Both the position numbers and the translations under genes were made by a program. Below are positions 1 to 64,000 of a stretch of 64,000 bases of DNA, in pieces; within the stretch, counting starts at the first letter, position 1, and the number at the start of each line of letters is the position of its first letter. The notes beneath the pieces are model-generated. The model saw only the letters and a program-made list of their open reading frames with translations. It was not told where the DNA came from and did no database searches. This stretch comes from Ectothiorhodospiraceae bacterium WFHF3C12 (GTDB lineage: Bacteria; Pseudomonadota; Gammaproteobacteria; Nitrococcales; Nitrococcaceae): NCBI GenBank assembly GCA_013519935.1, contig JACDUA010000002.1, positions 62,001 through 126,000 of the forward strand, read 5' to 3'.

Positions 1-1085
1 AGGTGGTAGTCGGCCAGGGCGCCGTCGGCCAGGACGCCATCGATGAGTTCCAGCCCGGCCGCCGGGCCGTCGCGCATGGCCACGGCCACGGCACGGTTCA
101 GCGCGACCACCGGAGACGGCGTGGCGCGAAGGAGCACGTCGTACAGGCCGGCGATCTCGGCCCAGTCAGTCTCCTCCGGCGTCGCGGCCTCGGCGTGGAC
201 GGCGGCGATGGCCGCCTGGAGCAAATACGGCCCGGCCTCACCACTGGCCAGCGCCTGTTCAACGAGCCTGGTGCCTTCCTCGATGGCTGCGCGGTTCCAC
301 AGGGTACGGTCCTGGTCCTCCAGGCGGATCAGGTCGCCGTCGGTGTTCGTGCGGGCCTCCCGGCGGGAATCCTGCAGCAGCATCAGCGCCAGCAGGCCGA
401 CGGCCTCGGGCTCGGGCAGCAGCTCGCAGAGCAGTCGGCCCAGGCGGATGGCCTCGGCCGACAGGTCCCGCCGAACGAGGCGATCGCCGGCCGATGCCGT
501 GTATCCCTCGTTGAACAACAGATAAATGACCTGCAACACGGCGCCCAGCCTGGCGGGCAGCTCGGTCCGCTCCGGAATCTCGTAAGGAATGCCGGCGTCG
601 CGGATCTTGGCCTTGGCGCGGACGATGCGCTGGGCGATCGTCGCGGGCCTGGCGAGGAAGGCGTGGGCGACTTCCTCGGTCGTCAGGCCGCAGACCTCGC
701 GGAGGGTGAGGGCGAGCTGCGCTTCCGTGCCCAGGCTCGGATGGCAGCAGGTGAAGATGAGCCGCAGGCGATCGTCCTCGATATCCGGCGCACTGGCGAC
801 GTCATCGCTGGTGGTTGCCTGTTCGAGCTGTGCCGCGAGCTCCGCCCTGGAGGCGTCGAATCGCGCCTGTCGACGGAGCTGGTCGATGGCCTTGAACCGG
901 CCGGTCGACACCAGCCAGGCGCGGGGGTTGTCCGGCACGCCGTCGCGCTCCCACTGGATTAGCGCGGCCGAGAAAGCCTCGTGCAGCGCTTCCTCGGCCA
1001 GATCGAAATCGCCGAGCAGGCGGATCAGCGTGGCCAGTACGCGGCGCGAGTCCCGCCGGTAGACCGTCTCCAGCCATTCATTCAT
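1..1085 (-). CDS. ECF42-type RNA polymerase sigma factor (DUF6596), 3' end cut by window
   Basis: The reverse strand opens at ATG 1085 (MNEWLETVYRRDSRRV) and stays open to the window edge, so at least 361 codons are visible and no stop is seen. Region 2 is represented by LIRLLGDFDLAEEALHEAF and the DQLRRQ segment, and region 4 by LTLREVCGLTTEEVAHAFL, a helix-turn-helix. The long C-terminal extension contains YLLFNEGYTASAGD, typical of the DUF6596 domain of ECF42 sigma factors. Family members are about 400 residues, so roughly 40-50 are missing. GGAG lies about 10 bases before the ATG. ECF42 genes often sit next to a small YCII/DGPF protein, which would lie outside the window if present. Targets cannot be read from the sequence. 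Confidence 0.9.
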   Translation of the reverse strand, partial: MNEWLETVYRRDSRRVLATLIRLLGDFDLAEEALHEAFSAALIQWERDGVPDNPRAWLVSTGRFKAIDQLRRQARFDASRAELAAQLEQATTSDDVASAPDIEDDRLRLIFTCCHPSLGTEAQLALTLREVCGLTTEEVAHAFLARPATIAQRIVRAKAKIRDAGIPYEIPERTELPARLGAVLQVIYLLFNEGYTASAGDRLVRRDLSAEAIRLGRLLCELLPEPEAVGLLALMLLQDSRREARTNTDGDLIRLEDQDRTLWNRAAIEEGTRLVEQALASGEAGPYLLQAAIAAVHAEAATPEETDWAEIAGLYDVLLRATPSPVVALNRAVAVAMRDGPAAGLELIDGVLADGALADYH

Positions 1086-1297
1086 CCCTGTGCACTCCGT
1101 AAATCCGGGCACCGGCCCGCGCCCGGCGATAGTCTAGTCTAGGTGCAGTGGGGCCGCGCAATGTCCCGGAATCGCGTGGGCGAGGGTTTTCCGCCAGAGA
1201 GTTGACCCAGGTTATTGCCGGTGCCATTGCCGGGGCCTAAGGTATGCCTGCCGGCGCGTTCGGCCGGCGACCTCCCCCGACACAGCAAGGATGAGCC

Positions 1298-1876
1298 ATG
1301 TTGAAGAAGACACTCGGTACGGGATTTCTTGCGGCGGCCCTGTCGCTCCCCGGCGTGGCCCAGGCGGAGTCGGCATTTCACGGCAACGTGCACGCCCTGT
1401 TCGGCTACAAGCAGCTGAACGACGGTGATTTTGACGACCTGCAGGACCAGGCGGTCTGGGGCGCGATGTTCGACTTCCGGGTCGGGGACTGGCCCGTGAA
1501 CATCGCCCTGGACGCGTTGGTCTCAGCCAGCGCCGAGGACGAGAACGACGTCGAAACCGGCGTGGCCACGCTGGAGCTCTCGCTCGGCGTGCGCAAGTAT
1601 TTCGACTTCTCGAGCGTGGCCATTCACCCCTTCGTGGGCGGCGGGGTCAGCCGCATCGGCGCGGGCATCGATATCGAGGACGAAAACGGGCCGGACGAGG
1701 ACGACAGCGATGGTGCCTTTGGCGGCTACCTGACGGCGGGTGCCGTCTACACCATCAGGGAGCATGTCAACCTGGGTGCCATCTATCGCTACTCCCACGC
1801 CGAGGTCGAGCTTCTCGACGAGGACTACAACGTCGGCGGTCACAATCTGATGCTGATGGCCGGCTATCGCTGGTAG
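1298..1876 (+). CDS. Outer-membrane beta-barrel protein of unknown role
   Basis: This 192-residue protein has a Sec signal peptide (MLKKTLGTGFLAAALSLPGVAQA) and alternating hydrophobic/polar strands ending in the aromatic C-terminus AGYRW, a usual signature for BamA-recognised outer-membrane barrels. An acidic loop (DIEDENGPDEDDSDG) lies near residues 125-140, in keeping with a surface-exposed or salt-adapted protein. AAGGA is 7 bases before the ATG. The size fits an 8-stranded barrel of the OmpW/OmpX/YfaZ kind, but I cannot assign a subfamily. It stands alone between a divergent sigma factor gene and a convergent secreted-protein operon. Confidence 0.7.
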   Translation: MLKKTLGTGFLAAALSLPGVAQAESAFHGNVHALFGYKQLNDGDFDDLQDQAVWGAMFDFRVGDWPVNIALDALVSASAEDENDVETGVATLELSLGVRKYFDFSSVAIHPFVGGGVSRIGAGIDIEDENGPDEDDSDGAFGGYLTAGAVYTIREHVNLGAIYRYSHAEVELLDEDYNVGGHNLMLMAGYRW

Positions 1877-2001
1877 GGGTTACTGCCTGCCTCGGCGGGG
1901 CGGCTGTTACGCGTTCTTGCCGGTACGAGAGGCGCTGCCCGAAAGGGCCGCGCCTCTCTTCATGGTGGCTGAAAGGGGAGCGCCCCACGCGTCCAGGCCA
2001 C

Positions 2002-2805
2002 CTACGGCGAGCACTGTACGGTGTCGACGATCATGTTGCAGCCCATGCTCCTGCCACCGAAGACCTGGCCGTTCGCCGTGTCGTCGTCGTTGCCGATGAA
2101 TATGTTGGAAACGTAGGCCGCGTGGCTTGGGGCACCATTCGCCGAGCCGTAGAGACCGGGTCCGCCGTTGTTGAGGAAACGGTTGTCCCGGATCAGGCCG
2201 CTGGCGACGTACGCGCCCGCATTACGGTTCCCGACAACCAGCGAGTTGGTGAGCTCGAGCATGGCCTCGCCTGTGAACGCACTGACGCCGGCGTCCCCGT
2301 TGCGGACGAGCTCGCAATTCTGGACCATGACGTTCGACTGGGCGCGGATCCCGTCCCCGCCGTTCTGCTCCACCCGCAGATTCTGCAGGCGGTTCGCGGA
2401 GCCGGCATCGATACCGTACTGGCCGAAGCCAACGACGCTGCCGTTGCGTATCACGTTGCCCGCGCCCGCATCGACGCCGACGCCCGTGCCGGTACCCGAA
2501 CAGCCGGTGACCGGAGTGCCGCTGCAGGTGGTGGATCCCTGAAGCGTGAACCCGTTCAGGTCCAGCGTCACCCCCGAGGCGGAAATGGCGATGCCTGTCG
2601 TACTCCCGCCGGATACCTGCAGGTTGGAGGTGAGGATGTAGCTGCCAGAGCTGCCGATCTCCACGGGAAAGCCGGGGTTGTCGCCCGCGAAGCAGCCGTC
2701 GGCGACGCAGGCGGTGTTGATCTCGATGGAGCCATCATCGGCCAGGGCCGGGAAGGCGCCGACAAGCATGAGGCAGGCGGTGACATAGCGGTTCAGGAAG
2801 GACAT
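2002..2805 (-). CDS. Secreted right-handed parallel beta-helix protein (copy B)
   Basis: This 267-residue protein has a signal peptide cut near ALA-DDG. The mature part begins with a motif shared with the copy at 4326-5123 (SIEINTACVADGCFAGDNPG then FPVEIGSSGSYILTSNL). Repeats rich in N-x-L/V-x-x-N/G follow (VTLDLNGFTL, VIRNGSVVGFG, RLQNLRVEQNGGDGI, MVQNCELVRNG, LRNN-type turns), the pattern of pectate-lyase-like beta-helices. The C-terminus GCNMIVDTVQCS carries a likely disulfide pair. No catalytic residues of known polysaccharide lyases can be identified, so a structural or glycan-binding role is as likely as catalysis. It is the last gene of a three-gene run, 45 bases after the lipoprotein gene. 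Confidence 0.75.
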   Translation of the reverse strand: MSFLNRYVTACLMLVGAFPALADDGSIEINTACVADGCFAGDNPGFPVEIGSSGSYILTSNLQVSGGSTTGIAISASGVTLDLNGFTLQGSTTCSGTPVTGCSGTGTGVGVDAGAGNVIRNGSVVGFGQYGIDAGSANRLQNLRVEQNGGDGIRAQSNVMVQNCELVRNGDAGVSAFTGEAMLELTNSLVVGNRNAGAYVASGLIRDNRFLNNGGPGLYGSANGAPSHAAYVSNIFIGNDDDTANGQVFGGRSMGCNMIVDTVQCSP

Positions 2806-2850
2806 TGTGAATCTCCTGGCTTACGGGTCGCGCGGCCGGTAAAGACCGGG

Positions 2851-4275
2851 TTATCGGTTGTCGCTGAGCGCGGTTACATCGGCCGTGGTCCCGAGGGCCG
2901 ATTCGGTATCCACGGCGCGCTGGCCGATGCCGCTGGCGGTGTCGGCCAGCAGCACCTCGCCGTTGCCGAAGGCCACGCCGCTGGCGCTGCCGCCGGTGCG
3001 GGTGGACAGGGCGATGGTGTCGGCGTCGCGCAGGGTGACCGCGTCCACGTCCGCGCCGTCGTCCAGGCCGAGGGCGGCGGCCGCCAGGAACAGCGAGAAT
3101 GTGCTGCCGTCGTAGCGCACCAGGTCGGCGTCGCTGAAGCTGGTGCCGCCAGCAGAAAAATGAATACTGGTGGAGAAGATCAGGTCGCCGTTGCCGGAAA
3201 CGGTCACGGCATCCACGTCCACGCCGTCGGATAGCCCCGCGGCGCTGGCGTCCAGGGCCAGGCTATAGGTGCCGCTGTCGTAGAGGACCACGTCGCCCGG
3301 GGCCGCTACCGTGCCGCCGAGGTTGGCGTGCTGGTCGAGTGAGAAGTAATAGCGTGAGTCATTGACCCGTTCGTAGGCGTCAACTCCCGCTGGGGTGACG
3401 TTGATGGTACTCAGAATCTGCAGGTCTGAGGACTCGGGCTCATACGCGAGCACATCCACCGGCGTCACGGTCTGGCTGTTCACGGTGGTCGTGGGCGAGA
3501 GTAAGAGATACCAGGCGAAGGTGGGTTGGACCGTCACCGTGACGGTGCCGGAGGCCTGATCACCGTCCGCGTCCTCGATCGTGTACTCGAAGCTGTCCGC
3601 GCCGCTGTAGTCGGCTGCCGGTGCATACGCAATGCTGTCGTCCGTCGGGTCGTCGGGGGTGCCGCCGTCGTTGATCGTGGCGGAGCCGTTGCCGGGCGGG
3701 GTCGACACGGTAATGGCACTGCTGCCGGGACCATCACCACCAAAATCGTCATTGCCGAGCACGTTGACCGTTGTCGCGTTATCGTTCTCCTCGACCGTCA
3801 GGGCATCATCACCGGCTGCCGGCGTATCGTTAACCGAGCTAACGGTGACCGTGACAGTGCCAACCGCGCTGTCGCCGTCGGCGTCCTCGATGACATAGGT
3901 GAAGTTTTCCATGCCGTTGTAATCGGGATCCGGCGTGTACTCGATGGTGTCGTCCGCGGGCGCCGACGGCGTGCCGCCGTCATCGATGGTGGCGGTGCCG
4001 TTGCCGGGCGCCGAGGACAGCGCCAGGGCAACGCTGCCTGGCCCGTCCGTGCCGAAGCTATCGTTGTCCAGGACGTCTATGGTTGTCGCGCCGGCGTCCT
4101 CGTTGATGGACACGCTGTCCTCGACCGCCGATGGCGCGTCTTCAACGGCGCCGTTGCCGCCACCGTCGCCACCACCACCACCTCCGCCGCAGCCGCTCAA
4201 GAGCAGAGCAAACAGGACTGCCGGCGTGGCCAGACGCCGGATCTCCATCGGAATCGCTTGGCTGAGGGCTTTCAT
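2851..4275 (-). CDS. Lipoprotein with two tandem Ig/cadherin-like domains
   Basis: The N-terminus ends in a lipobox, LLLSGC (Cys about residue 29), followed by a glycine-rich linker (GGGGGGDGGGNG), so export and lipidation are expected. Two repeats of about 90 residues follow (roughly 45-130 and 135-225), each with VNVLGNDDFG/IDVLDNDSFG, GNGTATIDDGGTP, Y-x-P-D-x-D-Y-x-G and YxIEDADGD. These are features of Big_9/cadherin-like 'tandem-95' domains that bind calcium. The C-terminal 230 residues hold a further internal duplication around GVDVDAVTVSGNGDLIFST and GADVDAVTLRDADTIALST. GGGG lies 7 bases before ATG 4275; an internal ATG at 4248 lacks a Shine-Dalgarno. It is flanked by paralogous beta-helix genes, suggesting a surface assembly. 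Confidence 0.8.
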   Translation of the reverse strand: MKALSQAIPMEIRRLATPAVLFALLLSGCGGGGGGGDGGGNGAVEDAPSAVEDSVSINEDAGATTIDVLDNDSFGTDGPGSVALALSSAPGNGTATIDDGGTPSAPADDTIEYTPDPDYNGMENFTYVIEDADGDSAVGTVTVTVSSVNDTPAAGDDALTVEENDNATTVNVLGNDDFGGDGPGSSAITVSTPPGNGSATINDGGTPDDPTDDSIAYAPAADYSGADSFEYTIEDADGDQASGTVTVTVQPTFAWYLLLSPTTTVNSQTVTPVDVLAYEPESSDLQILSTINVTPAGVDAYERVNDSRYYFSLDQHANLGGTVAAPGDVVLYDSGTYSLALDASAAGLSDGVDVDAVTVSGNGDLIFSTSIHFSAGGTSFSDADLVRYDGSTFSLFLAAAALGLDDGADVDAVTLRDADTIALSTRTGGSASGVAFGNGEVLLADTASGIGQRAVDTESALGTTADVTALSDNR

Positions 4276-4325
4276 TGGGTTACCCCATGGCTATGTCTGT
4301 TGAACTACCTTCGCGACTCGCGCGG

Positions 4326-5123
4326 TTACGGGCAGACGGCACTGTCGGCGACCACGTTGCAGCCGGTGGTCAGGCCACCCTGCAACTGGTCGCCCGCGCT
4401 GCCGTCGCCGTTGCCGCGGAAAATGTTCTGGGCGTAGGCCGCCGCGGAGGAGCTCGTGTATGAGCGAAGGCCGTTGTCGCCGTTGTGGCTGAAACGGTTG
4501 TGGGTCACGACCCCCGATTGCACGCGGGCCCCGTAACCGCCGTTGCCCCGAATCAGGGAATGGTTCAGTTCCAGCATTGCCTCCAGACCGTAGGCATTGA
4601 TGCCTACCGCGCCGTTGCGAATCACCTTGCAGCCGGTGATTGTCGCGCCCGCGCCCACGTCGATGCCGTCGATGCCGTTGGACGCCACCCGCAGGTTCTC
4701 CAGCCGGGCCGCTGTTCCGACAACGACACCCGTATCGCCGAAGCCGACGACGTTGCCGTTGAAGACGTGTATCCGGCTGTAGGGGTAGCCGTCGATTCCG
4801 ATCCCGGTGCCCGAGGTGGAGCAGGTCGCGGGCGTGCCGCTGCACTCTACCGGTCCGCCGACGGTGAAGCCGTTGAGGTCCAGCGTGACATTATTCGAGT
4901 CGATGACGATGGCCGTGGTCACCGCGTCGGATACGGCCAGGTTTGACGTGAGTACGTAGCTGCCCGAGCTGGCGATCTCCACGGGAAAGCCGGGATCGTC
5001 GCCCGCAAAGCAACCGTCGGGGACGCAGGCCGCGTTGATTTCGATGGCGCCGTCCCCGGCCATCACCGTAGGCAGATAGAAGGCCAGACCAAGCGCCAGA
5101 ATCGTTCCGTTCAACCGTGACAT
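4326..5123 (-). CDS. Secreted right-handed parallel beta-helix protein (copy A)
   Basis: This 265-residue protein starts at ATG 5123 (MSRLNGTILALG), with GGGGAG 9 bases upstream; upstream in-frame codons lack such a site. After a signal peptide ending near VMAGDG it repeats the CFAGDDPGFPVEIASSGSY block of the gene at 2002-2805, then beta-helix turns (VTLDLNGFTV, VFNGNVVGFGDTGV, RLENLRVASNGIDGI, TITGCKVIRNG). The end, GLTTGCNVVADSAVCP, keeps the two cysteines of the paralogue. The pair is clearly homologous across its length but diverged, so the duplication is old. It is the first gene of the run, 50 bases ahead of the lipoprotein gene. Confidence 0.75.
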   Translation of the reverse strand: MSRLNGTILALGLAFYLPTVMAGDGAIEINAACVPDGCFAGDDPGFPVEIASSGSYVLTSNLAVSDAVTTAIVIDSNNVTLDLNGFTVGGPVECSGTPATCSTSGTGIGIDGYPYSRIHVFNGNVVGFGDTGVVVGTAARLENLRVASNGIDGIDVGAGATITGCKVIRNGAVGINAYGLEAMLELNHSLIRGNGGYGARVQSGVVTHNRFSHNGDNGLRSYTSSSAAAYAQNIFRGNGDGSAGDQLQGGLTTGCNVVADSAVCP

Positions 5124-5275
5124 GCGTTGGGCTCCCCGATAGGCGGTGTCCCAAGGCAATATTGAGCCTGCGTTGCCGAGGGACAGGTGAGTTTCTGGAA
5201 ACCTACGGGGTTGGGGGTCGACCCACCACCCCCCGAATAGGGGGGTGCGTCGCCGACGCTGGCCGCGCCGTGGCC

Positions 5276-5683
5276 TCAGGCGTTGTGCCGCTGGTCGGGC
5301 GGGGAGCCGCCTGGTGGCGCCGCGGCCTGCCTGGTCGCCAGGAACTGGTTCAGCTCCGCCTGATCCCGGGCGCGCTGCAGGTCCCGCGCAAAGTCCTCGA
5401 AAGCCGTCTGCTCTTCGGCCAGGCGCCGCTTCTCCGCCTCGATGCGTTCCAGGGTCTCCCGCTTATAGGCGTCGAACGCCATGTTGCCGCTCCGGCGATG
5501 CAGCCGCAGGTGGTCACGCGCGGTCTTTCCGGGCCGCCGGAACGGCCACTTGCCCAGGCGCCAGAGCAGGATAGCCAGGCCGATGGGCCAGAACACGACG
5601 AACCCGACGATCATGGCCGCCAGGGTGGCTGGTCCGTGCGGGTCGGGCATTGGAATCGATGGGAACTGCCACTGATGAATCAT
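5276..5683 (-). CDS. DUF2852 family inner-membrane protein
   Basis: This 135-residue protein starts at ATG 5683 (MIHQWQFPSI), with GAGGGG 6 bases upstream; an alternative TTG at 5704 would lie inside an operator palindrome. One membrane segment (AAMIVGFVVFWPIGLAILLW, about 23-42) is followed by a basic stretch and then a charged helix (FDAYKRETLERIEAEKRRLAEEQ, DFARDLQRARDQAELNQFL). The order WPIGLAILxW - FDxYxxETLxRLExE - FxxxLxxARDxAEFxxFL is that of DUF2852 proteins of unknown function. It is divergent from a PadR regulator across two palindromes, so it is the obvious candidate target of that regulator. Confidence 0.8.
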   Translation of the reverse strand: MIHQWQFPSIPMPDPHGPATLAAMIVGFVVFWPIGLAILLWRLGKWPFRRPGKTARDHLRLHRRSGNMAFDAYKRETLERIEAEKRRLAEEQTAFEDFARDLQRARDQAELNQFLATRQAAAPPGGSPPDQRHNA

Positions 5684-5696
5684 GATTGGCCCCTCT

Positions 5697-5716
5697 ATAT
5701 GCAATTAATTGCATAT
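5697..5716. promoter_or_regulatory. Palindromic operator O1 of the PadR / DUF2852 divergent region
   Basis: ATATGCAATTAATTGCATAT is a perfect 20-base palindrome in an otherwise GC-rich region. It lies between the start of the DUF2852 gene and its putative -10 (CATAAT, reverse strand 5720-5715). A repressor bound here would block transcription. It matches O2 centred 39 bases away in both arms, and the ATGCAA/TTGCAT half-sites fit those described for PadR-family repressors. Confidence 0.75.
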
Positions 5717-5735
5717 TATGGTGCGCCTTGAAGAG

Positions 5736-5755
5736 ATATGCAACAATTTGCATAT
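5736..5755. promoter_or_regulatory. Palindromic operator O2 of the PadR / DUF2852 divergent region
   Basis: ATATGCAACAATTTGCATAT has the same 8-base arms as O1 and a 4-base asymmetric centre. It ends 15 bases before the PadR ATG at 5771 and overlaps the putative -35 (TTGCAT, reverse strand 5743-5738) of the DUF2852 promoter. The placement suggests PadR represses both itself and the divergent gene. Confidence 0.75.
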
Positions 5756-5770
5756 AGAGAAGGAGGGGTC

Positions 5771-6325
5771 ATGTCTTTGAAGTACGTGCTGCTGGTGACG
5801 CTCACCCAGGGCGAGATGACCGGTTACGACATCGCCTCGCGCTTCGACCGGCGTCTGAGCTTCGTCTGGCACGCCACGCATCAACAGGTGTACCGGGAGC
5901 TGCGCAAGCTGGAGGAGGCGGGGCTGGTCCTCCACCGGCTGGAGGGCCAGGCGGAGAAGCCGGACAGGAAGCTCTACCGGCTCACCGCCGAAGGCGAGTC
6001 CGTGCTGCATGCCTGGTTGGTGGCCGACAATGCCTCGACCCCGGCCAAGGTGAAGGAGCCGCTGCTGGTGAAGTGCTTCGCGGGGGATTACATGCCGCCG
6101 CAGGATCTGCTCGCCCAGGTGCGTGAGGCCCGGGAGGGCTACCGGCGGCGGCTGGCGGTCCTGAAGGACATCGAGAAGGGCGCGCGGGCGGACGTGCCCC
6201 GGCCGACGGCCGGACAGACCATGGCGTTCCTGGCCCTGCGCCGCGGCATACGTTCCGCCGAGAGCTGGATCGAGTGGGCCGACGAGGCGGAGCAGGCCCT
6301 GTTGCCATTCATCGACGACGGCTAG
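5771..6325 (+). CDS. PadR-family transcriptional regulator
   Basis: This 184-residue protein has an N-terminal winged helix (MSLKYVLLVTLTQGEMTGYDIASRF, HQQVYRELRKLEEAGLV, PDRKLYRLTAEGE) typical of PadR, and a C-terminal alpha-helical dimerisation region (about 95-180) of the Vir_act_alpha_C type, as in subfamily-1 PadR proteins such as PadR and AphA. The start at 5771 is preceded by AGGAGGGG; upstream in-frame codons lie in the operator. PadR proteins usually repress and release DNA on binding phenolic or other small ligands. The ligand here is unknown. The only evident target besides itself is the divergent DUF2852 gene. Confidence 0.9.
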   Translation: MSLKYVLLVTLTQGEMTGYDIASRFDRRLSFVWHATHQQVYRELRKLEEAGLVLHRLEGQAEKPDRKLYRLTAEGESVLHAWLVADNASTPAKVKEPLLVKCFAGDYMPPQDLLAQVREAREGYRRRLAVLKDIEKGARADVPRPTAGQTMAFLALRRGIRSAESWIEWADEAEQALLPFIDDG

Positions 6326-6566
6326 CCGCTGGCCGTCGGGGGCCGGCGATCCATGGGCAGTCGTATCGCCTCGCTCGGGCGGGCGCGATGCTCGCAACAG
6401 GCGCAGTCCCGGGGCTGGGCATTCCGGTTTTGCCGCGGTGCAGCTTGACTTGCCGCCAGCGCGTACCAGAGTGGGAGGCACGCGGCCGGTCCAAAAGACC
6501 GTCCGCCATTCGGGACCGTCTAGACGACGGTTGCCACCCAAGGCATCGCGACAGGGAGATCCCCTC

Positions 6567-9500
6567 ATGGCGGTTGCGCAGGTATCCCTTCAGGACAAGT
6601 ACACCCTTAACCGGGGACGCATTTTCATCACGGGGTTGCAGGCCCTGGTCCGGCTGCCTCTGATGCAGCGCGCGCTGGACAGCGCGGCGGGCCTGGACAC
6701 GGCCTGCCTGATTTCCGGTTATCGCGGCTCGCCGCTCGGCGGGCTGGATCTCAACCTCTGGCGCGCGGAGACGCTGCTGAAAGCCCAGCGCATCCGCTTC
6801 CAGCCCGGCCTCAACGAGGATCTCGCCGCCACGGCCCTGTGGGGCAGCCAGCAGGTCGGGCTCTCCGGCGACGCCACCGCCGACGGCGTCTTCGGTCTCT
6901 GGTACGGCAAGGGCCCGGGCGTGGACCGCAGCGGTGACGTCTTCCGCCACGCCAACCTGGCGGGAACGGCGCCTCATGGCGGAGTGCTGGCCGTGGCCGG
7001 GGACGATCCCGGCTGCAAGTCGTCCACTTTGCCGAGTCAATGCGAGCACGCCTTCATGGATGTGCAGATGCCGCTGTTGAACCCCGCGGACGTCCAGGAC
7101 GTGCTGGATTTCGGGCTCTACGGCTGGGCGCTGTCCCGCTTCAGCGGCTGCTGGGTGGGCATGAAGATGGTCTCGGAGACCGCCGATGCCTCCGCTTCCG
7201 TATACGTGGATCCCGAGCGCGTGCGGATCGCTCTGCCCGAGGACTTCGAGTTGCCGCCCGACGGCGTGCATATCCGCTGGCCGGACCCGCCCATGGATCA
7301 GGAGAAGCGCCTGCATCGTTACAAGCTCTACGCTGCTCTGGCTTTCGCTCGGGCGAACGGCCTCAACCGCATCATCATGGACAGCCCGCAACCGCGACTC
7401 GGCATCGTCACCACCGGGAAGGCGTTCCTCAACGTTCGCCAGGCACTGGCCGATCTGGGTATCGATGAAACGGAGGCGGCGCGGCTGGGGCTGCGGCTGT
7501 ACAAGGTGGGCATGAGCTGGCCCCTGGAGCGCGACGGAATACGGCGTTTCGCCGAAGGCCTGGAAGAGGTCCTGGTGGTCGAGGAGAAGCGCGCGTTCAT
7601 CGAGAACCAGCTCAAGGAGCAACTCTACAACTGGCGGGAAGACGTCCGTCCGCGCGTGGTGGGCAAGTTCGACGAAGGAGGGGATTGGCTGCTGCCGTCC
7701 ACCGGCGAGCTGACGCCGGCGATGGTGGCGCGGGTCATTGGTGCACGACTCGCCCGGTTCTACACCAGCGCGGCCATGGAGCGGCGCCTGCGCGAGCTGG
7801 CCGAGCGGGAAACCGCCCTCGCCTCCACGCCCGTGCTGGCCGAGCGCCGCCCGCACTTCTGCTCCGGCTGCCCCCACAACACCTCCACCCGGGTGCCCGA
7901 GGGCAGCCGCGCCCTGGCGGGCATCGGCTGCCACTACATGGCCATCTGGATGGACCGGAACACCGAGACGTTCACCCACATGGGCGGGGAGGGCGTGACC
8001 TGGCTGGGCCAGGCGCCGTTCGTCCGCGCGAACCACGTTTTCGCCAACATGGGGGACGGCACCTACGAGCACTCGGGCATCCTGGCCATCCGAGCGGCCG
8101 TCGCGGCAGGTGCGAACATCACCTACAAGATCCTGTACAACGACGCCGTGGCCATGACCGGCGGGCAGCCGGTGGAGGGCGGCCTGTCGGTGGCGCAGAT
8201 CACGCGCGAGCTGCATGCCGAGGGGGTGCGGCGCATCGCCGTCGTCACCGACGCGCCGGAGAAATACCCGTCCGACCCCGGCTTCGCGCCGGAGACCACC
8301 GTGCACGAGCGTCATGAGCTTGACGCGTTGCAGCGGACCCTGCGCGAGACGCCGGGCGTGACGGCGCTGGTCTACGACCAGACCTGCGCGGCCGAGCTGC
8401 GCCGCCGTCGCAAGCGGGGCAAGGCGCCGGACCCGCCCAAGCGGGCGTTCATCAACGAGCGGGTCTGCGAGGGGTGCGGGGACTGCAACGCCAAGTCCAA
8501 TTGCCTGGCGGTGGTGCCGATGGAGACGCCATTCGGCCGCAAGCGCGCCATCGATCAGGGCCAGTGCAACAAGGACTTCAGCTGCCTGGACGGCTTCTGC
8601 CCCAGCTTCGTCACCGTCGAAGGCGGGGAGCTGCGCCGGCCCGAGGCCGCGGCGGGCGGCGACGTGGACTTCCCGGAGGTGCCGGAGCCGCAACGGCCGG
8701 ATAAGGACGGCGTTTACAACATCTTCATCACCGGTGTCGGCGGCACCGGCGTTGTCACCGTCGGGGCGCTGCTGGGCATGGCTGCGCATATTGAAGGGAA
8801 GGGCGTCGGCGTCCTCGACGTCACGGGTCTGGCGCAGAAGTACGGCGCGGTAACCACTCATCTGCGTGTCGGCGACTCCCCCGAGGCCGTCCATGGCGCC
8901 CGTATCCCCACTGGCGAGGCCGATCTGTTGCTCGGTTGCGACCTGGTGGTGTCGGCCTCCAGCGAGAGCCTCTCGGAGCTGGCCGAGGGTGCGGCGGCGG
9001 TCATCAACCGCCATCGCGTCATGCCCTCCGGATTCACCCGCGATCCGGACCTGCCATTCCCCGCTGAAGGCATGGAGCAGCAGATTCGCGGTGCCGTACC
9101 CGAGGGCCGGTACTGGTCAATGGACGCCGCGGACCTGGCTGGCGCGCTACTCGGGGACGCCCTGATGGCCAACGTGTTCCTCATGGGGTTCGCTTACCAG
9201 AAGGGCCTGATTCCGCTGTCGGCGGGGGCCATCGATCAGGCAATCGAGCTCAATGGCGTCGCCGTGGACCGGAACCGCCAGGCCTTTCTCTGGGGGCGAC
9301 GGGCGGCCTTCGACGCGGCCCGCGTAAGGCAAGCCGCGGGGCAGGAGACGGAAACCGGGGCGCGCGGCGCTGCGGCAGAGGATCTGGAGGCCGTGGTCGA
9401 GCGCCGGCGTAACTTCCTCGTGGGCTACCAGAACGAGGCCTACGCGGAGCGCTACGCGAAGCTCGTTGAGCGCGTTCGGCGCGAAGAGGCCCGCCATGTG

Positions 9501-10034
9501 CCGGGCAGCAGCAGTCTGAGCGAGGCGGTGGCGCGGTCTTACTTCCGGCTGCTCGCCTACAAGGACGAGTACGAGGTGGCGCGGCTATACACCGATGGCG
9601 ATTTCCGCGACGCGTTGCGGCGTAACTTCCAGGGGAACTATCGGGTGCGGGTCCACCTGGCCCCGCCGCTGCTCGCCCGAAAAGATCCCGTAACGGGCGA
9701 GCCCCGCAAACGGGCGTTCGGCGCGTGGATAATGCCGTTCATGTCCGTTCTCGCGCGGCTGCGGTTTCTGCGGGGAACGGCGCTGGATCCCTTCGGCTAT
9801 TCGCGGGACCGCCGCCTGGAACATGCGCTGCTCGCCGAGTACGAGTCACTCGTGGACGAGCTCCTCCAGGGGCTGAACGCCGACAACCATGACACAGCCG
9901 TGGCGCTGGCGCGGTTGCCCGAGGACGTGCGCGGCTATGGTCACGTCAAGGCGCGCAACGCGGAGCAGGCCCGCCGGCGGCAGACTGAGCTGCTGGCCCG
10001 GTTCCACGGCGGGCGGGAGCGCGTCGCGGCGTGA
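6567..10034 (+). CDS. Indolepyruvate:ferredoxin oxidoreductase, fused IorA-IorB type
   Basis: This 1155-residue enzyme should decarboxylate aryl or branched 2-oxoacids to acyl-CoA, passing electrons to ferredoxin. Order: pyrimidine domain (YTLNRGRIFITGLQALVRLPLMQ, SGYRGSPLGGLD), a transketolase C-like region, the TPP domain with GCHYMAIWMDR and MGDGTYEHSG (about 450-545), a cysteine-rich iron-sulfur segment at 634-680 (CEGCGDCNAKSNC, then CNKDFSC and CPSF), and the gamma-type domain beginning NIFITGVGGTGVVTVGALLG. A helical C-terminal extension brings it to the length of the long single-chain proteobacterial form. GGGAG precedes ATG 6567. It is monocistronic, with no ferredoxin gene beside it. 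The substrate is likely the transamination product of aromatic or branched amino acids. Confidence 0.93.
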   Translation: MAVAQVSLQDKYTLNRGRIFITGLQALVRLPLMQRALDSAAGLDTACLISGYRGSPLGGLDLNLWRAETLLKAQRIRFQPGLNEDLAATALWGSQQVGLSGDATADGVFGLWYGKGPGVDRSGDVFRHANLAGTAPHGGVLAVAGDDPGCKSSTLPSQCEHAFMDVQMPLLNPADVQDVLDFGLYGWALSRFSGCWVGMKMVSETADASASVYVDPERVRIALPEDFELPPDGVHIRWPDPPMDQEKRLHRYKLYAALAFARANGLNRIIMDSPQPRLGIVTTGKAFLNVRQALADLGIDETEAARLGLRLYKVGMSWPLERDGIRRFAEGLEEVLVVEEKRAFIENQLKEQLYNWREDVRPRVVGKFDEGGDWLLPSTGELTPAMVARVIGARLARFYTSAAMERRLRELAERETALASTPVLAERRPHFCSGCPHNTSTRVPEGSRALAGIGCHYMAIWMDRNTETFTHMGGEGVTWLGQAPFVRANHVFANMGDGTYEHSGILAIRAAVAAGANITYKILYNDAVAMTGGQPVEGGLSVAQITRELHAEGVRRIAVVTDAPEKYPSDPGFAPETTVHERHELDALQRTLRETPGVTALVYDQTCAAELRRRRKRGKAPDPPKRAFINERVCEGCGDCNAKSNCLAVVPMETPFGRKRAIDQGQCNKDFSCLDGFCPSFVTVEGGELRRPEAAAGGDVDFPEVPEPQRPDKDGVYNIFITGVGGTGVVTVGALLGMAAHIEGKGVGVLDVTGLAQKYGAVTTHLRVGDSPEAVHGARIPTGEADLLLGCDLVVSASSESLSELAEGAAAVINRHRVMPSGFTRDPDLPFPAEGMEQQIRGAVPEGRYWSMDAADLAGALLGDALMANVFLMGFAYQKGLIPLSAGAIDQAIELNGVAVDRNRQAFLWGRRAAFDAARVRQAAGQETETGARGAAAEDLEAVVERRRNFLVGYQNEAYAERYAKLVERVRREEARHVPGSSSLSEAVARSYFRLLAYKDEYEVARLYTDGDFRDALRRNFQGNYRVRVHLAPPLLARKDPVTGEPRKRAFGAWIMPFMSVLARLRFLRGTALDPFGYSRDRRLEHALLAEYESLVDELLQGLNADNHDTAVALARLPEDVRGYGHVKARNAEQARRRQTELLARFHGGRERVAA

Positions 10035-10108
10035 GGTATGCCAGCCTCTCACCCGCGGACGCATGCCTCGGAAACGGGCCGAGCGGGCGCGGACAACCAG
10101 TGCGGGAC

Positions 10109-10243
10109 GTCGGATGGCAAGCCCATCCGGCCTACGGTTTTTGATGCCGCGGGCTGCGATCCAGAAGCGTAGGCCGGCACCGGCGGAGCCGGCGCCGACG
10201 ATTGGCATTGAGAGGTCGAATGGCAGGCCCATCCGACCCATGG
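10109..10243. repeat. Two copies of a GGATGG-CAAGCC-CATCC palindromic repeat
   Basis: Copies at 10109-10137 and 10215-10243 share GTCGGATGGCAAGCCCATCC followed by GRCCYAYGG; a third copy lies at 31309-31337. The region between the oxidoreductase stop and the rhodanese gene holds nothing else recognisable except GC-rich inverted segments (GCACCGGCGGAGCCGGCGCC). Confidence 0.6.
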
Positions 10244-10246
10244 CTG

Positions 10247-10573
10247 CTAATACCGCGGCATCTCCGGATCGAGCGCTCTTGCCCAGGCGTCGATGCCGCC
10301 GGACAGGTTCCAGGCGTCCAGCCCCGCCTGGCGCAGGTATGCGGCCACGTGAAGGCTGCGTACGCCATGGTGGCACATGACCACGACGGGCCGGTCCCTG
10401 GGCAGCCGTTCGATGTGTGCCGCCACGGACTGCATGGGCACGTGCAGGCAGTCGTCCATGGCGCAGAGGGCTAGCTCGTCCGGCTCACGGACGTCCAGCA
10501 GCGTGTGGGGCGTTCCGTCCCGCCGCATGGCCGCAAGGCGCCGTGGTTCTATCGCAGGGATGTGGTTGCTCAT
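10247..10573 (-). CDS. Single-domain rhodanese-like protein
   Basis: This 108-residue single rhodanese domain has the family landmarks: LLDVREPDELALC, the catalytic loop VVMCHHGVRS with Cys near residue 67, and the C-terminal LSGGIDAWARALDP. Such proteins transfer sulfane sulfur to a nucleophile, but the physiological acceptor of single-domain GlpE/PspE-like proteins is often unknown. The active loop CHHGVR resembles that of rhodaneses fused to or encoded near sulfur-metabolism genes. Here the neighbour is an SDR gene upstream on the same strand, 134 bases away, so the context gives no function. Confidence 0.9.
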   Translation of the reverse strand: MSNHIPAIEPRRLAAMRRDGTPHTLLDVREPDELALCAMDDCLHVPMQSVAAHIERLPRDRPVVVMCHHGVRSLHVAAYLRQAGLDAWNLSGGIDAWARALDPEMPRY

Positions 10574-10707
10574 GATCGGTCCAGCAGCATATGGCCCAAG
10601 ACCCGGAGAGGGAACCCAGCGAAGGTGCCGGGGCCGGCTTTCCGGAACCCCGGCAGGCGCGTGGGCACGCCAGGCAAGCGCGTTCCTTCGGGTCGAATGA
10701 AGCCGCG

Positions 10708-11454
10708 TTAGATCTGAACGTGGGTGGTGTTGCCGCCGTCGACCACCAGCTGGGACCCGGTGATGAAGCTGGCCGCGGGGCTCGCCAGGAAGGCCACGGC
10801 ATTGGCGATCTCCTGGGGATCGCCCAGTCGGCCCATGGGATTGCGCTTGAGCACCTTGGCGAACATCTGGGGGTCGTTTTTCTGCACCCGGTCCCAGACG
10901 CCGCCCTCGAAGAGAATATCGCCGGGAGCCACGGCGTTTACGCGAACGCCTTTCTTCACCAGTCCCATGGACAGGCTCTTCATGTAGTGGCTCATGGCGG
11001 CCTTGGCGGCACCGTAGGAGGCGAGCTGCGGCACGCCTACCAACCCGGCGATGGAGCTGACGTAGACGATGGCCGCGTGACCGGACTGGCCGATATGCGG
11101 CAGGACGGTGTCCACCTCGGAGACCGTGCCCATGATGTCGGTCTCGACGGTCTGCCGCCAGTCGTTGCCCATGGCGCTGACGTTGGCGATGAAGATGTCC
11201 AGACCGCCGAGCTCGGCGGCCGCGTCCGTCGTCCAGCGCTCAAAGGCATCCGCGTCGGTGACGTCCAGCGCCCGCCCGATGCAACGCCCCGGTGCCGCCT
11301 CCAGGCTGGCTAGCATGGCGTCCACGCGCTCCTGACTCCGGGAGCAGATGGCGACGTTGCAGCCTTCCGATGCCAGGGTGCGGGCGATGGCCGCGCCAAT
11401 GCCCGCCGTGCTGCCCGTGACGAGGGCCCGCAGGCCACCCAGTCCAAGATCCAT
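10708..11454 (-). CDS. Short-chain dehydrogenase/reductase (SDR)
   Basis: This 248-residue classical SDR has the cofactor motif TGSTAGIGAAIA near residues 12-23, an NVSAMGNDW segment in the NNAG position, YVSSIAG, and the catalytic YGAAKAAM (Y-x-x-x-K near 151-155). PGDILFEGG follows the active site, and the end is the usual SFITGSQLVVDGG. The basic/acidic pattern after beta-2 (CSRSQERVD) favours NADP(H). The substrate cannot be told. ATG 11454 has GGGGAG 8 bases upstream; a TTG at 11484 would overlap the stop of the upstream EAL-HDOD gene. The two genes are 26 bases apart and probably co-transcribed. Confidence 0.92.
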   Translation of the reverse strand: MDLGLGGLRALVTGSTAGIGAAIARTLASEGCNVAICSRSQERVDAMLASLEAAPGRCIGRALDVTDADAFERWTTDAAAELGGLDIFIANVSAMGNDWRQTVETDIMGTVSEVDTVLPHIGQSGHAAIVYVSSIAGLVGVPQLASYGAAKAAMSHYMKSLSMGLVKKGVRVNAVAPGDILFEGGVWDRVQKNDPQMFAKVLKRNPMGRLGDPQEIANAVAFLASPAASFITGSQLVVDGGNTTHVQI

Positions 11455-11480
11455 AGGTGTATCTCCCCGTGTTGGTGTGC

Positions 11481-12716
11481 TCAACGGGCGCAGACGCTGG
11501 GGCGCGTCTGGCGCACGCTCTCGAGAAGGGCGATATTCTCCTCGGCCCAGGTGAGCGCGTCGAGGTAGGCCCGGTTGAATGTGCCGGCGTCCACCTGGCC
11601 GGCGGCGATACGGCCGGATTCCTGGGTGATGGCGCAGTCGAGCAGGGTGCCCAGCGGGCCTTCATGATCCAGAAGCGCGAGCTTGACGTGCGCGCTCAGG
11701 GAGAGGGTGTCGAGGAGGTCCTCCATATCCCGGTCGAGCATGGCGTCCAGGCAGGAGAGCAACCCCACCAGAAAGGCCTGGTCGGGCGGGCAGGCATTCA
11801 GGTCCGCCGCCAGGCGTTCGCAAAGCCGCGCGCGGACCAGGCTGGTCTTGAACAACTCGTCCGGCTTGGGATAGTCCAGCTCGGCGATGAGCATCAGCAT
11901 GGCCCAGTTCCGCACAACCCGTGTGCCGAGCAGGGTCAGCGCCTCGCGCAGGGTGTCGATCTCCCGGCGCAGGGCGAACGTGGCGCCGTTGATGTAGCGC
12001 AGCAGCCGGTAGCAGAACGCCGGGTCCTGGGCCACCACCCGCTCCAGCGCGTCCATGTTCGCTTCCGGATCGTCCAGCTGGCCGACCATGGCCAGCAGTG
12101 CATTGACGTTGGCCGGCAGGGTGTGACCGCGCACCGACTCGGGGCGGCAGAAGAAATAGCCCTGGAATCGCTCGAAACCCAGCGCCATGCATTGCTCGAA
12201 TTCTTCGCGACGCTCCACGCGCAGCGCGATGCAGCAAATTCCGGCGGCCGTCAGCGTTGCCAGTTCCTGACGCACGGTATCCGGGGCGGCGCGCTGGATG
12301 TCGAATTTTACCGTGCTTGCCAGTTCGAGCAGGGCGTCGTTGTCGCGCCCGGCGCGGAACTCGTCGAGCACGATCCGGTAGCCCTCATCCCGCAGGCGGT
12401 GCAGGGCGTCCAGCTCCTCCGGGCCGCGGATCTCGGCGGTGGTGATCTCCAGCGCCACCTGCTCCGGCGACAGCGGAAGTGGCAGGTCGCCGACCAGGAA
12501 CGGGCGGGTCAGGTTGAGGTAGGCGGGCTGGCTGCCGACGACCTGCTCCAGGCCGATCTCCGAAAACGTCCCCGCCATGACCTGCGCCGTCGCCAGGTCC
12601 GCATTCAGATACTGCGCACCCTCGGCACCGGGGCTGCGGAACAGCAGTTCGTAGCCAACCACCTCGAGGCTGCGGTCCAGTATGGGCTGGCGCCCGATGT
12701 AGAGATCATGGCTCAC
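11481..12716 (-). CDS. EAL-HDOD (YuxH-like) signalling protein with degenerate EAL
   Basis: Read from GTG 12716 (VSHDLYIGRQPILDR) this is 411 residues; another GTG at 12743 is possible and neither has a clear Shine-Dalgarno. Residues 1-200 form an EAL-type fold beginning IGRQPILDR, but the signature is YELLFRS rather than EALxR, and metal-binding acidic residues are mostly absent, so cyclic-di-GMP hydrolysis is unlikely. Residues about 205-400 form an HDOD domain (NVNALLAMVGQLDDPEANMDALERV-type lead, RLLRYINGATF, REALTLLGTRVVRNWAMLML). Proteins of this class act as protein-interaction or c-di-GMP-binding effectors. It lies directly upstream of the SDR gene. Confidence 0.87.
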   Translation of the reverse strand: MSHDLYIGRQPILDRSLEVVGYELLFRSPGAEGAQYLNADLATAQVMAGTFSEIGLEQVVGSQPAYLNLTRPFLVGDLPLPLSPEQVALEITTAEIRGPEELDALHRLRDEGYRIVLDEFRAGRDNDALLELASTVKFDIQRAAPDTVRQELATLTAAGICCIALRVERREEFEQCMALGFERFQGYFFCRPESVRGHTLPANVNALLAMVGQLDDPEANMDALERVVAQDPAFCYRLLRYINGATFALRREIDTLREALTLLGTRVVRNWAMLMLIAELDYPKPDELFKTSLVRARLCERLAADLNACPPDQAFLVGLLSCLDAMLDRDMEDLLDTLSLSAHVKLALLDHEGPLGTLLDCAITQESGRIAAGQVDAGTFNRAYLDALTWAEENIALLESVRQTRPSVCAR

Positions 12717-12855
12717 GGAAGGCCCCCGAACGTGACGGCGCACTCACTGATCAAGCTTAGCCGAAGGCCTTGCAGCGGGTCGAGCGCTCGCCGGCGGCAA
12801 CCATGCGGGCGTAGTGATCGAGACAGTCCGGGACACATCTGGTACATATGCGCCC

Positions 12856-13428
12856 ATGGGCAAGAAACCGCAGCACAGGGCCGCCTTGATCCAATCCGCG
12901 GTGCGGCTCTTCCGGCGCCAGGGCTACGCGGGCACTGGCACCAAGGACATCCTGGCCGACAGCGGGGCGCCGCGCGGCTCGCTGTACCACTATTTCCCCG
13001 GAGGCAAGGAGGAGATCGGCGCCGCCGCCGTCGAGGCGGCCGGGGCCCAGGTGACCGGGACCCTGGAAGACCTCGCGGCGCAGGCCGACTCGCCCGGTGC
13101 ATTCGTGGCCGAGTACATTGGCAAGCTCGGTGAGTGGCTGGCGGTCTCGGGCTTTCGCGATGGTTGCCCCATCGCCACGACGTTGCTCGAGACCACGCCC
13201 GACTCCGCGGCCATCACCCGGGCGGGCCGGCAGGCGCTCGCCGACTGGCGCCGCACCGTGGAGGGGGTGTTGCAGCGCCACGACTGGCCGGAGGAAAGGT
13301 TGGCGGCCACGGCTGCCACGGTCCTTTCGGCCATCGAGGGTGCCCTGGTGCTGGCCCGCGTCGAAGGCAGCGTGACCCCGCTGCAACAGACCGCGGATGA
13401 GCTCCGGCGCATGCTCGATGGTGGTTGA
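12856..13428 (+). CDS. TetR-family regulator (LmrA/YxaF-like)
   Basis: This 190-residue protein has an N-terminal helix-turn-helix (ALIQSAVRLFRRQGYAGTGTKDILADSGAPRGSLYHYFPGGKEEI) and the C-terminal region typical of the LmrA/YxaF group (GCPIATTLLETTP, DWRRTVEGVLQRHDWPEE). These regulators usually repress multidrug or quinone-stress genes. ATG 12856 lacks a strong Shine-Dalgarno, and TGGTACATATGCGCCC just ahead may be part of an operator or a leaderless start. It is divergent from the EAL-HDOD gene (139 bases between starts), which could be the controlled gene, but that is only inferred from position. Confidence 0.88.
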   Translation: MGKKPQHRAALIQSAVRLFRRQGYAGTGTKDILADSGAPRGSLYHYFPGGKEEIGAAAVEAAGAQVTGTLEDLAAQADSPGAFVAEYIGKLGEWLAVSGFRDGCPIATTLLETTPDSAAITRAGRQALADWRRTVEGVLQRHDWPEERLAATAATVLSAIEGALVLARVEGSVTPLQQTADELRRMLDGG

Positions 13429-13509
13429 GCCGCCCCCTCGGGGTTGAAACGGTCTGCAGGAGACGGAATGCTCCGCGCCGGAATCCATACGAAAGGAGTT
13501 TTCCCGGCA

Positions 13510-13821
13510 ATGCAAATACAGCTCAACACTGGTGAGGGCGTGCAGCACTCCGATGCGCTGGAAGCGCACGTGGAGAAGAAGCTCGCGGACGTGAACCGCC
13601 GTTGTGGTGACCGGCTCACGAGGGTGGAGGTCTTCTGCAAGGACGCCAATGCCGGCAAGGGCGGCGAGGACAAGCACTGCACCATGGAGGCGCGGCCGGC
13701 CGGTTTCGATCCCGTCGTGGTTTCCGCGCAGAGCGTGGATCTCTACACGGCCGTGGATCAGGCCGCCGACAAGCTCGAGAAGGCCCTGGAGCACCGACTC
13801 GGCCGCAATGCCGCCAGTTGA
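13510..13821 (+). CDS. Ribosome hibernation-promoting factor / RaiA-type (short form)
   Basis: This 103-residue protein begins MQIQLNTGEGVQHSDALEAHVEKKL and has the beta-alpha-beta-beta-beta-alpha order of the HPF/RaiA family, ending in the amphipathic helix DLYTAVDQAADKLEKALEHRLGR that lies in the ribosomal A/P site region. AAGGAG stands 11 bases before ATG 13510. The length matches short HPF and RaiA, with no C-terminal dimerisation domain. The standard hpf gene usually sits beside rpoN and ptsN; here it is not, and the protein has an unusual internal loop (KDANAGKGGEDKHC), so this may be a second, specialised copy. Confidence 0.85.
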   Translation: MQIQLNTGEGVQHSDALEAHVEKKLADVNRRCGDRLTRVEVFCKDANAGKGGEDKHCTMEARPAGFDPVVVSAQSVDLYTAVDQAADKLEKALEHRLGRNAAS

Positions 13822-14064
13822 GTAGGGACGGCGGCATCGCGGGCGCGGCGGCCGCGGCGCCCGCTTTCCTGACAGTTCAGCGCCGCGGTTCCAATCGCCC
13901 CCCCTTCCGGCGTGTAGCGTCCATCCCGCCGACTACCCCCACGTTGCGTGCCCGCCGGGCAGTTCTTCGCGAAAGCGCGTTGCCGAAAGCTTGAAGTGGC
14001 CGACATATTGCGTCGCCCGGGCGGGGTACGCTGGTGGCCGTTCTGTACCCGGCTGGAGTAGGAA

Positions 14065-14535
14065 GTGCACACGTCAAACGACAGGCTTCCGCGGTCCCTG
14101 CGGCCGGCGGTCGCGGCCTGGCGGCGCTGGCTGTTCATGTTTGCCGCCATTCTTGGCCTCGCCGCCTGCGGCGATGGCTATCACGGCGATCTCAAACCGG
14201 AGCTGACCGAAGCCCTGGAAGGCAAGTGGGCCCCGATCCTTGCAGCCAACAAGATTGGCCGGGTGGATTTCGACGGCAGCCGCATGACGGTCAACTACGG
14301 CGTGAGCGGCGATGTCGACGGCGACGTTGACGCCACCGCGATACCCAACTACTCCGACGACCCTGTGGCGTTCACCGTCCTGGTGCACCGGGTGCCGGGC
14401 GGGCCGGACATGGAGGTCTACGCCGACTTCGAACAGCCGCCGTACCGGCTCTACCGGGTCCGCCAGGACATGGATGAGCTGCTGCATCACGCCATGACAC
14501 TGTTCCTGCGGTCACGGAATATCCTCGACGACTGA
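14065..14535 (+). CDS. Predicted lipoprotein of unknown function
   Basis: The likely start is GTG 14065, with GGAGTAGGAA just upstream. The protein has 156 residues, a basic N-terminus, a hydrophobic core and the lipobox LAACG near residue 34. The mature part (GDLKPELTEALEGKWAPILAANKIGRVDFDGSRM) has a Gly-Asp rich central stretch (VSGDVDGDVDATAIP) and ends in charged helices. I do not recognise the family. No partner genes are apparent; a 412-base gap follows. Confidence 0.65.
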   Translation: MHTSNDRLPRSLRPAVAAWRRWLFMFAAILGLAACGDGYHGDLKPELTEALEGKWAPILAANKIGRVDFDGSRMTVNYGVSGDVDGDVDATAIPNYSDDPVAFTVLVHRVPGGPDMEVYADFEQPPYRLYRVRQDMDELLHHAMTLFLRSRNILDD

Positions 14536-14947
14536 CCCGCCTCATCTTCTGGCAGTTTGAGCGGATCTCGAGTATCCCCCGAGACGCTTTTGGCGGATCC
14601 GCCGGGGCACCAATGCATTCCTCCAGGATGCAATGACCGCGTTTCGGCCCAAGTGCCTGATACTGCAATCCGGCTCGCACCCCAATACCGTCAGCAGACG
14701 ATCGGCCATGCCTGGCCTCGATCCCGCCGGTCGGTAACGGCAGCACGCGCACGCCACCTCAATCGGTCTGCCCCGGGCAAGCAGGACAAGGTCTCTCGTG
14801 TCAAGCCCCCGTCCGGGCGGTGGGGGCAGGGGTGGAAACGTGTTTTCGTGAAAACCTACGGCCGATGTGTACATTCGATGTGCCGGCGGCACTCCTGTCT
14901 GCGTGGTTGTTCCACGCAACGCAAGCAAGAGAACTGGGGGCAGAACT
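14536..14947. other. Intergenic region, no gene seen
   Basis: The 412 bases between the lipoprotein gene and the large surface lipoprotein gene hold no convincing reading frame, repeat or terminator. GGGGG lies about 9 bases before ATG 14948. The region probably contains the promoter of the surface lipoprotein, but no clear -35/-10 pair could be chosen. Confidence 0.5.
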
Positions 14948-17056
14948 ATGAGAAGCAACAGGTTGATACTTGCATTGATCCTGAGCATGTCCGCTGTCGC
15001 CTGCGGTGGCGGCGGTGGTGGTGGCAGCAGCGATGGAGGCGACAACGACGATGACGGTGGCAGCACCGTTCAGACCGAGTCGGCTACCGTCAGCGGCGTG
15101 GTCAACAAGGACACCGGAACCACCACCAGCACCGCCGCGGTGCAGGCCGCCCAGGGGGAGGTCAACGCACGGGTGCTGATTACCTCCCATGCCGGCAGTG
15201 GCAACGAGGTGGATACGGTAAGCACCGTCGCCAACGACGACTTCACCGATGATGAGGTCTTCAGCGCCCAGGTGGAGCTGGCCGAGGATGGCGGTTACGT
15301 TGTCATCGAGGTCGAGGAAGAGGGTTTCACCAGCTACACCAAGCGCGTGGACTTCGACTCGCCCTCCGATATCGACATTCAGGCGGAGCTGCGGGAGGTT
15401 ACACGGCTCACCGCCATGCCTGGCACGACCATCGCCCACGATGGCGAGTCCATCTCCGCGTACCAGTTCGCGATCATGCGCGCGCCGGACGGCACGACAA
15501 CCGCGGTGGCGGGCTCCGATGCCATCCAGATAGCCAAGGCCAGCAACCACGACACCGAGCTGGAGATCACCGTGCCCGCCGACAGCGCTGGCGTCGACGC
15601 CAGCGAGGAAATGACGGCGGAGCTGAGCAACTTCGACCCCTCGGACCCGGATGACGCCCGCAACTTCCCGGGCCGCTACGCGGACAGCGAGGGCAACCGG
15701 CTCGTTTCGGTGGCCTTTGACTTCGCCGGTCTGTCCCAGGAGGGGGAGAATCTCGGCGAGCGCGCCGCAAACGACTCCTCCACCAGCACGGCGTCCAGCC
15801 ATAGCACGACGATTGAGCGTGCCATCCCCACGGGCAGCTGCGAGGTCCTGGCGAGCCAGCAGGACTACGATGACTCGACCACTGGTTTCCAGGTGCCGGT
15901 ATACACGAACAACCCAAACACCGGCGACTGGGACATGCTGGGCGTGGGTACCGTGCGTGACAGCACGGAGACGCCGATTGCCGAAGACGGTTTCGTGCAG
16001 AGCGACTGCGAGACCAACGGCCACAGCCTGGTGGTGGAGGTCACCAACGAAGATTTCCTGCGCAAGTGGTGGAACCTGGACTACCCGCTGACCTTCGATG
16101 AACCGGAGGAGTACTGCGCCAACGTACGTGTGGAGAATCAGGCGGGCGATCCCATCACCGGAACCGCGCTGTCGTTCCAGGATGACGATGGCCGCAGCTT
16201 CCAGGAGACCTACGCCTACACGAACGCCAGCGGCGAGGCCGCGATTGACACGGTGCGGCTGGACGGGTCCGCCGACACCACCGGTGTTCTCCGGTTCTGG
16301 GGCTATAACTCCGGCGTCTACGAAAGTGAGTCGGTCACCCTGACAGAGAAGAGCAACGGCAGCTGCGGCGCCATGACCCAGGTCGTCGAGGTGGATCGGG
16401 CGGATACCTGCACGGTTACCGGCCGCGTGATGGATGATGCCGGGAATGTCCGTCCCGACACCGTGGTCTGGGCCTCCAGCAACAGCCAGAGCCTCTTCCA
16501 CTTCGCTACCGGCTACACGAACGATCAGGGTAACTACAGCCTGAACGTGGTCTGCGGTACGGACTATATGCTCTGGGCCGGCTACAACACCCTGGGGGGT
16601 GCCACCGCCTCGTTCAACGTGAACGACACCGTGGAAGGCCAGGAGGAGTCGGATGCCGGTGATACCGTCGGCCTGCCCGATCTGACCGTCACCAACTACG
16701 GCCCCTGGCTGTACGCCATTGCCGCGGATACGCCGGTGTCCACCGGTGAGACGGTGCGCATGAACGTCCTGGGCTTCGACTTCGAGGGCGACTACCCGGT
16801 GGACTACGAGTTCAGCTTCCCGGACGGCAGCTGCCAGAGCAGCGGCCAGGAAGGGAACGACAGCTGCACCGGCACCATCACCCAGGAGCAGATGAACGCC
16901 GGTGATGAGGTGGTGGAGTTCTGGCAGTTCAACCAGAGCTCGGGTCAGAGCTGCTACACCATCGGCACGATGACCGGTACTGACAGCGAGGGCAATAGCC
17001 AGCTCTTCGGGTATGCCATTGCAGCGGTGGACCCGGACCCGACCTGCGGCTTTTAG
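14948..17056 (+). CDS. Large surface lipoprotein with carboxypeptidase-regulatory-like domains
   Basis: This 702-residue protein starts at ATG 14948 (MRSNRLILALILSM) and carries the lipobox AVACG followed by an acidic Gly/Ser/Asp linker (GGGGGGGSSDGGDNDDDGG). At least three segments resemble transthyretin-like/CarboxypepD_reg domains: near residues 35-130 (SATVSGVVNKDTG, VVIEVEEEGFTSYTKRV), near 390-470 (CANVRVENQAGDPI, YTNASGEAAIDT) and near 490-570 (CTVTGRVMDDAGNV, YTNDQGNYSLNVVCG). The rest is strongly acidic, with several Cys pairs suggesting disulfides outside the cytoplasm. The role is unknown: surface anchoring or cargo binding is inferred. A terminator follows and then a secreted protease gene. 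Confidence 0.75.
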   Translation: MRSNRLILALILSMSAVACGGGGGGGSSDGGDNDDDGGSTVQTESATVSGVVNKDTGTTTSTAAVQAAQGEVNARVLITSHAGSGNEVDTVSTVANDDFTDDEVFSAQVELAEDGGYVVIEVEEEGFTSYTKRVDFDSPSDIDIQAELREVTRLTAMPGTTIAHDGESISAYQFAIMRAPDGTTTAVAGSDAIQIAKASNHDTELEITVPADSAGVDASEEMTAELSNFDPSDPDDARNFPGRYADSEGNRLVSVAFDFAGLSQEGENLGERAANDSSTSTASSHSTTIERAIPTGSCEVLASQQDYDDSTTGFQVPVYTNNPNTGDWDMLGVGTVRDSTETPIAEDGFVQSDCETNGHSLVVEVTNEDFLRKWWNLDYPLTFDEPEEYCANVRVENQAGDPITGTALSFQDDDGRSFQETYAYTNASGEAAIDTVRLDGSADTTGVLRFWGYNSGVYESESVTLTEKSNGSCGAMTQVVEVDRADTCTVTGRVMDDAGNVRPDTVVWASSNSQSLFHFATGYTNDQGNYSLNVVCGTDYMLWAGYNTLGGATASFNVNDTVEGQEESDAGDTVGLPDLTVTNYGPWLYAIAADTPVSTGETVRMNVLGFDFEGDYPVDYEFSFPDGSCQSSGQEGNDSCTGTITQEQMNAGDEVVEFWQFNQSSGQSCYTIGTMTGTDSEGNSQLFGYAIAAVDPDPTCGF

Positions 17057-17098
17057 GCCTGGAAGTGAGTGCCACGCCCGGCGTGGCCATGTAACCTG

Positions 17099-17132
17099 AA
17101 AAGGGGCGGCCTCGGCCGCCCCTTTGCTTTTT
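17099..17132 (+). terminator. Rho-independent terminator after the surface lipoprotein gene
   Basis: AAAGGGGCGGCC pairs perfectly with GGCCGCCCCTTT around a 2-base TC centre, followed by GCTTTTTGG. It ends 18 bases before the subtilisin ATG at 17150, so the protease is either transcribed by read-through or from a promoter overlapping this hairpin. Confidence 0.85.
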
Positions 17133-17149
17133 GGGGGATGCGCATTGCG

Positions 17150-19108
17150 ATGAACCGCAAACTCAGGGTATCGGCCTGGGGATTGAGCCTGCTTGTGCTG
17201 GTTTCCATGGCCCGGGCGGGCGAGGTACGTGACTTTGTTGCTGGTGAGGTGCTGGTGCGCTACCAGGCGGCGGGGCCGTTGTCGGCTGCCGGGGCGGCGC
17301 CGACGCAGCGTGACAGCGCCGTCACCCGGCTGCGTGTGCCTCGGGGCATGTCCGTGCGGGGGCTCCTCGCGGCCCTGCGTCATGATCCGCGCATAGCCTT
17401 CGCCGAGCCCAACTACATCATCCGCAAGGCTGCCGTACCCGATGACCCGCTCTACGTTCAGGGCCTGCAGTGGCCCCTGGCGGCCGTCGACGCGGAGCCG
17501 GCCTGGAATCTGGCCACGGGCGGCCCGGTGACGGTCGCGGTGGTGGATACCGGCATCGACTACAGCCATCCGGATCTGGCCGGGAACATTTGGGGCAATC
17601 CCGGCGAAGTGGCCGGTGACGGTGTGGACAACGACGGCAACGGGGTCGTGGACGACGTGCACGGTGCCTGCTTCGACGCCGCGCCCGAGACCGACCCCGG
17701 TTGCCCGGAGGAAGTGACGGGTGACCCCATGGAGGACGACACCGCGGAGGCCCACGGTACTCATGTGGCCGGTATCGTGGGGGCGGTCACGGACAATGGC
17801 GTAGGCATCGCGGGAACCGCCTGGGCCGTGGAGCTCATGGCGGTCAAGGTGATGCATGGGCCATTGGGTATAGGCACCGTGAGCGATGCCGCGGCCGGCA
17901 TTCACTACGCCGTGGACAACGGCGCCGACATCATCAACCTGAGCTTTACCGTGCCCGGCCGCAACAGGGCGCTCGCCAGCGCGCTGGATTATGCGGCGGA
18001 GCACGACGTGCTGGTGGTCTCGGCTGCCGGCAACGCCGGGCGGAGCCTTGATATCGAGCCGGTCTCCCCGGCGATTCTGGCGCCGGGGAACAACGTGGCC
18101 GTCGCGGCGACCACCCCGGCCGGCGGCCTGGCCCGGTATTCTAACCTGGGGCCGGCCACGGTCGCAGTTGCCGCCCCAGGCGGGGATGACAGCGATGGTG
18201 TGCTCAGCACGGTCAGTCCCATAACCGGAGGCGGCGAGTATGCCTACCTGCACGGGACATCCATGGCGGCGCCCCGGGTAGCCGGAACGGCGGCCCTGCT
18301 GCGGGTCCATCGGCCGGACCTTGACGCCGGTCAGCTAAAAGCGCGGCTGATTAATGGGGCGCAGGTCGGCATCCTGCCGACGGTGATCTCCAGCGGTGCC
18401 CTCTCCGCGTACGGGGCACTGACGGTCGGTGATCTGCCGGCGATATTCGATGTCGAGCCGCGCCAGGCCACCGCCGGAGATCTGATCACGATTTCCGGGG
18501 CAAACTTCGGCGACGGCCCCTACAACGTCGCCCTTGGCGGCGAACCGCTGACGGTTGAGCAGGCTCTGAGCGACAGCAAACGCTTGCACGCCGTGCTCCC
18601 CGAGTGCGAAGGAGATGGCCTGCTGCAGGTTGGTGGCGCCGGCGGCCGCTACCCGATTTCCGTTTCCGCGCGCCCACATGAACTGAAGCTGACCGCGCAG
18701 CCGACGTCGGGCGAGCTGCCGCTGGAGGTGACGTTCCGAGCGGGCGTGGCTCCGGCCTTGCCGGAGCCGGTAGTTGCGGCCTGGGATTTCGGTGGTGGCG
18801 AGTTTGGCGTCTACGAACCGTTCAACGGTGACCCCGTCTCCCGTGTCTTTGTCCGGGACGGCCGAAGGACAGTTCGGGTCAGCCTGCGCGATGCCTGCGG
18901 CAGGGTCCATCAGGCAAGCACGGCCATCGACATTGAAGGCTCCAACGATCGCCCTTGTCTGGTTTCCAGTGCCTTTGCCGGCGACGATCACCCGGTGCTG
19001 AATGGGTTACGTCGTATACGGGACGACGTATTGGCCCGCGCATACGTGGGCAGGCGGCTGATTGACGGCTACTACCGACTCAGTGCCTGGCTCATGGAGA
19101 AGGACTGA
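17150..19108 (+). CDS. Secreted subtilisin-like serine protease with TIG/PKD-like and CFI-box-like C-terminus
   Basis: This 652-residue protein has a signal peptide (MNRKLRVSAWGLSLLVLVSMARA) and a short inhibitor-like propeptide (GEVLVRYQ...RIAFAEPNYIIRK). The catalytic triad is Asp133 (AVVDTGIDYSHPDL), His202 (AHGTHVAGI) and Ser371 (HGTSMAAPRVAG), with oxyanion Asn in SAAGNAG. A TIG/IPT-like domain (FDVEPRQATAGDLITISGANFG) and a PKD-like segment follow. The last 50 residues (603-652) read CLVSSAFAGD ... LRRIRDDVLARAYVGRRLIDGYYRLSAWL, resembling the CFI-box C-terminal domain of surface proteins although CFIATAAYG is altered. ATG 17150 has GGGGG upstream; ATG 17138 is too close to it. Confidence 0.93.
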   Translation: MNRKLRVSAWGLSLLVLVSMARAGEVRDFVAGEVLVRYQAAGPLSAAGAAPTQRDSAVTRLRVPRGMSVRGLLAALRHDPRIAFAEPNYIIRKAAVPDDPLYVQGLQWPLAAVDAEPAWNLATGGPVTVAVVDTGIDYSHPDLAGNIWGNPGEVAGDGVDNDGNGVVDDVHGACFDAAPETDPGCPEEVTGDPMEDDTAEAHGTHVAGIVGAVTDNGVGIAGTAWAVELMAVKVMHGPLGIGTVSDAAAGIHYAVDNGADIINLSFTVPGRNRALASALDYAAEHDVLVVSAAGNAGRSLDIEPVSPAILAPGNNVAVAATTPAGGLARYSNLGPATVAVAAPGGDDSDGVLSTVSPITGGGEYAYLHGTSMAAPRVAGTAALLRVHRPDLDAGQLKARLINGAQVGILPTVISSGALSAYGALTVGDLPAIFDVEPRQATAGDLITISGANFGDGPYNVALGGEPLTVEQALSDSKRLHAVLPECEGDGLLQVGGAGGRYPISVSARPHELKLTAQPTSGELPLEVTFRAGVAPALPEPVVAAWDFGGGEFGVYEPFNGDPVSRVFVRDGRRTVRVSLRDACGRVHQASTAIDIEGSNDRPCLVSSAFAGDDHPVLNGLRRIRDDVLARAYVGRRLIDGYYRLSAWLMEKD

Positions 19109-19406
19109 AAGAGCAGTCGGCAGCCATGGAGCTTCCCGCCGCTCGGTCATCGGCGTCAGCGTGTCCCTTCGGGCAGTTGAGACCCAGGGTGCGCGGATGC
19201 CCAGGCGTTAACGCAGGCGCGGCCTGACCCCGCTGGAAGCCATGCTGTACTGAGCGACCAGGCCAGGGGCGCTGTCCCGATTCGCCCGGCGCGTGGAATG
19301 GATTAACGGCTTCGACGATCGGATCGTCCTGCCATCCGAGATCGCTCTCCAGGTGGCGGCGCTGGCTTTGCCGGTGCTGGCGTACGGCTGACTGCGGGGG
19401 GTTCGG
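19109..19406. other. Intergenic region with possible PIN-toxin remnant
   Basis: No intact gene. On the + strand, bases about 19255-19392 read LSRFARRVEWINGFDDRIVLPSE..., ending VLAYG-stop. This has the flavour of the C-terminal third of a VapC/FitB-type PIN-domain toxin (W-hx6-RIxPxx...A), but an in-frame stop lies just upstream and no start or antitoxin is present. It may be a decayed fragment, or chance. Confidence 0.25.
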
Positions 19407-19787
19407 CTAATTCCGACACCATTTGTCGACACCGGCCTGTGCGGTTTTTCTGGCCCTGCGCCACTGATCGCGCTCGCCGGACGCCACGTTGGCGGCATCG
19501 AGCTGGTCCAGGGCGCCGCGAAAATCGCGGCAGCGGATCTGGCGGACCCGGGCGGATGGGGTATTGCCGAATCGGCGCTTGCCGGATTCCACCTCGATGC
19601 GATCGGCATCGGTGCCGGCGGGCGGCGGGTCACTGCTGAAGTGGGTGACGCCGGTGTCGTCGGTCCATTTGTAGATGGTGGCCGCGGAGACGGGCGTCAG
19701 CCCGGCCATTGCCAGCATCACGCCGACGCTCAGTGCCGCGGCGGCCCATGGTTTGATGCGGGGCGTGCGTCCCGGGGCTGAATCCAT
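19407..19787 (-). CDS. DUF4124 domain secreted protein
   Basis: This 126-residue protein has an N-terminal signal/anchor (IKPWAAAALSVGVMLAMAGLTPVSA) and the DUF4124 motif IYKWTDDTGVTHFSSDPPPAG, a short beta-rich module common in gammaproteobacterial envelope proteins. The C-terminal part (VRQIRCRDFRGALDQL ... VDKWCRN) has a Cys pair and looks helical. Function is unknown. Its start is 15 bases after the stop of the endopeptidase gene upstream, so the two are probably one transcript. Confidence 0.85.
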   Translation of the reverse strand: MDSAPGRTPRIKPWAAAALSVGVMLAMAGLTPVSAATIYKWTDDTGVTHFSSDPPPAGTDADRIEVESGKRRFGNTPSARVRQIRCRDFRGALDQLDAANVASGERDQWRRARKTAQAGVDKWCRN

Positions 19788-19802
19788 CCTGGGGCCCGGC
19801 GA

Positions 19803-20726
19803 TCAGTTGCTGGCGGTCAGGGCCTGCTGCAGGGCCTCGGTGCGCTTGCGCTCGTATCGCAGCGCCGCGCCCGCCACGCGGCCGCCGTCCCCGGTGGTCA
19901 TCCAGCGCTTGACCCGGCCGGCGTCGCCCAGCGGGGTGCGCGTGCCGAAGGAATCGAGCAGCACCATCGCCATGTCCTCGCCGTCGATGCGGGTGACCAT
20001 GACCAGGCAGCGACCGGCTTCGCGCAGATAGCCGGTCTTGCTCAGGTTCACGTCCCAGCGGCTGCCCTTGACCAGCGGGTTTGTGTTGCCGTAGCTCAGG
20101 CTGTAACGCGGCTTGCGAAAGCGGGCCCTGAAATAGGCCGTGGTGGAATATTCGCGAATCCGTTCATAGCCGAAGGCCGCCCTGACCATCTTCAGCAGGT
20201 CCGAGGCGGTGGAGCGGTTTTCCGGCGACAGCCCGCTGCTGTCGACGAACCGGGTGTCGTTCATGCCCAGGGATCGCGCCTTGGCGTTCATGGCGTCCAC
20301 GAAGGCCTCGCGGCCGCCTGGATAGTCCCGGGACAGGACGTAAGCCGCGCGGTTTTCGGAGGACATGAGGGCAATGCGAATGAGGTCCCCGCGTTTGAGC
20401 TGAGAGCCGATCCGGATGCGCGAATAGGCGTTGTTGGGTGCCTTCTCGTCCCGCTCGACGACGGTGACCCACTCGTCCAGTGGGCGGCCGCTGTCCAGCA
20501 CCACCATGGCTGTCATCAGCTTGGTGATGGAGGCGATGGACAGAACTTCCCCCGCATGCTTCGCGTAGGTCACCGAGTCGGCGCCAAGCGGCCCTACCGC
20601 CGCCGCCACCGAGGCGAGCCGAAGGTTCGCGGGCCTGGGCGTGTCGTCGTCCGGAGAGGCGAACCCGGCCGCTGCCCAGGACAAAGTCAGGACGAGTATC
20701 AGCGGCAAACGCAGTGCTGGGTGCAT
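19803..20726 (-). CDS. pbpG: D-alanyl-D-alanine endopeptidase, PBP7/PbpG type (S11)
   Basis: This 307-residue periplasmic protein has a signal peptide (MHPALRLPLILVLTLSWAAAGFA). All three penicillin-binding motifs are present: Ser66-x-x-Lys69 (SITK), SEN at 123-125 and KTG at 230-232. The length, without the second domain of DacA/DacC, and segments such as LKRGDLIRIALMSSENRAAYVL and GSRWDVNLSKTGYLREAG fit PBP7/PbpG, which cleaves D-Ala-mesoDap cross-links in peptidoglycan. It lies 16 bases after the flavin reductase stop and 15 before DUF4124, so a three-gene run is likely. Confidence 0.92.
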   Translation of the reverse strand: MHPALRLPLILVLTLSWAAAGFASPDDDTPRPANLRLASVAAAVGPLGADSVTYAKHAGEVLSIASITKLMTAMVVLDSGRPLDEWVTVVERDEKAPNNAYSRIRIGSQLKRGDLIRIALMSSENRAAYVLSRDYPGGREAFVDAMNAKARSLGMNDTRFVDSSGLSPENRSTASDLLKMVRAAFGYERIREYSTTAYFRARFRKPRYSLSYGNTNPLVKGSRWDVNLSKTGYLREAGRCLVMVTRIDGEDMAMVLLDSFGTRTPLGDAGRVKRWMTTGDGGRVAGAALRYERKRTEALQQALTASN

Positions 20727-20742
20727 GTTCTCTTTCTCGTGG

Positions 20743-21402
20743 TCAGTAGGGTTCGGTGAATATGTGCCGGGCCCCGCGGTTCGTCAGAAGCGCCGTGACA
20801 TCTTCCACCATGCCGGCATTGCCGCACACATAGTACTCCGTATGCTCCGGTGCCTTGCACTCTCGCGCAAGGGCTTCCGTCACGTAACCGGCGCGGTAGC
20901 CGTCACGACCCGGCTCCGCGCTCAGGAAAACCTCGACGGCGACGCGGGGGCTGTCCGAGCGTTGGGGCAGGTACCGGGTGGTGAGGTCATCGGCCTGCCG
21001 GCGGCAGCCGAAGATCACGTCAATGCTCAGCGGCAGCCGTCTGCGGACGGCATCCGTGACCATGGCGATGAATGGGGCCAGCCCCGTGCCCGTGGCCACC
21101 ATGACCTTCCGGCTGTCGCTGTCGCCGAGTACGAAGTCGCCTTTCGGGATATCCATATCGACTGCGGCGCCCGGCTGGAGCTGGTCGGCGAAGCGGGGAC
21201 CCTGGCCGCCCGTTCCCGTGTCGACCAGAAAGCGAACGCGCCGCTCGTGGAGGTCGATGATGGTGTAGTCGCGCCAGTCGCCGGATCCAATGTCCAGGCG
21301 GGCGAATTGGCCCGGGCGGAAATCCACCGGCTGCGGCAGTTCGAATTCCAGCTCGATGACGGTGTCGGTGATGGAAGTCTTGCGGATGAGGTGCGCTTGC
21401 AT
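20743..21402 (-). CDS. Ferredoxin-NADP reductase-like flavoprotein
   Basis: This 219-residue protein has the FNR fold: an N-terminal FAD-binding barrel (ELPQPVDFRPGQFARLDIGSGDWRDYTI) and an NAD(P)-binding half (RKVMVATGTGLAPFIAMV, DVIFGCRRQADDLT, YYVCGNAGMVEDV, ending FTEPY). The usual flavin-binding RxYS motif is replaced by RDYT, a conservative but notable change. No [2Fe-2S] domain is attached. The protein probably moves electrons between NAD(P)H and a partner such as a ferredoxin or oxygenase component, but none is encoded nearby. It is the first gene of the run with PBP7 and DUF4124. Confidence 0.87.
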   Translation of the reverse strand: MQAHLIRKTSITDTVIELEFELPQPVDFRPGQFARLDIGSGDWRDYTIIDLHERRVRFLVDTGTGGQGPRFADQLQPGAAVDMDIPKGDFVLGDSDSRKVMVATGTGLAPFIAMVTDAVRRRLPLSIDVIFGCRRQADDLTTRYLPQRSDSPRVAVEVFLSAEPGRDGYRAGYVTEALARECKAPEHTEYYVCGNAGMVEDVTALLTNRGARHIFTEPY

Positions 21403-21558
21403 GGCGGCATTATCCCGATCCGGCCGCCATGGGCCAATGGCATTCGAACCGGGGTTGCCGTCCCATCCGCGGTACGCCGCCGATGATGGACGGCCTGGAC
21501 GGGACGCGCGTCGCCGGCCGTCACATCCCTGCGGTCCGCGGATTTTCGGGGTCCGGAT

Positions 21559-22053
21559 CTAGCCCGCCCCGGTGCGGCGCAGGTGATGGACCGCCCTGGC
21601 GAGGCCCGCGCTGCCGAGCATGACCCCTATCCCGAGCGCCACTCGCAGGGCCGCCACCGCGAATGGCGTAAGTGTGTCCCGGTCCGGGACGGGGGCTGCC
21701 TCGTAGTGGTCGAGGGCGGTGACCAGCAGATCCGGCAATGCCCAGATCACCAGCAGTGCGCCGACGGCGCTGAAAGCCACTGCCGCGGCGGGCTGGGCCA
21801 GCGGATCGCCATTCTGTTCCTCAAGCGACTGCGCGGTGCGGGAGGGGAGCATCCAGCCGGCGAGCCGGCGCACGCCGAACCACAGGAAGGCCGCGACGCA
21901 GGTGCCTGCCAGCAGCGTCAGCGCTACCGGCAGATCCGGGCGCTGCGGGTCGTCCCAGCGGTCGAAGGCCCGCGGCAACATCAGCATCAGCTGCAAGGCC
22001 AGGTAGATGGCCAGCAGCCTGATACCGATCACGGCCATGCCCCGGTTCGTCAT
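21559..22053 (-). CDS. Four-helix membrane protein, unknown
   Basis: This 164-residue protein is mostly hydrophobic, with about four predicted membrane segments: GIRLLAIYLALQLMLMLP, LPVALTLLAGTCVAAFLWFGV, AVAFSAVGALLVIWALPDLLV and VAALRVALGIGVMLGSAGL. GGAGG is correctly placed before ATG 22053. I do not recognise the family and the context gives no role. Confidence 0.65.
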   Translation of the reverse strand: MTNRGMAVIGIRLLAIYLALQLMLMLPRAFDRWDDPQRPDLPVALTLLAGTCVAAFLWFGVRRLAGWMLPSRTAQSLEEQNGDPLAQPAAAVAFSAVGALLVIWALPDLLVTALDHYEAAPVPDRDTLTPFAVAALRVALGIGVMLGSAGLARAVHHLRRTGAG

Positions 22054-22236
22054 GCCCCCTCCGTCAGTCAGACGACGCCTTCATTGTGACCGCCCGGCCG
22101 TTGTAGTGAAAGCCGATGATTGAGCGAGCGTCGCGACCGGTCAGGACTTCGCCTGTCGCGGGAGATTCGCCCAGCGGGCGCTTCTGCTAACGTAGGTCGG
22201 GATGAAGATCGCGACCATCCCACTGGAGGAGACACC

Positions 22237-22818
22237 ATGAGCGACGCTCCCATGAGCCGATTTCCCGTGCCACGGCTGACGGACCTGCCCGACGATATCC
22301 GCGAGCGCATCGAGGCCGTGCAGGAGAAATCCGGCTTCATCCCCAACGTGTTCCTGGCGCTGGCCCACCGGCCCGACGAGTTCCGCGCCTTCTTCGCCTA
22401 CCACGACGCGCTCATGGAAAAGGAGAGCGGGCTCACCAAGGCGGAACGGGAGATGATCGTGGTCGCCACCTCGGCGCTTAACCAGTGCCAGTACTGCGTG
22501 ATCGCCCACGGGGCCATCCTGCGCATCCGTGCCAAGGATCCCTTCATCGCCGATCAGGTGGCCACGAACTATCGCAAGGCCGATATCACGCCCCGCCAGC
22601 GGACGATGCTGGACTACGCCATGAAGGTGTCGAGGCAGGCGGAGACCGTGGGTCCGGAGGATTTCGAGACCCTTCACGGGCACGGCTTCAGCGACGAGGA
22701 CATCTGGGATATCGGGGCCGTCGCCGCTTTCTTTGCCCTGTCCAACCGCATGGCGAACATGGTCAGCATGCGCCCCAATGCCGAGTTCTATGCCATGGGG
22801 CGCGAGCCGCGATCCTGA
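22237..22818 (+). CDS. AhpD-like peroxidase-related protein (carboxymuconolactone decarboxylase fold)
   Basis: This 193-residue protein has the CMD/AhpD fold with the active-site pair Cys84-x-x-Cys87 and His91 (LNQCQYCVIAHG). It matches the uncharacterised peroxidase-related subfamily (PDDIRERIEAVQEKSGFIPNVFLALAHRP ... LTPRQRTMLDYAMKVS ... DEDIWDIGAVAAFFALSNRMANM). Such proteins reduce peroxides or hydroperoxides with thiols in vitro, but the donor here is unknown. GGAGGAG precedes ATG 22237. The gene is monocistronic and converges with a lipoprotein gene across a hairpin. Confidence 0.9.
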   Translation: MSDAPMSRFPVPRLTDLPDDIRERIEAVQEKSGFIPNVFLALAHRPDEFRAFFAYHDALMEKESGLTKAEREMIVVATSALNQCQYCVIAHGAILRIRAKDPFIADQVATNYRKADITPRQRTMLDYAMKVSRQAETVGPEDFETLHGHGFSDEDIWDIGAVAAFFALSNRMANMVSMRPNAEFYAMGREPRS

Positions 22819-22821
22819 CGA

Positions 22822-22844
22822 ACGGGCCGGCGACGCCGGCCCGT
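22822..22844. terminator. Hairpin between convergent genes
   Basis: ACGGGCCGGC pairs with GCCGGCCCGT around a 3-base loop. No T-run follows on either strand, so it is a weak or bidirectional terminator for the AhpD-like gene and the convergent lipoprotein gene. Confidence 0.55.
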
Positions 22845-22855
22845 AGTACCCCGTA

Positions 22856-23407
22856 TCAGAGGTTGCCCATGCGGGCGCCTTCGTAGGGGCTGACCAGGAA
22901 AGTGGCCACGTCCTCGCCCAGGGTCTCCACGTCGCGGCCGAGGATGTCACACGTGCCCTTGAAGGCGGCGAATGCGCCGCCGCCGGAGATGCGCCGGGCC
23001 TCCAGGGTGCCCAGGACCTCGTCTCCCTCGGTCAGGCTCGCCTCGATGGTCACGGATTTGCCGCCGGAGAACGCGCCGCCGCCCGGGCCAAAGGCGCTGA
23101 CGATCTCGACCTGCAGCACCTGGCCGTCGATGTCGCCGGCCGGCTTGTTGCTGCTGTTCACGGCGATGTTCTGCTGAGCGCTGAACTGCTTGATAAAGCG
23201 CTCGAGCTTCTGCTGGAGGTTGCATTCGGCGCGAATGGCCTCGCGCACGCGAGAGTCTTCTGCGAAGGGGATGGGCGAGACCAGCGTCACCACCTTGGCG
23301 GGATCGCTCAGGTCCACGGTGTCAGCCGGCGCAGGCTCGTTCTTCTTGCAGGCCCCCAGCACAAGGGCTGCCGCGACCAGCAGGCTCAGCAGGATTCTAT
23401 TGTTCAT
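22856..23407 (-). CDS. Predicted lipoprotein, unknown
   Basis: This 183-residue protein starts at ATG 23407 (MNNRILLSLLVAAALVLGACKKNEP), with GGGAG just upstream. The lipobox LGAC is clear. The mature part has a helical region with one Cys (RAECNLQQKLERFIKQFSAQQ), a beta-rich part containing GPGGGAFSGGKSVTIEASL, and a second Cys (FKGTCDILGR), suggesting a disulfide. I do not recognise a named family. A 225-base gap separates it from the divergent aminotransferase gene. Confidence 0.75.
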   Translation of the reverse strand: MNNRILLSLLVAAALVLGACKKNEPAPADTVDLSDPAKVVTLVSPIPFAEDSRVREAIRAECNLQQKLERFIKQFSAQQNIAVNSSNKPAGDIDGQVLQVEIVSAFGPGGGAFSGGKSVTIEASLTEGDEVLGTLEARRISGGGAFAAFKGTCDILGRDVETLGEDVATFLVSPYEGARMGNL

Positions 23408-23632
23408 CAACGACTCCCGTTAGTCATCGTTTGCGGAAATGGGTGGGATCCAAGCCAACCGCCGAGGATTCGCGCGAGCCCGTGCCCGCTGGCGTGCGCG
23501 CATCGCTCAGCGTCTCCTTAGGGTAATCGGCGGCTGGCGGCGAAGAAACACCCCATCTGCGGTATGGCGGCGGGTATACCCCCGGGGGCCTGTGGGCGGC
23601 TACCATGGGCACGCCGAACAGGAGGAGACAGC

Positions 23633-24979
23633 ATGGTCGAAGACGCGAACGCCGCGCTAGTGGCGCGGGATCTCGGACACCTGATTCATCCGCTGCAGCA
23701 CCGGGCCAGCCACGCCAGCGCCCTGGTCTGGACGCGCGGCGAGGGGCATTGCCTCTACGATGCCAACGGCGACCGCTACATCGACGGCATGGCGGGGCTG
23801 TGGAACGTCACCGCTGGCCATGGCCGCCGTGAGCTGGTGGACGCGGCGACAAAGCAGCTCAGCGAGCTCGCCTACGTGTCCGGCTATACCGGCAGCACGA
23901 ACCTGCGGGCCATCGAGCTGGCCGAGCGGCTCGCCGCCATGGTCTACCCGGACATCAACCGGTTCTTTTTCACCTCCGGCGGCGGCGAGGCCAGCGACAG
24001 CAGCTTCAAGATGGCCCGCTATTACTGGAAGCTCAAGGGCAAGCCGGACAAGACCAAGGTCATCTCCCGGGAATGGGCCTACCACGGCGTGACCATGGCG
24101 GCCATGTCGGCCACCGGTATGCCGCCGTTCTGGCGCCACTTCGAACCGCGGGTGCCGGGTTTCCTGCATATCCCTTCACCGTATCCTTACCGCTACCAGG
24201 CCCCGGCCGGGGTGAGTCAGGGCGTGGCCGCGGCGGATGAGCTCGAGAAGGCCATCTTGCGCGAGGGCCCCGAGACCGTGTCCATGTTCATCGCCGAGCC
24301 GGTGCAGGGCGCCGGCGGCGTGATCGTGCCCCAGGACGACTATTTCCCGCGCATCCGGGAGATTTGCGACAAGTACGACGTGCTGCTGGTCTCCGACGAG
24401 GTCATCACGGGTTTCGGGCGAACCGGCACGATGTTCGGGATGCAGCACTGGGGCGTCGAGCCGGACATGATGCAGTTCGCCAAGGCGGTGACCTCCGGCT
24501 ACATCCCGTTCGGCGGGATCGGCATCAGCGACGACATCGCCGCCGTCCTGGACGCCGACGAGGAGGCCTGGATGCATGCCTACACATACAGCGGTCACCC
24601 GGTGGGTTGCGCGGTGGCGCTGGCCATGATGGATATCGTCGAGAACGAGGACTTCCCGGGGCAGGCCGCCACCAAGGGGCGGCGGCTGCTCGACGGCCTA
24701 CGCGAGAGCCTGGGGGACCATCCCCATGTGGGCGATGTACGGGGGCTCGGCCTGATGTGCGCGGTGGAGCTCATCAAGGACAAGGCCAGTCAGACGGACT
24801 TCGACGCCTCGGAGAAGGCCGCGGCACGGGTGCTCGGCGAGGCCCGCAAACGCGGTCTCTTCACCCGGGCCCGCGGCGACGTGCTGTGCCTGGCCCCGCC
24901 CATCGTCACGCCGGAGGGGGAAATCGACCGCATCGTTGAGATCCTGACCGATTCCGTGAAAGCGGTGCATGGCAGCTGA
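23633..24979 (+). CDS. Class III aminotransferase (omega-amino acid/putrescine type)
   Basis: This 448-residue PLP enzyme has the class III layout: GDRYIDGMAGLWNVTAGHG, the phosphate-binding FTSGGGEASDSSFKMARYYW, AYHGVTMAAMSATG, VSMFIAEPVQGAGGVIVPQDDYF, the LLVSDEVITGFGRTG segment that contacts the cofactor, and the Schiff-base Lys284 (QFAKAVTSGYIPFGG). It is closest to aspartate-aminotransferase-family proteins annotated as beta-alanine/putrescine-pyruvate aminotransferases; the substrate cannot be fixed. AGGAGGAG precedes ATG 23633. It is monocistronic and is followed by REP-like repeats. Confidence 0.93.
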   Translation: MVEDANAALVARDLGHLIHPLQHRASHASALVWTRGEGHCLYDANGDRYIDGMAGLWNVTAGHGRRELVDAATKQLSELAYVSGYTGSTNLRAIELAERLAAMVYPDINRFFFTSGGGEASDSSFKMARYYWKLKGKPDKTKVISREWAYHGVTMAAMSATGMPPFWRHFEPRVPGFLHIPSPYPYRYQAPAGVSQGVAAADELEKAILREGPETVSMFIAEPVQGAGGVIVPQDDYFPRIREICDKYDVLLVSDEVITGFGRTGTMFGMQHWGVEPDMMQFAKAVTSGYIPFGGIGISDDIAAVLDADEEAWMHAYTYSGHPVGCAVALAMMDIVENEDFPGQAATKGRRLLDGLRESLGDHPHVGDVRGLGLMCAVELIKDKASQTDFDASEKAAARVLGEARKRGLFTRARGDVLCLAPPIVTPEGEIDRIVEILTDSVKAVHGS

Positions 24980-24988
24980 GGGAACGCC

Positions 24989-25055
24989 GTTCGCGGCCAG
25001 GGGCCGCTCCTACGGGTGACATGGCCAGAAGCGGGAGCGGCCCCTGGCCGCCAAC
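24989..25055. repeat. Inverted pair of REP-like element (family 1)
   Basis: GTTCGCGGCCAGGGGCCGCT (24989 on) and GCGGGAGCGGCCCCTGGCCG (25031 on) are opposite-facing copies of the element GTAGGAGCGGCC-NNN-GGCCGCGAAC found also at 31216-31240, 31353-31377, 62491-62513, 62535-62558 and 62642-62665. They probably fold into hairpins in the 3' part of the aminotransferase transcript. Confidence 0.75.
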
Positions 25056-25070
25056 CGCCCCGAAACACCA

Positions 25071-25480
25071 TCGCCGCGAGGACGCGCCTCCCACAGCCGC
25101 CTGGCGGCCCCGGCGCCATCAGGATGGTTGTGGGAGGGGCATCGCCCGGGGGCGATGCAGTTGAGAAGATTGTCGCCGCGAGGACGCGCCTCCCACAGCC
25201 GCCTGGCGGCCCCGGCGCCATCAGGATGGTTGTGGGAGGGGCATCGCCCGGGCGATGCGGTTGAGAAGTTTGTCGCCGCGAGGACGCGCCTCCCACAGCT
25301 GCCCGGCGGCCCCGGTGCCATCAGGATGGTTGTGGGAGACCCGTCCCCGGGGCGATGCGCGGTGAAAGGCCGTCGCTGCGGGGATAAGCCTCCCGCAATC
25401 GGTATCGGGCCTCGCGGGTTGTCTTGGGTTGTGGGAGGGATGCCCCCGTCGCGATGGGGTTCCCAAAGGGTCGACGCTAT
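25071..25480. repeat. Tandem array of a ~100-base REP-like unit (array 1)
   Basis: Three near-identical units plus a diverged fourth start at 25071, 25173, 25273 and 25373 (periods 102, 100, 100). Each has the arm TCGCCGCGAGGACGCGCCTC followed by CCACAG, a GC-rich middle (GGCGGCCCCGGCGCCATCAGG), then the opposite arm TGTGGGAG and a CGATGC-containing half. Inverted arms in each unit should form a cruciform or RNA hairpin. No credible gene overlaps; the open frames here are by-products of the period and composition. Confidence 0.85.
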
Positions 25481-25541
25481 TCGCGGCGGGGCGTCGATAC
25501 CAGGAAGTCCGCAAACCCGTTTCCCGGGTTCCACAACTAGA

Positions 25542-25566
25542 ACGCCCCGCCGAATGGGCGGGGCGT
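25542..25566 (-). terminator. Terminator of the NHL-repeat gene
   Basis: ACGCCCCGCC pairs with GGCGGGGCGT around a 4-base loop (the arms are one base offset by an extra G). Read on the reverse strand it is followed by TCTAGTTG, a weak T-rich tail. It lies 45 bases beyond the stop of the NHL gene at 25611. Confidence 0.65.
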
Positions 25567-25610
25567 GAGGGTCTCCCCCTTGGGGTCGTTGGGGGATTGG
25601 GGATCGTGGA

Positions 25611-28082
25611 TCAGGGGTTGAGCTCGCTCCAGCTGAATGCCGTGATCCGGTTGGCGATCAGGGAATAGACATACACCGTGCCGTCCCCGACCGTCAGCTG
25701 CTCGGCGGCGAAGAGCCCGCCCGGCCGGGTACCGAGAGAGCGGTCCAGCCAGTAGCCCTCATAGGCAGGATCGATGGTGCCGTCCCCGTTCACGCCGTAG
25801 ATGTCCGGATTCGTCCAGCTGCGGGCGACCATGTTGAAGCTGTCGCCCACCAGCAGCGAGTCCTGCGCCGGGTCATACGCCAGGCCCACCGGCAGGAAGA
25901 ACTGCTGCGGCTGCAGGTTCGTGGTGTGGTCGTAGGTGCCGCCGCCGTCACCCACCTGACCGATCAGCGCCCCGTTGGCCGGGTCCAGGGCCTGGATACG
26001 CTGATTGCGCCGGTCGGCCACGTAGACCCGGTCGTCGATGACCTGCACGTTGCCGACCATGTCGAAGGTCCCCGGTGCACCCTCGTCGTAGAAGTCCGGG
26101 CCCAGGCTCCAGTTCTCGCCCCGGTCGTCGCCCTTCTGGGGATCCGGCCCGCCGGCGTACCAGTTACCCGTCAGGTCGCCCCAGTAAGACTCATAGTCGA
26201 ACCGCCAGACGTAGTCACCGAAGCTGGTGATATAGACGGCGTGCTCGTCGCCGCAACAGTCCTCGGTGCGGACGGAGATGTCCACCGGATAGTTGGCGTT
26301 GAGGAAGGAGATTTCCGGCGCCGAGACGCTGTCCGTGCGGTACGTGAGGTTGAACAGCTCCTCCAGGTTCCCGTTGGCGTCGTAGATTCGCAGGCTGCTG
26401 TCGCCGGTGTAGGGCCAGGGCAGGGTTGCGTCGGAGGCTACCAGCACCGCCACCATCTCGCCGTGTTCGCTGTCGGTGAAAGTGTCGATACCCGTCACGC
26501 CGTAGCTGATGTCCGTGCCCGGAAAACGGCCCAGATAGTTGCCGCTGGTATCGAACATGTTGATGCGGGTGTTGGGGGTGTCGCTGACCAGCAGGGTGTC
26601 GCTGGTCTCAAGATAGGCCATGCCGGTGACCGCGTGGAGCTGGCCGTCCAGCGTACGCGGGTGCCCCCAGAATTCATGATAGGGCTCGCCACCCACGCCT
26701 TCGGAGACGGAGCAGCGCAGCAGCGTGTCGCCGTCGGCGCTGCTCCAGCATTTCTTGATGCGGTTGTTGCCGGTGTCGCTGACCAGGTGAACCCGCGCGT
26801 CGGCGAAGAAGTAGCCCCAGGCGTAGATGTCCTCCCGGTAAATGCTGCCACCGGGCAGTACCAGCGGCACGATGTCGTTGGGCAGCTGGAAGGCTTCGTC
26901 CTCGGTGGCGGCGGTGCCGGAGGAGCGCATTTCGACCTGGTGGATGCCGAGCCGTCCATAGACCCAGGTAGCCTGGGGGTCCGAGGTTTCGTCGGGACGG
27001 TACATCACCGGGTCGGGATCGCCGCTTCCGGCGACGTTGGGGAAGCGGACGATGCGCCCATTATAGGTGTCGGCCACGTGGAGGTTGCCTTCGGCGTCGG
27101 TGCGCACGCCGCGCGGGCGCTTGAGGTGGTCGACGTTGCCGTCGTCATCCAGGAAGCGGCCGAGCATGTCGTGCAGTGTCAGGCTGCCGTCCGCCGGGTC
27201 CACCTCGTAGATCTTGATGCGGTTGTTGCCGTTGTCGCAGACGTAGAGATACGTCGTGCTCTCCCCGGACACCTTGTGGTAGGTCATCCCCTGGGGGATC
27301 CGGAATCCCTGAAGCTTCTTCGGTTCGCCGGCGTAGTCGTCGTAGTTCGTGGAGTCGGTGCCGTAGTCCTTGTCCACGCCGTTGAGTATGGGGCCGGCGC
27401 CCTCGTAGTGACCGCTGGCGTCCTGCCAGCCGCGGGTCTCGATGAGGCTGACCTGGTAGCCGTTGTCCGGGTCGATCTCGAAGGCCTTGATCCGGTCGTT
27501 GAACTCGTCGGAAACGTACACGTAGCCCTGGGGCGTGATCACCATGTTGCGGGGCAGGTGCAGATCCGTGCCGGCCCCGGTGCCCTTCTGGCCGAAGGAG
27601 GTCACGTAGCGGAAGGCGTCCGGGTCGCTGTCGACGCTGCGGTAGAAATGAATCTCGTGGGTGCCTACGTCGTTGACGTAGAGCCCGGCCAGCCGGTCGT
27701 CCTGGGCCTCGCTCTCCGACAGGAAAGCGATGCCGAGCGGGGCCTTGATCTGCGGCACGCTGGACTTGGGGCTGTCGCCGGCGAGGGTCTGATCGGCATC
27801 GTCCAGCGTGCCGATCAGGTCGCCGTCCAGGTCCATAACCTTGATCTCGTGGTTGCCCATGTCCGCCACGTAGACACGGCCGGCGCTGGAGCCCTGGCTG
27901 ATGGTGTCGCGGTCGTAGGTAACGGTCGTCGGGGTGTTGAACTGGTACTGCTGGTGGGCGGGCTCGCCGGTCAGCTCGGCCGAGCGGTCCTCGTCGCCGA
28001 AGCTCTGGAAGGCGCCGGCGCCAAGCGGCAGTGCGCATAGCGCCAGGACGAGCAACGCGTGTTGCAGTTTCCTCATGGTCAT
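25611..28082 (-). CDS. Large secreted NHL-repeat (beta-propeller) protein
   Basis: This 823-residue protein has a signal peptide (MTMRKLQHALLVLALCALPLGAGA). Many NHL-type blades follow: VYVADMGNHEIKVMDLDGDLIG, GYVYVSDEFNDRIKAFEID, YLYVCDNGNNRIKIYEVD, LHVADTYNGRIVRF, VHLVSDTGNNRIKKC, LLVSDTPNTRINMFD and VYVADRRNQRIQALD. Eight or more such motifs imply two propellers. A Cys pair (EDCCGDEH) lies near residue 610. GGAGGAG precedes ATG 28082. Extracellular NHL proteins bind proteins, glycans or lipids, but no catalytic residues can be named. It is monocistronic with a perfect 23-base palindrome upstream. Confidence 0.9.
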   Translation of the reverse strand: MTMRKLQHALLVLALCALPLGAGAFQSFGDEDRSAELTGEPAHQQYQFNTPTTVTYDRDTISQGSSAGRVYVADMGNHEIKVMDLDGDLIGTLDDADQTLAGDSPKSSVPQIKAPLGIAFLSESEAQDDRLAGLYVNDVGTHEIHFYRSVDSDPDAFRYVTSFGQKGTGAGTDLHLPRNMVITPQGYVYVSDEFNDRIKAFEIDPDNGYQVSLIETRGWQDASGHYEGAGPILNGVDKDYGTDSTNYDDYAGEPKKLQGFRIPQGMTYHKVSGESTTYLYVCDNGNNRIKIYEVDPADGSLTLHDMLGRFLDDDGNVDHLKRPRGVRTDAEGNLHVADTYNGRIVRFPNVAGSGDPDPVMYRPDETSDPQATWVYGRLGIHQVEMRSSGTAATEDEAFQLPNDIVPLVLPGGSIYREDIYAWGYFFADARVHLVSDTGNNRIKKCWSSADGDTLLRCSVSEGVGGEPYHEFWGHPRTLDGQLHAVTGMAYLETSDTLLVSDTPNTRINMFDTSGNYLGRFPGTDISYGVTGIDTFTDSEHGEMVAVLVASDATLPWPYTGDSSLRIYDANGNLEELFNLTYRTDSVSAPEISFLNANYPVDISVRTEDCCGDEHAVYITSFGDYVWRFDYESYWGDLTGNWYAGGPDPQKGDDRGENWSLGPDFYDEGAPGTFDMVGNVQVIDDRVYVADRRNQRIQALDPANGALIGQVGDGGGTYDHTTNLQPQQFFLPVGLAYDPAQDSLLVGDSFNMVARSWTNPDIYGVNGDGTIDPAYEGYWLDRSLGTRPGGLFAAEQLTVGDGTVYVYSLIANRITAFSWSELNP

Positions 28083-28202
28083 ACTCTCTCCTCCATTCCC
28101 GGCAATCACCGCCGGGTGTCCTTGTGGCCGCCTGTAGGGCGGTTGCGTGCCGCGGCCGCTCTTCCCGGCAGTCTCCGCTGCCCTCGTTCCGTTTTGTCGT
28201 TA

Positions 28203-28225
28203 ATGACACATGACTTATGTGTCAT
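28203..28225. promoter_or_regulatory. Perfect 9-5-9 palindrome, putative operator of the NHL gene
   Basis: ATGACACAT-N5-ATGTGTCAT is a perfect inverted repeat in an AT-rich island, 121 bases before the NHL start. On the reverse strand a possible promoter lies just upstream (TTGACG at 28260-28255, 17-base spacer, weak TACGTT at 28237-28232), placing the palindrome over the transcription start. No regulator gene is adjacent. Confidence 0.6.
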
Positions 28226-28307
28226 GTTTTGAACGTAGTCGGACATGAGCCGGTCGTCAAGTTGACTGCTGGGAGCACCTGATGGAGGCCCCCAAAGGGG
28301 CTGTGGG

Positions 28308-28440
28308 CCGTCGCCGCGAGGACGCGCCCCCATGGCGGCCCGGCTGCCCCGGTGCCATCAGGAGGGTTGTGGGAGGTCCGTCCCCGGGGCGATGCGATGG
28401 GTCAGGCCGTCGCCGGGAGGACCCGCCTCCCACAGCGGCC
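28308..28440. repeat. Diverged copy pair of the array-1 REP-like unit
   Basis: TCGCCGCGAGGACGCGCCCC (28311 on) ... GGTGCCATCAGGAGGG ... TGTGGGAGG ... TCGCCGGGAGGACC with CTCCCACAG repeats the array-1 unit, including its private spacer (GTGCCATCAGGA). The two loci flanking the NHL gene therefore carry the same subfamily. Confidence 0.7.
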
Positions 28441-28571
28441 CGGTCAGAAGCGGCGATGCGCTATCGCGCCGTGGTTGGCGCGCCCACGGGCTCCCTATCC
28501 GGGTTGCGGAATCGCCCCTTGCGCGGCTCCCGCCAGGGAAAGGGGATCGACGGACGCGGGAACAGATCCCC

Positions 28572-29087
28572 TCAATCGAAGCGCACGTGTTCGCGGATCA
28601 GGCGAAAGAGCTCGCGGTAGGCCTTCGGCGGTTTGCCCGCCTGCTGCTCGCGGCGGGTGTTGCGAATGAGCTGCCGCAGGGGCTGGATCTCGACCCCGGG
28701 GTATTCGGCGACGAAGGCCTGGACCGCCTCGTCACCTTGTTCCAGGAGGCGCTCGCGCCAGCGTTCAGCCTGGTGCAGCTCCGCCTTGGCCAGGCTGCTG
28801 CTGTGGTCGAGCCGGTCCAGGCCGGCCTGGATCGGACCGGTGTCGACCTGGCGCAGCAGCTTGCCGATGCGCTGTATCTGCCGGCGTTGGGCCTCGCGGG
28901 AACGGATGCGGCGCCATTCATCGACGGCCTCGGCGATCTCGGCGTCCAGTGGGATCTCCGATAGCTGCTCTGCGGACAGGGCTGTCAGCCGCCGGCCCAG
29001 CTCCCGGAGTGTTTCCGCCTCGCGCTTCTCGGCGGTCTTGTTGGGCCGCTGCGCGTAATACTGGAATTCGTCTTCGTCGTAAGCCAC
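28572..29087 (-). CDS. darP: Ribosome-associated protein DarP/YjgA (DUF615)
   Basis: This 171-residue, highly charged helical protein begins MAYDEDEFQYYAQRPNKTAEKREAE. It has the core motifs of DUF615: LSAEQLSEIPLDAEIAEAVDEWRRI, REAQRRQIQRIGKLLRQVD, ERWRERLLEQGDEAVQAFV and IQPLRQLIRNTRREQQAGKPPKAYRELFRLIRE. In E. coli DarP joins late pre-50S particles and supports assembly of the peptidyl-transferase region. The family is found in beta- and gammaproteobacteria, which bears on the host. It is divergent from the antiporter gene. Confidence 0.95.
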   Translation of the reverse strand: MAYDEDEFQYYAQRPNKTAEKREAETLRELGRRLTALSAEQLSEIPLDAEIAEAVDEWRRIRSREAQRRQIQRIGKLLRQVDTGPIQAGLDRLDHSSSLAKAELHQAERWRERLLEQGDEAVQAFVAEYPGVEIQPLRQLIRNTRREQQAGKPPKAYRELFRLIREHVRFD

Positions 29088-29224
29088 GGCAGTCTGTGTT
29101 TCATGTCGAAAGGGGGCGGCAGAGGCGGCCCGGCCTGAGTAGAATGCCCCGGGTGCCCATCGTCCAGAGAATCAGAACAGTGTAGCCGGCCATGTTTCCT
29201 GGCCGGCCGAACCGGTGAACGATT

Positions 29225-31207
29225 ATGCATACCCCGGAGGGATTTGCCGAGCTGTTGCTTCTGCTGCTCATCGCGGTCGGGGCAGCGGTTGTTTTCATGC
29301 GTCTGCGGTTGCCGGCGGTGCTGGGCTATCTGGCCGTCGGCATCGCCGCCGGTCCAACGGCGCTGGGCGTGGTCCACGACGTGGAAACCATCCGGTCGCT
29401 GGCCGAGCTCGGTGTCGTGCTGCTGCTCTTCACGATCGGGCTGGAGTTCTCGTTGCCCGACCTGGCACGAATGCGCGGAGCGCTGCTCGGCCTTGGTGGC
29501 GGCGAGGTCGGCCTGGCCGGCGCAGCCGCCTTCGGGGCCGCGCTGTTCCTGGACGTCGTCGTGCCGGGGACGCCGGCGATCGGTTTCGCCGGGGCTCTGG
29601 TGATCGCCGGCGTGGTCGCGATGTCCTCCACGGCACTTGTCACCAAACAGCTGACGGACCAGGTCGAGCTGGGCGCGCCTCACGGCCGAGCCGCGCTTGG
29701 CATCCTGCTATTCCAGGATCTGGCCGTGGTGCCGTTCCTGGTGGTTATCTCGGGGCTGGCCGCACCGGGCGAAGCCGGCATCGGCATAGACCTTCTACTC
29801 GCTCTGGGCAAGGGCGTGGTGGCCGTGGTCGTCATTCTCCTGGTGGGGCGTTTCATACTGCATCGTGCGCTTTCGCAGGTGGCGGCACTGTACTCCGGCG
29901 AGCTGCTGACGCTCTCGGCGCTGACGGTGGCGCTGGGCGCTGCCTGGTGGACGGCTTTCCTGGGCCTGTCGCCGGCCCTGGGTGCTTTCGTGGCGGGCAT
30001 GATGCTGGGGGAGAGCCCGTTCCGGCACACCATGGAGGCGGAGATCCGCCCCTTCCGGGACGTGTTGCTCGCGCTGTTCTTCGTGAGCATCGGCATGCTT
30101 CTGGATCTGACCGTGTTGCCGGAGGGCTGGCCCTGGATTCTGCTGCTGTTCGCCGCCCTGGTGGCCTTCAAGCTGGTGCTCATCCTGATCCTCGGGCTGG
30201 TTGCCCGCATGCCCCTCGCGACGGCCCTGCGGACTGCCCTGGTGTTGGCCCACGGCGGCGAATTCGGTTTCGCGCTGTTGAGCCTGGGCCTGTCGCAGGA
30301 GCTGCTGCCGCCGGCCTACGGGCAGGTGGTGCTGGCGGCACTGTTGCTTTCCATGGCCGTGGCGCCGCTGGCGCTGCGGTTCAATGGCCCCATAACCGCC
30401 TGGCTGCTGCGATCGAGACGACCGGCCGAGGCGCCCGCCGCGTCCCCCGCCGAACTGACGAGCACGGACAGCGACTGCGTGCTGCTGGTGGGCTTCGGCC
30501 GGGTCGGGCAGCACATCGCCCGCCTCCTGGAAGATGCGGGCTACCCGTGGCGAGCCGTCGACATGGACCCCGTGCGCGTCGAGAACGCCCGCGCCGCCGG
30601 CGCACCGGTAGCCCACGGTGACGGCAGCCGGCTGGACGTGCTACGGGCGGCGGGCGCCACCGATGCCCGGGCCGTGGCCTTCACGCTGGACGACCCCGCC
30701 GCCGTTGTGAATGCCGTGGAAAGCCTGCGTAACGAGCGTCCCGACCTGCCGATCCTCGTCCGGGCCCGTGACGACGCCCACCTCCAGGAATTGCAGCACG
30801 CAGGCGCCACGGAGGTCATACCCGAGACACTGGAGGCCGGGCTGATGGTCGGCTCCCACGTGCTCCTGCTCCTCGGTGAGCCGGCCGAGGCGGTCACGGA
30901 CCGCATCCGCGCCGTACGGATGGGGCGTTATGAACTGTTGCGGGCGCTGTTCCCGGGCGCGGCCAATGTGGACCCGGAGGCGCTGGAGCTGCGTGCCGTG
31001 GAGGTGCCCGGCGACGCCCACGTGGTCGGCGTTGCCATTGACGAGCTCGACCTGGGCGCAAGGGCGGTCCGGGTGACGTCACTGAAACGCGACGGCGAAC
31101 GGCTGGAACCGCCGCCGGCGGAGACCCGGATTCGCGGCGGCGACGTGTTGATGATAAGCGGCACAGGCCCGGACCTGGAACGCGCGGAGGCGGCCCTGGT
31201 GCGCTAG
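29225..31207 (+). CDS. KefB/YbaL-type monovalent cation:proton antiporter (CPA2) with RCK domain
   Basis: This 660-residue inner-membrane protein has about 12 membrane helices in residues 1-385 (LLLLLIAVGAAVVFMRLRLPAVLGYLAVGIAAGP, GVVLLLFTIGLEFSLPDLARM, MSSTALVTKQL) including the CPA2 stretch LGAFVAGMMLGESPFRHTMEAEI. An RCK/TrkA-N domain begins near 415 (VLLVGFGRVGQHIARLLEDAGY, dinucleotide fold GxGxxG) and a TrkA-C domain occupies the last 80 residues. This matches KefB/KefC/YbaL potassium-efflux antiporters. No KefF/KefG subunit is nearby. The Shine-Dalgarno is weak. Confidence 0.92.
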   Translation: MHTPEGFAELLLLLLIAVGAAVVFMRLRLPAVLGYLAVGIAAGPTALGVVHDVETIRSLAELGVVLLLFTIGLEFSLPDLARMRGALLGLGGGEVGLAGAAAFGAALFLDVVVPGTPAIGFAGALVIAGVVAMSSTALVTKQLTDQVELGAPHGRAALGILLFQDLAVVPFLVVISGLAAPGEAGIGIDLLLALGKGVVAVVVILLVGRFILHRALSQVAALYSGELLTLSALTVALGAAWWTAFLGLSPALGAFVAGMMLGESPFRHTMEAEIRPFRDVLLALFFVSIGMLLDLTVLPEGWPWILLLFAALVAFKLVLILILGLVARMPLATALRTALVLAHGGEFGFALLSLGLSQELLPPAYGQVVLAALLLSMAVAPLALRFNGPITAWLLRSRRPAEAPAASPAELTSTDSDCVLLVGFGRVGQHIARLLEDAGYPWRAVDMDPVRVENARAAGAPVAHGDGSRLDVLRAAGATDARAVAFTLDDPAAVVNAVESLRNERPDLPILVRARDDAHLQELQHAGATEVIPETLEAGLMVGSHVLLLLGEPAEAVTDRIRAVRMGRYELLRALFPGAANVDPEALELRAVEVPGDAHVVGVAIDELDLGARAVRVTSLKRDGERLEPPPAETRIRGGDVLMISGTGPDLERAEAALVR

Positions 31208-31215
31208 GCACCGCG

Positions 31216-31377
31216 GTCGCGGCCGGGGGCCGCTCCTACGCCGCACACAGGTCCTCGCAGGAGCTCCCTCGGCCGCGGATGGGGCCGGCGCCGACAATAG
31301 CTTCGGTCGTCGGATGGCAAGCCTATCCGACCCACGGCCGAGAAACCCGCCGATAGGAGCGGCCCATGGCCCCGAAC
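31216..31377. repeat. REP-like elements between antiporter and CFA synthase genes
   Basis: GTCGCGGCCGGGGGCCGCTC (31216 on) and ATAGGAGCGGCCCATGGCCC (31353 on) are opposite copies of REP family 1. Between them, 31309-31337 is a copy of the GGATGGCAAGCC repeat also found at 10109 and 10215. Mixed families in one intergenic space resemble a BIME-type mosaic. Confidence 0.65.
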
Positions 31378-31389
31378 CCCCGCGTGTTC

Positions 31390-32544
31390 CTACTCCGGCC
31401 GGCGGTATCCGCCCGAAACGCCCTTTTTGGAATAGACGAACTGCCAGAGCTGGATGTCCCGCGCGCGGAAGGCGCCGGCGCAGCACAGCAGGTAATACCG
31501 CCACATCCGGTAGAAGCGATCCCCATAACGATCCCGGAACTGCGGCCAGGCGGCCTCGAAGTTGGCGTACCACGCCATCAGGGTGCGGTCGTAGTCGGCC
31601 CCGAAGTTGTGGAAATCCTCGGTGACGAACAGGTGCTCCGAGGCGGTGGCGACCTGAAGGAGCGACGGCAGGTCCCCGTTGGGGAATATGTACTTGTCGA
31701 TCCAGGGGTCCGGGCTCGTGTTCGTGCGGTTCTTGCCGATGGTGTGTAGCAGGAACAGCCCGTCCTCCTTGAGGCTGCGCTCGGCCACGTCCATGAACGT
31801 CTGGTGGTTCTTGCGGCCGACGTGCTCGAACATGCCCACGCTGGCGACGCGGTCGAACTGCTCGTCGAGGTCGCGGTAGTCCTGGATGCGGAACTCCACG
31901 GGCAGGCCCTTGCAGCGTTCCTCACCGAGGGCCGCCTGCTCACGGGAGATGGTCAGACCCACGCATTCAACGCCGTAGTGTTCGGCGGCGTATTGCATCA
32001 GGCTGCCCCAGCCGCAGCCGATGTCCAGCAGGCGCATGCCCGGCTCGAGTTCAAGCTTGCGGCAGATGAGGTCCAGCTTGGCCGCCTGGGCGTCGTCCAG
32101 GTTGTCGGCGGCCTTCCAGTAGCCGCAAGTGTAGGTCATGCGTTCGTCCAGCATGGCCGCGTAGAAATCGTTGCCCAGGTCGTAGTGTGACTCGCCGACC
32201 CGCCACGCGCGCCGGGCGGTCTGCAGGTTGAACAGCCGCGCGCGCAGGCTGTGGAGCATCAGCCGTAGCGGCTGGATTTCCTCCTCCGCGCCACTGCGCA
32301 GGAGGCGGTGAAAGAACTCGTCAAGCTGCTCGGCATCCCACCAGCCGTCCATGTAGGCTTCGCCGAGGCCAAGATTGCCATAGGCGAGCGCCCGGTCGAT
32401 GGTGGCCGGATTGTGCAGCTGAAGGTCCCAGGGCCGATCGCCGTTGATGCGAATATCCGCCTTCTCAAGCAGTGCTTCCACGGCGGGCCGGTTGCCGCTG
32501 CTCGCTTCCGTCTCGTTCTTCGTGACCAAGGAGTTGCTGCTCAC
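31390..32544 (-). CDS. cfa: Cyclopropane-fatty-acyl-phospholipid synthase
   Basis: This 384-residue SAM-dependent methyltransferase adds a methylene across the double bond of unsaturated acyl chains in membrane phospholipids. Visible motifs are SAM-binding MRLLDIGCGWGSLMQYAAEHYGVECVGLTIS, RIQDYRDLDEQFDRVASVGMFEHVGRKNHQTFM and DKYIFPNGDLPSL. The N-terminal domain seen in E. coli Cfa is present (ADIRINGDRPWDLQLHNP ... NLGLGEAYMDGWWD). GTG 32544 with GGAGAG 4 bases upstream is preferred to GTG 32556. It lies downstream of a desaturase on the same strand and has its own promoter. Confidence 0.95.
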   Translation of the reverse strand: MSSNSLVTKNETEASSGNRPAVEALLEKADIRINGDRPWDLQLHNPATIDRALAYGNLGLGEAYMDGWWDAEQLDEFFHRLLRSGAEEEIQPLRLMLHSLRARLFNLQTARRAWRVGESHYDLGNDFYAAMLDERMTYTCGYWKAADNLDDAQAAKLDLICRKLELEPGMRLLDIGCGWGSLMQYAAEHYGVECVGLTISREQAALGEERCKGLPVEFRIQDYRDLDEQFDRVASVGMFEHVGRKNHQTFMDVAERSLKEDGLFLLHTIGKNRTNTSPDPWIDKYIFPNGDLPSLLQVATASEHLFVTEDFHNFGADYDRTLMAWYANFEAAWPQFRDRYGDRFYRMWRYYLLCCAGAFRARDIQLWQFVYSKKGVSGGYRRPE

Positions 32545-32596
32545 GGGTCTCTCCACTGCTGTCTGTCTGTTGCTCTTTTTTCTCTGTGGTCCCCTG

Positions 32597-32625
32597 AAAA
32601 TAGTCTCAACTCAGCGCGTTGTGAA
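32597..32625 (-). promoter_or_regulatory. Putative cfa promoter
   Basis: On the reverse strand TTCACA (32625-32620) and TATTTT (32602-32597) are separated by 17 bases. That gives 5/6 and 4/6 matches to sigma-70 elements and a leader of about 45 bases to the start of cfa. It lies between the desaturase stop and cfa. Confidence 0.5.
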
Positions 32626-32679
32626 TTGAAACGAATGAATGGCCGCGATAGATCGGGCCAATGGGCCGGCGGCCGGCGT

Positions 32680-33726
32680 TCAAGCGTGCCGTTCGGACGA
32701 AGGCGAGGTGGGCTGGGGCGTCGACCAGTACGGGTCCACGTCCTCGGTCCGGCTGTAGTAGGGCAGCTGGCGGAGCAGCTTCAGGCAGTGGAAGTAACCC
32801 GGCGCGGTCAGGTACGGCAGCTCCTCCCGGGTCGCGTAGTACACGCGCCTGAGGTCGCAGTGGGCGAGGTGCGGGAATTTGTGGTGGACCTCGTGGTAGT
32901 TCACCGAGCTCCAGAGCCATTCCAGCAGCGGATGGGTAAGTATCACCCAGCCCGTTACCTGGTGCGCCCCGGTACTCGCTCCGGCGCCGCTGCGGGGTGC
33001 GGCCTCGGGAATGCCATAGTGGTCGCAAAGCGCCCGCAGGGAGAAGACAACGGGAAATGCCAGGATCATGGGCACGCTGGTTACCCAGGGGGAGATGCCC
33101 GAAACCGTCGTCGCGGCGAAATAGAGCCCCGCGGCGGCCGCCAGGCAGAAAGCGTCGGCCAGCGCCCGGAGCCGCTGGCGCCGCGCGTCGGTTTGGGCGC
33201 GAAGCTGCCGCGCCCAGGTGCGGTACTGGCACTTCAGGCCGTGAAACGCGCCGTGGGCCAGGGCCTGGACGAAGCCCCGGTCGTGCATCTCGTTTTCCGG
33301 ATCCCGGCCACGCTGGTGCGCGTAGGCATGGTGGGTGAGATGGAAGCGGCGGTTGGCGTGAAAAGGAATCAGCGCCAGCGCGGACAACAGCCCGCCCCAG
33401 GCGTCGTTCCAGAGCCGGCTGCGAAACAGCGTTCGGTGCACGGCCTCGTGGGCCAGCACCGCCGTGGCCAGCATCACCATGGCGTTGGGGATCGCGGCCA
33501 GGGCCATGACGGCGCCAGCGGCGACCACTGACAGTGTCCCGGCAAAGGTACCCGATCCGGCGCCGGTGCTTGCCAGAAGGCTTACAACGAAATCGGTGCC
33601 GGCAAAGCTGGTGGCGAGGTAACCCAGGAACACAGCTATCTTGAGCGCGTTATGCCCGCCGGGTATGCGTCGTTCGGACAGGGAGGGTACCGTCCGTTCC
33701 CATTGACCAGTGCATGCCGTCGCCAT
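32680..33726 (-). CDS. Membrane fatty acid desaturase
   Basis: This 348-residue membrane protein has the three histidine boxes of di-iron acyl desaturases: HEAVHR (about residue 92), HLTHH (about 127) and HEVHHKFPH (about 290). Four hydrophobic segments are arranged around them (ALKIAVFLGYLATSF, VVAAGAVMALAAIPNAMVMLATAVLA, ALADAFCLAAAAGLYFAA, VTSVPMILAFPVVFSL). It should introduce a double bond into an acyl chain, whose product would be a substrate for the CFA synthase encoded 135 bases downstream. Regiospecificity cannot be told; carotenoid hydroxylases share the boxes, but no carotenoid genes are nearby. Confidence 0.87.
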   Translation of the reverse strand: MATACTGQWERTVPSLSERRIPGGHNALKIAVFLGYLATSFAGTDFVVSLLASTGAGSGTFAGTLSVVAAGAVMALAAIPNAMVMLATAVLAHEAVHRTLFRSRLWNDAWGGLLSALALIPFHANRRFHLTHHAYAHQRGRDPENEMHDRGFVQALAHGAFHGLKCQYRTWARQLRAQTDARRQRLRALADAFCLAAAAGLYFAATTVSGISPWVTSVPMILAFPVVFSLRALCDHYGIPEAAPRSGAGASTGAHQVTGWVILTHPLLEWLWSSVNYHEVHHKFPHLAHCDLRRVYYATREELPYLTAPGYFHCLKLLRQLPYYSRTEDVDPYWSTPQPTSPSSERHA

Positions 33727-33783
33727 GCTGCCGAACCTTAGCCCACGACCCGGATACTGGCAATGCGAGGGCTCGCGCAGCGT

Positions 33784-34956
33784 TCAGGAGGTGGCTGGCT
33801 GGGCCTGGGCGTGTCGCAGTCTCACCAGCACGATCCCGGCCAGAACGGCCGCCAGGGGCGCCAGGGTCGCCAGGTTCATCCAGCGCCACCCGAGCCCTTC
33901 GAAAAGCACCCCGGAACCCAGCGCGGTCAGCGTCACGGTGCCGAAGACCACCACGTCGTTCAGGGCCTGGCACTTGGCCCGTTCTTCCGGGGCATAGGTC
34001 TCCGTGAGCAGCGTCGTGCCGCCAATGAACAGGAAGTTCCAGCCTGCGCCCAGGCAAACCAGCGCCGCCCAGAAGTGCCAGGGGGTCTCCCCGGAGAGGT
34101 TCACGGCGACGGTGGCCAGGGCCAGCAACGCGCCCGCGCCAAGCACGGTGAACACGCCCAGCCGCTTGATCAGGTTGCCGGTGAAGAAGCTGGGCAGGAA
34201 CATCGCCACCACGTGCCACTGGATGACGAATGCCGTGTCCTCGAAGCCGTAGCCGCGGGATTCCATCGCCAGCGGCGTGGCCACCATGAGCAGGTTCATG
34301 ACGCCATAGCCGACGGTGGCGGCCGCCACGGCCAGCAGGAATCGGGGCTGGCCGACGATCTCCGCCAGTGGGCGGCCACGGCTTTCGCGCTCCTCGGCGC
34401 TCGGCACCGGGATGGTCAGCGCAGCCGCGGCTATCAGGGATACGGCGTACATCGCGATGAGAACGCCGTAGCTGCCGGCGAACTCCGCGCCGAGCAGTGG
34501 CCGTGTCCACGCGGCGATATTCGGGCCGAGGAAACCGGCCACGATGCCACCGGCCAGTACCCATGAGATGGCGCGGCTGCCGTAGTCCGACGGCACCGCT
34601 TCCACGGCGGCGAAGCGGTAGAACTGGCCGAAGCCGTTAAACGTGCCCAGCAGCATCGAGCCAACGCAGAAACCGATGTAGCTTCCGGCCATGATCGACC
34701 AGGTTGCGGTGGCCGCGCCGGCCATGCCCAACACCGCAGCGACCATGAAACCCTTGCCGCGGCCCACGCGCTGCATCAGCAGCGAGGCGGGCGTGGCCGC
34801 CAGGGTCATGAACAGGAACTGCAGGCCCAGCGGGATCGTCGCCAGCAGGGCGCGCTCGCTGAGGTCGCGCCCGACCAGTGCCGAGGTGGATACCATCAGC
34901 GACGTGCCCGTCATGAGAATGGCCTGGCTCAGAATCAGTATCGGTATGTTTCGCAA
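33784..34956 (-). CDS. Major facilitator superfamily transporter
   Basis: This 390-residue protein has twelve predicted membrane segments in two halves. Features include LMTGTSLMVSTSALVGRDL in helix 1, the loop 2-3 motif LLMQRVGRGKGF, and GFGQFYRFAAVEAVPSDYGSRAISWVLAGGIVAGFLGPNIA in the helix 4-5 region. The central loop (PVPSAEERESRGRPLAEI) divides the halves. The substrate is unknown. It is 57 bases ahead of the desaturase gene on the same strand. Confidence 0.87.
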   Translation of the reverse strand: MRNIPILILSQAILMTGTSLMVSTSALVGRDLSERALLATIPLGLQFLFMTLAATPASLLMQRVGRGKGFMVAAVLGMAGAATATWSIMAGSYIGFCVGSMLLGTFNGFGQFYRFAAVEAVPSDYGSRAISWVLAGGIVAGFLGPNIAAWTRPLLGAEFAGSYGVLIAMYAVSLIAAAALTIPVPSAEERESRGRPLAEIVGQPRFLLAVAAATVGYGVMNLLMVATPLAMESRGYGFEDTAFVIQWHVVAMFLPSFFTGNLIKRLGVFTVLGAGALLALATVAVNLSGETPWHFWAALVCLGAGWNFLFIGGTTLLTETYAPEERAKCQALNDVVVFGTVTLTALGSGVLFEGLGWRWMNLATLAPLAAVLAGIVLVRLRHAQAQPATS

Positions 34957-35094
34957 TGGGACGTCCGACCGGGGCGGTGATTGGGTTACGACGCGCTGCC
35001 GGGTTGATCGCGGTCAACATCCGGGGCGGAGACTTAGGCGCATCATACCCGCCAGGGTATTAGTTTCAAGGCGACCGACAGTGAGGTCCGAGTC

Positions 35095-35562
35095 ATGAGC
35101 GTCAACAGTTCTGGATCCAAAGCACGCGCGCTAACCGCGGTGGTGGCGGCACTGGTCCTGGCATTTGCAGTGTCTGCACCGGTGCAGGCCAAACAGGGTG
35201 GCGGGATGGGCGGCGGCATGGATGAGCGGGGCAATGCCGGCGGCACCAGCAAGGATCGTCCCGGTGGCCGAGACAATGGCAGAGGGCAGGGGTACGGCCA
35301 GGACGGTGCCGGCGACCAGTTGCGGGACATGGATCGGATCCGCGACCGCCTGCACCAGAACCCGGATGCCGGTGAGCGGCGGCAGCTGATGAACCAGTAT
35401 CGCCAGCGGATCGATTCGGGGATGCAGGCGCTGCGGCGCGGGCAGGGACCCGGCCCCGATGCCAGCCCGGAGGCCCGGTATCAGTACATGCAGCAGAATC
35501 AGGAACGGATGCAGCAGATGATGCGGCACATGTGGGAGTACGAGCGGCTACGGGGCGAGTAG
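35095..35562 (+). CDS. Small exported Gln/Met/Arg-rich protein
   Basis: This 155-residue protein has a signal peptide (ARALTAVVAALVLAFAVSAPVQA), a glycine-rich stretch (KQGGGMGGGMDERGNAGG) and a C-terminal helical region rich in Q, M and R (YQYMQQNQERMQQMMRHMWEYERLRGE). The methionine/histidine-rich end recalls metal-binding or Spy/CpxP-like periplasmic proteins, but no LTxxQ motif is present, so this is only a resemblance. It is divergent from the MFS gene. Confidence 0.65.
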   Translation: MSVNSSGSKARALTAVVAALVLAFAVSAPVQAKQGGGMGGGMDERGNAGGTSKDRPGGRDNGRGQGYGQDGAGDQLRDMDRIRDRLHQNPDAGERRQLMNQYRQRIDSGMQALRRGQGPGPDASPEARYQYMQQNQERMQQMMRHMWEYERLRGE

Positions 35563-35718
35563 GCGCGGTCCCTGGCCACGGAACGCGGGGCGTGAGAGCG
35601 CCGTCACGCCGACGGGCGGTTACCGCGGCGCGGACGCCGCCCCCACAGCCGTCCGGACCCTCCCGGGAGGATCGTCGGGCCTTTTGGGAGCGGCATCCCG
35701 CCCCGGTCCCCTTAGCGC

Positions 35719-36855
35719 TCAGTAACCATTGAGCCGGGCGTAGCGGCTGGCGTGGTAGCGGTAGTCGCCGAACAGTTGCTGCACGGGACGGGCGCGCTTC
35801 AGGAACAGGCCGATGTCGAACTCGTCGGTCATGCCCATGCCGCCATGCATCTGCACGCCTTCGTTCGTGGCCAGTTCTGCCACCTCGCTGGCCTTTGCCT
35901 TGGCCAGGCTGACCAGGGCCGGCGTGTCATCCGCGTCCTCGTCCAGGGCCTGCAGCGCCCTGATCACGACCGACTTCACCAGCTCGATCTCGCTGAACAG
36001 GTGGGCGGCGCGGTGTTGCAGACCCTGAAAGGAGCCGATGGTCACCCCGAACTGCTTGCGCTCCTGGAGGTACTTCACAGTGCGGTCGAATGACTCCTGG
36101 GCAATGCCCAGCAGCTCCGCGGCAAGCTGGGCGTTGCCAGCGTCCAGCACCCGTTCCAGGACGGCGTAACCTTTGCCTTCCTCGCCCAGCAGACCCTCGG
36201 CACGGGCGTTGTCGAAAGTCACCACCGCCGCGTTGCGGTTGTCCATCATGATGGTCCGTTCGACGTCAACGCCGTCGGCCTCGCGGTCGACGAGCAGCAG
36301 GCTGATGCCCTCGCTGTCGCTCGAGCCGCCAGACGTGCGCGCGGAGACGATGAGCTTGTCGGCCACGTGCCCGTCCACGACGAACTGTTTGCGGCCGTTG
36401 ACGACGTAGCCGTCGCCCTCGGCCTCGGCGCGGGTCTCCACCTTGAGCGGGTCGTGGCGGGGGGCCTCGTCCGCCGCCAGGGCCGTGACGAGGCTGCCCT
36501 CGGCGATGGCGCCGAGCAGGGCCTGCTTCTGCTCGGCGTTGCCCGCCAGGTTGACCGCAGCGGCACCCAGCACGGCGGTGGAGAGCAGTGGCGAGGCGCT
36601 GAGGTTGCGGCCGGCCTCCTCGAAGACCTGGCCCATGCCCACATGGCCGAAGCCGGTGCCGCCGAAATCCTCGGGGATCAGGGTGCCGGCCAGCCCCATG
36701 TCGACCATCTCGGCCCAGGTGTCGCGGGAGAAGCCGGTTTCGTCGCGCTCATCGCGCAGCCGGCGCAGCTCGGCCACGGGCGCGCGCTCCTGGAGAAAGC
36801 GCTTGGCCGCGTCCTTGAGCATCTGTTGTTCTTCGGTCAGTACCAGTCCTGTCAT
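35719..36855 (-). CDS. Acyl-CoA dehydrogenase (downstream of the pair)
   Basis: This 378-residue flavoenzyme has an N-terminal helical domain (LTEEQQMLKDAAKRFLQERAPVAELR), a middle beta domain (VTALAADEAPRHDPLKVETRAEAEGDGYVVNGRKQFVVDGHVADKLIVSART) and a C-terminal helical domain (RTVKYLQERKQFGVTIGSFQGLQHRAAHLFSEIE, VQMHGGMGMTDEFDIGLFLKRARPVQQLFGD). No Glu or Asp is placed unmistakably as catalytic base. It resembles the non-identical partner subunits of heteromeric acyl-CoA dehydrogenases (FadE-pair type, as in steroid or lipid side-chain oxidation). It begins 19 bases after the gene for the other subunit. Confidence 0.9.
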   Translation of the reverse strand: MTGLVLTEEQQMLKDAAKRFLQERAPVAELRRLRDERDETGFSRDTWAEMVDMGLAGTLIPEDFGGTGFGHVGMGQVFEEAGRNLSASPLLSTAVLGAAAVNLAGNAEQKQALLGAIAEGSLVTALAADEAPRHDPLKVETRAEAEGDGYVVNGRKQFVVDGHVADKLIVSARTSGGSSDSEGISLLLVDREADGVDVERTIMMDNRNAAVVTFDNARAEGLLGEEGKGYAVLERVLDAGNAQLAAELLGIAQESFDRTVKYLQERKQFGVTIGSFQGLQHRAAHLFSEIELVKSVVIRALQALDEDADDTPALVSLAKAKASEVAELATNEGVQMHGGMGMTDEFDIGLFLKRARPVQQLFGDYRYHASRYARLNGY

Positions 36856-36874
36856 TGCGATTGCCTCAATTCAC

Positions 36875-38053
36875 TTAAACCAGGCCGAGGATGTTGCGGG
36901 CGATGACGTTGAGCTGGATCTCGGAGGTGCCGCCCTCGATGGAGTTGCCCTTGGATCGCAGCATGGAGCGCGGAACGGCGCCCTGATCCCACTGCTCGCC
37001 CTCGAACACGAGCCCGTCGAAGCCGTTCATGGCCACGATCATCTCCTGGCGGCGCTTGTTCAGCTCGGTGCCGTAGTACTTGAGCATGGCCGAGGCGGCG
37101 CCCACGCCCTGGCCGGACTTGGCCTCGTCGGTGACGCGCTCGTTGGTGAGCTCGAAGGCCTTGGCGTCGATGTCCCAGCGGGCGAGCTCGGCACGGAACA
37201 TGTCGTCGGCCAGCCGGCCGTCCTCCAGGCCCAGGCATTCCACGGCCTGCTCGGAAAGGGTCTTCTCGCCGGCGGCGGTGCGGCCGAAGCCGCCGATCAT
37301 GGCGCGCTCGTGGGTGAGCAGGTACTTGGCGATGGTCCAGCCCTGGTCCACCTCGCCGACGACCTGGTCCTTCTCCACGCGGACGTCTTCCAGGAAGGTC
37401 TCGCAGAACGGCGAGCTGCCGGAAATGAGCTTGATGGGCCGGGTAGTGACGCCCGGGGTTTCCATGTCGAACAGCACCAGGCTTATCCCCAGCTGCTTTT
37501 TCACGTCCGGGTTGGTGCGCACCAGGCAGAACATCCAGTCCGCCTTGTCGGCGTAGGAGGTCCAGATCTTCTGGCCGTTGACGATGAAGTGATCGCCCTG
37601 GTCCACGGCCTTGGTCTGGAGACCGGCCAGGTCGGAGCCCGCGCCCGGCTCGCTGTAGCCCTGGCACCAGCGGATCTCGCCGCGGACGATGGGCGGCAGG
37701 TGCTGCTGCTTGAGCTTTTCGGAGCCGAACTTGAGGATGGCAGGGCCGATCATCCAGATACCGAAGCTGTGCAGCGGAGGACGGGCGTTGATGCGGTCCA
37801 TCTCCTCGCGCAGCACCTTGACCTGCTCCTTGCTCAGGCCGCCGCCGCCGTATTCGGTAGGCCAGTCCGGCGCGGTCCAGCCGCGCTCGGCCATGCGCTC
37901 CAGCCACAGCCGCTGGTCCTCGCTCTGGAACTTGAAGTTGCGGCCGCCCCAGCACTGGTCCTCAGCGCTGAGCACGGGCGTGCGCATGCTCCGGGGGCAG
38001 TTCTCCTCCAGCCAGGCCCGTGTTTCCTGGCGGAATTGCTCCAAGTCGGTCAC
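36875..38053 (-). CDS. Acyl-CoA dehydrogenase (first of the pair)
   Basis: This 392-residue protein is of the large-subunit type: RAWLEENCPRSM, GLSKEQVKVLREEMDRI, GEIRWCQGYSEPGAGSDLAGLQTKA, VDQGDHFIVNGQKIWTSYADKADWMFCLVRT, and the C-terminal RSMLRSKGNSIEGGTSEIQLNVIARNILGL, where the GGTSEIQ segment contacts FAD. GGAGG lies just before GTG 38053; GTG 38059 is inside that site. With the following gene it probably forms a heteromeric acyl-CoA dehydrogenase. It is divergent from a TetR regulator over two TGAAAC elements. Confidence 0.92.
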   Translation of the reverse strand: MTDLEQFRQETRAWLEENCPRSMRTPVLSAEDQCWGGRNFKFQSEDQRLWLERMAERGWTAPDWPTEYGGGGLSKEQVKVLREEMDRINARPPLHSFGIWMIGPAILKFGSEKLKQQHLPPIVRGEIRWCQGYSEPGAGSDLAGLQTKAVDQGDHFIVNGQKIWTSYADKADWMFCLVRTNPDVKKQLGISLVLFDMETPGVTTRPIKLISGSSPFCETFLEDVRVEKDQVVGEVDQGWTIAKYLLTHERAMIGGFGRTAAGEKTLSEQAVECLGLEDGRLADDMFRAELARWDIDAKAFELTNERVTDEAKSGQGVGAASAMLKYYGTELNKRRQEMIVAMNGFDGLVFEGEQWDQGAVPRSMLRSKGNSIEGGTSEIQLNVIARNILGLV

Positions 38054-38081
38054 AAGCACCTCCCCAAATCAGGTTTTTTAA

Positions 38082-38094
38082 TGAAACAGGTTGG
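38082..38094. promoter_or_regulatory. TGAAACAG half-site upstream of the acyl-CoA dehydrogenase pair
   Basis: TGAAACAGGTTGG shares TGAAACAG with the reverse strand of the palindrome at 38183-38196. It lies 29 bases before the start of the first acyl-CoA dehydrogenase gene, where a TetR repressor could block it. Confidence 0.45.
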
Positions 38095-38182
38095 GAACGA
38101 TAGGCGAGTGCGCCGCACAGCACAATAGACAGGCCTTCCCCGGCTGTCGCGCCTGCCGACCGGCGGTAATTGCCTAAAGAAA

Positions 38183-38196
38183 TGAAATCTGTTTCA
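38183..38196. promoter_or_regulatory. TGAAA-N4-TTTCA palindrome, putative TetR operator
   Basis: TGAAATCTGTTTCA has perfect 5-base arms. It ends 8 bases before the TetR ATG (38205), consistent with autorepression. GAAAC-type inverted repeats are known targets of fatty-acid-responsive TetR regulators such as PsrA; identity here is inferred. Confidence 0.6.
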
Positions 38197-38204
38197 CTTC
38201 TTTT

Positions 38205-38858
38205 ATGGCCTACCGCCGAACCGAAAAGATGGAACGCCGCATGGCGCGCACCCGCGAGCGCATCGTCGAAGCGACCATGCATCTGATCGCGCGGGATGGG
38301 TACGCCGGTGCCGGAATACCGGCCATTGCCGCGGAGGCGGGGGTCGCCACCGGGTCCATCTACCGGTTCTTCCCCTCCAAGGCGGAGCTTTTCGACGAGG
38401 TCTTCCGCCGCGTTTCCCAGCGCGAGATCGACGCCTGCGCCGCCGCGGCGGCAACGCCCGGCACGGCCCGGCAGCGTATCGCGCGGCTGGTGGAAACCTT
38501 CGCGCGGCGGGCGTTGAAGGGCCGGCGACTGGCGCGCGCACTGCTCGCGGAGCCCGTGGACCCGATCATCGAGATCGACCGCATGCGCTTTCGCGAGCCT
38601 TACCGGGCCATACAGGCCGGGATCATTCGCGACGGTATCGCCGCCGGCGAGCTGGAAGAGCAGGACGCCGACGTGGTGGCCGCGGGCCTGGTGGGCGCCA
38701 TTTCGGAGGCCCTGGTGGGGCCGCTGGGCGAGGCCCATGCGCCCGAACGTGAGGAACAGCTGGTGGCCACGGTCGTAACCCTTTGCGTGCGTTCGCTGGG
38801 GCCGGCGCCGGCCGCCGATGAACATCGCCTGACGGCAATCAACGGAGAATCGCCATGA
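38205..38858 (+). CDS. TetR-family regulator beside acyl-CoA dehydrogenase genes
   Basis: This 217-residue protein has a TetR helix-turn-helix (RERIVEATMHLIARDGYAGAGIPAIAAEAGVATGSIYRFFPSKAELFDEVF). The ligand domain contains ALLAEPVDPIIEIDRMRFREPYRAIQAGIIRDGIAAGELEEQDADVVAAGLVGAISEALVGPL, a composition common in acyl-CoA-responsive TetR proteins. Its stop overlaps the start of the AidB-type gene (ATGA, 38855-38858), so the two are translationally coupled. It probably controls that gene and the divergent acyl-CoA dehydrogenase pair; the ligand is unknown. Confidence 0.9.
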   Translation: MAYRRTEKMERRMARTRERIVEATMHLIARDGYAGAGIPAIAAEAGVATGSIYRFFPSKAELFDEVFRRVSQREIDACAAAAATPGTARQRIARLVETFARRALKGRRLARALLAEPVDPIIEIDRMRFREPYRAIQAGIIRDGIAAGELEEQDADVVAAGLVGAISEALVGPLGEAHAPEREEQLVATVVTLCVRSLGPAPAADEHRLTAINGESP

Positions 38859-40537
38859 GCGCAAGAATGGAGGAGACCCCCCGCTACGCGGATCCACTGG
38901 CCAACACCCACGAGGTGTTCAACCAGCCGCCGCCGCTGCAGGATTACAACCTTTTCACCCAGGACAACGCCCTGATGGAGGCCGTGCGCGCCAATGGCGC
39001 GGGCTGGGCCGAGGAGGCGCTGACCGCCTTCGGCGCACTCACGGGCAGGGCCGAGACCATCGAGCTGGGTTTTCAGGCCAACGAGAATCCGCCGGTGCTG
39101 GACACCCACGACCGATTCGGCCACCGGGTGGACCGGGTTCGCTTCCATCCCGCGTATCACGAGCTGATGCGCATCGCCCTGGAACACGGCCTGCACAGCG
39201 CTCCCTGGACCGATCCGGGGCCTGGCGCCCACGTGTCCCGGGCAGCGCACTTTTACATGCAGAGTCAGGTGGAGGCCGGCCATGGCTGTCCCATTTCCAT
39301 GACCTTCGCCGCCGTGCCGGCCCTGCGACACCAGGAAGACATCGCCGCCGAGTGGCTGCCCAGGATCACCGCCCGTGCCTACGACCCGAGCAACGTGCCG
39401 GACGGCGAGAAGACGGCCCTGACTATTGGCATGGCCATGACCGAGAAACAGGGCGGCTCCGACGTGCGGGCCAACACCACCCGCGCCTACGCCCTGGGCG
39501 CTGGTGGACCGGGCCAGGCCTACGAGCTCGTCGGCCACAAGTACTTCGTGTCCGCGCCCATGTGCGATGCCTTCCTGACCCTGGCGCATACCGACAAGGG
39601 CCTGTCGTGCTTCCTGTTGCCCCGCTGGCGGCCGGACGGCACCAAGAACCCGATGCAGATCCAGCGGTTGAAACGCAAGATGGGTAATGTGTCCAACGCC
39701 TCCAGCGAGACGGAGCTACGCGGGGCGCTGGCGTGGATGATCGGCGAGGAGGGCCGCGGCGTGCGCACCATTATCGAGATGGTCGCGGCGACCCGTTTCG
39801 ACTGCATGATCGGCTCCGCTGCCGGCATGCGCCAGGGCGTTGCCCAGGCCACCCACCATGCCCGTCACCGCAGCGTCTTCGGCGAGCGGCTCGACCGCCA
39901 GCCATTGATGCGCAACGTACTCGCGGACCTGGCTCTGGAGAGCGAGGCCGCGTTGGCGTTCACCCTGCGGGTCGGCCGCGCGCTGGACAACCCCGGCGAC
40001 GCTCACGAGAAGCTGCTGGCGCGCATCGCCACGGCCGTGGGCAAGTACTGGATCTGCAAGCGCTCCGCACCCCATGCCGCGGAGTCCATGGAGTGCATCG
40101 GCGGCAGTGGCGTGATGGAGGATTCCATCATGCCGCGGTTGTTCCGCGAATCCCCCGTCAATGCCATCTGGGAGGGCAGCGGCAACGTGCAGTGCCTGGA
40201 CGTGCTTCGCGCCGTCGGCAAGGAGCCGGGCGTCATGAATGCCTTCCTCGACGAAATCGAAAGCGCGCGCGGCGCGGACCGGCGCTTCGACGCATATGTG
40301 GATCGGCTGCGCGGCGATCTCGGCGACATGGAAGACATCGCCTATCGGGCCCGCGACGTGGTCGAGCGCATGGCACTGGCGATGCAGGGCTCGCTGCTGC
40401 TGCGCGGCGGCAGCGCCGCGGTCGCGGACGCCTTCTGTGCCGGCCGGCTCGAGCCGCGGGACTCCGTGCAGTTCGGTGGGCTGCCACGTGGCGTCGACGC
40501 CGCGGCGATCATCGATCGGGCCACGCCGGTGTGCTGA
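38855..40537 (+). CDS. aidB: AidB-type acyl-CoA dehydrogenase
   Basis: This 560-residue flavoprotein has the AidB arrangement: EVFNQPPPLQDYNLFTQDNAL near the N-terminus, VEAGHGCPISMTFAAVPALR, MAMTEKQGGSDVRANTTRA, LSCFLLPRWRPDGTKNPMQIQRLKRKMGNVSNASSE and ECIGGSGVMEDSIMPRLFRESPVNAIWEGSGNV. E. coli AidB is induced by alkylating agents and binds DNA; its C-terminal domain is matched in length. Here it is coupled to a TetR gene and sits with fatty-acid genes, so an isovaleryl- or other acyl-CoA dehydrogenase role is as likely as a DNA-repair role. Confidence 0.9.
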   Translation: MSARMEETPRYADPLANTHEVFNQPPPLQDYNLFTQDNALMEAVRANGAGWAEEALTAFGALTGRAETIELGFQANENPPVLDTHDRFGHRVDRVRFHPAYHELMRIALEHGLHSAPWTDPGPGAHVSRAAHFYMQSQVEAGHGCPISMTFAAVPALRHQEDIAAEWLPRITARAYDPSNVPDGEKTALTIGMAMTEKQGGSDVRANTTRAYALGAGGPGQAYELVGHKYFVSAPMCDAFLTLAHTDKGLSCFLLPRWRPDGTKNPMQIQRLKRKMGNVSNASSETELRGALAWMIGEEGRGVRTIIEMVAATRFDCMIGSAAGMRQGVAQATHHARHRSVFGERLDRQPLMRNVLADLALESEAALAFTLRVGRALDNPGDAHEKLLARIATAVGKYWICKRSAPHAAESMECIGGSGVMEDSIMPRLFRESPVNAIWEGSGNVQCLDVLRAVGKEPGVMNAFLDEIESARGADRRFDAYVDRLRGDLGDMEDIAYRARDVVERMALAMQGSLLLRGGSAAVADAFCAGRLEPRDSVQFGGLPRGVDAAAIIDRATPVC

Positions 40538-40660
40538 GCTCATCTCCGGCCCGGGTCGGGTAGATGACGTGGGTCTGGTATCGTCTCGACCCTGGGGAGG
40601 GTTGCCGCTCCCCGGGGGTGGCGTGACCTGCCGCGTCCACGGGCCACAGGGACGGAGACG

Positions 40661-41695
40661 ATGGACCCACAACGCTTCATTGCCACGGTCGTTGGCGCCA
40701 TCGGCATGGTGCTGCTGCTGATCTACGGCAAGCCGATCCTGTTGCCGTTCGTGATCGCCGTGCTCGCGGCGTACCTGATTACCGCGTTCGCCGATCGGCT
40801 CCGCGACCTCCTGCCGGAGATCTTCCCGGGCTGGGTCACGCGCCTGCTGGCCACCCTGGTACTGGGCGTGGGCGTGCTCGTCGTGCTGGAGGTGCTCGCG
40901 CACAACCTGCAACAGGTGGTGGAGGCGGCGCCGCGCTACGAGAACAACCTGACCAACGTGGTCCGCAACTGGGCGGCCGCCCTGGGTATCGAGCGCCTGC
41001 CGAGCGTGGACTGGGTTCTTTCCCGCACACTGGACCGTCTGGATATCCAGGGTCTGATCGGTGCCGTGGTGGGCTCGGTAACCAGCATTGTGGGCAACGG
41101 CTTTCTGGTCGTGCTCTACGCGGCGTTTCTGCTACTCGAGCGCGGTTCCCTGCGGCGAAAGTGGCTGCTGATGCATGCCAGCGAGGCGGAGCGGCTGCGC
41201 CACGACGCCACCATCGTGGAAATCGGCGTGCGGGTGCGCCGCTACGTCTTCCTGAAAACGGTGCTGTCGGTCATCGTCGCCGTGGGCAGCTGGGCCATCA
41301 TGGAGCTGATTGGTATCGATTTCGCCAGTTTCTGGGCGCTGCTGATATTCGCCCTGAACTTCATACCCTATATCGGCTCGCCGATCGCCGTGGCTTTTCC
41401 CGTGCTGCTGAGCCTGGTGCAGTTCGGCGATCTGCCCACCTTCCTGATTACCGCCGTAACGCTCACCGCCATTCAGATGCTGGTGGGCAGCATCATCGAA
41501 CCGAGGCTCATGGGCCGCTCCCTGAACCTCAGCCCCGTGATCATCCTGCTGTCGCTGGCGTTGTGGGGCAGCCTCTGGGGGCCGGTCGGGGCGCTGTTCA
41601 GCGTGCCCATCATGGTGATACTGACCATCATCATGTCCCAGTTCCCGAGCACTCGGCCCTTCGCCATTCTGCTCTCGCGCGACGGTGACGTGTGA
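40661..41695 (+). CDS. AI-2E/PerM-family permease
   Basis: This 344-residue membrane protein has about eight membrane helices: MVLLLIYGKPILLPFVIAVLAAYLITAF at the N-terminus, a soluble middle region (about 90-150), then ILSIVAVGSWAIMELIGIDFASFWALLIFALNFIPYIGSPIAVAFPVLLSL-type helices and the family stretch QMLVGSIIEPRLMGRSLNLSPVIILLSLALWGSLWGPVGALFSVPI. The family includes TqsA (AI-2 export) and sodium/proton antiporters, so the substrate is open. It is monocistronic. Confidence 0.93.
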   Translation: MDPQRFIATVVGAIGMVLLLIYGKPILLPFVIAVLAAYLITAFADRLRDLLPEIFPGWVTRLLATLVLGVGVLVVLEVLAHNLQQVVEAAPRYENNLTNVVRNWAAALGIERLPSVDWVLSRTLDRLDIQGLIGAVVGSVTSIVGNGFLVVLYAAFLLLERGSLRRKWLLMHASEAERLRHDATIVEIGVRVRRYVFLKTVLSVIVAVGSWAIMELIGIDFASFWALLIFALNFIPYIGSPIAVAFPVLLSLVQFGDLPTFLITAVTLTAIQMLVGSIIEPRLMGRSLNLSPVIILLSLALWGSLWGPVGALFSVPIMVILTIIMSQFPSTRPFAILLSRDGDV

Positions 41696-41705
41696 CCGGT
41701 TGGCG

Positions 41706-42080
41706 TCAGCCGTCCCACTGGTCGATGACTTCCCGGGCTGCCCGGAAGGCTTCCAGCGCCGCCGGCGCGCCGCAGTAAACCGCGCTGTGCAGGATGACGC
41801 CCCGGATTTCCTCGGGCGTGCAGCCGTTGCGCAAAGCGCCGCGCACGTGCCCCTTGAGCTCGGTTGAGGCCCGCAGGGCGGCGAGCATGGCGATGGTGAC
41901 CAGGCTGCGGGTCGAGCGTGGGAGGTCATCGCGCTGCCAGGTGGCGCCCCAGGCATGCTCGTTGACGAAATCCTGGACGGGCATGGCGAAATCATCGGCG
42001 TTCTGCATGGCCCGGTTCACGAACTCGTCGCCCATAACCTCCCGCCTGGTCTGCAAGCCCCTGTCTTTGGAATCGGACAT
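41706..42080 (-). CDS. Carboxymuconolactone decarboxylase family protein
   Basis: This 124-residue protein starts at ATG 42080 (MSDSKDRGLQTRREVMGDEFVNRAM) with GGAGAG upstream. The CMD core reads ATWQRDDLPRSTRSLVTIAMLAALRASTELKGHVRGALRNGCTPEEIRGVILHSAVYCGAPAALEAFRAAREV, the pattern of PcaC rather than AhpD (no CxxC pair). No other protocatechuate-pathway genes are present, so decarboxylation of 4-carboxymuconolactone itself is not established. A much longer frame running through to 43379 is not the gene; it covers the opposite-strand quinone reductase. Confidence 0.9.
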   Translation of the reverse strand: MSDSKDRGLQTRREVMGDEFVNRAMQNADDFAMPVQDFVNEHAWGATWQRDDLPRSTRSLVTIAMLAALRASTELKGHVRGALRNGCTPEEIRGVILHSAVYCGAPAALEAFRAAREVIDQWDG

Positions 42081-42182
42081 GTCGTATCTCTCCTGGTTGG
42101 ACATCCACGCCGCGCATTGTAGGCCAACACCGGCCTCCGGCGCGTTAGACTGCCCGAACCGACACTGAAGGGGGAAGTACGC

Positions 42183-43172
42183 ATGCGCGCGATCAGCTAT
42201 ACGCGGACCGGGCCGGCAGCCGAGGTTCTGGCTTTGGAGGAACGCCCGGTACCCGAGCCCGCTGAAGGGCAGGTCCGGGTAGCCATCAGCCACTCCGGGG
42301 TCAATCCCTCCGACGTCAAGACCCGCGCGGGGGCCCGGACGACGGCGCTGCCTTTCCCGCGCATCGTGCCGCATAGCGACGGGGCCGGCGTTATCGATGC
42401 CGTCGGGCCGGGTGTCGATCCTCAACGGGCGGGCCAGCCAGTTTGGGTCTGGAACGCGGCCTGGGGACGGCCGGACGGCACGGCCGCTGACTACGTGGTG
42501 CTGCCCCAGGCCCAGGCCGTGCCGTTGCCCGCCGGGGTGGACCCGGCCGTGGGCGCGTGCATGGGCATACCGGGGCTGACGGCGTACCACGCCGTGCACG
42601 TCAATGGCGGGGTGGCGGGCCGGAGCGTGCTGGTGGCCGGCGGCGCCGGGGCGGTGGGGTATTACGCCGTGCAGATGGCCCGTATCGACGGGGCCCGTAC
42701 GGTGATCGCCACGGTCAGCTCTGCGGAGAAGGCGGCCATCGCCCGGGAGGCGGGCGCCGACCACGTGATCAACTATCGCGAGGAGGACGTGGTGGCGCGC
42801 GTGGCGGAGATCACCGCTGACCAGGGGGTCGAGCGGATCATCGAGGTGGAGCTCTCGGGCAATGCCCGCCAGGATCTGGAGATGATCGCGCCCGACGGTC
42901 AGATCGTCGTCTACGGCAGCGACCGGCCCGCCGCGGAGGTGGCGTTCATGCTCGCCATCCTGCGCAATGTCTGCCTGCAGTTCTTCATCGTCTACAATCT
43001 GAGTGCGGACGCACGAAACCGTGCGATCTCGGGCGTAAACCGGCTCCTGGAAGCCGGGGTGCTCCGTCACCGCATTGCCGAGCAACTGCCTCTGGAGCAG
43101 TGTGCCGAGGCCCACCGGCTGGTGGAGGAGCGCACCGCGATTGGCAATGTAGTCCTGTACATGGGTGCTTGA
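42183..43172 (+). CDS. NADPH:quinone reductase (zeta-crystallin-like MDR)
   Basis: This 329-residue medium-chain dehydrogenase lacks zinc-binding cysteines. The motifs are AISHSGVNPSDVKTRAG, FPRIVPHSDGAGVIDAVGPGV, and the cofactor fold RSVLVAGGAGAVGYYAVQMARI (AxGGxGxVG). Such enzymes reduce quinones or alpha,beta-unsaturated carbonyls with NADPH. The heme-binding-like gene follows at once, so they are probably co-transcribed. Confidence 0.92.
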   Translation: MRAISYTRTGPAAEVLALEERPVPEPAEGQVRVAISHSGVNPSDVKTRAGARTTALPFPRIVPHSDGAGVIDAVGPGVDPQRAGQPVWVWNAAWGRPDGTAADYVVLPQAQAVPLPAGVDPAVGACMGIPGLTAYHAVHVNGGVAGRSVLVAGGAGAVGYYAVQMARIDGARTVIATVSSAEKAAIAREAGADHVINYREEDVVARVAEITADQGVERIIEVELSGNARQDLEMIAPDGQIVVYGSDRPAAEVAFMLAILRNVCLQFFIVYNLSADARNRAISGVNRLLEAGVLRHRIAEQLPLEQCAEAHRLVEERTAIGNVVLYMGA

Positions 43173-43202
43173 ATGCGAACCGGGCTCCGGGAAGGGGGGC
43201 AA

Positions 43203-43670
43203 ATGGCTGGAATGCAGATCTATCCGGCGGCCGTCACGCTGTCGCTGGCGTCGGCCAGGGCGGTGATCGAGGGTGCCTTCGCAGAGGCGCGGGCCTGCGA
43301 GGCCATGCCCCTGGCGCTGGTCGTGATCGACGGCGGCGGCCACCTGGTGGCGATGGAGAGACAGGACGGCGCGGGGCATTTCCGTGCCGATGTCGCAATG
43401 GCCAAGGCCTGGGGCGCGCTGGGGTTCGGCGTGCCCAGCGGGGTGCTCGGCGAGCGCCTGACGGGGCGCGAGGCGTTTCAGTCCGCCCTCTCGGCGGCCT
43501 CCGGCGGGCGTTTCGCCGCCGTGGCTGGTGGCGTGCTGATCCTGGACGAATCGGGCAGCAGCATCGGTGCCGTGGGTATCAGCGGCGATGTCTCCGGCAC
43601 CGACGAGGCCTGTGCGGTCGCGGGAATTGAGGCCGCCGGGATGCGCGCCGCGGCTATCGCGCCTGATTGA
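43203..43670 (+). CDS. GlcG/HbpS-family (heme-binding-like) protein
   Basis: Read from ATG 43203 (MAGMQIYPAAVTLSLASARAVIEGAF) this is 155 residues, with GGAAGGGGGG just ahead. Landmarks are MPLALVVIDGGGHLVAMERQDGA, FRADVAMAKAWGALGFG, and GGRFAAVAGGVLILDESGSSIGAVGISG, which define the GlcG/HbpS fold. Members bind heme or cobalamin, or occur with glycolate and quinone-related oxidoreductases. It begins 30 bases after the quinone reductase stop, suggesting a shared function that I cannot specify. Confidence 0.9.
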   Translation: MAGMQIYPAAVTLSLASARAVIEGAFAEARACEAMPLALVVIDGGGHLVAMERQDGAGHFRADVAMAKAWGALGFGVPSGVLGERLTGREAFQSALSAASGGRFAAVAGGVLILDESGSSIGAVGISGDVSGTDEACAVAGIEAAGMRAAAIAPD

Positions 43671-43694
43671 GTGCGCCGGCGGCGGGCCGCCGCC

Positions 43695-44198
43695 TCAGGT
43701 TCGCCCCAGGATTCGCTTCCACAGCGGCAATTTGCCGTTCTTTCCGGGCTCCGCCGTATCCGCCTCCGTCGGGTCGCTGCCCAGCACGCACAACCGCAGC
43801 AGCTCGTCGATCATGGTGTCGTCGAAGCGGTAAGGGTTGAACGTCATGCTGCGTTTGGCGAGCAGTTGGCGGATCTGCCCCTCGATGGGCAGGTACTTCA
43901 TGGACCAGTCGGGGAACATGCGATTGCTCACCCTATCGAAACTCAGCAGCTGGACGTCCTTGTGCCGGTCGTCCTGGCTGATGCGGTGATAGCGCTCGTT
44001 GACGACTTCGCGCTCGCCCTCCAGGCACTGGAAGAAGTAGCCGTCGCCGTAATGCAGGACGCCGCCGATCCTGCACTCGCTGTTGTTGCGGCGGGACTCG
44101 GCCAGTATGCGTGCCACGGAGACCTCAATGCCGCCGCTGACGTTGGGTTGGAACGTGGCGGTGCTCGCGTAGTTCAGACGCACCAGATCGCTGCCCAT
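43695..44198 (-). CDS. BLUF-domain blue-light photoreceptor
   Basis: This 167-residue stand-alone BLUF protein has the flavin-interacting residues in order: Tyr10 (RLNYAST), Asn39 (SRRNNS), Gln57 (YFFQCLEG), and Trp98/Met100 (PDWSMKY). These correspond to AppA Tyr21, Asn45, Gln63, Trp104 and Met106. The Tyr-to-Gln spacing is five residues longer than in AppA. The domain is about 1-105; a 60-residue C-terminal tail (YRFDDTMIDELLRLC...) has no known output domain, so signalling presumably runs through a partner. GGGGG precedes ATG 44198 and palindromic elements lie in its promoter. Confidence 0.92.
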   Translation of the reverse strand: MGSDLVRLNYASTATFQPNVSGGIEVSVARILAESRRNNSECRIGGVLHYGDGYFFQCLEGEREVVNERYHRISQDDRHKDVQLLSFDRVSNRMFPDWSMKYLPIEGQIRQLLAKRSMTFNPYRFDDTMIDELLRLCVLGSDPTEADTAEPGKNGKLPLWKRILGRT

Positions 44199-44239
44199 GG
44201 ATTACCCCCGGTTTTGTGCCCCCATGCTTGTGCAGACAT

Positions 44240-44267
44240 ACGATACAATAGTTGTACAAAATATCAA
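44240..44267 (-). promoter_or_regulatory. Putative BLUF promoter with overlapping palindromes
   Basis: On the reverse strand TTGATA (44267-44262) and TATCGT (44245-44240) are 16 bases apart. Inside the spacer lie two overlapping palindromes: TTGTACAA at 44252-44259 and TACAA-TAG-TTGTA at 44244-44256. A repressor, or a MerR-type activator binding between -35 and -10, could act here. Confidence 0.5.
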
Positions 44268-44308
44268 CGCTGCTGCGACAGCTGGGTGTCGGGCCGGGCG
44301 CCCGCTGC

Positions 44309-45340
44309 TCAGCGGAACTCGGAACGCAGTAGCGCGGCGCCGGCGCCCAGGGCGTGGAGCTTGCGCCGGGCGACGTCACGGGGCAGCGGAACCATGCCGC
44401 AGTTGGTGCAGGGATACAGGTGCTCGGGGGCCACGTAGTCCAGCGCCTTGCGCAGGGTTTCTGCCACCTGTTCCGGCGTCTCCACCTCGTTGGTGGCCAC
44501 GTCGATGGCCCCGACCAGCACGTCCTTGCCCCGCAGCAGCTCGATCAGCTCCATGGGCACGCGGGAGTTGCGGCACTCCAGTGATACCTGGTCGATGCTC
44601 GATAGCTGTAGTAGCGGGAAGACGTGTTCGTACTGCCGCCATTCCTCGCCGAGCGTCTTCTTCCACTCGATGTTGGCCTTCACGCCGTAGCCGTAGCAGA
44701 TGTGCACGGCCGTCTTGCAGGACAGCCCCTCGGCCGCCCGTTCCAGGGTCTGCACACCCCAGGCGCGCACGTCATCGAAGAATACGTTGAAGGCGGGTTC
44801 GTCGAACTGGATGACGTCGATACCGGCCGCTTCCAGCTCGCGGGCCTCGGCGTTGAGCGCCCTCGCGAACTCCCAGGCCAGCGCTTCCCGGCTCCCGTAG
44901 TACTCGTCGGCCAGGGTATCCACCATGGTCATGGGGCCGGGCAGCGTGAACTTGGTCGAGCGGTCCGTCGATTGCGCCAGGAAGCGGGCGTATTCCACGT
45001 TCACGGGCCGCGGCCGCGATACCGGCCCCACGACCACCGGCACGTCGGCGTCGTACCGGTCCCGTATCCGCACCGTCTTCTTGTGCTCGAAGTCGATACC
45101 GTCCAGCGCCTCGATGAAGCTGGTCACGAAATGCTGACGGGTCTGCTCGCCATCCGAGACGATATCGATGCCGGCGCGCTCCTGGTCATGCAGGACCAGC
45201 GACACGGCATCGCGCTTGCCTTCCTCGAGCAGCTCACCCTCGAGCCGCCACGGGGCCCAGAGTTTCTCTTTTTCGGACAGCCAGCCCGGCTTGGGAAGGC
45301 TGCCGGCGATTGTCGCGGGGAACAGCGGTGTCTTTGTCAT
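44309..45340 (-). CDS. MetE-like cobalamin-independent methyltransferase (C-terminal-domain type)
   Basis: This 343-residue protein corresponds to the catalytic half of MetE. Zinc-ligand candidates are in VHICYGYG (His/Cys), VSLECRNSR (Glu/Cys) and CTNCGMVPLP (Cys). It begins PLFPATIAGSLPKPGWL, and contains FTLPGPMTMVDTLADEYYG and DVIQFDEPAFN. The short members (as in YxjG/YxjH) methylate homocysteine or related thiols from an unknown donor. ATG 45340 has AGGAGGAG upstream. It lies 102 bases after an aldo-keto reductase gene on the same strand. Confidence 0.9.
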   Translation of the reverse strand: MTKTPLFPATIAGSLPKPGWLSEKEKLWAPWRLEGELLEEGKRDAVSLVLHDQERAGIDIVSDGEQTRQHFVTSFIEALDGIDFEHKKTVRIRDRYDADVPVVVGPVSRPRPVNVEYARFLAQSTDRSTKFTLPGPMTMVDTLADEYYGSREALAWEFARALNAEARELEAAGIDVIQFDEPAFNVFFDDVRAWGVQTLERAAEGLSCKTAVHICYGYGVKANIEWKKTLGEEWRQYEHVFPLLQLSSIDQVSLECRNSRVPMELIELLRGKDVLVGAIDVATNEVETPEQVAETLRKALDYVAPEHLYPCTNCGMVPLPRDVARRKLHALGAGAALLRSEFR

Positions 45341-45442
45341 CTCTGTCTCCTCCTCTGTGGCGGGATCCTGGGCCCGGGCTATCCCGTCCAAGCCTTATTC
45401 GCCCGGCGATACCCATGGGGCCGGAAGGCTCTCCGGAGGGCC

Positions 45443-46276
45443 TCAGCCGGCATTGTCCCATGCCGGCGCCAGACCGGCCGGGCTGATGATACGTCCGTCG
45501 GCGCGGGCCAGCGCGTGAATGGCGGCCATGTCCTCGTCACTGAGCTCGAAGTCGAAGATGTCCAGATTGGCCGGCACACGCTCGGCCCGGGACGTGCGGG
45601 GTATGGCCACTACCCCCGGCTGCTGGTAGTGCCAGCGCAGGACCACCTGGGCGGGGCTCTTCCCGTGGGCGTCGGCAATGCGCCGCACGGTGCCGTCGCC
45701 GATGGCCCGGCCCTTGCCGAGCGGGCAATAGGCAGTCAGGGCCATGCCATGCCGCGCCAGGGCCTCCAGTACCGGTGCCTGGGAAAGGTAGGGGTGGTAT
45801 TCCACCTGGTTGGTGACCAGCGGCCGCGTCGAAGCGGCGACGGCCTGGTCCAGCAGCGCAACGGTGAAATTGCTGACGCCGATGTGGCGGGTGAGCCCCT
45901 GGCTGGCGACTTCGTTCAGCGCGCCGACGGTCTCCTCCAGCGGCACATCGGGGTTCGGCCAGTGCAGCAAAAGCAGGTCCACGTAGTCGAGGCCCAGGCG
46001 GTCAAGGCTCTCGGCCGTCGAGCGTTGCAGATCCCCGTCGCGATAGCGATCGGGCCAGACCTTGGTGGTCAGGAAGATATCCTGCCGGTCCAGGCCGCTG
46101 TCGCGCAGCCCTCGGCCGACCCCTTCCTCGTTGCCGTACATCTGGGCAGTGTCGATGTGGCGGCACCCGGCCTCGAGCGCGTCAGTGACTCGAGCGGCGG
46201 CGGTCGCCGAATCCAGCTCGAAGGTGCCGAAACCGATCTTGGGAATGCGGGCGCCATTGGCGTCGACGTAGTCCAT
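45443..46276 (-). CDS. Aldo-keto reductase (2,5-diketo-D-gluconate reductase type)
   Basis: This 277-residue (beta/alpha)8 NADPH enzyme begins MDYVDANGARIPKIGFGTFELD. The catalytic set is visible: Asp/Tyr in HIDTAQMYGNEEGVG, Lys in FLTTKVWPDR and His in DLLLLHWPNPD. C-terminal SIPRTSRAERVPANL-type cofactor segment reads VVAIPRTSRAERVPANLDIFDFELS. It resembles DkgB/YeaE-like reductases of keto sugars and methylglyoxal. GAGGAGG precedes ATG 46276. It is second in a run of three same-strand genes. Confidence 0.93.
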   Translation of the reverse strand: MDYVDANGARIPKIGFGTFELDSATAAARVTDALEAGCRHIDTAQMYGNEEGVGRGLRDSGLDRQDIFLTTKVWPDRYRDGDLQRSTAESLDRLGLDYVDLLLLHWPNPDVPLEETVGALNEVASQGLTRHIGVSNFTVALLDQAVAASTRPLVTNQVEYHPYLSQAPVLEALARHGMALTAYCPLGKGRAIGDGTVRRIADAHGKSPAQVVLRWHYQQPGVVAIPRTSRAERVPANLDIFDFELSDEDMAAIHALARADGRIISPAGLAPAWDNAG

Positions 46277-46332
46277 GGTGGCCTCCTCTGTTGGTGCGCG
46301 GGCTGCAGCGCGGCCCGCCATGGTTCCGCTGG

Positions 46333-47334
46333 TCAGGCCGCGTCGCGGCTCGGTGGCGCCATGAATTCGGGGCCCACCGGATCTGTGATGTTCTCCTGGA
46401 GGATAGCCTCGATACGCTCGAGGTCCCCGTCCGACAGCGACCAGCCGGCGACTTCATGGACCGGCGCCAGCTGCTCCGGATTGCGTGCGCCCCAAAGGGC
46501 CGCCGTGTGGCCCGGCTGATCGAGCAGCCACCGCACCGCCAGCGCCGGAAGGGACTTGCCGAAGTTGCTCCGGGCATACGCCGCCAGGGCATCGGCCGCG
46601 GCCAGGTACTGGTCGAAGCGGGGCTGGCGGAACTTCGGGTTGACGTTACGAAGATCGTCGCCCTCGAAGACGCGGTCCCGGTGCATGCGTCCGCTGAGCA
46701 TCCCACGGCACAGCGCCCCGTAGGTAATGGTGGCGATGCCGTGGCGGGCGCAGTAGGGCAGCACGTCCTTCTCGATCTGCCGCTCGAAGAGATTATAGGG
46801 CGGCTGGTTGGTGTGCAGTCCGCCGAACTCGCGCATCGATCCCATCTGTTCCGGCGAGAAATTGCTCACGCCTACCGCCCGTATCTTGCCGGCCTCCAGT
46901 AGCTCCTGGAGCGCGTGGGCGGTCTCCTCCAGGGGGGTCAGGGGGTCCGGCCAATGGACCTGGTAGATGTCGATGTAGTCGGTTCGCAGCCGGCGCAGGG
47001 AATCGTCCACCTCCTGCTTGACGCGCGCCCTCGTGGCCTCGCGCCAGATCCGCTTGTGGTCGCCGGACCAGTTCAACCCGACCTTGGTGGCAAGTACGGT
47101 GTGCTGGCGGCGGTTGCCCTGTGCCAGCGCCTTGCCGACGATTTCCTCCGAACGGCCGAAGCCGTAGACGGGCGCGGTGTCGACCAGCGTTATGCCCTCG
47201 TCCACCGCGGACCGAATGGCGCGCACGGCGGCGTCCTCGTCCGTGCCGCCCCACATCCAGCCGCCAATGGCCCAGGTGCCGAGGCCAATCCGGGAGGTTT
47301 CGATATCCGTACCTGAGATGCGGGCTGTCTCCAT
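46333..47334 (-). CDS. Aldo-keto reductase (YhdN/AKR11 type)
   Basis: This 333-residue protein starts METARISGTDIETSRIGLGTWAIGGWMWGG, preceded by GGAGG. Catalytic residues lie in LVDTAPVYGFGRSEEIVG (Asp/Tyr), LATKVGLNW (Lys) and IYQVHWPDP (His). The pattern, with AKR11-like TAALWGARNPEQLAPV near the C-terminus, fits general stress reductases such as YhdN. Substrates are probably aldehydes, but unknown. It heads the run AKR - AKR - MetE-like; gaps are 56 and 102 bases. Confidence 0.92.
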   Translation of the reverse strand: METARISGTDIETSRIGLGTWAIGGWMWGGTDEDAAVRAIRSAVDEGITLVDTAPVYGFGRSEEIVGKALAQGNRRQHTVLATKVGLNWSGDHKRIWREATRARVKQEVDDSLRRLRTDYIDIYQVHWPDPLTPLEETAHALQELLEAGKIRAVGVSNFSPEQMGSMREFGGLHTNQPPYNLFERQIEKDVLPYCARHGIATITYGALCRGMLSGRMHRDRVFEGDDLRNVNPKFRQPRFDQYLAAADALAAYARSNFGKSLPALAVRWLLDQPGHTAALWGARNPEQLAPVHEVAGWSLSDGDLERIEAILQENITDPVGPEFMAPPSRDAA

Positions 47335-47476
47335 GGTGCCTCCAGCGTATTCCGATTTCACGGCTGTTACCGGACTTGGGACGGCGACAACGCGATTCAA
47401 ATGCCACGGCCGGTGTGGCGCTGCTACCATCGGCGGAATCTGCGAGACGACGATCCATGGTAGGGGGAATGGCGCA

Positions 47477-48148
47477 ATGACGGCGAATGGAGCGTTCACG
47501 CGGCCCGATGGAGGCAACTGCCCGGCCTATTTCGCGGGTCCCGGGGAGGGTGCGCCGGCGCTGGTGGTGTTACAGGAATGGTGGGGTCTCAACGAGCAGA
47601 TCCAGGGTGTGGCGGACCGTCTGGCCGGGGCCGGCTACCGGGTGCTGGCCCCCGACCTGTATCGGGGTGACGTGGCGCTGGAGGTGGCCGAGGCCCAGCA
47701 CCGCATGGAGATGCTGGACTTCGTCGACGCCGCCGACCAGGACATTCGCGGCGCCGTCGCCATGCTGCGGCAGTCGTCTCCCGCGGTGGGGGTCATGGGG
47801 TTCTGCATGGGCGGCGCGCTGTCCATGCTCGCCGCCGCACGCGTGCCCGAGGTGGACGCCGTCTCGGCCTGGTACGGGCTGCCGCCGGCCAACGCCCTCG
47901 ACGTGGAGCGGATCGCAGCGGCAGTCCAGGGGCATTTCGGCCGCGAGGACACCATCGTGCCGATGGAGCGGGTGGACGCCCTGGAGGCGGCGCTGCAGGC
48001 CCGCGGGCACACCTGCGAGATTCACCGTTACCAGGCCGGCCACGCGTTCGGGAACGAGAACGGCGCCAACTACGAGCCGGAGGCGGCGGCGCTCGCCTGG
48101 CAGCGCACCCTGGACTTTTTCCTCCGACAGCTTGCGGGCGGCGCATGA
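47477..48148 (+). CDS. Dienelactone hydrolase family protein
   Basis: This 223-residue alpha/beta hydrolase has the Cys-Asp-His triad of dienelactone hydrolases: Cys110 (GFCMGG), Asp158 (GREDTIVP) and His189 (AGHAFGNE), with Glu36 (LQEWWGLN) that activates the Cys. The start at ATG 47477 follows TAGGGGG. Frames that extend upstream overlap the divergent aldo-keto reductase. In chlorocatechol pathways the enzyme opens dienelactone; here no such pathway is seen, so a general ester or lactone hydrolase is likely. Confidence 0.92.
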   Translation: MTANGAFTRPDGGNCPAYFAGPGEGAPALVVLQEWWGLNEQIQGVADRLAGAGYRVLAPDLYRGDVALEVAEAQHRMEMLDFVDAADQDIRGAVAMLRQSSPAVGVMGFCMGGALSMLAAARVPEVDAVSAWYGLPPANALDVERIAAAVQGHFGREDTIVPMERVDALEAALQARGHTCEIHRYQAGHAFGNENGANYEPEAAALAWQRTLDFFLRQLAGGA

Positions 48149-48579
48149 AACGCCGAATGCTCGCCGCCTGCCTGCACCGCGTGCCGACATGCGCACGAAT
48201 CGTCTCGGCTCGCCTGGACCTGGTGACGAATACCGTTCGCAGGTTGGATTGGGCGAAGCCGTAACCCACCGATACGTTTCGGCCCTGAGCCAACGCCGAC
48301 CCGCCCCGCTCGGCGGGTGTGTCGTGTCCGTCCAGCGGTGTGGCCATGGCCGGTACATGCACTGGGCGCCGTGCGTAGGTGATCAGGGCTTCGCCTGATC
48401 CACCCCGGGAACTACGAACCGACGAAAGACGGAGGGTCTGCCGGCTGCGGAGGGGTTTCGGTACCGTCCCTCGAGCTCAACGAGCTTGAGCGCCGTGCGC
48501 GGGAGCCCCACCTCAGGCACACCGGTCCGTCGGGTCCGGCAATACACCACCGGCACAGCAACGAGGGGTAACACCATCG
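48149..48579. repeat. Intergenic region with a GGCGAAGCC-type palindromic repeat pair
   Basis: No gene is seen. AGGTTGGATTGGGCGAAGCC (48241 on) and GATCAGGGCTTCGCCTGATC (48380 on) are opposite-facing copies of a GTGGATTRGGCGAAGCC element; a related one (GGGTGGGCGGAGCGAAGCGC) is at about 62779. The rest is unremarkable. Confidence 0.5.
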
Positions 48580-49119
48580 ATGAGCTTCACCACGGAATCC
48601 TACCCGGGCGTTCACGAGGCGACGGTTCCACAGGCCCAGGGCTTCACGTTCAACCACACGATGCTGCGGGTGAAGGACCCTGAACGCTCCCTGGACTTCT
48701 ACACCCGGGTCATGGGCATGCGCGTGCTGCGTCGGCTCGACTTCGAGGAAGCCCGGTTCTCGCTGTATTTCCTGGCCAAGACGGAGGACGTCGAGGCGAT
48801 TCCGGAGGACGAGGGCGAGCGCATGGCCTGGGCATTCAGCCAGCGCGGCATACTGGAGCTGACCCACAACTGGGGTACGGAGAAGGAGTCCGGTCAGCAT
48901 TACCACAACGGCAACGACGAGCCCCAGGGCTTCGGTCACATCTGCTTCGCGGTACCGGATCTGGAGGCCGCGGTTGCCTGGTTCGACGAGAACGGCGTGC
49001 AGTACGTCAAGCGACCGGAGGACGGTCGCATGCCGCACATCGCGTTCATCAAGGACCCCGACGGTTACTGGATCGAAATCCTGCAGCCGGGCCGCCTGAA
49101 GGGGCTGGGGCGGGGCTGA
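48580..49119 (+). CDS. gloA: Lactoylglutathione lyase (glyoxalase I)
   Basis: This 179-residue enzyme isomerises the methylglyoxal-glutathione hemithioacetal to S-lactoylglutathione. The metal ligands are His26 (FNHTMLR), Glu93 (ILELTHNWG), His120 (GFGHICF) and Glu166 (YWIEILQP). The insert around SFGQ/EDEGERMAWAFSQRG and the long N-terminus make it the longer, eukaryote-like or zinc-type glyoxalase rather than the short E. coli GloA. It is downstream of dienelactone hydrolase on the same strand but 431 bases away. Confidence 0.95.
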   Translation: MSFTTESYPGVHEATVPQAQGFTFNHTMLRVKDPERSLDFYTRVMGMRVLRRLDFEEARFSLYFLAKTEDVEAIPEDEGERMAWAFSQRGILELTHNWGTEKESGQHYHNGNDEPQGFGHICFAVPDLEAAVAWFDENGVQYVKRPEDGRMPHIAFIKDPDGYWIEILQPGRLKGLGRG

Positions 49120-49272
49120 CAGCCATGGCCGGCGCCGGGCCTGTCCCCCGGTGCCCTGGTTTTGCGCCCGATGTCGCCGCAGCGCCCGGGCGCCGACCTC
49201 TGCCCGCCCGCGCCGCCACTGTGCTCTCTGACTCTAACCACCCGTCATGGCGGCGTTAATCGAATCCTGGGC

Positions 49273-49300
49273 TTGACCATACGGTACAGTATGGTAAATA
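49273..49300 (+). promoter_or_regulatory. Promoter of fadE with 7-6-7 operator palindrome
   Basis: TTGACC (49273-49278) and TAAATA (49295-49300) are separated by 16 bases. A perfect inverted repeat ACCATAC-GGTACA-GTATGGT (49276-49295) fills the spacer and overlaps both elements, so a bound dimer would exclude RNA polymerase. The start ATG 49446 lies about 140 bases downstream. Confidence 0.7.
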
Positions 49301-49445
49301 TTGTAAAAGGATCGGGGCGACTCCATCTGCTGACAGACAGGCGGGCTTCGCGTGGGGATCCGTGGAACGGGGCCGCACGGCGCGGTACAGATTCGGGAAA
49401 CGCACCGCCGGCCGGCAGCGCCGGATGGGTGATGGGAGGTATGAC

Positions 49446-51716
49446 ATGTTCCAGGGCATCATGAACTTCATGCGTAACAACAACATGTTGCCGCGCATCT
49501 CCGACACCGAGCGCCAGGCGCTCGAGGCCGGCACGGTCTGGATCGACGGGCAATTCTTCTCGGGCAACCCCGATTTCAAGGAGATGCTCGCCGAGTCCTA
49601 CGACAAGCTCTCGAAGGAAGAACAGGAGTTCCTCGACGGACCGGCCGAAGAGCTCTGCCAGATGATCGATACCTACGAGATCGCCCGCACCCGCAAGGTG
49701 CCGGAGGAGGTGATCGACTTCATCAAGAAGCAGGGCTTCATGGGCCTGCTGATTCCCAGGGAATACGGCGGCAAGGAGTTCTCCACGCTGGCCATCTCCA
49801 CGATCATGGCCAAGGTCAACTCCTATTCCTCGCCGGTGGGCACCTTCGTGGTCATCCCCAACTCGCTGGGCGCCGCGGAGTTGCTCAAGCACTACGGTAC
49901 CGACGAGCAGAAGAACCACTACCTGCCCAAGCTCGCTAGCGGTGAATTCGTACCCTGCTTCGGCCTGACCGAGCCCACCGCCGGCTCCGACGCCGCGTCC
50001 ATCAAGGCCGAAGGCGAGGTCTTCAAGGACGACAACGGCGAGGTGAAGATCCGTCTGAACTTCCGCAAGCGCTACATCACCCTGGCGCCGGTTGCGAACC
50101 TGATTTCCCTGGCCTTCCAGATGCACGATCCGGACAACCTGCTCGGCAAGGGCGAGTATCCCGGCATCACGGTCGCGATGCTGGAGAAGGGCACGCCGGG
50201 GCTGCACAACGGTGACCACCACGTACCGATCGGCGAGGGCTTCTACAACGGCCCCATCGTCGGCGAGGACGTCGTGGCCGCGCCGGAGCAGATTATCGGT
50301 GGTCCGGAGTACGCGGGCCAGGGCTGGCGCATGCTCATGGAGCAGCTCGCCGGCGGCCGCGCCATTTCCCTGCCGGCGGGCGCCATCGGCGGCATGAAGG
50401 CCGCCGCCAAAGTGACCGGGCCGTATTCCATGGTTCGTCACCAGTTCGGCTTCCCCATCGGCATGATGGAGGGCGTGCAGGACAAGGTCGCCCAGATCGC
50501 CGCGCTGAGCTACATGTTCGAGGGCGCGCGCATCTACTCCTGCTCGGCCATCGATCGCGGCGAGCAGCCGCCGGTGATCTCCGCCATCCTCAAGGCGGCC
50601 AGCACCGAGCACGTCCAGAAGATGATGGTCGACGGCATGGACGTGTTCTCCGGCGCCGGCGTCATGCAGGGACCGAACAACATTCTCGGCAGCGGCTACA
50701 CCAGCGCCCCTGTGGGCATTACCGTCGAAGGCGCGAACATCATGACGCGCACGCTGATCATCTTCGGTCAGGGCGCGACCCGTTGCCATCCGTTCGCGCT
50801 GCCGCTGGTCAAGGCGGTGGAGGACGATGACGCCGATGCGTTCAAGCAGAATCTGCTTGGCTGGCTGGGTCACACCGCGAAGAACTGGGGCCGGACCAAG
50901 GTGCGCGGTCTGACCCGCGGCTTCAGCGCGGGCAGCCCGGTCTCCGGTCCGACGGCCACCTATTACCGCCGCCTGGCCTGGGCGTCCTCGCGGTTCGCGT
51001 TGCTGACGGATCTGGCCATGTACCTCATCGGCGGCCAGCTCAAGGTCAAGGGCAATCTGACCGGCCGCTATGCCGATGCCCTGACCTGGCAGGTGCTGGC
51101 GTTCTCCGCCCTGCGCCGGTTCGAGGCCGACGGTCAGCCGAAGGAGGATCTGCCCCTGGTCCAGTTCGCCTGCGAATATGCCCTGGCCCGGGTGCAGGAA
51201 GCCTTCGAAGGCATCCACGCCAACTTCGACGCGCCCATCGTGGGCTGGTGGCTGCGCAAGCCCGCGGCGTTTTTCCTGCGGATCAACCCGCTGTCCACCG
51301 GCGCCGGCGACAAGCTGATCGGCCCGGCGGCGGCGACCATCCAGTCGCTCAACGACCAGTACCACCGTCTCACCGACGGGCTGGCCACGGCGAAGGAGGA
51401 CGCCCCGGGGGCCGGCCGCCTGATGAAGGCCTTCCGCCTGATGGAGGAGGCCAAGCCGGCGGTGGGCAAGATCATGACGGCGCAGAAGAAGCGCGACCTG
51501 CCCAAGGGCAGCGCATGGGAGCTGATCGATGACGCCAGGCAGAAGGGCGTGATCACCGACACGGAGGCCCAGCAGCTGCGTCAGGCAAACCAGGCCGCGC
51601 TGGAGGCCATCGAGGTGGATGTGTTCACCCAGGAGGAGTATTTCTCCAACGCGGCCCAGCCGCTGCCCTCCCATGGCGAGGCGGAGAAGAAAACGGCTGC
51701 GGGCGCGACCATCTAG
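49446..51716 (+). CDS. fadE: Long-chain acyl-CoA dehydrogenase FadE (DUF1974 C-terminus)
   Basis: This 756-residue enzyme performs the first oxidation of fatty-acyl-CoA beta-oxidation. Motifs: FIKKQGFMGLLIPREYGGKEFS, ACFGLTEPTAGSDAAS-like CFGLTEPTAGSDAASIKAE, MLMEQLAGGRAISLPAGAIGGMKAA, RHQFGFPIGMMEGVQDKVAQIAAL and QGPNNILGSGYTSAPVGITVEGANIMTRTLIIFGQGATRCHPF. The C-terminal 280 residues are the DUF1974 domain of FadE proteins. GGGAGG precedes ATG 49446. It is monocistronic, with a strong terminator after it. Confidence 0.95.
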   Translation: MFQGIMNFMRNNNMLPRISDTERQALEAGTVWIDGQFFSGNPDFKEMLAESYDKLSKEEQEFLDGPAEELCQMIDTYEIARTRKVPEEVIDFIKKQGFMGLLIPREYGGKEFSTLAISTIMAKVNSYSSPVGTFVVIPNSLGAAELLKHYGTDEQKNHYLPKLASGEFVPCFGLTEPTAGSDAASIKAEGEVFKDDNGEVKIRLNFRKRYITLAPVANLISLAFQMHDPDNLLGKGEYPGITVAMLEKGTPGLHNGDHHVPIGEGFYNGPIVGEDVVAAPEQIIGGPEYAGQGWRMLMEQLAGGRAISLPAGAIGGMKAAAKVTGPYSMVRHQFGFPIGMMEGVQDKVAQIAALSYMFEGARIYSCSAIDRGEQPPVISAILKAASTEHVQKMMVDGMDVFSGAGVMQGPNNILGSGYTSAPVGITVEGANIMTRTLIIFGQGATRCHPFALPLVKAVEDDDADAFKQNLLGWLGHTAKNWGRTKVRGLTRGFSAGSPVSGPTATYYRRLAWASSRFALLTDLAMYLIGGQLKVKGNLTGRYADALTWQVLAFSALRRFEADGQPKEDLPLVQFACEYALARVQEAFEGIHANFDAPIVGWWLRKPAAFFLRINPLSTGAGDKLIGPAAATIQSLNDQYHRLTDGLATAKEDAPGAGRLMKAFRLMEEAKPAVGKIMTAQKKRDLPKGSAWELIDDARQKGVITDTEAQQLRQANQAALEAIEVDVFTQEEYFSNAAQPLPSHGEAEKKTAAGATI

Positions 51717-51742
51717 GCCCCCGCCGCAGCGATGACTCATCG

Positions 51743-51769
51743 ACGGCCCGCTCTGCGGGCCGTTTTTTG
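51743..51769 (+). terminator. Rho-independent terminator of fadE
   Basis: ACGGCCCGC pairs with GCGGGCCGT around a TCT loop, followed by TTTTTG. It lies 26 bases after the fadE stop. Confidence 0.9.
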
Positions 51770-52081
51770 TCTGAGGTCGTCTTCCGGGGCTTCCCCGGCT
51801 CGACGAGTGCATCCGCGATACAAAAATGACCGGCGTCTCTTTCGGGGATGGTCTCCCGCAGTTTTCATTTCGATGAGGTGGCTGGACGCGGCTCTTTCAC
51901 ATCCCGCTTTAATTTGAGAGTTGATTCACAAAATCAGTGCAGATCAGGTGAGAATCCGGCGGCGGATGAACTAAAGTTGCGCCGCGTTGTGCGGTGCCGC
52001 ATTACTGTCTGTTGACCATCCGTCAGGGAGCACTCGGCTGGACGCCCGCCGCACGCAAAGCACTTGAAGCGGGGGAAACAC
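51770..52081. other. Intergenic region before the chemoreceptor gene
   Basis: This stretch holds no gene. It is AT-richer around 51900-51950 (GCTTTAATTTGAGAGTTGATTCAC), and probably contains the chemoreceptor promoter, but no clear sigma-28 or sigma-70 pair could be set. Confidence 0.4.
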
Positions 52082-53722
52082 ATGCTCCAGTCGTTGAAGC
52101 TCCGGACCCGGCTGGGTCTGATCATTGCCGTCAGTCTGGCCGGTCTGCTGGTACTGGCGACCCTGTCCATCCTGGCCCAGCGGGACAGCCTCTATCAGGC
52201 CCATGAGAAGCGTCTCACCAACCTGGTCGAGGTCGCCGCGGACGTCGTCGAGCACTACTACGGTCTCCAGAAGAGCGGGGCGATGACCCCGCAGCAGGCC
52301 AGGGAATCGGCGGCACGAACCCTGAACGCCCTGCGGTTCGACGGCTCCGACTATTTCTACGTCTTTACCGGGGACACGGTCGGTGTGGTGCATCCGCGCA
52401 ATCCGAAGTTCGTGGGCATGCGCCTCGCCGACAGCGACAACCCGGTGTTGCAGGGACTGGCGAAGGGCATTAAAGGCGTGGTCGCCAACAAGGACAATCC
52501 CGCCGAAGCCCCCAGCCGCATGGAAACCCGGACCGCCGAGGGCGAGACCGTGACACGCATGGTCTTCTCCCACTACTTCGAGCCGTGGGACTGGGTGCTG
52601 GGCAGCAGCATGACCGTGGCCAGCGTGGACGATGTCGTTGCCGCGTCCGTCACCGAGCTGGGGAGCATCGTGGGCATCGTGCTGGTACTGGTCGTTGCCG
52701 CTTCCCTGGTGGTTGCCCGGAGCGTGAACCGCCAGCTCGGCGGCGAGCCGGACGTCGCGGTGTCGTTGATGCGGCGTGTCGCCGAAGGCGATCTCACGGT
52801 CCGCGCCAGGGATGACGGCGAGGCCGGGGATGAGAGCCTGCTGGGCGCGCTGGATGACATGGTCGGCAGGCTGCGGGGCATGGTTTCGGCCGTGGGCCGC
52901 AGTGCCGAGCAGGTGGCCGAAGAGGCGCGCCACCTGGCCCACGACACGGAAGCGGTGGCCCAGTCCGGGCGGAGCTCGTCCGAGTCGACGGCGACCATGG
53001 CCGCGGCCGTGGAAGAGATGACCGTCAACATCGGCCACATCTCGGACAACGCCAAGGCTACCGAGCGCAACTCCTCGGAGTCCGTGGAGTCCGCGGAGTC
53101 CGGCTCCGGCGAGGTCGCCGCGGCGGCGGAAGAGATCCGCAGCGTGGCCGATACCCTTCAGGAGGCGGTGACCTCGGTCAGCTCGCTGCTGCAGCGGGCC
53201 GAGGAGGTCGGATCCATCGCCGGGGTCATCAAGGACATCGCCGCGCAGACCAACCTGCTGGCGCTCAACGCGGCGATCGAGTCGGCGCGCGCCGGCGAGC
53301 AGGGCCGCGGCTTTGCCGTCGTCGCCGGCGAGGTGCGGGATCTCGCCGCGCGCACCGGTGAGGCCACGGACCGGATCGAGACCATGATCCAGGGCATTCA
53401 GGCCGAGGTCCAGGGCACGGTCTCGGTAATCGAGCGCGCCAATCCCCAGGTGCATGCCAGCGTGGAGCGCACCGAGGCCGCCGTGGCCCGGCTCGACGCC
53501 ATCCGCGCCAGTGCGCAGTTCACGCTGGAGCGCATCAGCGACGTGGCCAACGCCACCCGCGAGCAGAGCGTGGCCAGCAACAGCATCGCCGAGCAGGTCT
53601 CGGAGCTCTCCCAGGCCGTCGAGAGCACCAGCGAGTCCATGAAGAGCGCGGCAGGCTCGGTACAGAATCTGCAGCATCAGTCGGCCGCGCTGCAGGAGCT
53701 GGTGGTGCGGTTCCGGTACTGA
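52082..53722 (+). CDS. Methyl-accepting chemotaxis protein with Cache domain
   Basis: This 546-residue transducer has TM1 near 14-34 ([20 protein letters not shown]), a periplasmic single-Cache domain (about 35-185; [30 protein letters not shown]), TM2 near 196-218 ([19 protein letters not shown]), a HAMP region and the signalling domain. The conserved hairpin reads [38 protein letters not shown]. There is no C-terminal CheR-binding pentapeptide. DYFYVFT is typical of sCache_2 ligand pockets for small organic acids, but the ligand is unknown. GGGGGAAA precedes ATG 52082. Confidence 0.95.
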
Positions 53723-54202
53723 TCAGTAGGGCGTGCCGTCCTTGTGAACGAACCGCCACTGGCCGTCCACCAGCGACGCCTCGATGTCGTCGTCCGGATA
53801 AGTGGCGGCATCCCCCGGCGCGCGGTCGCCGATTTCCAGATACGAGGCGGGCGCATCGGTCTCGTTGACGAGATGATGGGCGTCCCCGCTACCGGCCCTG
53901 AAGCCCGCGCACATGCCCGGGGATAGCTGCGTGGCGCCGGCGTCGGTATACAGCGTCGGGTGGCCCTCCAGGACATAGATGAACTCGTCCTGCCGGGTGT
54001 GCGCGTGGCGCAATGCAGATGTCGCACCCGGAGCCAGCGTGGTGCGATTGACGCCGAAATTCTCGAGCCCGAAGAGCGCACCGAGCGGCTGCTTGGTTCG
54101 CCCGGCCATCCGCGAGGCGAAGGGTTCAGGGTAATTGGACGGCCGGGTGCGGGCGGGTGCCTCGCGGGCGTTTACGGCTACCGGCCGGGACGAATCGGCC
54201 AT
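53723..54202 (-). CDS. Cupin-domain protein
   Basis: This 159-residue protein has a single conserved cupin barrel: ALRHAHTRQDEFIYVLEGHPTLYTD (cupin motif 1 with His/His/Glu) and a degenerate motif 2 near AGSGDAHHLVN. It is convergent with the chemoreceptor gene, sharing its 3' boundary directly (the two stops are adjacent). The substrate is unknown; the family includes dioxygenases and sugar isomerases. Confidence 0.87.
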   Translation of the reverse strand: MADSSRPVAVNAREAPARTRPSNYPEPFASRMAGRTKQPLGALFGLENFGVNRTTLAPGATSALRHAHTRQDEFIYVLEGHPTLYTDAGATQLSPGMCAGFRAGSGDAHHLVNETDAPASYLEIGDRAPGDAATYPDDDIEASLVDGQWRFVHKDGTPY

Positions 54203-54373
54203 TGTAGAGCTCCTCTTTTCGCTTTACCGAAAGGGCGGGTCAAACCCCGAAGCGTACGCGCCGCTGAAGTAGGGGCGGTGCCGCCGTGGATGGGTTCGCT
54301 TTGTACCGGAGTGCCCCGCGGCGCCGTCAACGCCGCCACGGTACGCCAGCTTAAACCACTCCCGTGACTCTCC

Positions 54374-54790
54374 TCATCCGGACAGGTCCAATGCCAGAAG
54401 CACTGCCCAATACGCGCCTATGCCGAGTTGCACCAGTAAGAACAGGAAGCGCACCTGCACGGCCAGGACGCTGGTGGATATCAGATGTATCGAGGACTGG
54501 ACGATGCGGGCGCCCAGAACGACGAATGCCAGCGGCGCGGTGATGCCGGCCGTGCCGGTGACCAGCGCCAGGAGCATGAGGCCGCCGATGAAGGGAAAGC
54601 CCTCGTAACAGTTGGCGTGGGCCCGGGCCAGTCGGTGGGCGAACGGTGACACATCGGAGCCATCGGGCGCGAAGCTGTTGGGCTTCTTCTTGCCAGCGAG
54701 GGCATAGCCAACCCTGAGGCCGCCCAACATCACGTACAGCAGCAAGTACCAGAGAATGAAACCAATCAGGGCGGTCGCCGTTGCCGTCAT
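54374..54790 (-). CDS. MAPEG-family membrane protein
   Basis: This 138-residue protein has four membrane helices (ALIGFILWYLLLYVMLGG, FPFIGGLMLLALVTGTAG, LAFVVLGARIVQSSIHLIS, VQVRFLFLLVQLGIGAYWAVLLAL). The MAPEG pattern HRLARAHANCYEGFPFI and ARIVQSSIHLIS fits glutathione-linked membrane enzymes, though bacterial members are usually uncharacterised. No glutathione gene is beside it except glyoxalase I 5 kb away. Confidence 0.87.
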   Translation of the reverse strand: MTATATALIGFILWYLLLYVMLGGLRVGYALAGKKKPNSFAPDGSDVSPFAHRLARAHANCYEGFPFIGGLMLLALVTGTAGITAPLAFVVLGARIVQSSIHLISTSVLAVQVRFLFLLVQLGIGAYWAVLLALDLSG

Positions 54791-54943
54791 GTTGCGTGTC
54801 TCCCGGTTGCGCTAATCCGTTGTATTTCCCTGGTGCCTTTACACCCGCCCGGTGCGGACGACCAGTGAAGTGCATTCTGGCAGCCCGGGCAACGGGCGGC
54901 ACCGCGGCCGTGCGGCGCCGGCGTCCGCGGCTATTCGATTGGC

Positions 54944-55279
54944 TCAGATGGAGTTGATCACCACGGCCCAGGCGTTGAGCAGGACGATCGCCATGAGGAA
55001 GAGGTTGCCGACCCGGCGGTTGAGGCTAACGATGGCGGTCACGGCGAATACTTGCAGGACCTTTGCGGCGGTCAGCCCGGGCAGCAGGCCCAGGGCCTCC
55101 ATCAGCCAGCGGGCGAGGGCGTTCGCCTCCTTGTGCAGGCCGAGTGCCGATACGAAGCCCACCGTGCTCACGACGTCCAGGATCATGGTGGCGAGCAGCA
55201 ACAGCCACCATGCCGTATAGCGGCGCAGTGAGTAGTCGAGGTTCTCGCGCAGGGGGATTTCTTCGTCGAGTATCTTCAT
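54944..55279 (-). CDS. Small membrane protein (DUF5658-like)
   Basis: This 111-residue protein starts at ATG 55279 (MKILDEEIPLRENLDYSL). Three hydrophobic segments are visible: WWLLLLATMILDVVSTVGFVSAL with the family-like LD-x-x-ST, LLPGLTAAKVLQVFAVTAIVSL, and VGNLFLMAIVLLNAWAVV. The LHKEANALARWLME stretch matches the E-x-N-P/A element of DUF5658. The reading frame continues upstream through the repeat array by chance. Confidence 0.65.
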   Translation of the reverse strand: MKILDEEIPLRENLDYSLRRYTAWWLLLLATMILDVVSTVGFVSALGLHKEANALARWLMEALGLLPGLTAAKVLQVFAVTAIVSLNRRVGNLFLMAIVLLNAWAVVINSI

Positions 55280-55390
55280 CGCGGATGAATATCGCCTCGC
55301 AGGGGCGAGTTTTCCACGGGAGCGCGCCGCAATCCAGCCCGGTAATGGACCTCCCGCAGCCCTTTGACCGGCCCCGGGGATAATCGGGGT

Positions 55391-55920
55391 TGTGGGAGCG
55401 TCGTCTTCGCCGCGATGGGGTCCGGGCCCTGTCGCCGCGGGGACGCGCCTCCCACAGCGCTTCGATGGGCCCCGGGGCATGGTCACGGATGTGGGAGCTA
55501 CGTCCTCGTCGCGAGGGGTTCGGGGCCCTGTCGCCGCGGGGACGCGTCTCCCACAGCGCTTCGATCGGCCCCCGGGCATGGTCACGGATGTGGGAGCGGC
55601 GTCCTCGCCGCGGCGAGGGGGTCCGGGCCCTGTCGCCGCGGGGACGCGCCTCCCACAGCGCCTCGATGGGCCCCGGGGCATGGTCACGGATGTGGGAGCG
55701 GCGTCCTCGTCGCGAGGGGTCCGGGCCCTGTCGCCGCGGGGACGCGCCTCCCACAGCGCCTCGATGGGCCCCGGGGCATGGTCACGGATGTGGGAGCGAC
55801 GTCCTCGTCGCGAGGGGTTCGGGGCCGTGTCGCCGCGGGGACGCGCCTCCCACAGCGCTTCGATGGGCCCCGGGGCATGGTCACGGATGTGGGAGCGGCG
55901 TCCTCGCCGCGATGGGGTTT
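55391..55920. repeat. Tandem array of a ~99-base REP-like unit (array 2)
   Basis: Five full units and a partial sixth begin with TGTGGGAG at 55391, 55490, 55589, 55691, 55789 and 55888 (periods 99, 99, 102, 98, 99). Each unit carries GCGTCCTCGYCGCGA, then CGGGCCCTGTCGCCGCGGGG, ACGCGCCTCCCACAGCG and the private spacer CGATGGGCCCCGGGGCATGG. Arms TGTGGGAG...CTCCCACA are inverted. Unit sequences differ only at scattered positions, so amplification was recent. No gene is encoded; open frames on both strands follow from the period being near a multiple of three and the lack of AT. Confidence 0.9.
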
Positions 55921-55954
55921 CCGTTGGCGGCACGGCCGTGGCCCTTCAAGGAAG

Positions 55955-55976
55955 AAGCCCCGCTCGTGCGGGGCTT
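55955..55976 (-). terminator. Terminator of ahpF
   Basis: AAGCCCCGC pairs with GCGGGGCTT around TCGT. On the reverse strand the hairpin is followed by CTTCCTTG, a T-rich run. It lies 62 bases past the ahpF stop. Confidence 0.8.
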
Positions 55977-56038
55977 TCGGGTCCGGCTGAGCGCGACGCG
56001 CCATGCGGCCCGCGCACCTGCGCAGCGCGTCGCTCCTG

Positions 56039-57631
56039 TCAGGCCGCTTCCTCGTCCTTCGCTTCCTCGTCCACGGAGTGGCGGATGAGGTAATCGAAAG
56101 CGCTCAGGGCGGCCTTGGAGCCTTCGCCCATGGCGATGACGATCTGCTTGTACGGCACCGTGGTGGCGTCGCCGGCAGCGAACACGCCGGGGATGGAGGT
56201 CTCGCCGCGGGCGTCGACCTCGATCTCGCCGAACTTGCTCAGTGCCACCGTGCCCTTGAGCCACTCGGTGTTCGGCAGCAGGCCGATCTGCACGAATACG
56301 CCGGCCAGTTCGACATGGTGCACCTCGCCGGAGGCGCGGTCCTTGTAGCTGATGCCGTTGACCTTGCCGCCGTCGCCGGTGATCTCGGTGGTCTGCGCCG
56401 AGGTGAGGACGGTGACGTTGGACAGGCTGTGCAGCTTTTTCTGCAGCACGTCATCGGCGTTGAGCTCGTCGGCGAACTCCAGCACGGTCACATGGTCGAC
56501 GATGCCCGCGAGGTCGATGGCCGCCTCGACACCGGAGTTCCCGCCACCGATGACCGCCACGTGCTTGCCCTTGAACAGGGGCCCGTCGCAGTGAGGGCAG
56601 TAGGCCACGCCCTTATTGCGATACTCTTCCTCGCCCGGTACGCCCAGCTGCTTCCAGCGCGCGCCGGTGGACAGCACGACGGTCCTGCCCTTGAGCGTCG
56701 CGCCGTTGGCCAGCTCCACCGTGTGGGGGCGACCTTCCTTCTCCGCGGGCACCAGCTTCTCGGCACGCTGCATGTTCATGATGTCCACGCCGTATTCCTT
56801 GACGTGCTGCTCCATGGAGGCGCAGAGCTTGGGTCCCTCGGTGTAGGGCACGGAGATGAAGTTCTCGATGCCCAGGGTATCCTGCACCTGGCCGCCGAAG
56901 CGCTCCGCGGCAATGCCCGTATTGATGCCCTTGCGGGCGGCGTAAATGGCCGCCGCCGCACCGCCCGGGCCGCCACCGACGATGAGCACGTCGAAAACGC
57001 CCTTGGACTTGATCTTCTCCGCCTCGCGGGCCTGCGCGCCGGTATCCAGCTTGGCGACGATTTCCTCAAGGCCCATGCGGCCCTGCCCGAAGGGCTCGCC
57101 GTTGAGGAACACGCTCGGCACGGCCATGACCTCGCGGTTTTCCACCTCGTCCTGGAACAGGGCGCCGTCGATGGCCTCGTGGCGGATGCGCGGGTTGATG
57201 ATGCTCATCAGGTTCAGCGCCTGCACCACGTCCGGGCAGTTCTGGCAGGACAGCGAGAAGAACGTCTCGAAATGGAAGTCCCCGTCCAGGGCCTCGATCT
57301 GCTCGATAACTTCCCGGGACTCCTTCGAGGGATGACCGCCCACCTGCAGCAGCGCCAGGACCAGCGAGGTGAACTCGTGGCCCATGGGGACGCCGGCGAA
57401 GCGCACGGCGATGTCGGTGCCCGCGCGCTGTATGGCGAAGGACGGCTTGCGCACGTCCGCGTCGTCATCGCGCAGCAGGGTGATCCTGTCGGACAGCGCT
57501 TCGATCTCGTGAAGCAGCTCGTCCAGTTCCCGCGACTTGTCGCCGTCGTCGAGGTGCGCGACCAGCTCGACCGGTTGTGTCACGTTCTCCAGATAGGCTT
57601 TCAACTGGTCCTTGAGGTTGGCATCCAACAT
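56039..57631 (-). CDS. ahpF: Alkyl hydroperoxide reductase subunit F
   Basis: This 530-residue flavoprotein passes electrons from NAD(P)H to AhpC. The N-terminal thioredoxin-like part has Cys129-x-x-Cys132 (LSCQNC). The FAD domain begins [20 protein letters not shown] (GGGPGG at 219-224), and the redox pair is Cys345-x-x-Cys348 (YCPHC) followed by [15 protein letters not shown], the NAD(P) motif. The length is that of E. coli AhpF. It is encoded 136 bases after ahpC, past a hairpin. Confidence 0.97.
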
Positions 57632-57722
57632 TGCGACGGCTCCCCGAAGCGGTTGAGTTCAGTTACGCGCGCAGACCGGCCGCGCGCACATTCGCGCCAG
57701 CCCGCGTGGGTATTCGTAAGAG

Positions 57723-57748
57723 AGGGCCCGCCCGATCAGGCGGGCCCT
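57723..57748 (-). terminator. Hairpin between ahpC and ahpF
   Basis: AGGGCCCGCC pairs with GGCGGGCCCT around CGATCA. On the reverse strand it is followed by CTCTTACG, a weak T-run. It probably lowers read-through from ahpC into ahpF. Confidence 0.65.
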
Positions 57749-57767
57749 TGCCGGAAGTCGGCGATTC

Positions 57768-58331
57768 TCAGATCTTGCCGACCAGGTCCAGGGACGGCTC
57801 GAGAGTCTTCTCGCCTTCCTTCCACTTGGCGGGGCAGACCTCGCCCGGGTTGTTCCGCACGTACTGGGCGGCCTTGACCTTGCGCAGCAGATCGCTGGCG
57901 TCGCGGCCGATGCCCTCGGCGGTCACCTCGACGGCCTGGATGACGCCGTCCGGGTCGATCACGAACGTGGCGCGGTCGGCGACACCCTCGCCCTCGCGCA
58001 GGTTCTCGAAGTTGTTCGTGATCGCGTGGGTCGGATCGCCGATCATCGTGTAGTTGATCTTGCCGATGGCCTCGGAGGTGTCATGCCAGGCCTTGTGGGC
58101 GAAATGGGTGTCGGTGGACACGCTGTAGATCTCCACGCCCAGCTGCTGGAACTCCTCGTAATGGTCCGCCAGGTCCTCCAGCTCCGTCGGGCAGACGAAG
58201 GTGAAGTCGGCCGGGTAGAAGAACACCACCGACCACTTGCCCTTCAGGTCCGCGTCGGAGACCTCGAAGAACTTGCCCTGCTTGAAGGCCTGCGCGGTGA
58301 ACGGCTTGATCTCGGTATTGATCAGCGACAT
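57768..58331 (-). CDS. ahpC: Alkyl hydroperoxide reductase subunit C (peroxiredoxin)
   Basis: This 187-residue typical 2-Cys peroxiredoxin has peroxidatic Cys47 ([13 protein letters not shown]) and resolving Cys166 ([11 protein letters not shown]). It reduces organic hydroperoxides and H2O2 and is re-reduced by AhpF, encoded downstream. The length equals E. coli AhpC. A four-part OxyR-like site lies upstream of its promoter. Confidence 0.98.
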
Positions 58332-58377
58332 TGAGTTAGCTCCCTGTTGATTGACTAGTAGGTCAAAGTTCTCGTGG

Positions 58378-58443
58378 ATAATACGGATTGGCCGTGCATC
58401 AATCCAATCGATAGTTTCTTTTATGTTGATAGGTACGGACTAT
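58378..58443 (-). promoter_or_regulatory. ahpC promoter with OxyR-type binding site
   Basis: The site at 58407-58443 reads ATCG-N7-CTTT-N7-ATAG-N7-CTAT, a 14/16 match with exact spacing to the OxyR tetramer motif ATAG-N7-CTAT-N7-ATAG-N7-CTAT. On the reverse strand a -35 (TTGGAT, 58407-58402) and -10 (TATTAT, 58383-58378), 18 bases apart, begin where the site ends. This is the geometry of OxyR-activated promoters, 47 bases or more upstream of ATG 58331. Confidence 0.85.
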
Positions 58444-58635
58444 GCCTTCCCGGGGCGGCACACGGTCGTGCTCCGCCCGCCGTACCGGGCCCAGTTCGCA
58501 GCCATGCGGGTGGCGGCGCTCGGGATCAAGTCGGGCGGGCGTGGTGCCGCCTGGCCGAACGCCTCCCGGAGGCGGCTCACTGTGCAGGAGCCGCTCGCCT
58601 CGAACGCCAGTCCGTCCCGTTCCGATGCGCCCCGG

Positions 58636-59016
58636 TCAGATTCTGTTATTGGGTCGGAAGATCGCGTAGTTGCCGTTGGCATTGGCCACCAGCCGGTCGC
58701 CGGCGAACAGCTCGGACGCGAGATTGGCTACCGTCTTGCCTTTGTTGACCACCTTCGTCAGACACGTGACCTCGCCGGAACGCACAGGGGCGAAGTAGTT
58801 CATCTTGATTTCGATGGTCGCGCACAGCTCGCCTTCGGAGAGCATCGGGTAAAGTGCGGAACCCATGCACGTGTCGGCCAGGGAGTACAACACCCCACCG
58901 TGGGCAACGTTGTGAGGATTCAACAGGCTTTCGGTAATCGCGACCGAAGACCGGCTCGTCCCGGGCTCCTGTTCCTGGACGTGTATGCCAAGCAGTTCCG
59001 CGAATGGATGTTTCAT
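58636..59016 (-). CDS. PaaI-type hotdog thioesterase
   Basis: This 126-residue hotdog-fold protein has the PaaI core LLNPHNVAHGGVLYSLADTCMGSALYP, with HGG and the Asp of LAD in the usual catalytic area, and ATIEIKMNYFAPVRSGEVTC. Such enzymes hydrolyse aryl- or acyl-CoA. GGAAGAG precedes ATG 59016. No phenylacetate genes are nearby, so the substrate is open. Confidence 0.9.
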   Translation of the reverse strand: MKHPFAELLGIHVQEQEPGTSRSSVAITESLLNPHNVAHGGVLYSLADTCMGSALYPMLSEGELCATIEIKMNYFAPVRSGEVTCLTKVVNKGKTVANLASELFAGDRLVANANGNYAIFRPNNRI

Positions 59017-59253
59017 GGGCTCTTCCCGTCTGGATGGACATCAATAGCGGGCTTCACGGCGAGCCTCGTCGTAAGGGGTGCGCCGGTGTTCCGGTTGTTG
59101 AAGCCCGGGAAAATCTGGCAACGGAGGGTAACAGCTAAGCAAGTGGTACGCGTCCGCTTTACGCCCGCAGGCCCTGTACGCCTCCTCGGTGACGCGGTCC
59201 GTGACGTCGACCATCGGGCCCAGGTGAATACCGCTGCCGACCGGGGGTTCAGC

Positions 59254-59481
59254 CTACCCGTTGCCGCAGCACGACTCCGAGCCGCCCGCCTGAACGGGCG
59301 GGCACGGGACGTCACCGTATGAGCAGAATACGCAGCAGTCACCTGCCTTCGGGCGCAACAGCGTCTTGCAGCCGCCGCATTCATGGAACCACTGGCACGC
59401 GTTCGTCGGCATGACCCTGGTTTCCCGGTGGCCGCACACCGGGCATGTGATCGTGGATTTCAGAACCGGGTCGGTACTCAC
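59254..59481 (-). CDS. GDCCVxC-domain small protein (Cys form of a seleno-family)
   Basis: This 75-residue cytosolic protein starts at GTG 59481 with GGAG upstream. It has a zinc-finger-like CPVCGHRE, CGGCKTLL and the signature GDCCVFCSYGDVPCPP. In the family known as GDCCVxC domain-containing (seleno)proteins the final Cys of the signature is selenocysteine in some members; here the codon is TGC (Cys). Function is unknown; homologues are found with mercury-resistance or redox genes. Confidence 0.87.
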   Translation of the reverse strand: MSTDPVLKSTITCPVCGHRETRVMPTNACQWFHECGGCKTLLRPKAGDCCVFCSYGDVPCPPVQAGGSESCCGNG

Positions 59482-59581
59482 CGTTCACTCCGTACGTTCG
59501 AGGCGGCGGACGGTCCAGGTGTCGCACCCCGGCGGCGCCAGGCGGCTCTCTCCGGGCACTTGGCGTGTCCGTGGATTGCGG

Positions 59582-59980
59582 TCACAGCGGCAAGCCCCGA
59601 TGCTGCGGCAAGTCGTCCTTGATCTCGAACCAGCATGCCTTGGACGCGACGAAAGCGTGGTACTGCTTGCTGGCGACCACCGGGGTATCCAGGGTGCCCA
59701 GCCGCAGGCGTTTGATCTCGGGGAGATCATCCCGCGCGCTGTATAGGGGGCTGCCGCACTCGGCGCAGAATACCCTCTCCTTGTCGGGCGTGGCCCTGAA
59801 CGCCTTCAGGCATTGCTGACCCTGAGTGAAGTTCAGCCGCTCCGCCCGAACGGGTGCGACCGCGGCGAAGGCGGTGCCTTGAGCTTTCCGGCACTGCGAA
59901 CAGTGGCACAGGGAGATCTCGTCGATCTCTCCGTCGTACTCGTACTGGACTCGCCCGCATAGGCAGCTGCCTGTATGCAT
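59582..59980 (-). CDS. GFA-family (glutathione-dependent formaldehyde-activating-like) protein
   Basis: This 132-residue protein starts at ATG 59980 (MHTGSCLCGRVQYEYDG) with GGGGAG upstream. The zinc sites of the family are visible: CLCG, LCHCSQCRKAQG and FCAECGSPLY. The fold can bind glutathione or other thiols, but only a few members are shown to act on S-hydroxymethylglutathione. It is not part of a formaldehyde operon here. Confidence 0.92.
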   Translation of the reverse strand: MHTGSCLCGRVQYEYDGEIDEISLCHCSQCRKAQGTAFAAVAPVRAERLNFTQGQQCLKAFRATPDKERVFCAECGSPLYSARDDLPEIKRLRLGTLDTPVVASKQYHAFVASKACWFEIKDDLPQHRGLPL

Positions 59981-60058
59981 CACGCGCTCCCCGGTCTTCA
60001 ATGGACATAAATGAGGCTCGGCCGTCGCCGCGCTGCGGCGTACAGATGGAGCGCCTGG

Positions 60059-60508
60059 TCAGGATCGCGATCTGCGAAAGACCCTGTATGTGGCGATCAG
60101 CGGAATCGCGAAGAGCGTCGCGAACACCGCATTCAGCACCGCGTTCTGCCAGAACCCGGACCACAGGGAAAACAGGGTGTCCGGTACGAACCAGGCGCAG
60201 ACTGAGGCCGCCACCATCAACCACGCGTGCGGACTCGCTTCCCTGAATGGTCCAGCCGCAACGAAATAGAGCAGGACCGCCCACCCGAACATCACACTAC
60301 CGAGAACGGCATGGGAGAGCGAGATGTAGGCAACCGCCTCGGCCGCGAACCGCTCAAGCCGAGCCCCATCCCGGAATAAAAGCAGCGAAAACCCCAGGCG
60401 CGCCGCCGTGGGCGCCAGAACCAGTGTGAGCCCGAACAGGGCCACGCCCGCGCAGACCACGCGGAGCCATGCAGCCCAGAACGAGAGAGTGTCGTGCTGC
60501 GTGGTCAT
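60059..60508 (-). CDS. Four-helix membrane protein, unknown
   Basis: This 149-residue protein starts at ATG 60508 (MTTQHDTLSFWAAWLRVVCAGVALFGLTLVLAPTAA). Four hydrophobic segments are visible, including AVLGSVMFGWAVLLYFVAAG, AWLMVAASVCAWFVPDTLFSLWSG and AVLNAVFATLFAIPLIATY. I do not recognise the family. It begins 78 bases upstream of the GFA gene on the same strand, measured between the stop of this gene and the start of that one. Confidence 0.65.
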   Translation of the reverse strand: MTTQHDTLSFWAAWLRVVCAGVALFGLTLVLAPTAARLGFSLLLFRDGARLERFAAEAVAYISLSHAVLGSVMFGWAVLLYFVAAGPFREASPHAWLMVAASVCAWFVPDTLFSLWSGFWQNAVLNAVFATLFAIPLIATYRVFRRSRS

Positions 60509-60956
60509 TCGCCGCACCCAACAGCTTATAGGCAGATCAACGCCCGCCCAGGCGTCCAGAGCTCCGCCTTGACGTCGCCTGAACATGCAATGGCTCAATA
60601 CCTTAGAGCGTTTCGCCTGGCCTTGCTACCGGGCAGACGGCTCGTCAGCCGCCAGACAGACCACATATGTAGTGGTCTTGGGGCGTTGGGCGACTGGCCT
60701 TTGGCTGTTCATCTCCCCGGCTCGCGAGCAAGGGCCTGTTGCGTCGCCAGCGCTAACCGCAGCGATTGCGGCGTGAGGGCAGCGGCCCCGGCGGCACCGC
60801 GAAGGGCAGGGAAGTGCTGTGGATTAAGGGCATGGGCGTTTTATCGTGCCTTCAGGGGGCGGCGCCAAGCATAGGCCGTTTTCCTGGCGACCTCCCGGGC
60901 ACTTTCTCAGGCGAGTGCGTGTCCAACTGCCTGTTGGCGAAGCGGAGGATGCGCTC
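60509..60956. other. Intergenic region, no gene seen
   Basis: No supported reading frame, RNA gene or repeat is visible in these 448 bases. GGAGG before ATG 60957 is the only clear signal at its right end. Confidence 0.45.
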
Positions 60957-61337
60957 ATGATGGCAGGACGGATGCTCTTGGACGTGAAGGGGTTCTTGCT
61001 GGCGGCCGTGATCGGGCTGGTGCCGGTGATGGCTCAGGCGCATCATGGCTGGGCCTGGGCGACGGACGAGGACTACGAGCTCACCGGGACGGTCGTCGCC
61101 GTGCGTTTGGGCAATCCCCACGGCGAAGTGGATATCGCGCGGGACGGCGAGCGCTGGACCGTTGAGGTCGGCCAGCCCTGGCGCAATGACCGTGCCGGGC
61201 TGACCGCCGAGCTGCTCCGCGAAGGCCGGGTGATTACCGCTCGGGGGCACCGCTCGGCCAACGCCGACGAGCGACTGCTCAAGGCGGAATCAGTGACCAT
61301 CGATGGTCGGCATTACGTGCTCTATCCCAACCGTTAG
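60957..61337 (+). CDS. DUF6152 family exported protein
   Basis: This 126-residue protein starts at ATG 60957 (MMAGRMLLDVKGFLLAAVIGLVPVMAQA) with GGAGG upstream. The mature part begins HHGWAWATDEDYELTGTVVAVRLGNPHG, a DUF6152 signature, and has GEVDIARDGERWTVEVGQPWRN and RVITARGHRSANADERLLKAE. The N-terminal His-His is what follows signal cleavage, a possible metal-binding end. It is 3 bases ahead of a membrane gene, so it is in an operon. Confidence 0.87.
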   Translation: MMAGRMLLDVKGFLLAAVIGLVPVMAQAHHGWAWATDEDYELTGTVVAVRLGNPHGEVDIARDGERWTVEVGQPWRNDRAGLTAELLREGRVITARGHRSANADERLLKAESVTIDGRHYVLYPNR

Positions 61338-61340
61338 CGT

Positions 61341-61808
61341 GTGTCCGTGACGGAGTGGCTGCATGCCCTGGAGACCACCGCGCTGGCCGTGGCCCTGCGT
61401 GACTCGGTCTGGGCCTATCCCCTGGTGAACGCCGCCCATCTGCTGGGGGTCGCGTTGCTCGTCGGGGGTATCGTGCCGCTGGACCTGCGCCTGGTCGGCT
61501 TCTGGCGGACGGTGCCGGTGGCGGACCTTGCCCGGGTCCTGCGGGGCGTTGCGGCCTCCGGTCTGTTCCTGGCGCTGCTGGCCGGTGCGCTGCTTTTCGC
61601 CACGCGGGCCGCGGAATACGCCGCCTCGCCCTACTTCCTCGCCAAAATGGGGGTCGTCTGCGTGGGGGGCGTGAACGCTCTGTTAGCCACCCGCTGGCCG
61701 CCGGAACGCCTTTCAAAGGCGGGCTATCGTGCCGCGGCTGTTGCCGTGGTATCCATCCTCAGCTGGATTTCGGCTCTGGTGCTGGGTCGCCTGGTTGGGT
61801 ATTTCTGA
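61341..61808 (+). CDS. DUF6644 family membrane protein
   Basis: This 155-residue protein begins at GTG 61341 (VSVTEWLHALETTALAVALRDSVWAYPLVNAAHLLGVALLVGG). Four membrane segments are present with a conserved-looking AHLLG in the first and FWRTVPVADLARVLRGVAASGLFLALLAGALL in the second. DUF6152 and DUF6644 genes are adjacent here, supporting joint action of an exported and a membrane component. Function is unknown. Confidence 0.85.
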   Translation: MSVTEWLHALETTALAVALRDSVWAYPLVNAAHLLGVALLVGGIVPLDLRLVGFWRTVPVADLARVLRGVAASGLFLALLAGALLFATRAAEYAASPYFLAKMGVVCVGGVNALLATRWPPERLSKAGYRAAAVAVVSILSWISALVLGRLVGYF

Positions 61809-61894
61809 GGTCCGCGTTTCGGCCCGACGTGGCGGCCGAGGCATGCGGATGGGATACTGTGGCTTCCTCTTTTGCTGACTTGTGACGGCTTTTT

Positions 61895-62476
61895 ATGCGA
61901 CGTCTTTGGCTTATCGATGCCAGTTACATTCACGCCAACAACATGCAGCTTTTCGGCGGCGGCCGCCGGGTGGACTACCTGAAGCTGCGTCAGCTGATTG
62001 AATCGGAGCTCGGGCCGCTATGGCGCGGCTACTTCCTCAACAGCGTGCAGAACGAGGCCCATGAGGCCCGGGACCGTTTTCACGGCTGGTTGCAGAGCGC
62101 GCTGCCCACGGGACCCAACCTGATCGTCAAGCTCTACGGGCTGAAGAACGAGCGGGCCCGCAACGCCTTCTGCGTCGATTGCGGCACCAAGGTGGATCTG
62201 CACTGCCCCCACGGCGAGGGCCACCACCTGGTCAACCAGCGTCAGATGGGCGTGGACGTGGGGCTGGCGACCCTGGCGCTGGTACACAAGGACCGTTACG
62301 ACACCCTGGTGCTGTCGTCGGGCGACGGCGACCTGCTGGACGCCGTGGAGCATCTGTCCGAGAGCGGCAAGGGGCTGGAGCTGGCGGTATTCTCCACGGG
62401 GGTTTCCACCGATCTCCAGGCGCGGTCCGAGCGGGTGTTGTGGATTGACGAGCACATGGAGCAGTTGACGGGGTAG
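61895..62476 (+). CDS. NYN-domain (PIN-like) nuclease-family protein
   Basis: This 193-residue LabA/DUF88-type protein has the acidic residues of the NYN fold in order: Asp near residue 8 (LWLIDASYIHANN), Asp near 121 (MGVDVGLATLAL) and SSGDGDLLDAVEHL. A Cys/His cluster in the middle (CVDCGTKVDLHCPHGEGHH) looks like a zinc finger inserted in the fold. The domain is predicted to cleave RNA, but substrate and partners are unknown. It is monocistronic. Confidence 0.88.
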   Translation: MRRLWLIDASYIHANNMQLFGGGRRVDYLKLRQLIESELGPLWRGYFLNSVQNEAHEARDRFHGWLQSALPTGPNLIVKLYGLKNERARNAFCVDCGTKVDLHCPHGEGHHLVNQRQMGVDVGLATLALVHKDRYDTLVLSSGDGDLLDAVEHLSESGKGLELAVFSTGVSTDLQARSERVLWIDEHMEQLTG

Positions 62477-62490
62477 GAACGTCACGGATC

Positions 62491-62810
62491 GTTCGCGGCC
62501 AGGGCCGCTCCCTCCGGGGGTGGAGGTGGCGCCTGTAGGAACGGCCCATGGCCGCGCGTCCGGTGACATTCGCTTCACCAAACGCCGCGAGGACGCGCCA
62601 CCCATAGCCTTTCGGCCAGCCCGGCGACACCGAGGCGGCCCGTAGGAGCGGCCCATGGCCGCGAACCAGTCAGGGAGCTGTCGCAGCGGCGACCCCGCTC
62701 CCACAACGCTCCCGGGCTCGCGCGGTGGAACCATGGTTGTGGGAGGCGCGCCCTCGCGGCGATTCCTTTAGGGGCCGTAGGGTGGGCGGAGCGAAGCGCA
62801 GCCCACCGCC
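62491..62810. repeat. Cluster of REP-like elements of three families
   Basis: Family-1 copies lie at 62491-62513, 62535-62558 and 62642-62665. A member of the array families follows (GCTGTCGCAGCGGCGACCCC ... CTCCCACAACG ... TTGTGGGAGGCGCGCCCTCG, about 62672-62762). A GGGTGGGCGGAGCGAAGCGC palindrome is at about 62779-62810. No gene is seen between the NYN gene and the acyl-CoA dehydrogenase. Confidence 0.75.
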
Positions 62811-62818
62811 CCGCCTGT

Positions 62819-64000
62819 CTAGAAGGTCTCCGTGTCGATCTCCGTGAGCACCGGGTCGGCCTTCTCCAGCAACTCGGCCATGGGGCCGGTCTTGGGCAGC
62901 TCGTAGCCGAAGAAGTAGCGGCAGGCGTTGAGCTTGCCCTGGTAGAAGGCTGCTTCGCCGGTGTCACTGGCCAGGGTCTCGGTGGCGATAACGGCCTGTT
63001 TGAGCCACAGCCACGCGACTACCGTGTGGCCGAGCATGTCCAGGAACACGGTGGCGTTGGACAGGGCCACGTTCGGCCGGCCGTCCTCGGCGATCCTGCC
63101 CAGGGTCTTGCTGACGTCCACCGCCCGCTGCAGGGCGGCGTCCACGGCGTCGGCGTACTCGCGCAGGTTATCCGGTACGGCGCGGGTGGTGTCGTGGATG
63201 CGCTCGGCCAGCATGGCCAGCGTCCGGCCGCCGTCGCCGATGACCTTGCGACCGAGCAGGTCCAGGCCCTGAATGCCGTAGGTCCCTTCGTGGATGTGAT
63301 TCAGGCGGTTGTCGCGGTAGAGTCGCTCCACGGGATATTCGCGCGTATACCCGTAGCCGCCCAGGCACTGGATGGCCAGCTTGTTGGCCTCCAGGCAGAA
63401 CTCGCTGGGCCAGGATTTGACGATGGGCGTGAGCAGGTCCAGCAGCTTGGTGGCCTCGCGCCGCGTCGCCTCGCTCTCGCCGGCGTTCTGCTCATCCACC
63501 AGCCGGGCGCAGTAAAGCCCCAGCGCCAGGCCGCCCTCCACGTAGGACTTCTGGGCCAGCAGCATGCGCCGCACGTCCGGGTGCTCGATGATGGGCACCG
63601 GCGCCGAGGAGGGGTCCTTGTTGGTGAGCGGCCGGCCCTGGGGGCGCTGGCGCGCGTAGTCCAGGGAATAGAGGTAGCCGGCGTAGCCCAGCCCCACGGC
63701 GGCCATGCCCACGCCGATGCGGGCCTCGTTCATCATGTGGAACATGTACTGCAGGCCCTTGTGGGGCTCGCCCACCAGCTCGCCAATGCACTCGCCGTTG
63801 TCGCCGAAGGCGAGCGCGCAGTTGGTGGTGCCGCGGTGGCCCATCTTGTGGTTGAGCCCGACAAGCTCCACGCCGTTGCGTTCGCCCACGGTGCCGTCGG
63901 CATCGACCCGCTTCTTGGGCACGATGAACAGGGAAATGCCCTTGACGCCCGCCGGGGCGCCGTCGATCTTCGCCAGCACCATGTGCACGATGTTCTCGCT
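62819..64000 (-). CDS. Acyl-CoA dehydrogenase, DmdC-like, 5' end cut by window
   Basis: The C-terminal 393 residues of an enzyme of about 590-600 are visible, with no start inside the window. Segments: SENIVHMVLAKIDGAPAGVKGISLFIVPKKR, NHKMGHRGTTNCALAFGD, MAAVGLGYAGYLYSLDYARQRPQGRPL, CLGGYGYTREYPVERLYRDNRLNHIHEGTYGIQGLDLLGRK, and the additional C-terminal domain of the long acyl-CoA dehydrogenases. The pattern matches the family of 3-methylmercaptopropionyl-CoA dehydrogenase (DmdC), though most members serve other acyl-CoAs. REP-like repeats lie directly downstream. Confidence 0.92.
   Translation of the reverse strand, partial: SENIVHMVLAKIDGAPAGVKGISLFIVPKKRVDADGTVGERNGVELVGLNHKMGHRGTTNCALAFGDNGECIGELVGEPHKGLQYMFHMMNEARIGVGMAAVGLGYAGYLYSLDYARQRPQGRPLTNKDPSSAPVPIIEHPDVRRMLLAQKSYVEGGLALGLYCARLVDEQNAGESEATRREATKLLDLLTPIVKSWPSEFCLEANKLAIQCLGGYGYTREYPVERLYRDNRLNHIHEGTYGIQGLDLLGRKVIGDGGRTLAMLAERIHDTTRAVPDNLREYADAVDAALQRAVDVSKTLGRIAEDGRPNVALSNATVFLDMLGHTVVAWLWLKQAVIATETLASDTGEAAFYQGKLNACRYFFGYELPKTGPMAELLEKADPVLTEIDTETF

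Follow-up and report, generated by a model that had tools for sequence, protein, structure and literature searches.

Gene organization of the cassette

The window analyzed here, a 64,000-nucleotide stretch of the genome of Ectothiorhodospiraceae bacterium WFHF3C12 (genome G000 below), carries a cassette of three genes on its minus strand. According to the open reading frame list, these encode, in order, BH1 (positions 5123 to 4326; 265 amino acids), a lipoprotein (4275 to 2851; 474 amino acids), and BH2 (2805 to 2002; 267 amino acids). The intergenic gaps are 50 and 45 nucleotides, confirming the three same-strand genes with 45- to 50-base gaps described in an earlier sequence-only reading of this DNA. 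Shine-Dalgarno-like stretches precede the ATG of BH1 (GGGGAG, within 5124 to 5153, minus strand) and that of BH2 (AGGAG, within 2806 to 2835, minus strand), and a scan for promoters and terminators detected none. Judged from the sequence, BH1, the lipoprotein, and BH2 each open with a Sec-type signal peptide.

On one side, the cassette is convergent with a gene for a small outer membrane β-barrel protein (OMP_b-brl; 1298 to 1876, plus strand). On the other lies a DUF2852 gene (5276 to 5704, minus strand) that is missing from 58 relatives save for two weak matches, so this flank is also lineage specific. A PadR-type regulator gene (5738 to 6325, plus strand; PadR and Vir_act_alpha_C domains) is divergent from the DUF2852 gene, and its product may possibly control its neighbors. 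No exopolysaccharide genes were recognized among the ten larger open reading frames near the cassette. The GC3 of the trio (0.82 to 0.86) matches that of its neighbors (0.84 to 0.88), which gives no indication that the trio was recently acquired from a genome with another composition. The genome also encodes a type II secretin, GspD (E value, 6e-182), and a further lipoprotein (L020; G000:C153:5558-8857) that resembles the one in the cassette in having a lipobox (LSGC) followed by poly-Gly.

BH1 and BH2 are paralogous secreted β-helix proteins

BH1 and BH2 are 51 to 52% identical end to end (BLASTP; E value, 6e-82). Both match PF13229 (Beta_helix), with E values of 3e-12 and 3.2e-12 and scores of 46.8 and 46.9 bits against a curated cutoff of 25.9 bits, and no other PF13229 gene was found in the 4.6-Mb genome. 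BH1 comprises a signal peptide (residues 1 to about 22), a head with a Cys-x4-Cys motif (residues 24 to 62), a right-handed β-helix, and a C-terminal Cys-x8-Cys-Pro tail. Identity between the paralogues is 85% in the head, 47 to 53% in the coils, and 44% in the tail. In a tree of 13 homologues, BH1 and BH2 are sisters (support, 95/95), with a dN of 0.44 and a dS of about 0.85 to 1.1. One other member of the family (L057:9671-10840) has an additional C-terminal domain of ∼120 amino acids beyond the helix, in which no Pfam match was found.

The helix fold was predicted confidently in an AF2 model of BH1 (mean pLDDT, 83.8; pTM, 0.83). By VIA-align, the model superimposes on 8ja4 with a Z score of 22.1 and a root mean square deviation of 2.8 over 210 residues, and its fold matches (Z scores of about 19 to 22) comprise the alginate epimerases/lyases AlgE4, AlgE6, and AlgG, phage depolymerases, tailspikes, and RbmB. 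A search of the PDB with the BH1 sequence gave no match. These results uphold the sequence-only reading of the pair as paralogous β-helix proteins with signal peptides and a shared head. The two-Cys tail that it also described is present, but it is not the sole likely Cys pair, of which there are three (33/38, 94/101, and 255/264). Within the family, Cys33 and Cys38 are lost jointly in five members, while Cys94, Cys101, and the last Cys are near invariant, a pattern that fits disulfides and an oxidizing location outside the cytoplasm.

Alginate epimerase- and PL6-type β-helix enzymes have a catalytic motif of the Asp-x-His type or conserved Lys/Arg residues in the groove. BH1 and BH2 contain neither D-x-H nor H-x-D, and no His, Lys, or Arg position reaches 60% conservation among the 13 family members; the conserved positions are those of the head, Asn/Gly turns, and Cys. 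Searches of Pfam and NCBIfam with BH1 and BH2 gave no enzyme family match. An enzymatic reading of BH is thus not supported by its residues, and a noncatalytic structural or binding role is preferred.

Phage-related identities were also considered. That BH proteins are phage tailspikes, despite the fold match, was rejected, because each gene encodes a Sec signal and the surroundings showed no phage genes. A prophage or mobile-element origin was likewise rejected because the GC3 of the trio resembles that of its neighbors and phage or plasmid homologues are lacking: BH1 had no match in plasmid and phage collections, PHROGs gave no useful match, and viral contigs gave one weak partial match (L083). 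The alignment of the lipoprotein C-terminal domain, described below, was too variable for scanning viral contigs.

The lipoprotein combines an Ig-like part with a propeller-like domain

The signal peptide of the lipoprotein ends in a lipobox (LLSG-C29), and Cys29 is the only Cys of the protein. A poly-Gly/Asp linker follows, then two Big_9/cadherin-like domains (residues about 46 to 250) and a C-terminal domain, here termed LC. The protein matches PF17963 (Big_9) in two stretches (E value, 3.9e-28; 98.6 bits against a cutoff of 23.6), PF17892 (Cadherin_5; E value, 3.7e-15; 56 bits against a cutoff of 26.5), and Cadherin_4. The Ig-like part of its structural model is poor, having been built on a shallow alignment, and searching the PDB with the lipoprotein sequence gave chance matches only. 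The two cadherin-like domains and the repeated C-terminal half noted in the sequence-only reading were both found, but the Ig-like part spans only about residues 46 to 250, and the repeats form a separate domain.

LC (2851 to 3519, minus strand; residues about 250/253 to 474) contains four blade-like repeats of about 55 amino acids. Two neighboring units of 53 residues share 42% identity, and repeat models trained solely on other proteins score 46 and 43 bits on these units, compared with ≤8.2 bits in 500 shuffled sequences; with the same models, weaker units flank the two strong ones on either side. The lipoprotein model is confident only at residues about 298 to 455 (block pLDDT, 75 to 91), where it shows repeated four-strand units. 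From 298 to 454, the model contains three blades of four long strands, along with a short hairpin; with pLDDT values of <50 at 247 to 296 and 456 to 474, it lacks the first blade and ring closure. Foldseek matches are mostly β-propellers (BT4673, NHL, YCF48, and DFPase) and include polysaccharide-sensing and nutrient-binding surface propellers. With VIA-align, LC matches Pizza and NHL propellers (Z scores, 9 to 11) and the periplasmic propeller of TolB (1crz; Z score, 9.2). LC is accordingly predicted to be a β-propeller, for which the sequence suggests four blades and a C-terminal ADVTALSD strand that would complete blade 1 (velcro closure). No Pfam or NCBIfam model matched the LC region of the lipoprotein or of three LC homologues.

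BH and LC genes recur as neighbors in other bacteria

Querying genome contigs with BH retrieved three loci (L040, L041, and L042), and a BH profile run over 369 class genomes found members in G068, G211, G418, and G129. In L040 an LC gene lies directly upstream of the BH gene (E value of 9e-11 in a single-sequence search with the window LC), with 10 nucleotides from its end to the BH start. In L058 (G211) an LC gene lies directly downstream (E value, 3.6e-14, same search), within about 15 nucleotides after the BH gene. In L041, a probable LC gene begins after two BH genes and is truncated by the contig end; the match of this incomplete gene to the window LC is weak (BLASTP E value, 0.043), and its LC profile match is partly circular, L041 having served as a training row. 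BH and LC are therefore immediate same-strand neighbors in L040, L058, and probably L041, and the gene order differs between L040 and L058. Because both L040 and L058 were retrieved by the BH query alone, their LC neighbors were not selected for, and the recurrent same-strand adjacency supports a functional link.

At the genome level, LC was found in 6 of 339 and BH in 5 of 369 class genomes, and three (G000, G211, and G068) have both. Since L058 (G211) was a training row, the independent case is G068, in which the LC and BH genes are located on different contigs. With 1 and 3 genomes, respectively, the orders to which G068 and G211 belong are too small for a wider comparison of synteny. Among 398 phylum genomes, BH was present in five, including this genome, whereas 58 relatives in its family, order, and class yielded none, which marks the cassette as dispensable and its distribution as scattered.

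At most BH loci, the stretch read contains no LC neighbor; these loci include L042, L055, L056, and L059, whose BH genes lack the Cys pair. The Cys-x4-Cys head (Cys33/Cys38), on the other hand, occurs in every BH that adjoins an LC gene, and the tree groups the members with this head together at a support of 88/91, short of the starred level. One BH copy is present in L040 and in L058, and two are present in L041 and in the window. An Ig/cadherin-like part and a lipid anchor were seen in this genome only; the other LC proteins are plain secreted propellers or a Calx-beta version. In the latter, from G068 (L067:8472-10496), the propeller is joined by three Calx-beta domains and by a tail that resembles IPTL-CTERM but scores below the curated cutoff. 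The LC proteins of L058 (808-1653) and L040 (112-744) have a similar short motif at the C terminus (IYKNGFD and VFRNGLEAH, respectively), perhaps a sorting signal, which the window lipoprotein lacks.

The existence and recurrence of a BH-LC cassette, with homologues in unrelated bacteria, are thus well supported. The sequence-only reading had looked to co-occurrence of all three genes and had proposed a single surface assembly of paralogues around a lipid-anchored partner. Co-occurrence was borne out by the neighbors in L040, L058, and probably L041, but the conserved partner is the C-terminal propeller-like half, not the Ig-like part. The proposed assembly is supported in part, through the functional link, and the lipid anchor and the two BH copies are not general features.

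Proposed role and alternative explanations

We tentatively favor, at somewhat short of an even chance, a noncatalytic adhesion or matrix-binding cassette that is tethered to the outer membrane and combines the Cys-headed β-helix family with a four-repeat propeller-like domain. The adhesion or matrix-binding role is inferred from this architecture and from analogy, not homology, with Vibrio RbmB and RbmC/Bap1. We infer the outer membrane placement, export route, physical association, and glycan or adhesion function as follows. All three proteins most likely exit the cytoplasm via Sec. The lipoprotein would then most likely reach the outer membrane, where a lipid anchor would tether it and its two Ig-like domains would form a stalk presenting LC, the propeller, at the tip. 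BH1 and BH2, probably stabilized by disulfides, may be released or bound beside the lipoprotein, possibly through a type II secretion system, which appears to be encoded in the genome. BH1, BH2, and the lipoprotein would jointly bind either a polysaccharide of the surface or matrix or the surface of another cell, without catalysis.

A broader form of this proposal, which we consider possible but rather doubtful, is a two-part surface system in which the Cys-headed β-helix is the secreted ligand or fiber subunit for an undescribed family of four-bladed propellers, carried in different bacteria on different anchors (lipid and Ig stalk, Calx-beta and IPTL-CTERM-like, or free). Equally doubtful is that the products share regulation only and form no complex, the two copies of a duplicated β-helix gene simply flanking an unrelated lipoprotein gene. 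The divergence of the paralogues and the many BH loci without an LC neighbor would agree with such independent proteins, but BH and LC genes adjoin each other again in two or more unrelated loci of different gene order (L040 and L058), and probably in L041, and all LC-adjacent BH proteins have the Cys head.

The nearest solved folds of BH1 (AlgE4, AlgE6, AlgG, phage depolymerases, and RbmB) and the polysaccharide-sensing and nutrient-binding propellers among the Foldseek matches of LC would instead suit a carbohydrate-active cassette, with BH1 and BH2 as divergent polysaccharide lyases or epimerases (CASH-type β-helix) and the lipoprotein as a surface glycan-binding or docking protein. This is unlikely, as identity to the fold matches is 9 to 17%, the BH helix is short and variable beyond the head, Asp-x-His is absent from BH1 and BH2, the family conserves Gly, Asn, Cys, and the head rather than His, Lys, or Arg, and no enzyme family was matched in Pfam or NCBIfam. 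That the proteins instead stay in the periplasm, with the propeller scaffolding envelope assembly or a stress response, appears quite improbable. The Sec signals on all three proteins, the adjoining outer membrane protein gene, and the similarity of LC to TolB agree with an envelope maintenance module of this kind. However, the two Ig/cadherin-like stalk domains and the Calx-beta/IPTL-CTERM-like version in G068 suit extracellular display better, and close relatives lack BH, unlike the case for envelope housekeeping genes.

Comparison with known systems

Annotation of either half of the cassette stops at the level of fold, and Pfam and NCBIfam contain no model for the propeller domain. The adjacency of BH and LC therefore provides a testable partner for secreted β-helix proteins that annotation leaves hypothetical, and the presence of one propeller on different anchors suggests a modular display scheme. 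We found no description of the combination of BH and this propeller in the literature searched, in which subscription papers were mostly out of reach.

Although BH1 and BH2 exceed the cutoff of PF13229, whose proteins are annotated only as right-handed parallel β-helices, that family is a fold-level grouping, and the head, the three Cys pairs, and the propeller partner lie outside its definition. The two Big_9-like domains of the lipoprotein are of the same kind as those of Tandem-95, CshA, and Bap-type Ig-repeat adhesins. However, the protein falls below the NCBIfam cutoffs of NF012211 (77.6 versus 90 bits) and TIGR04225 (26.3 versus 60 bits) and differs from these adhesins in having just two repeats, a lipid anchor, and another C-terminal domain.

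Another of the nearest known systems is the rbm/Bap1 gene set of Vibrio cholerae, in which, as in the cassette, a secreted right-handed β-helix is paired with a secreted β-propeller. RbmB cleaves matrix polysaccharide (PMC11637428), while the RbmC/Bap1 propeller binds it (PMC10102183). The resemblance of BH1 to RbmB (Z score of about 20) is at fold level only, with 8 to 11% identity, and RbmB is an enzyme, whereas BH has no conserved catalytic set. Similarly, RbmC/Bap1 has an eight-bladed propeller with β-prisms (PMC10102183), whereas LC has room for four repeats, no prism profile matched the lipoprotein, and the cassette protein has a lipid anchor and Ig domains. If BH1, BH2, and the lipoprotein do bind exopolysaccharide jointly, the cassette would represent a second, independent matrix design built from a β-helix and a β-propeller, beside that of Vibrio.

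Follow-up and report, generated by a model that had tools for sequence, protein, structure and literature searches.

Two palindromes in the gap between padR and the DUF2852 gene

Two matching palindromes separate a PadR-family regulator gene from a divergent DUF2852 gene in Ectothiorhodospiraceae bacterium WFHF3C12, and the question is which protein they bind and whether they serve one of the genes or both. In the 64,000-nucleotide stretch of DNA analyzed here (the window), the gap between the ATG of the DUF2852 gene (5683, reverse strand) and that of padR (5771, forward strand) comprises positions 5684-5770, that is, 87 bases, and its GC content is 41% compared with 67% for the window. Box I, the predicted partner-proximal operator (5697-5716, no strand assigned), is ATATGCAATTAATTGCATAT, a perfect 20-base palindrome; it is 14-33 bases away from the start of DUF2852 and 55-74 bases away from that of padR. 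Box II, the predicted padR-proximal operator (5736-5755, no strand assigned), is ATATGCAACAATTTGCATAT, with perfect 8-base arms around 4 bases. The two are 85% identical and their starts are 39 bases apart. An earlier reading of this DNA, made from the sequence only, had described two such copies at this distance, one of them perfect, in an 87-base divergent gap of GC-rich surroundings, and all of these points were confirmed.

Judged from its letters, the predicted operator motif is one already known, the AphA box, which had gone unnoticed in the sequence-only reading. According to PMC3440409, this box is a 20-bp sequence, ATATGCA-N6-TGCATAT, derived from nine Vibrio species, and PMC6855506 gives the motif obtained by ChIP-seq of AphA as ATGCAA-N4-TTGCAT. 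Both window boxes fit the two motifs exactly (14 of 14 fixed positions of the AphA box in each), which identifies them as AphA boxes. When up to 3 mismatches to ATATGCA-N6-TGCATAT were allowed, Box I and Box II were the sole matches in the window, each with 0 mismatches, while shuffled windows gave a mean of 0.49 matches and reached two in 7 of 100 shuffles. The whole genome (4.6 Mb, 168 contigs) contained 29 matches, and since the other 27 all had 3 mismatches, the two boxes are its only matches at 0, 1 or 2 mismatches. These counts make a chance origin very unlikely, and the uniqueness of the pair fits the expectation for a regulator of one locus.

An AphA-like regulator

The padR gene (5771-6325, forward strand) is preceded by the ribosome-binding site AAGGAGG (5760-5766, forward strand; read from the sequence) and encodes a protein of 184 aa with an N-terminal winged-helix PadR domain (PF03551, 56.2 bits against a Pfam cut-off of 27) and a C-terminal Vir_act_alpha_C domain (PF10400, 70.5 bits against 22.4). 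The solved structure closest in sequence is that of Vibrio cholerae AphA (1YG2; phmmer, E 2.7e-28, residues 1-173), and the stretch HQQVYREL at residues 37-44 is identical in the alignment of the two proteins. In the predicted model (mean pLDDT 89.6; C-terminal helices 110-139 and 147-182), this stretch opens a helix at 37-49, which we take, from general knowledge of the fold, to be the recognition helix of the winged helix. The top Foldseek match of the model was Rv1176c (TM 0.81). Against 1YG2, Foldseek gave E 5.5e-8 with a whole-chain TM of 0.41 and an rmsd of 18.2, while the sequence similarity is full-length, and the poor whole-chain TM perhaps results from different domain angles. Thus an AphA-like stretch at the presumed recognition helix and an AphA box at the putative target are both found for the window PadR.

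The likeness to Vibrio AphA therefore covers the box, the HQQVYREL stretch and the full-length sequence, and negative autoregulation is known for AphA, which represses its own gene (PMC3440409); its own-gene sites are imperfect and about 220-250 bases upstream (table in the same source). At cqsS, two adjacent AphA sites are bound co-operatively (PMC6855506). AphA, however, is a global regulator of quorum sensing whose sites are many and degenerate, whereas the window PadR has two perfect sites at one locus. We rejected the window PadR as an AphA orthologue because 9 Vibrionaceae rows formed a clade with 100/100 support that lacked the window row, in a tree of 62 of the rows scored below, hand-picked to thin near-copies; the window row itself sits on a long branch (1.95) at a weak fork, so that its place is uncertain. 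The many target sites of an AphA orthologue were not found either: the genome has just two sites at up to 2 mismatches, a count from which weaker sites cannot be judged.

The window protein also shares the winged-helix PadR-family architecture with PadR of the Bacillus subtilis PadR-padC system and with LmrR, and differs from them in its putative target, DUF2852, and in its predicted operator, the AphA box. PadR and LmrR bind operators other than the AphA box. At the padC promoter, bound PadR lets go on addition of phenolic acid (background passage in PMC5050560). PADLOC found no defence role for the locus.

Twin boxes before related padR genes

A PadR match was present in 15 of the 54 genomes of the order. 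All seven best matches (at least 117 bits, window included) carry two boxes upstream of padR, with start-to-start spacings of 39 in the window, 38 in G012, 37 in G005, 40 in G009, 41 in G011 and 40 in both G018 and G031, the distal box of G031 being degraded (10/14). For the next seven order matches (L015-L019, L023 and L024; 80-93 bits), an upstream box was found in 0/7, which counts against the main reading given below. Two of the genomes with these matches, G001 and G004, have a perfect box about 1.2 kb from padR, beyond a gene that by eye resembles nitronate monooxygenase. Of the 369 genomes in the class sample, G113 carries two boxes upstream of padR at a spacing of 37 and G060 carries one. 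Sixty of these 369 genomes contain the exact core ATGCAA-N4-TTGCAT, which in G000, G060 and G113 is no more than about 75 bases from an AphA-like padR.

The gene facing padR is another one in these relatives. DUF2306 was above the Pfam cut-off in 6/6 order relatives tested (L009-L014) and is the divergent gene in Halomonas (L117) as well. Elsewhere the divergent gene encodes a short-chain dehydrogenase (SDR; L124), nitronate monooxygenase (L127), Coq4 (L101) or an af470-like monooxygenase (L119), and the neighbour at L135 had no family match. As the twin boxes are kept in relatives whose divergent gene is DUF2306, the boxes follow padR and the partner varies. In the material compared, the pair of PadR and DUF2852 was seen at the window locus only. 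No DUF2306 was found in the window's genome, which fits a swap or a loss; replacement of DUF2306 by DUF2852 in a DUF2306-linked ancestor is a parsimonious reading only, because the long branch and weak fork of the window row leave such descent undecidable by the tree. Our literature search returned nothing on PadR with DUF2306 and nothing relevant on PadR with nitronate monooxygenase.

Given the AphA-box match, the AphA-like protein and the conservation of both boxes before padR relatives, the palindromes are very probably PadR's own operators. The sequence-only reading had them control the pair of genes. The padR half of this proposal stands on the evidence just named; the DUF2852 half is supported in part, since control of DUF2852 is likely by position while the relatives' twin boxes face DUF2306. 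The further suggestion of that reading, that a PadR ligand may point to the role of DUF2852, is speculative.

DUF2852 and its putative regulators

The DUF2852 gene (5276-5683, reverse strand; likely ribosome-binding site GAGGGG at 5690-5695, reverse strand, as read from the sequence) encodes 135 aa matching PF11014 at 74.6 bits (Pfam cut-off 22.5). By hydropathy, the product has a single stretch of strong hydrophobicity, within about residues 16-46, and a charged C-terminal half; it looks like a single-pass membrane protein. Two published reports name DUF2852, with one mention each: the first predicts a periplasmic location for a Brucella member, whose level was lowered in a mapB mutant, and the second tabulates it among proteins of Bradyrhizobium in a study of microoxia.

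DUF2852 was above the cut-off in 6 of the 369 class genomes (the window's included) and in 58 of the 319 genomes of the phylum sample. Each of the five other genomes of this class, the Gammaproteobacteria, has one DUF2852 locus (L029-L033) with a divergent TetR gene, identified by Pfam in four cases and by its sequence in L032; one of these genomes also has a 38-residue partial DUF2852 match above the cut-off (L037), with no TetR gene in view. The gaps of L029-L033 contain two palindromes each, about ATGTGAACA-N2-GTTNACAT by a consensus drawn from those same five gaps, at distances of 64, 65, 55, 65 and 65. The arrangement resembles that of the window: DUF2852 and a regulator gene are divergent, and the gap between them has two palindromic sites. 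At these five loci, however, the regulator is of the TetR type and the sites are unrelated to the AphA box. With a TetR partner in five genomes and a PadR partner here, DUF2852 recurs in pairs with a regulator. At 39 DUF2852 loci outside the window, an AphA-like PadR was not found (tblastn, best E 0.79). These 39 are 9 class places (10 minus the window; three of the 9 are below the Pfam cut-off and one is the 38-residue partial match) and 30 loci among a larger number of phylum-sample places.

Promoter layout and the proposed switch

Strict scans of the gap for sigma-70 promoters and terminators gave no site. By hand, the best divergent promoter is TTGCAT-17-CATAAT, which matches at 8/12 positions: the candidate -35 of the DUF2852 promoter, TTGCAT (5738-5743, reverse strand; 3/6), lies inside Box II, and the candidate -10, CATAAT (5715-5720, reverse strand; 5/6), abuts Box I. 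In the relatives L009, L011, L099, L105 and L113, TATTAT or CATTAT overlaps the distal box with spacers of 17-20, and L043 has TACTAT at the matching place, while L097, L117 and L167 fit less well. The earlier suggestion that the palindromes cover the -35 and the downstream side of the DUF2852 promoter thus gains weak support from the hand-placed elements, with the empty strict scan standing against it. One box on the -35 and the other on the start region would be a repressor layout, which is suggestive only.

Our preferred reading, to which we assign a probability of about 0.78, is a local autoregulated repressor switch in which PadR on both boxes would repress padR as well as DUF2852 until a signal releases it. 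Dimers of the AphA-like PadR would bind both boxes and thereby lie over the DUF2852 promoter, at its likely -35 and its -10/start region, as well as over the stretch just before padR, so that both genes would be held down. A signal, by analogy with other PadR proteins probably a lipophilic or aromatic small molecule, would free PadR, and DUF2852 and padR would both be induced. In this scheme the binding of PadR, its action as a repressor and not an activator, its ligand and what DUF2852 does are all inferred.

There is a modest chance that PadR uses both boxes for autoregulation only, DUF2852 being there by chance and under its own control. That the boxes follow padR, with DUF2306, SDR, nitronate monooxygenase, Coq4 or a monooxygenase as the relatives' divergent genes, agrees with such an arrangement, as does the count of AphA boxes with at least 12 of the 14 fixed positions near DUF2852 elsewhere, which was 0/39 over the loci outside the window. 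It fits less well with the location of Box I, much closer to the DUF2852 start than to that of padR, with a candidate DUF2852 promoter that spans both boxes, and with the retention of two boxes, not one, in the 7 closest order loci. Activation of DUF2852 by a PadR that represses itself is improbable. AphA does act both ways, with positive regulation of vpsT listed in a table of PMC3440409 and activation of tcpPH told in the introduction of PMC6855506, but Box I lies over the presumed start region of DUF2852 and abuts the presumed -10, which is the position of a repressor. Finally, it is barely credible that the palindromes have some other role, as the site of a different regulator, a terminator or an RNA hairpin, or that they arose by chance, for although perfect palindromes have other possible uses and the PadR sites are predictions, no terminator-like site was found in the gap, the window and genome counts speak against chance, and the same sequence precedes padR relatives in several phyla.

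Recognition helix and box in other phyla

The relation between helix and box was then followed beyond the class. A scan of genome contigs with the single PadR sequence returned no relatives, and a scan with alignment A1 found them. Here named genomes were searched with A1 and the single pattern HQQ[IVL]YREL, and the best 80 of 580 confirmed stretches were used. In total, 117 upstream regions (at most 130 bases) were scored, namely the best 80 of 580, 16 order and class loci, and 21 PadR genes of other types; L010, L012, L013 and L014 were omitted because the same loci are present as L105, L097, L099 and L113, and so were L027 and L059-L065 as weak or partial matches. A strong box was defined as at least 12 of the 14 fixed positions.

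A strong box was found for 52 of the 93 relatives with HQQ[IVL]YREL, mostly from the best 80 of 580. Since these 93 rows are largely helix-selected and mutually related, the counts do not represent independent events. The PadR genes without this stretch had a strong box within 130 bases upstream in 0/24 cases. When the Vibrionaceae and Motilimonas were set apart, by hand from the record titles and after the results had been seen (unsplit count, 52/93), the remaining relatives of the same set drawn largely from the best 80 of 580 had the box in 52/68 cases, while shuffles gave a mean of 0.22 and a largest value of 2. The Vibrionaceae and Motilimonas relatives of that set had a strong box within 130 bases in 0/25, which counts against the main reading.

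Among the best 80 of 580 and the order and class loci, rows that bear the box include Cyanobacteria and Gamma-, Beta- and Alphaproteobacteria; further box-bearing rows from the best 80 of 580 are two Actinobacteria bins, one of Dadabacteria and one of Spirochaetes, and single bins may be contaminated. In the cyanobacterial loci L096, L100, L108, L109 and L114, the boxes upstream of padR overlap in 16-base steps, like tandem half-sites, compared with 37-41 in the window's relatives. A separate observation concerns padR genes without the HQQ helix: L025 (G000:C93:5088-5435) and several of L020, L044, L046, L052, L053 and L056-L058 have an AT-rich upstream element with GATATA/TATATC-like halves, possibly a second type of PadR operator.

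The window boxes as such would be ordinary autoregulatory operators of a known type, and the interest lies in the AphA box across phyla and its exchanged partners. A wider reading joins four parts. The AphA box and the HQQ-YREL helix would be an old operator code shared by Cyanobacteria and Proteobacteria and, from single bins, by Actinomycetota, Dadabacteria and Spirochaetes; it would originally have been an autoregulatory switch whose neighbours (DUF2306, DUF2852, nitronate monooxygenase, SDR and Coq4) were freely exchanged; the quorum-sensing regulator of Vibrio would be a late specialist that lost the perfect proximal boxes; and DUF2852 would have come under a PadR switch in this genome and under a TetR switch in others. 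For all parts together we put this tentatively, at a little less than an even chance. In the literature on AphA and PadR binding sites, evolution and autoregulation, we found no account of the AphA box and recognition helix beyond Vibrio.

The comparison names outright the likely operator of an uncharacterised PadR, and extending the binding sequence of Vibrio AphA to relatives in several phyla would let targets be predicted for many PadR genes still unnamed. DUF2852, a family of no known function, is also placed under putative one-locus switches of two unrelated kinds. Capture by both a PadR and a TetR switch would hint at an inducible envelope-response protein, and an inducer screen on either switch would be a direct route to its role.

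Neighbouring genes

Downstream of padR, 6567-10034 encodes a fused indolepyruvate ferredoxin oxidoreductase of 1155 aa (NF009588, 1715.7 bits), and no place in the switch is implied by its position. On the other side of the locus, 2002-2805 and 4326-5159 (both reverse strand) encode two right-handed beta-helix proteins of similar sequence, and between them lies a gene for a protein with bacterial Ig/cadherin-like repeats (2851-4275, reverse strand).
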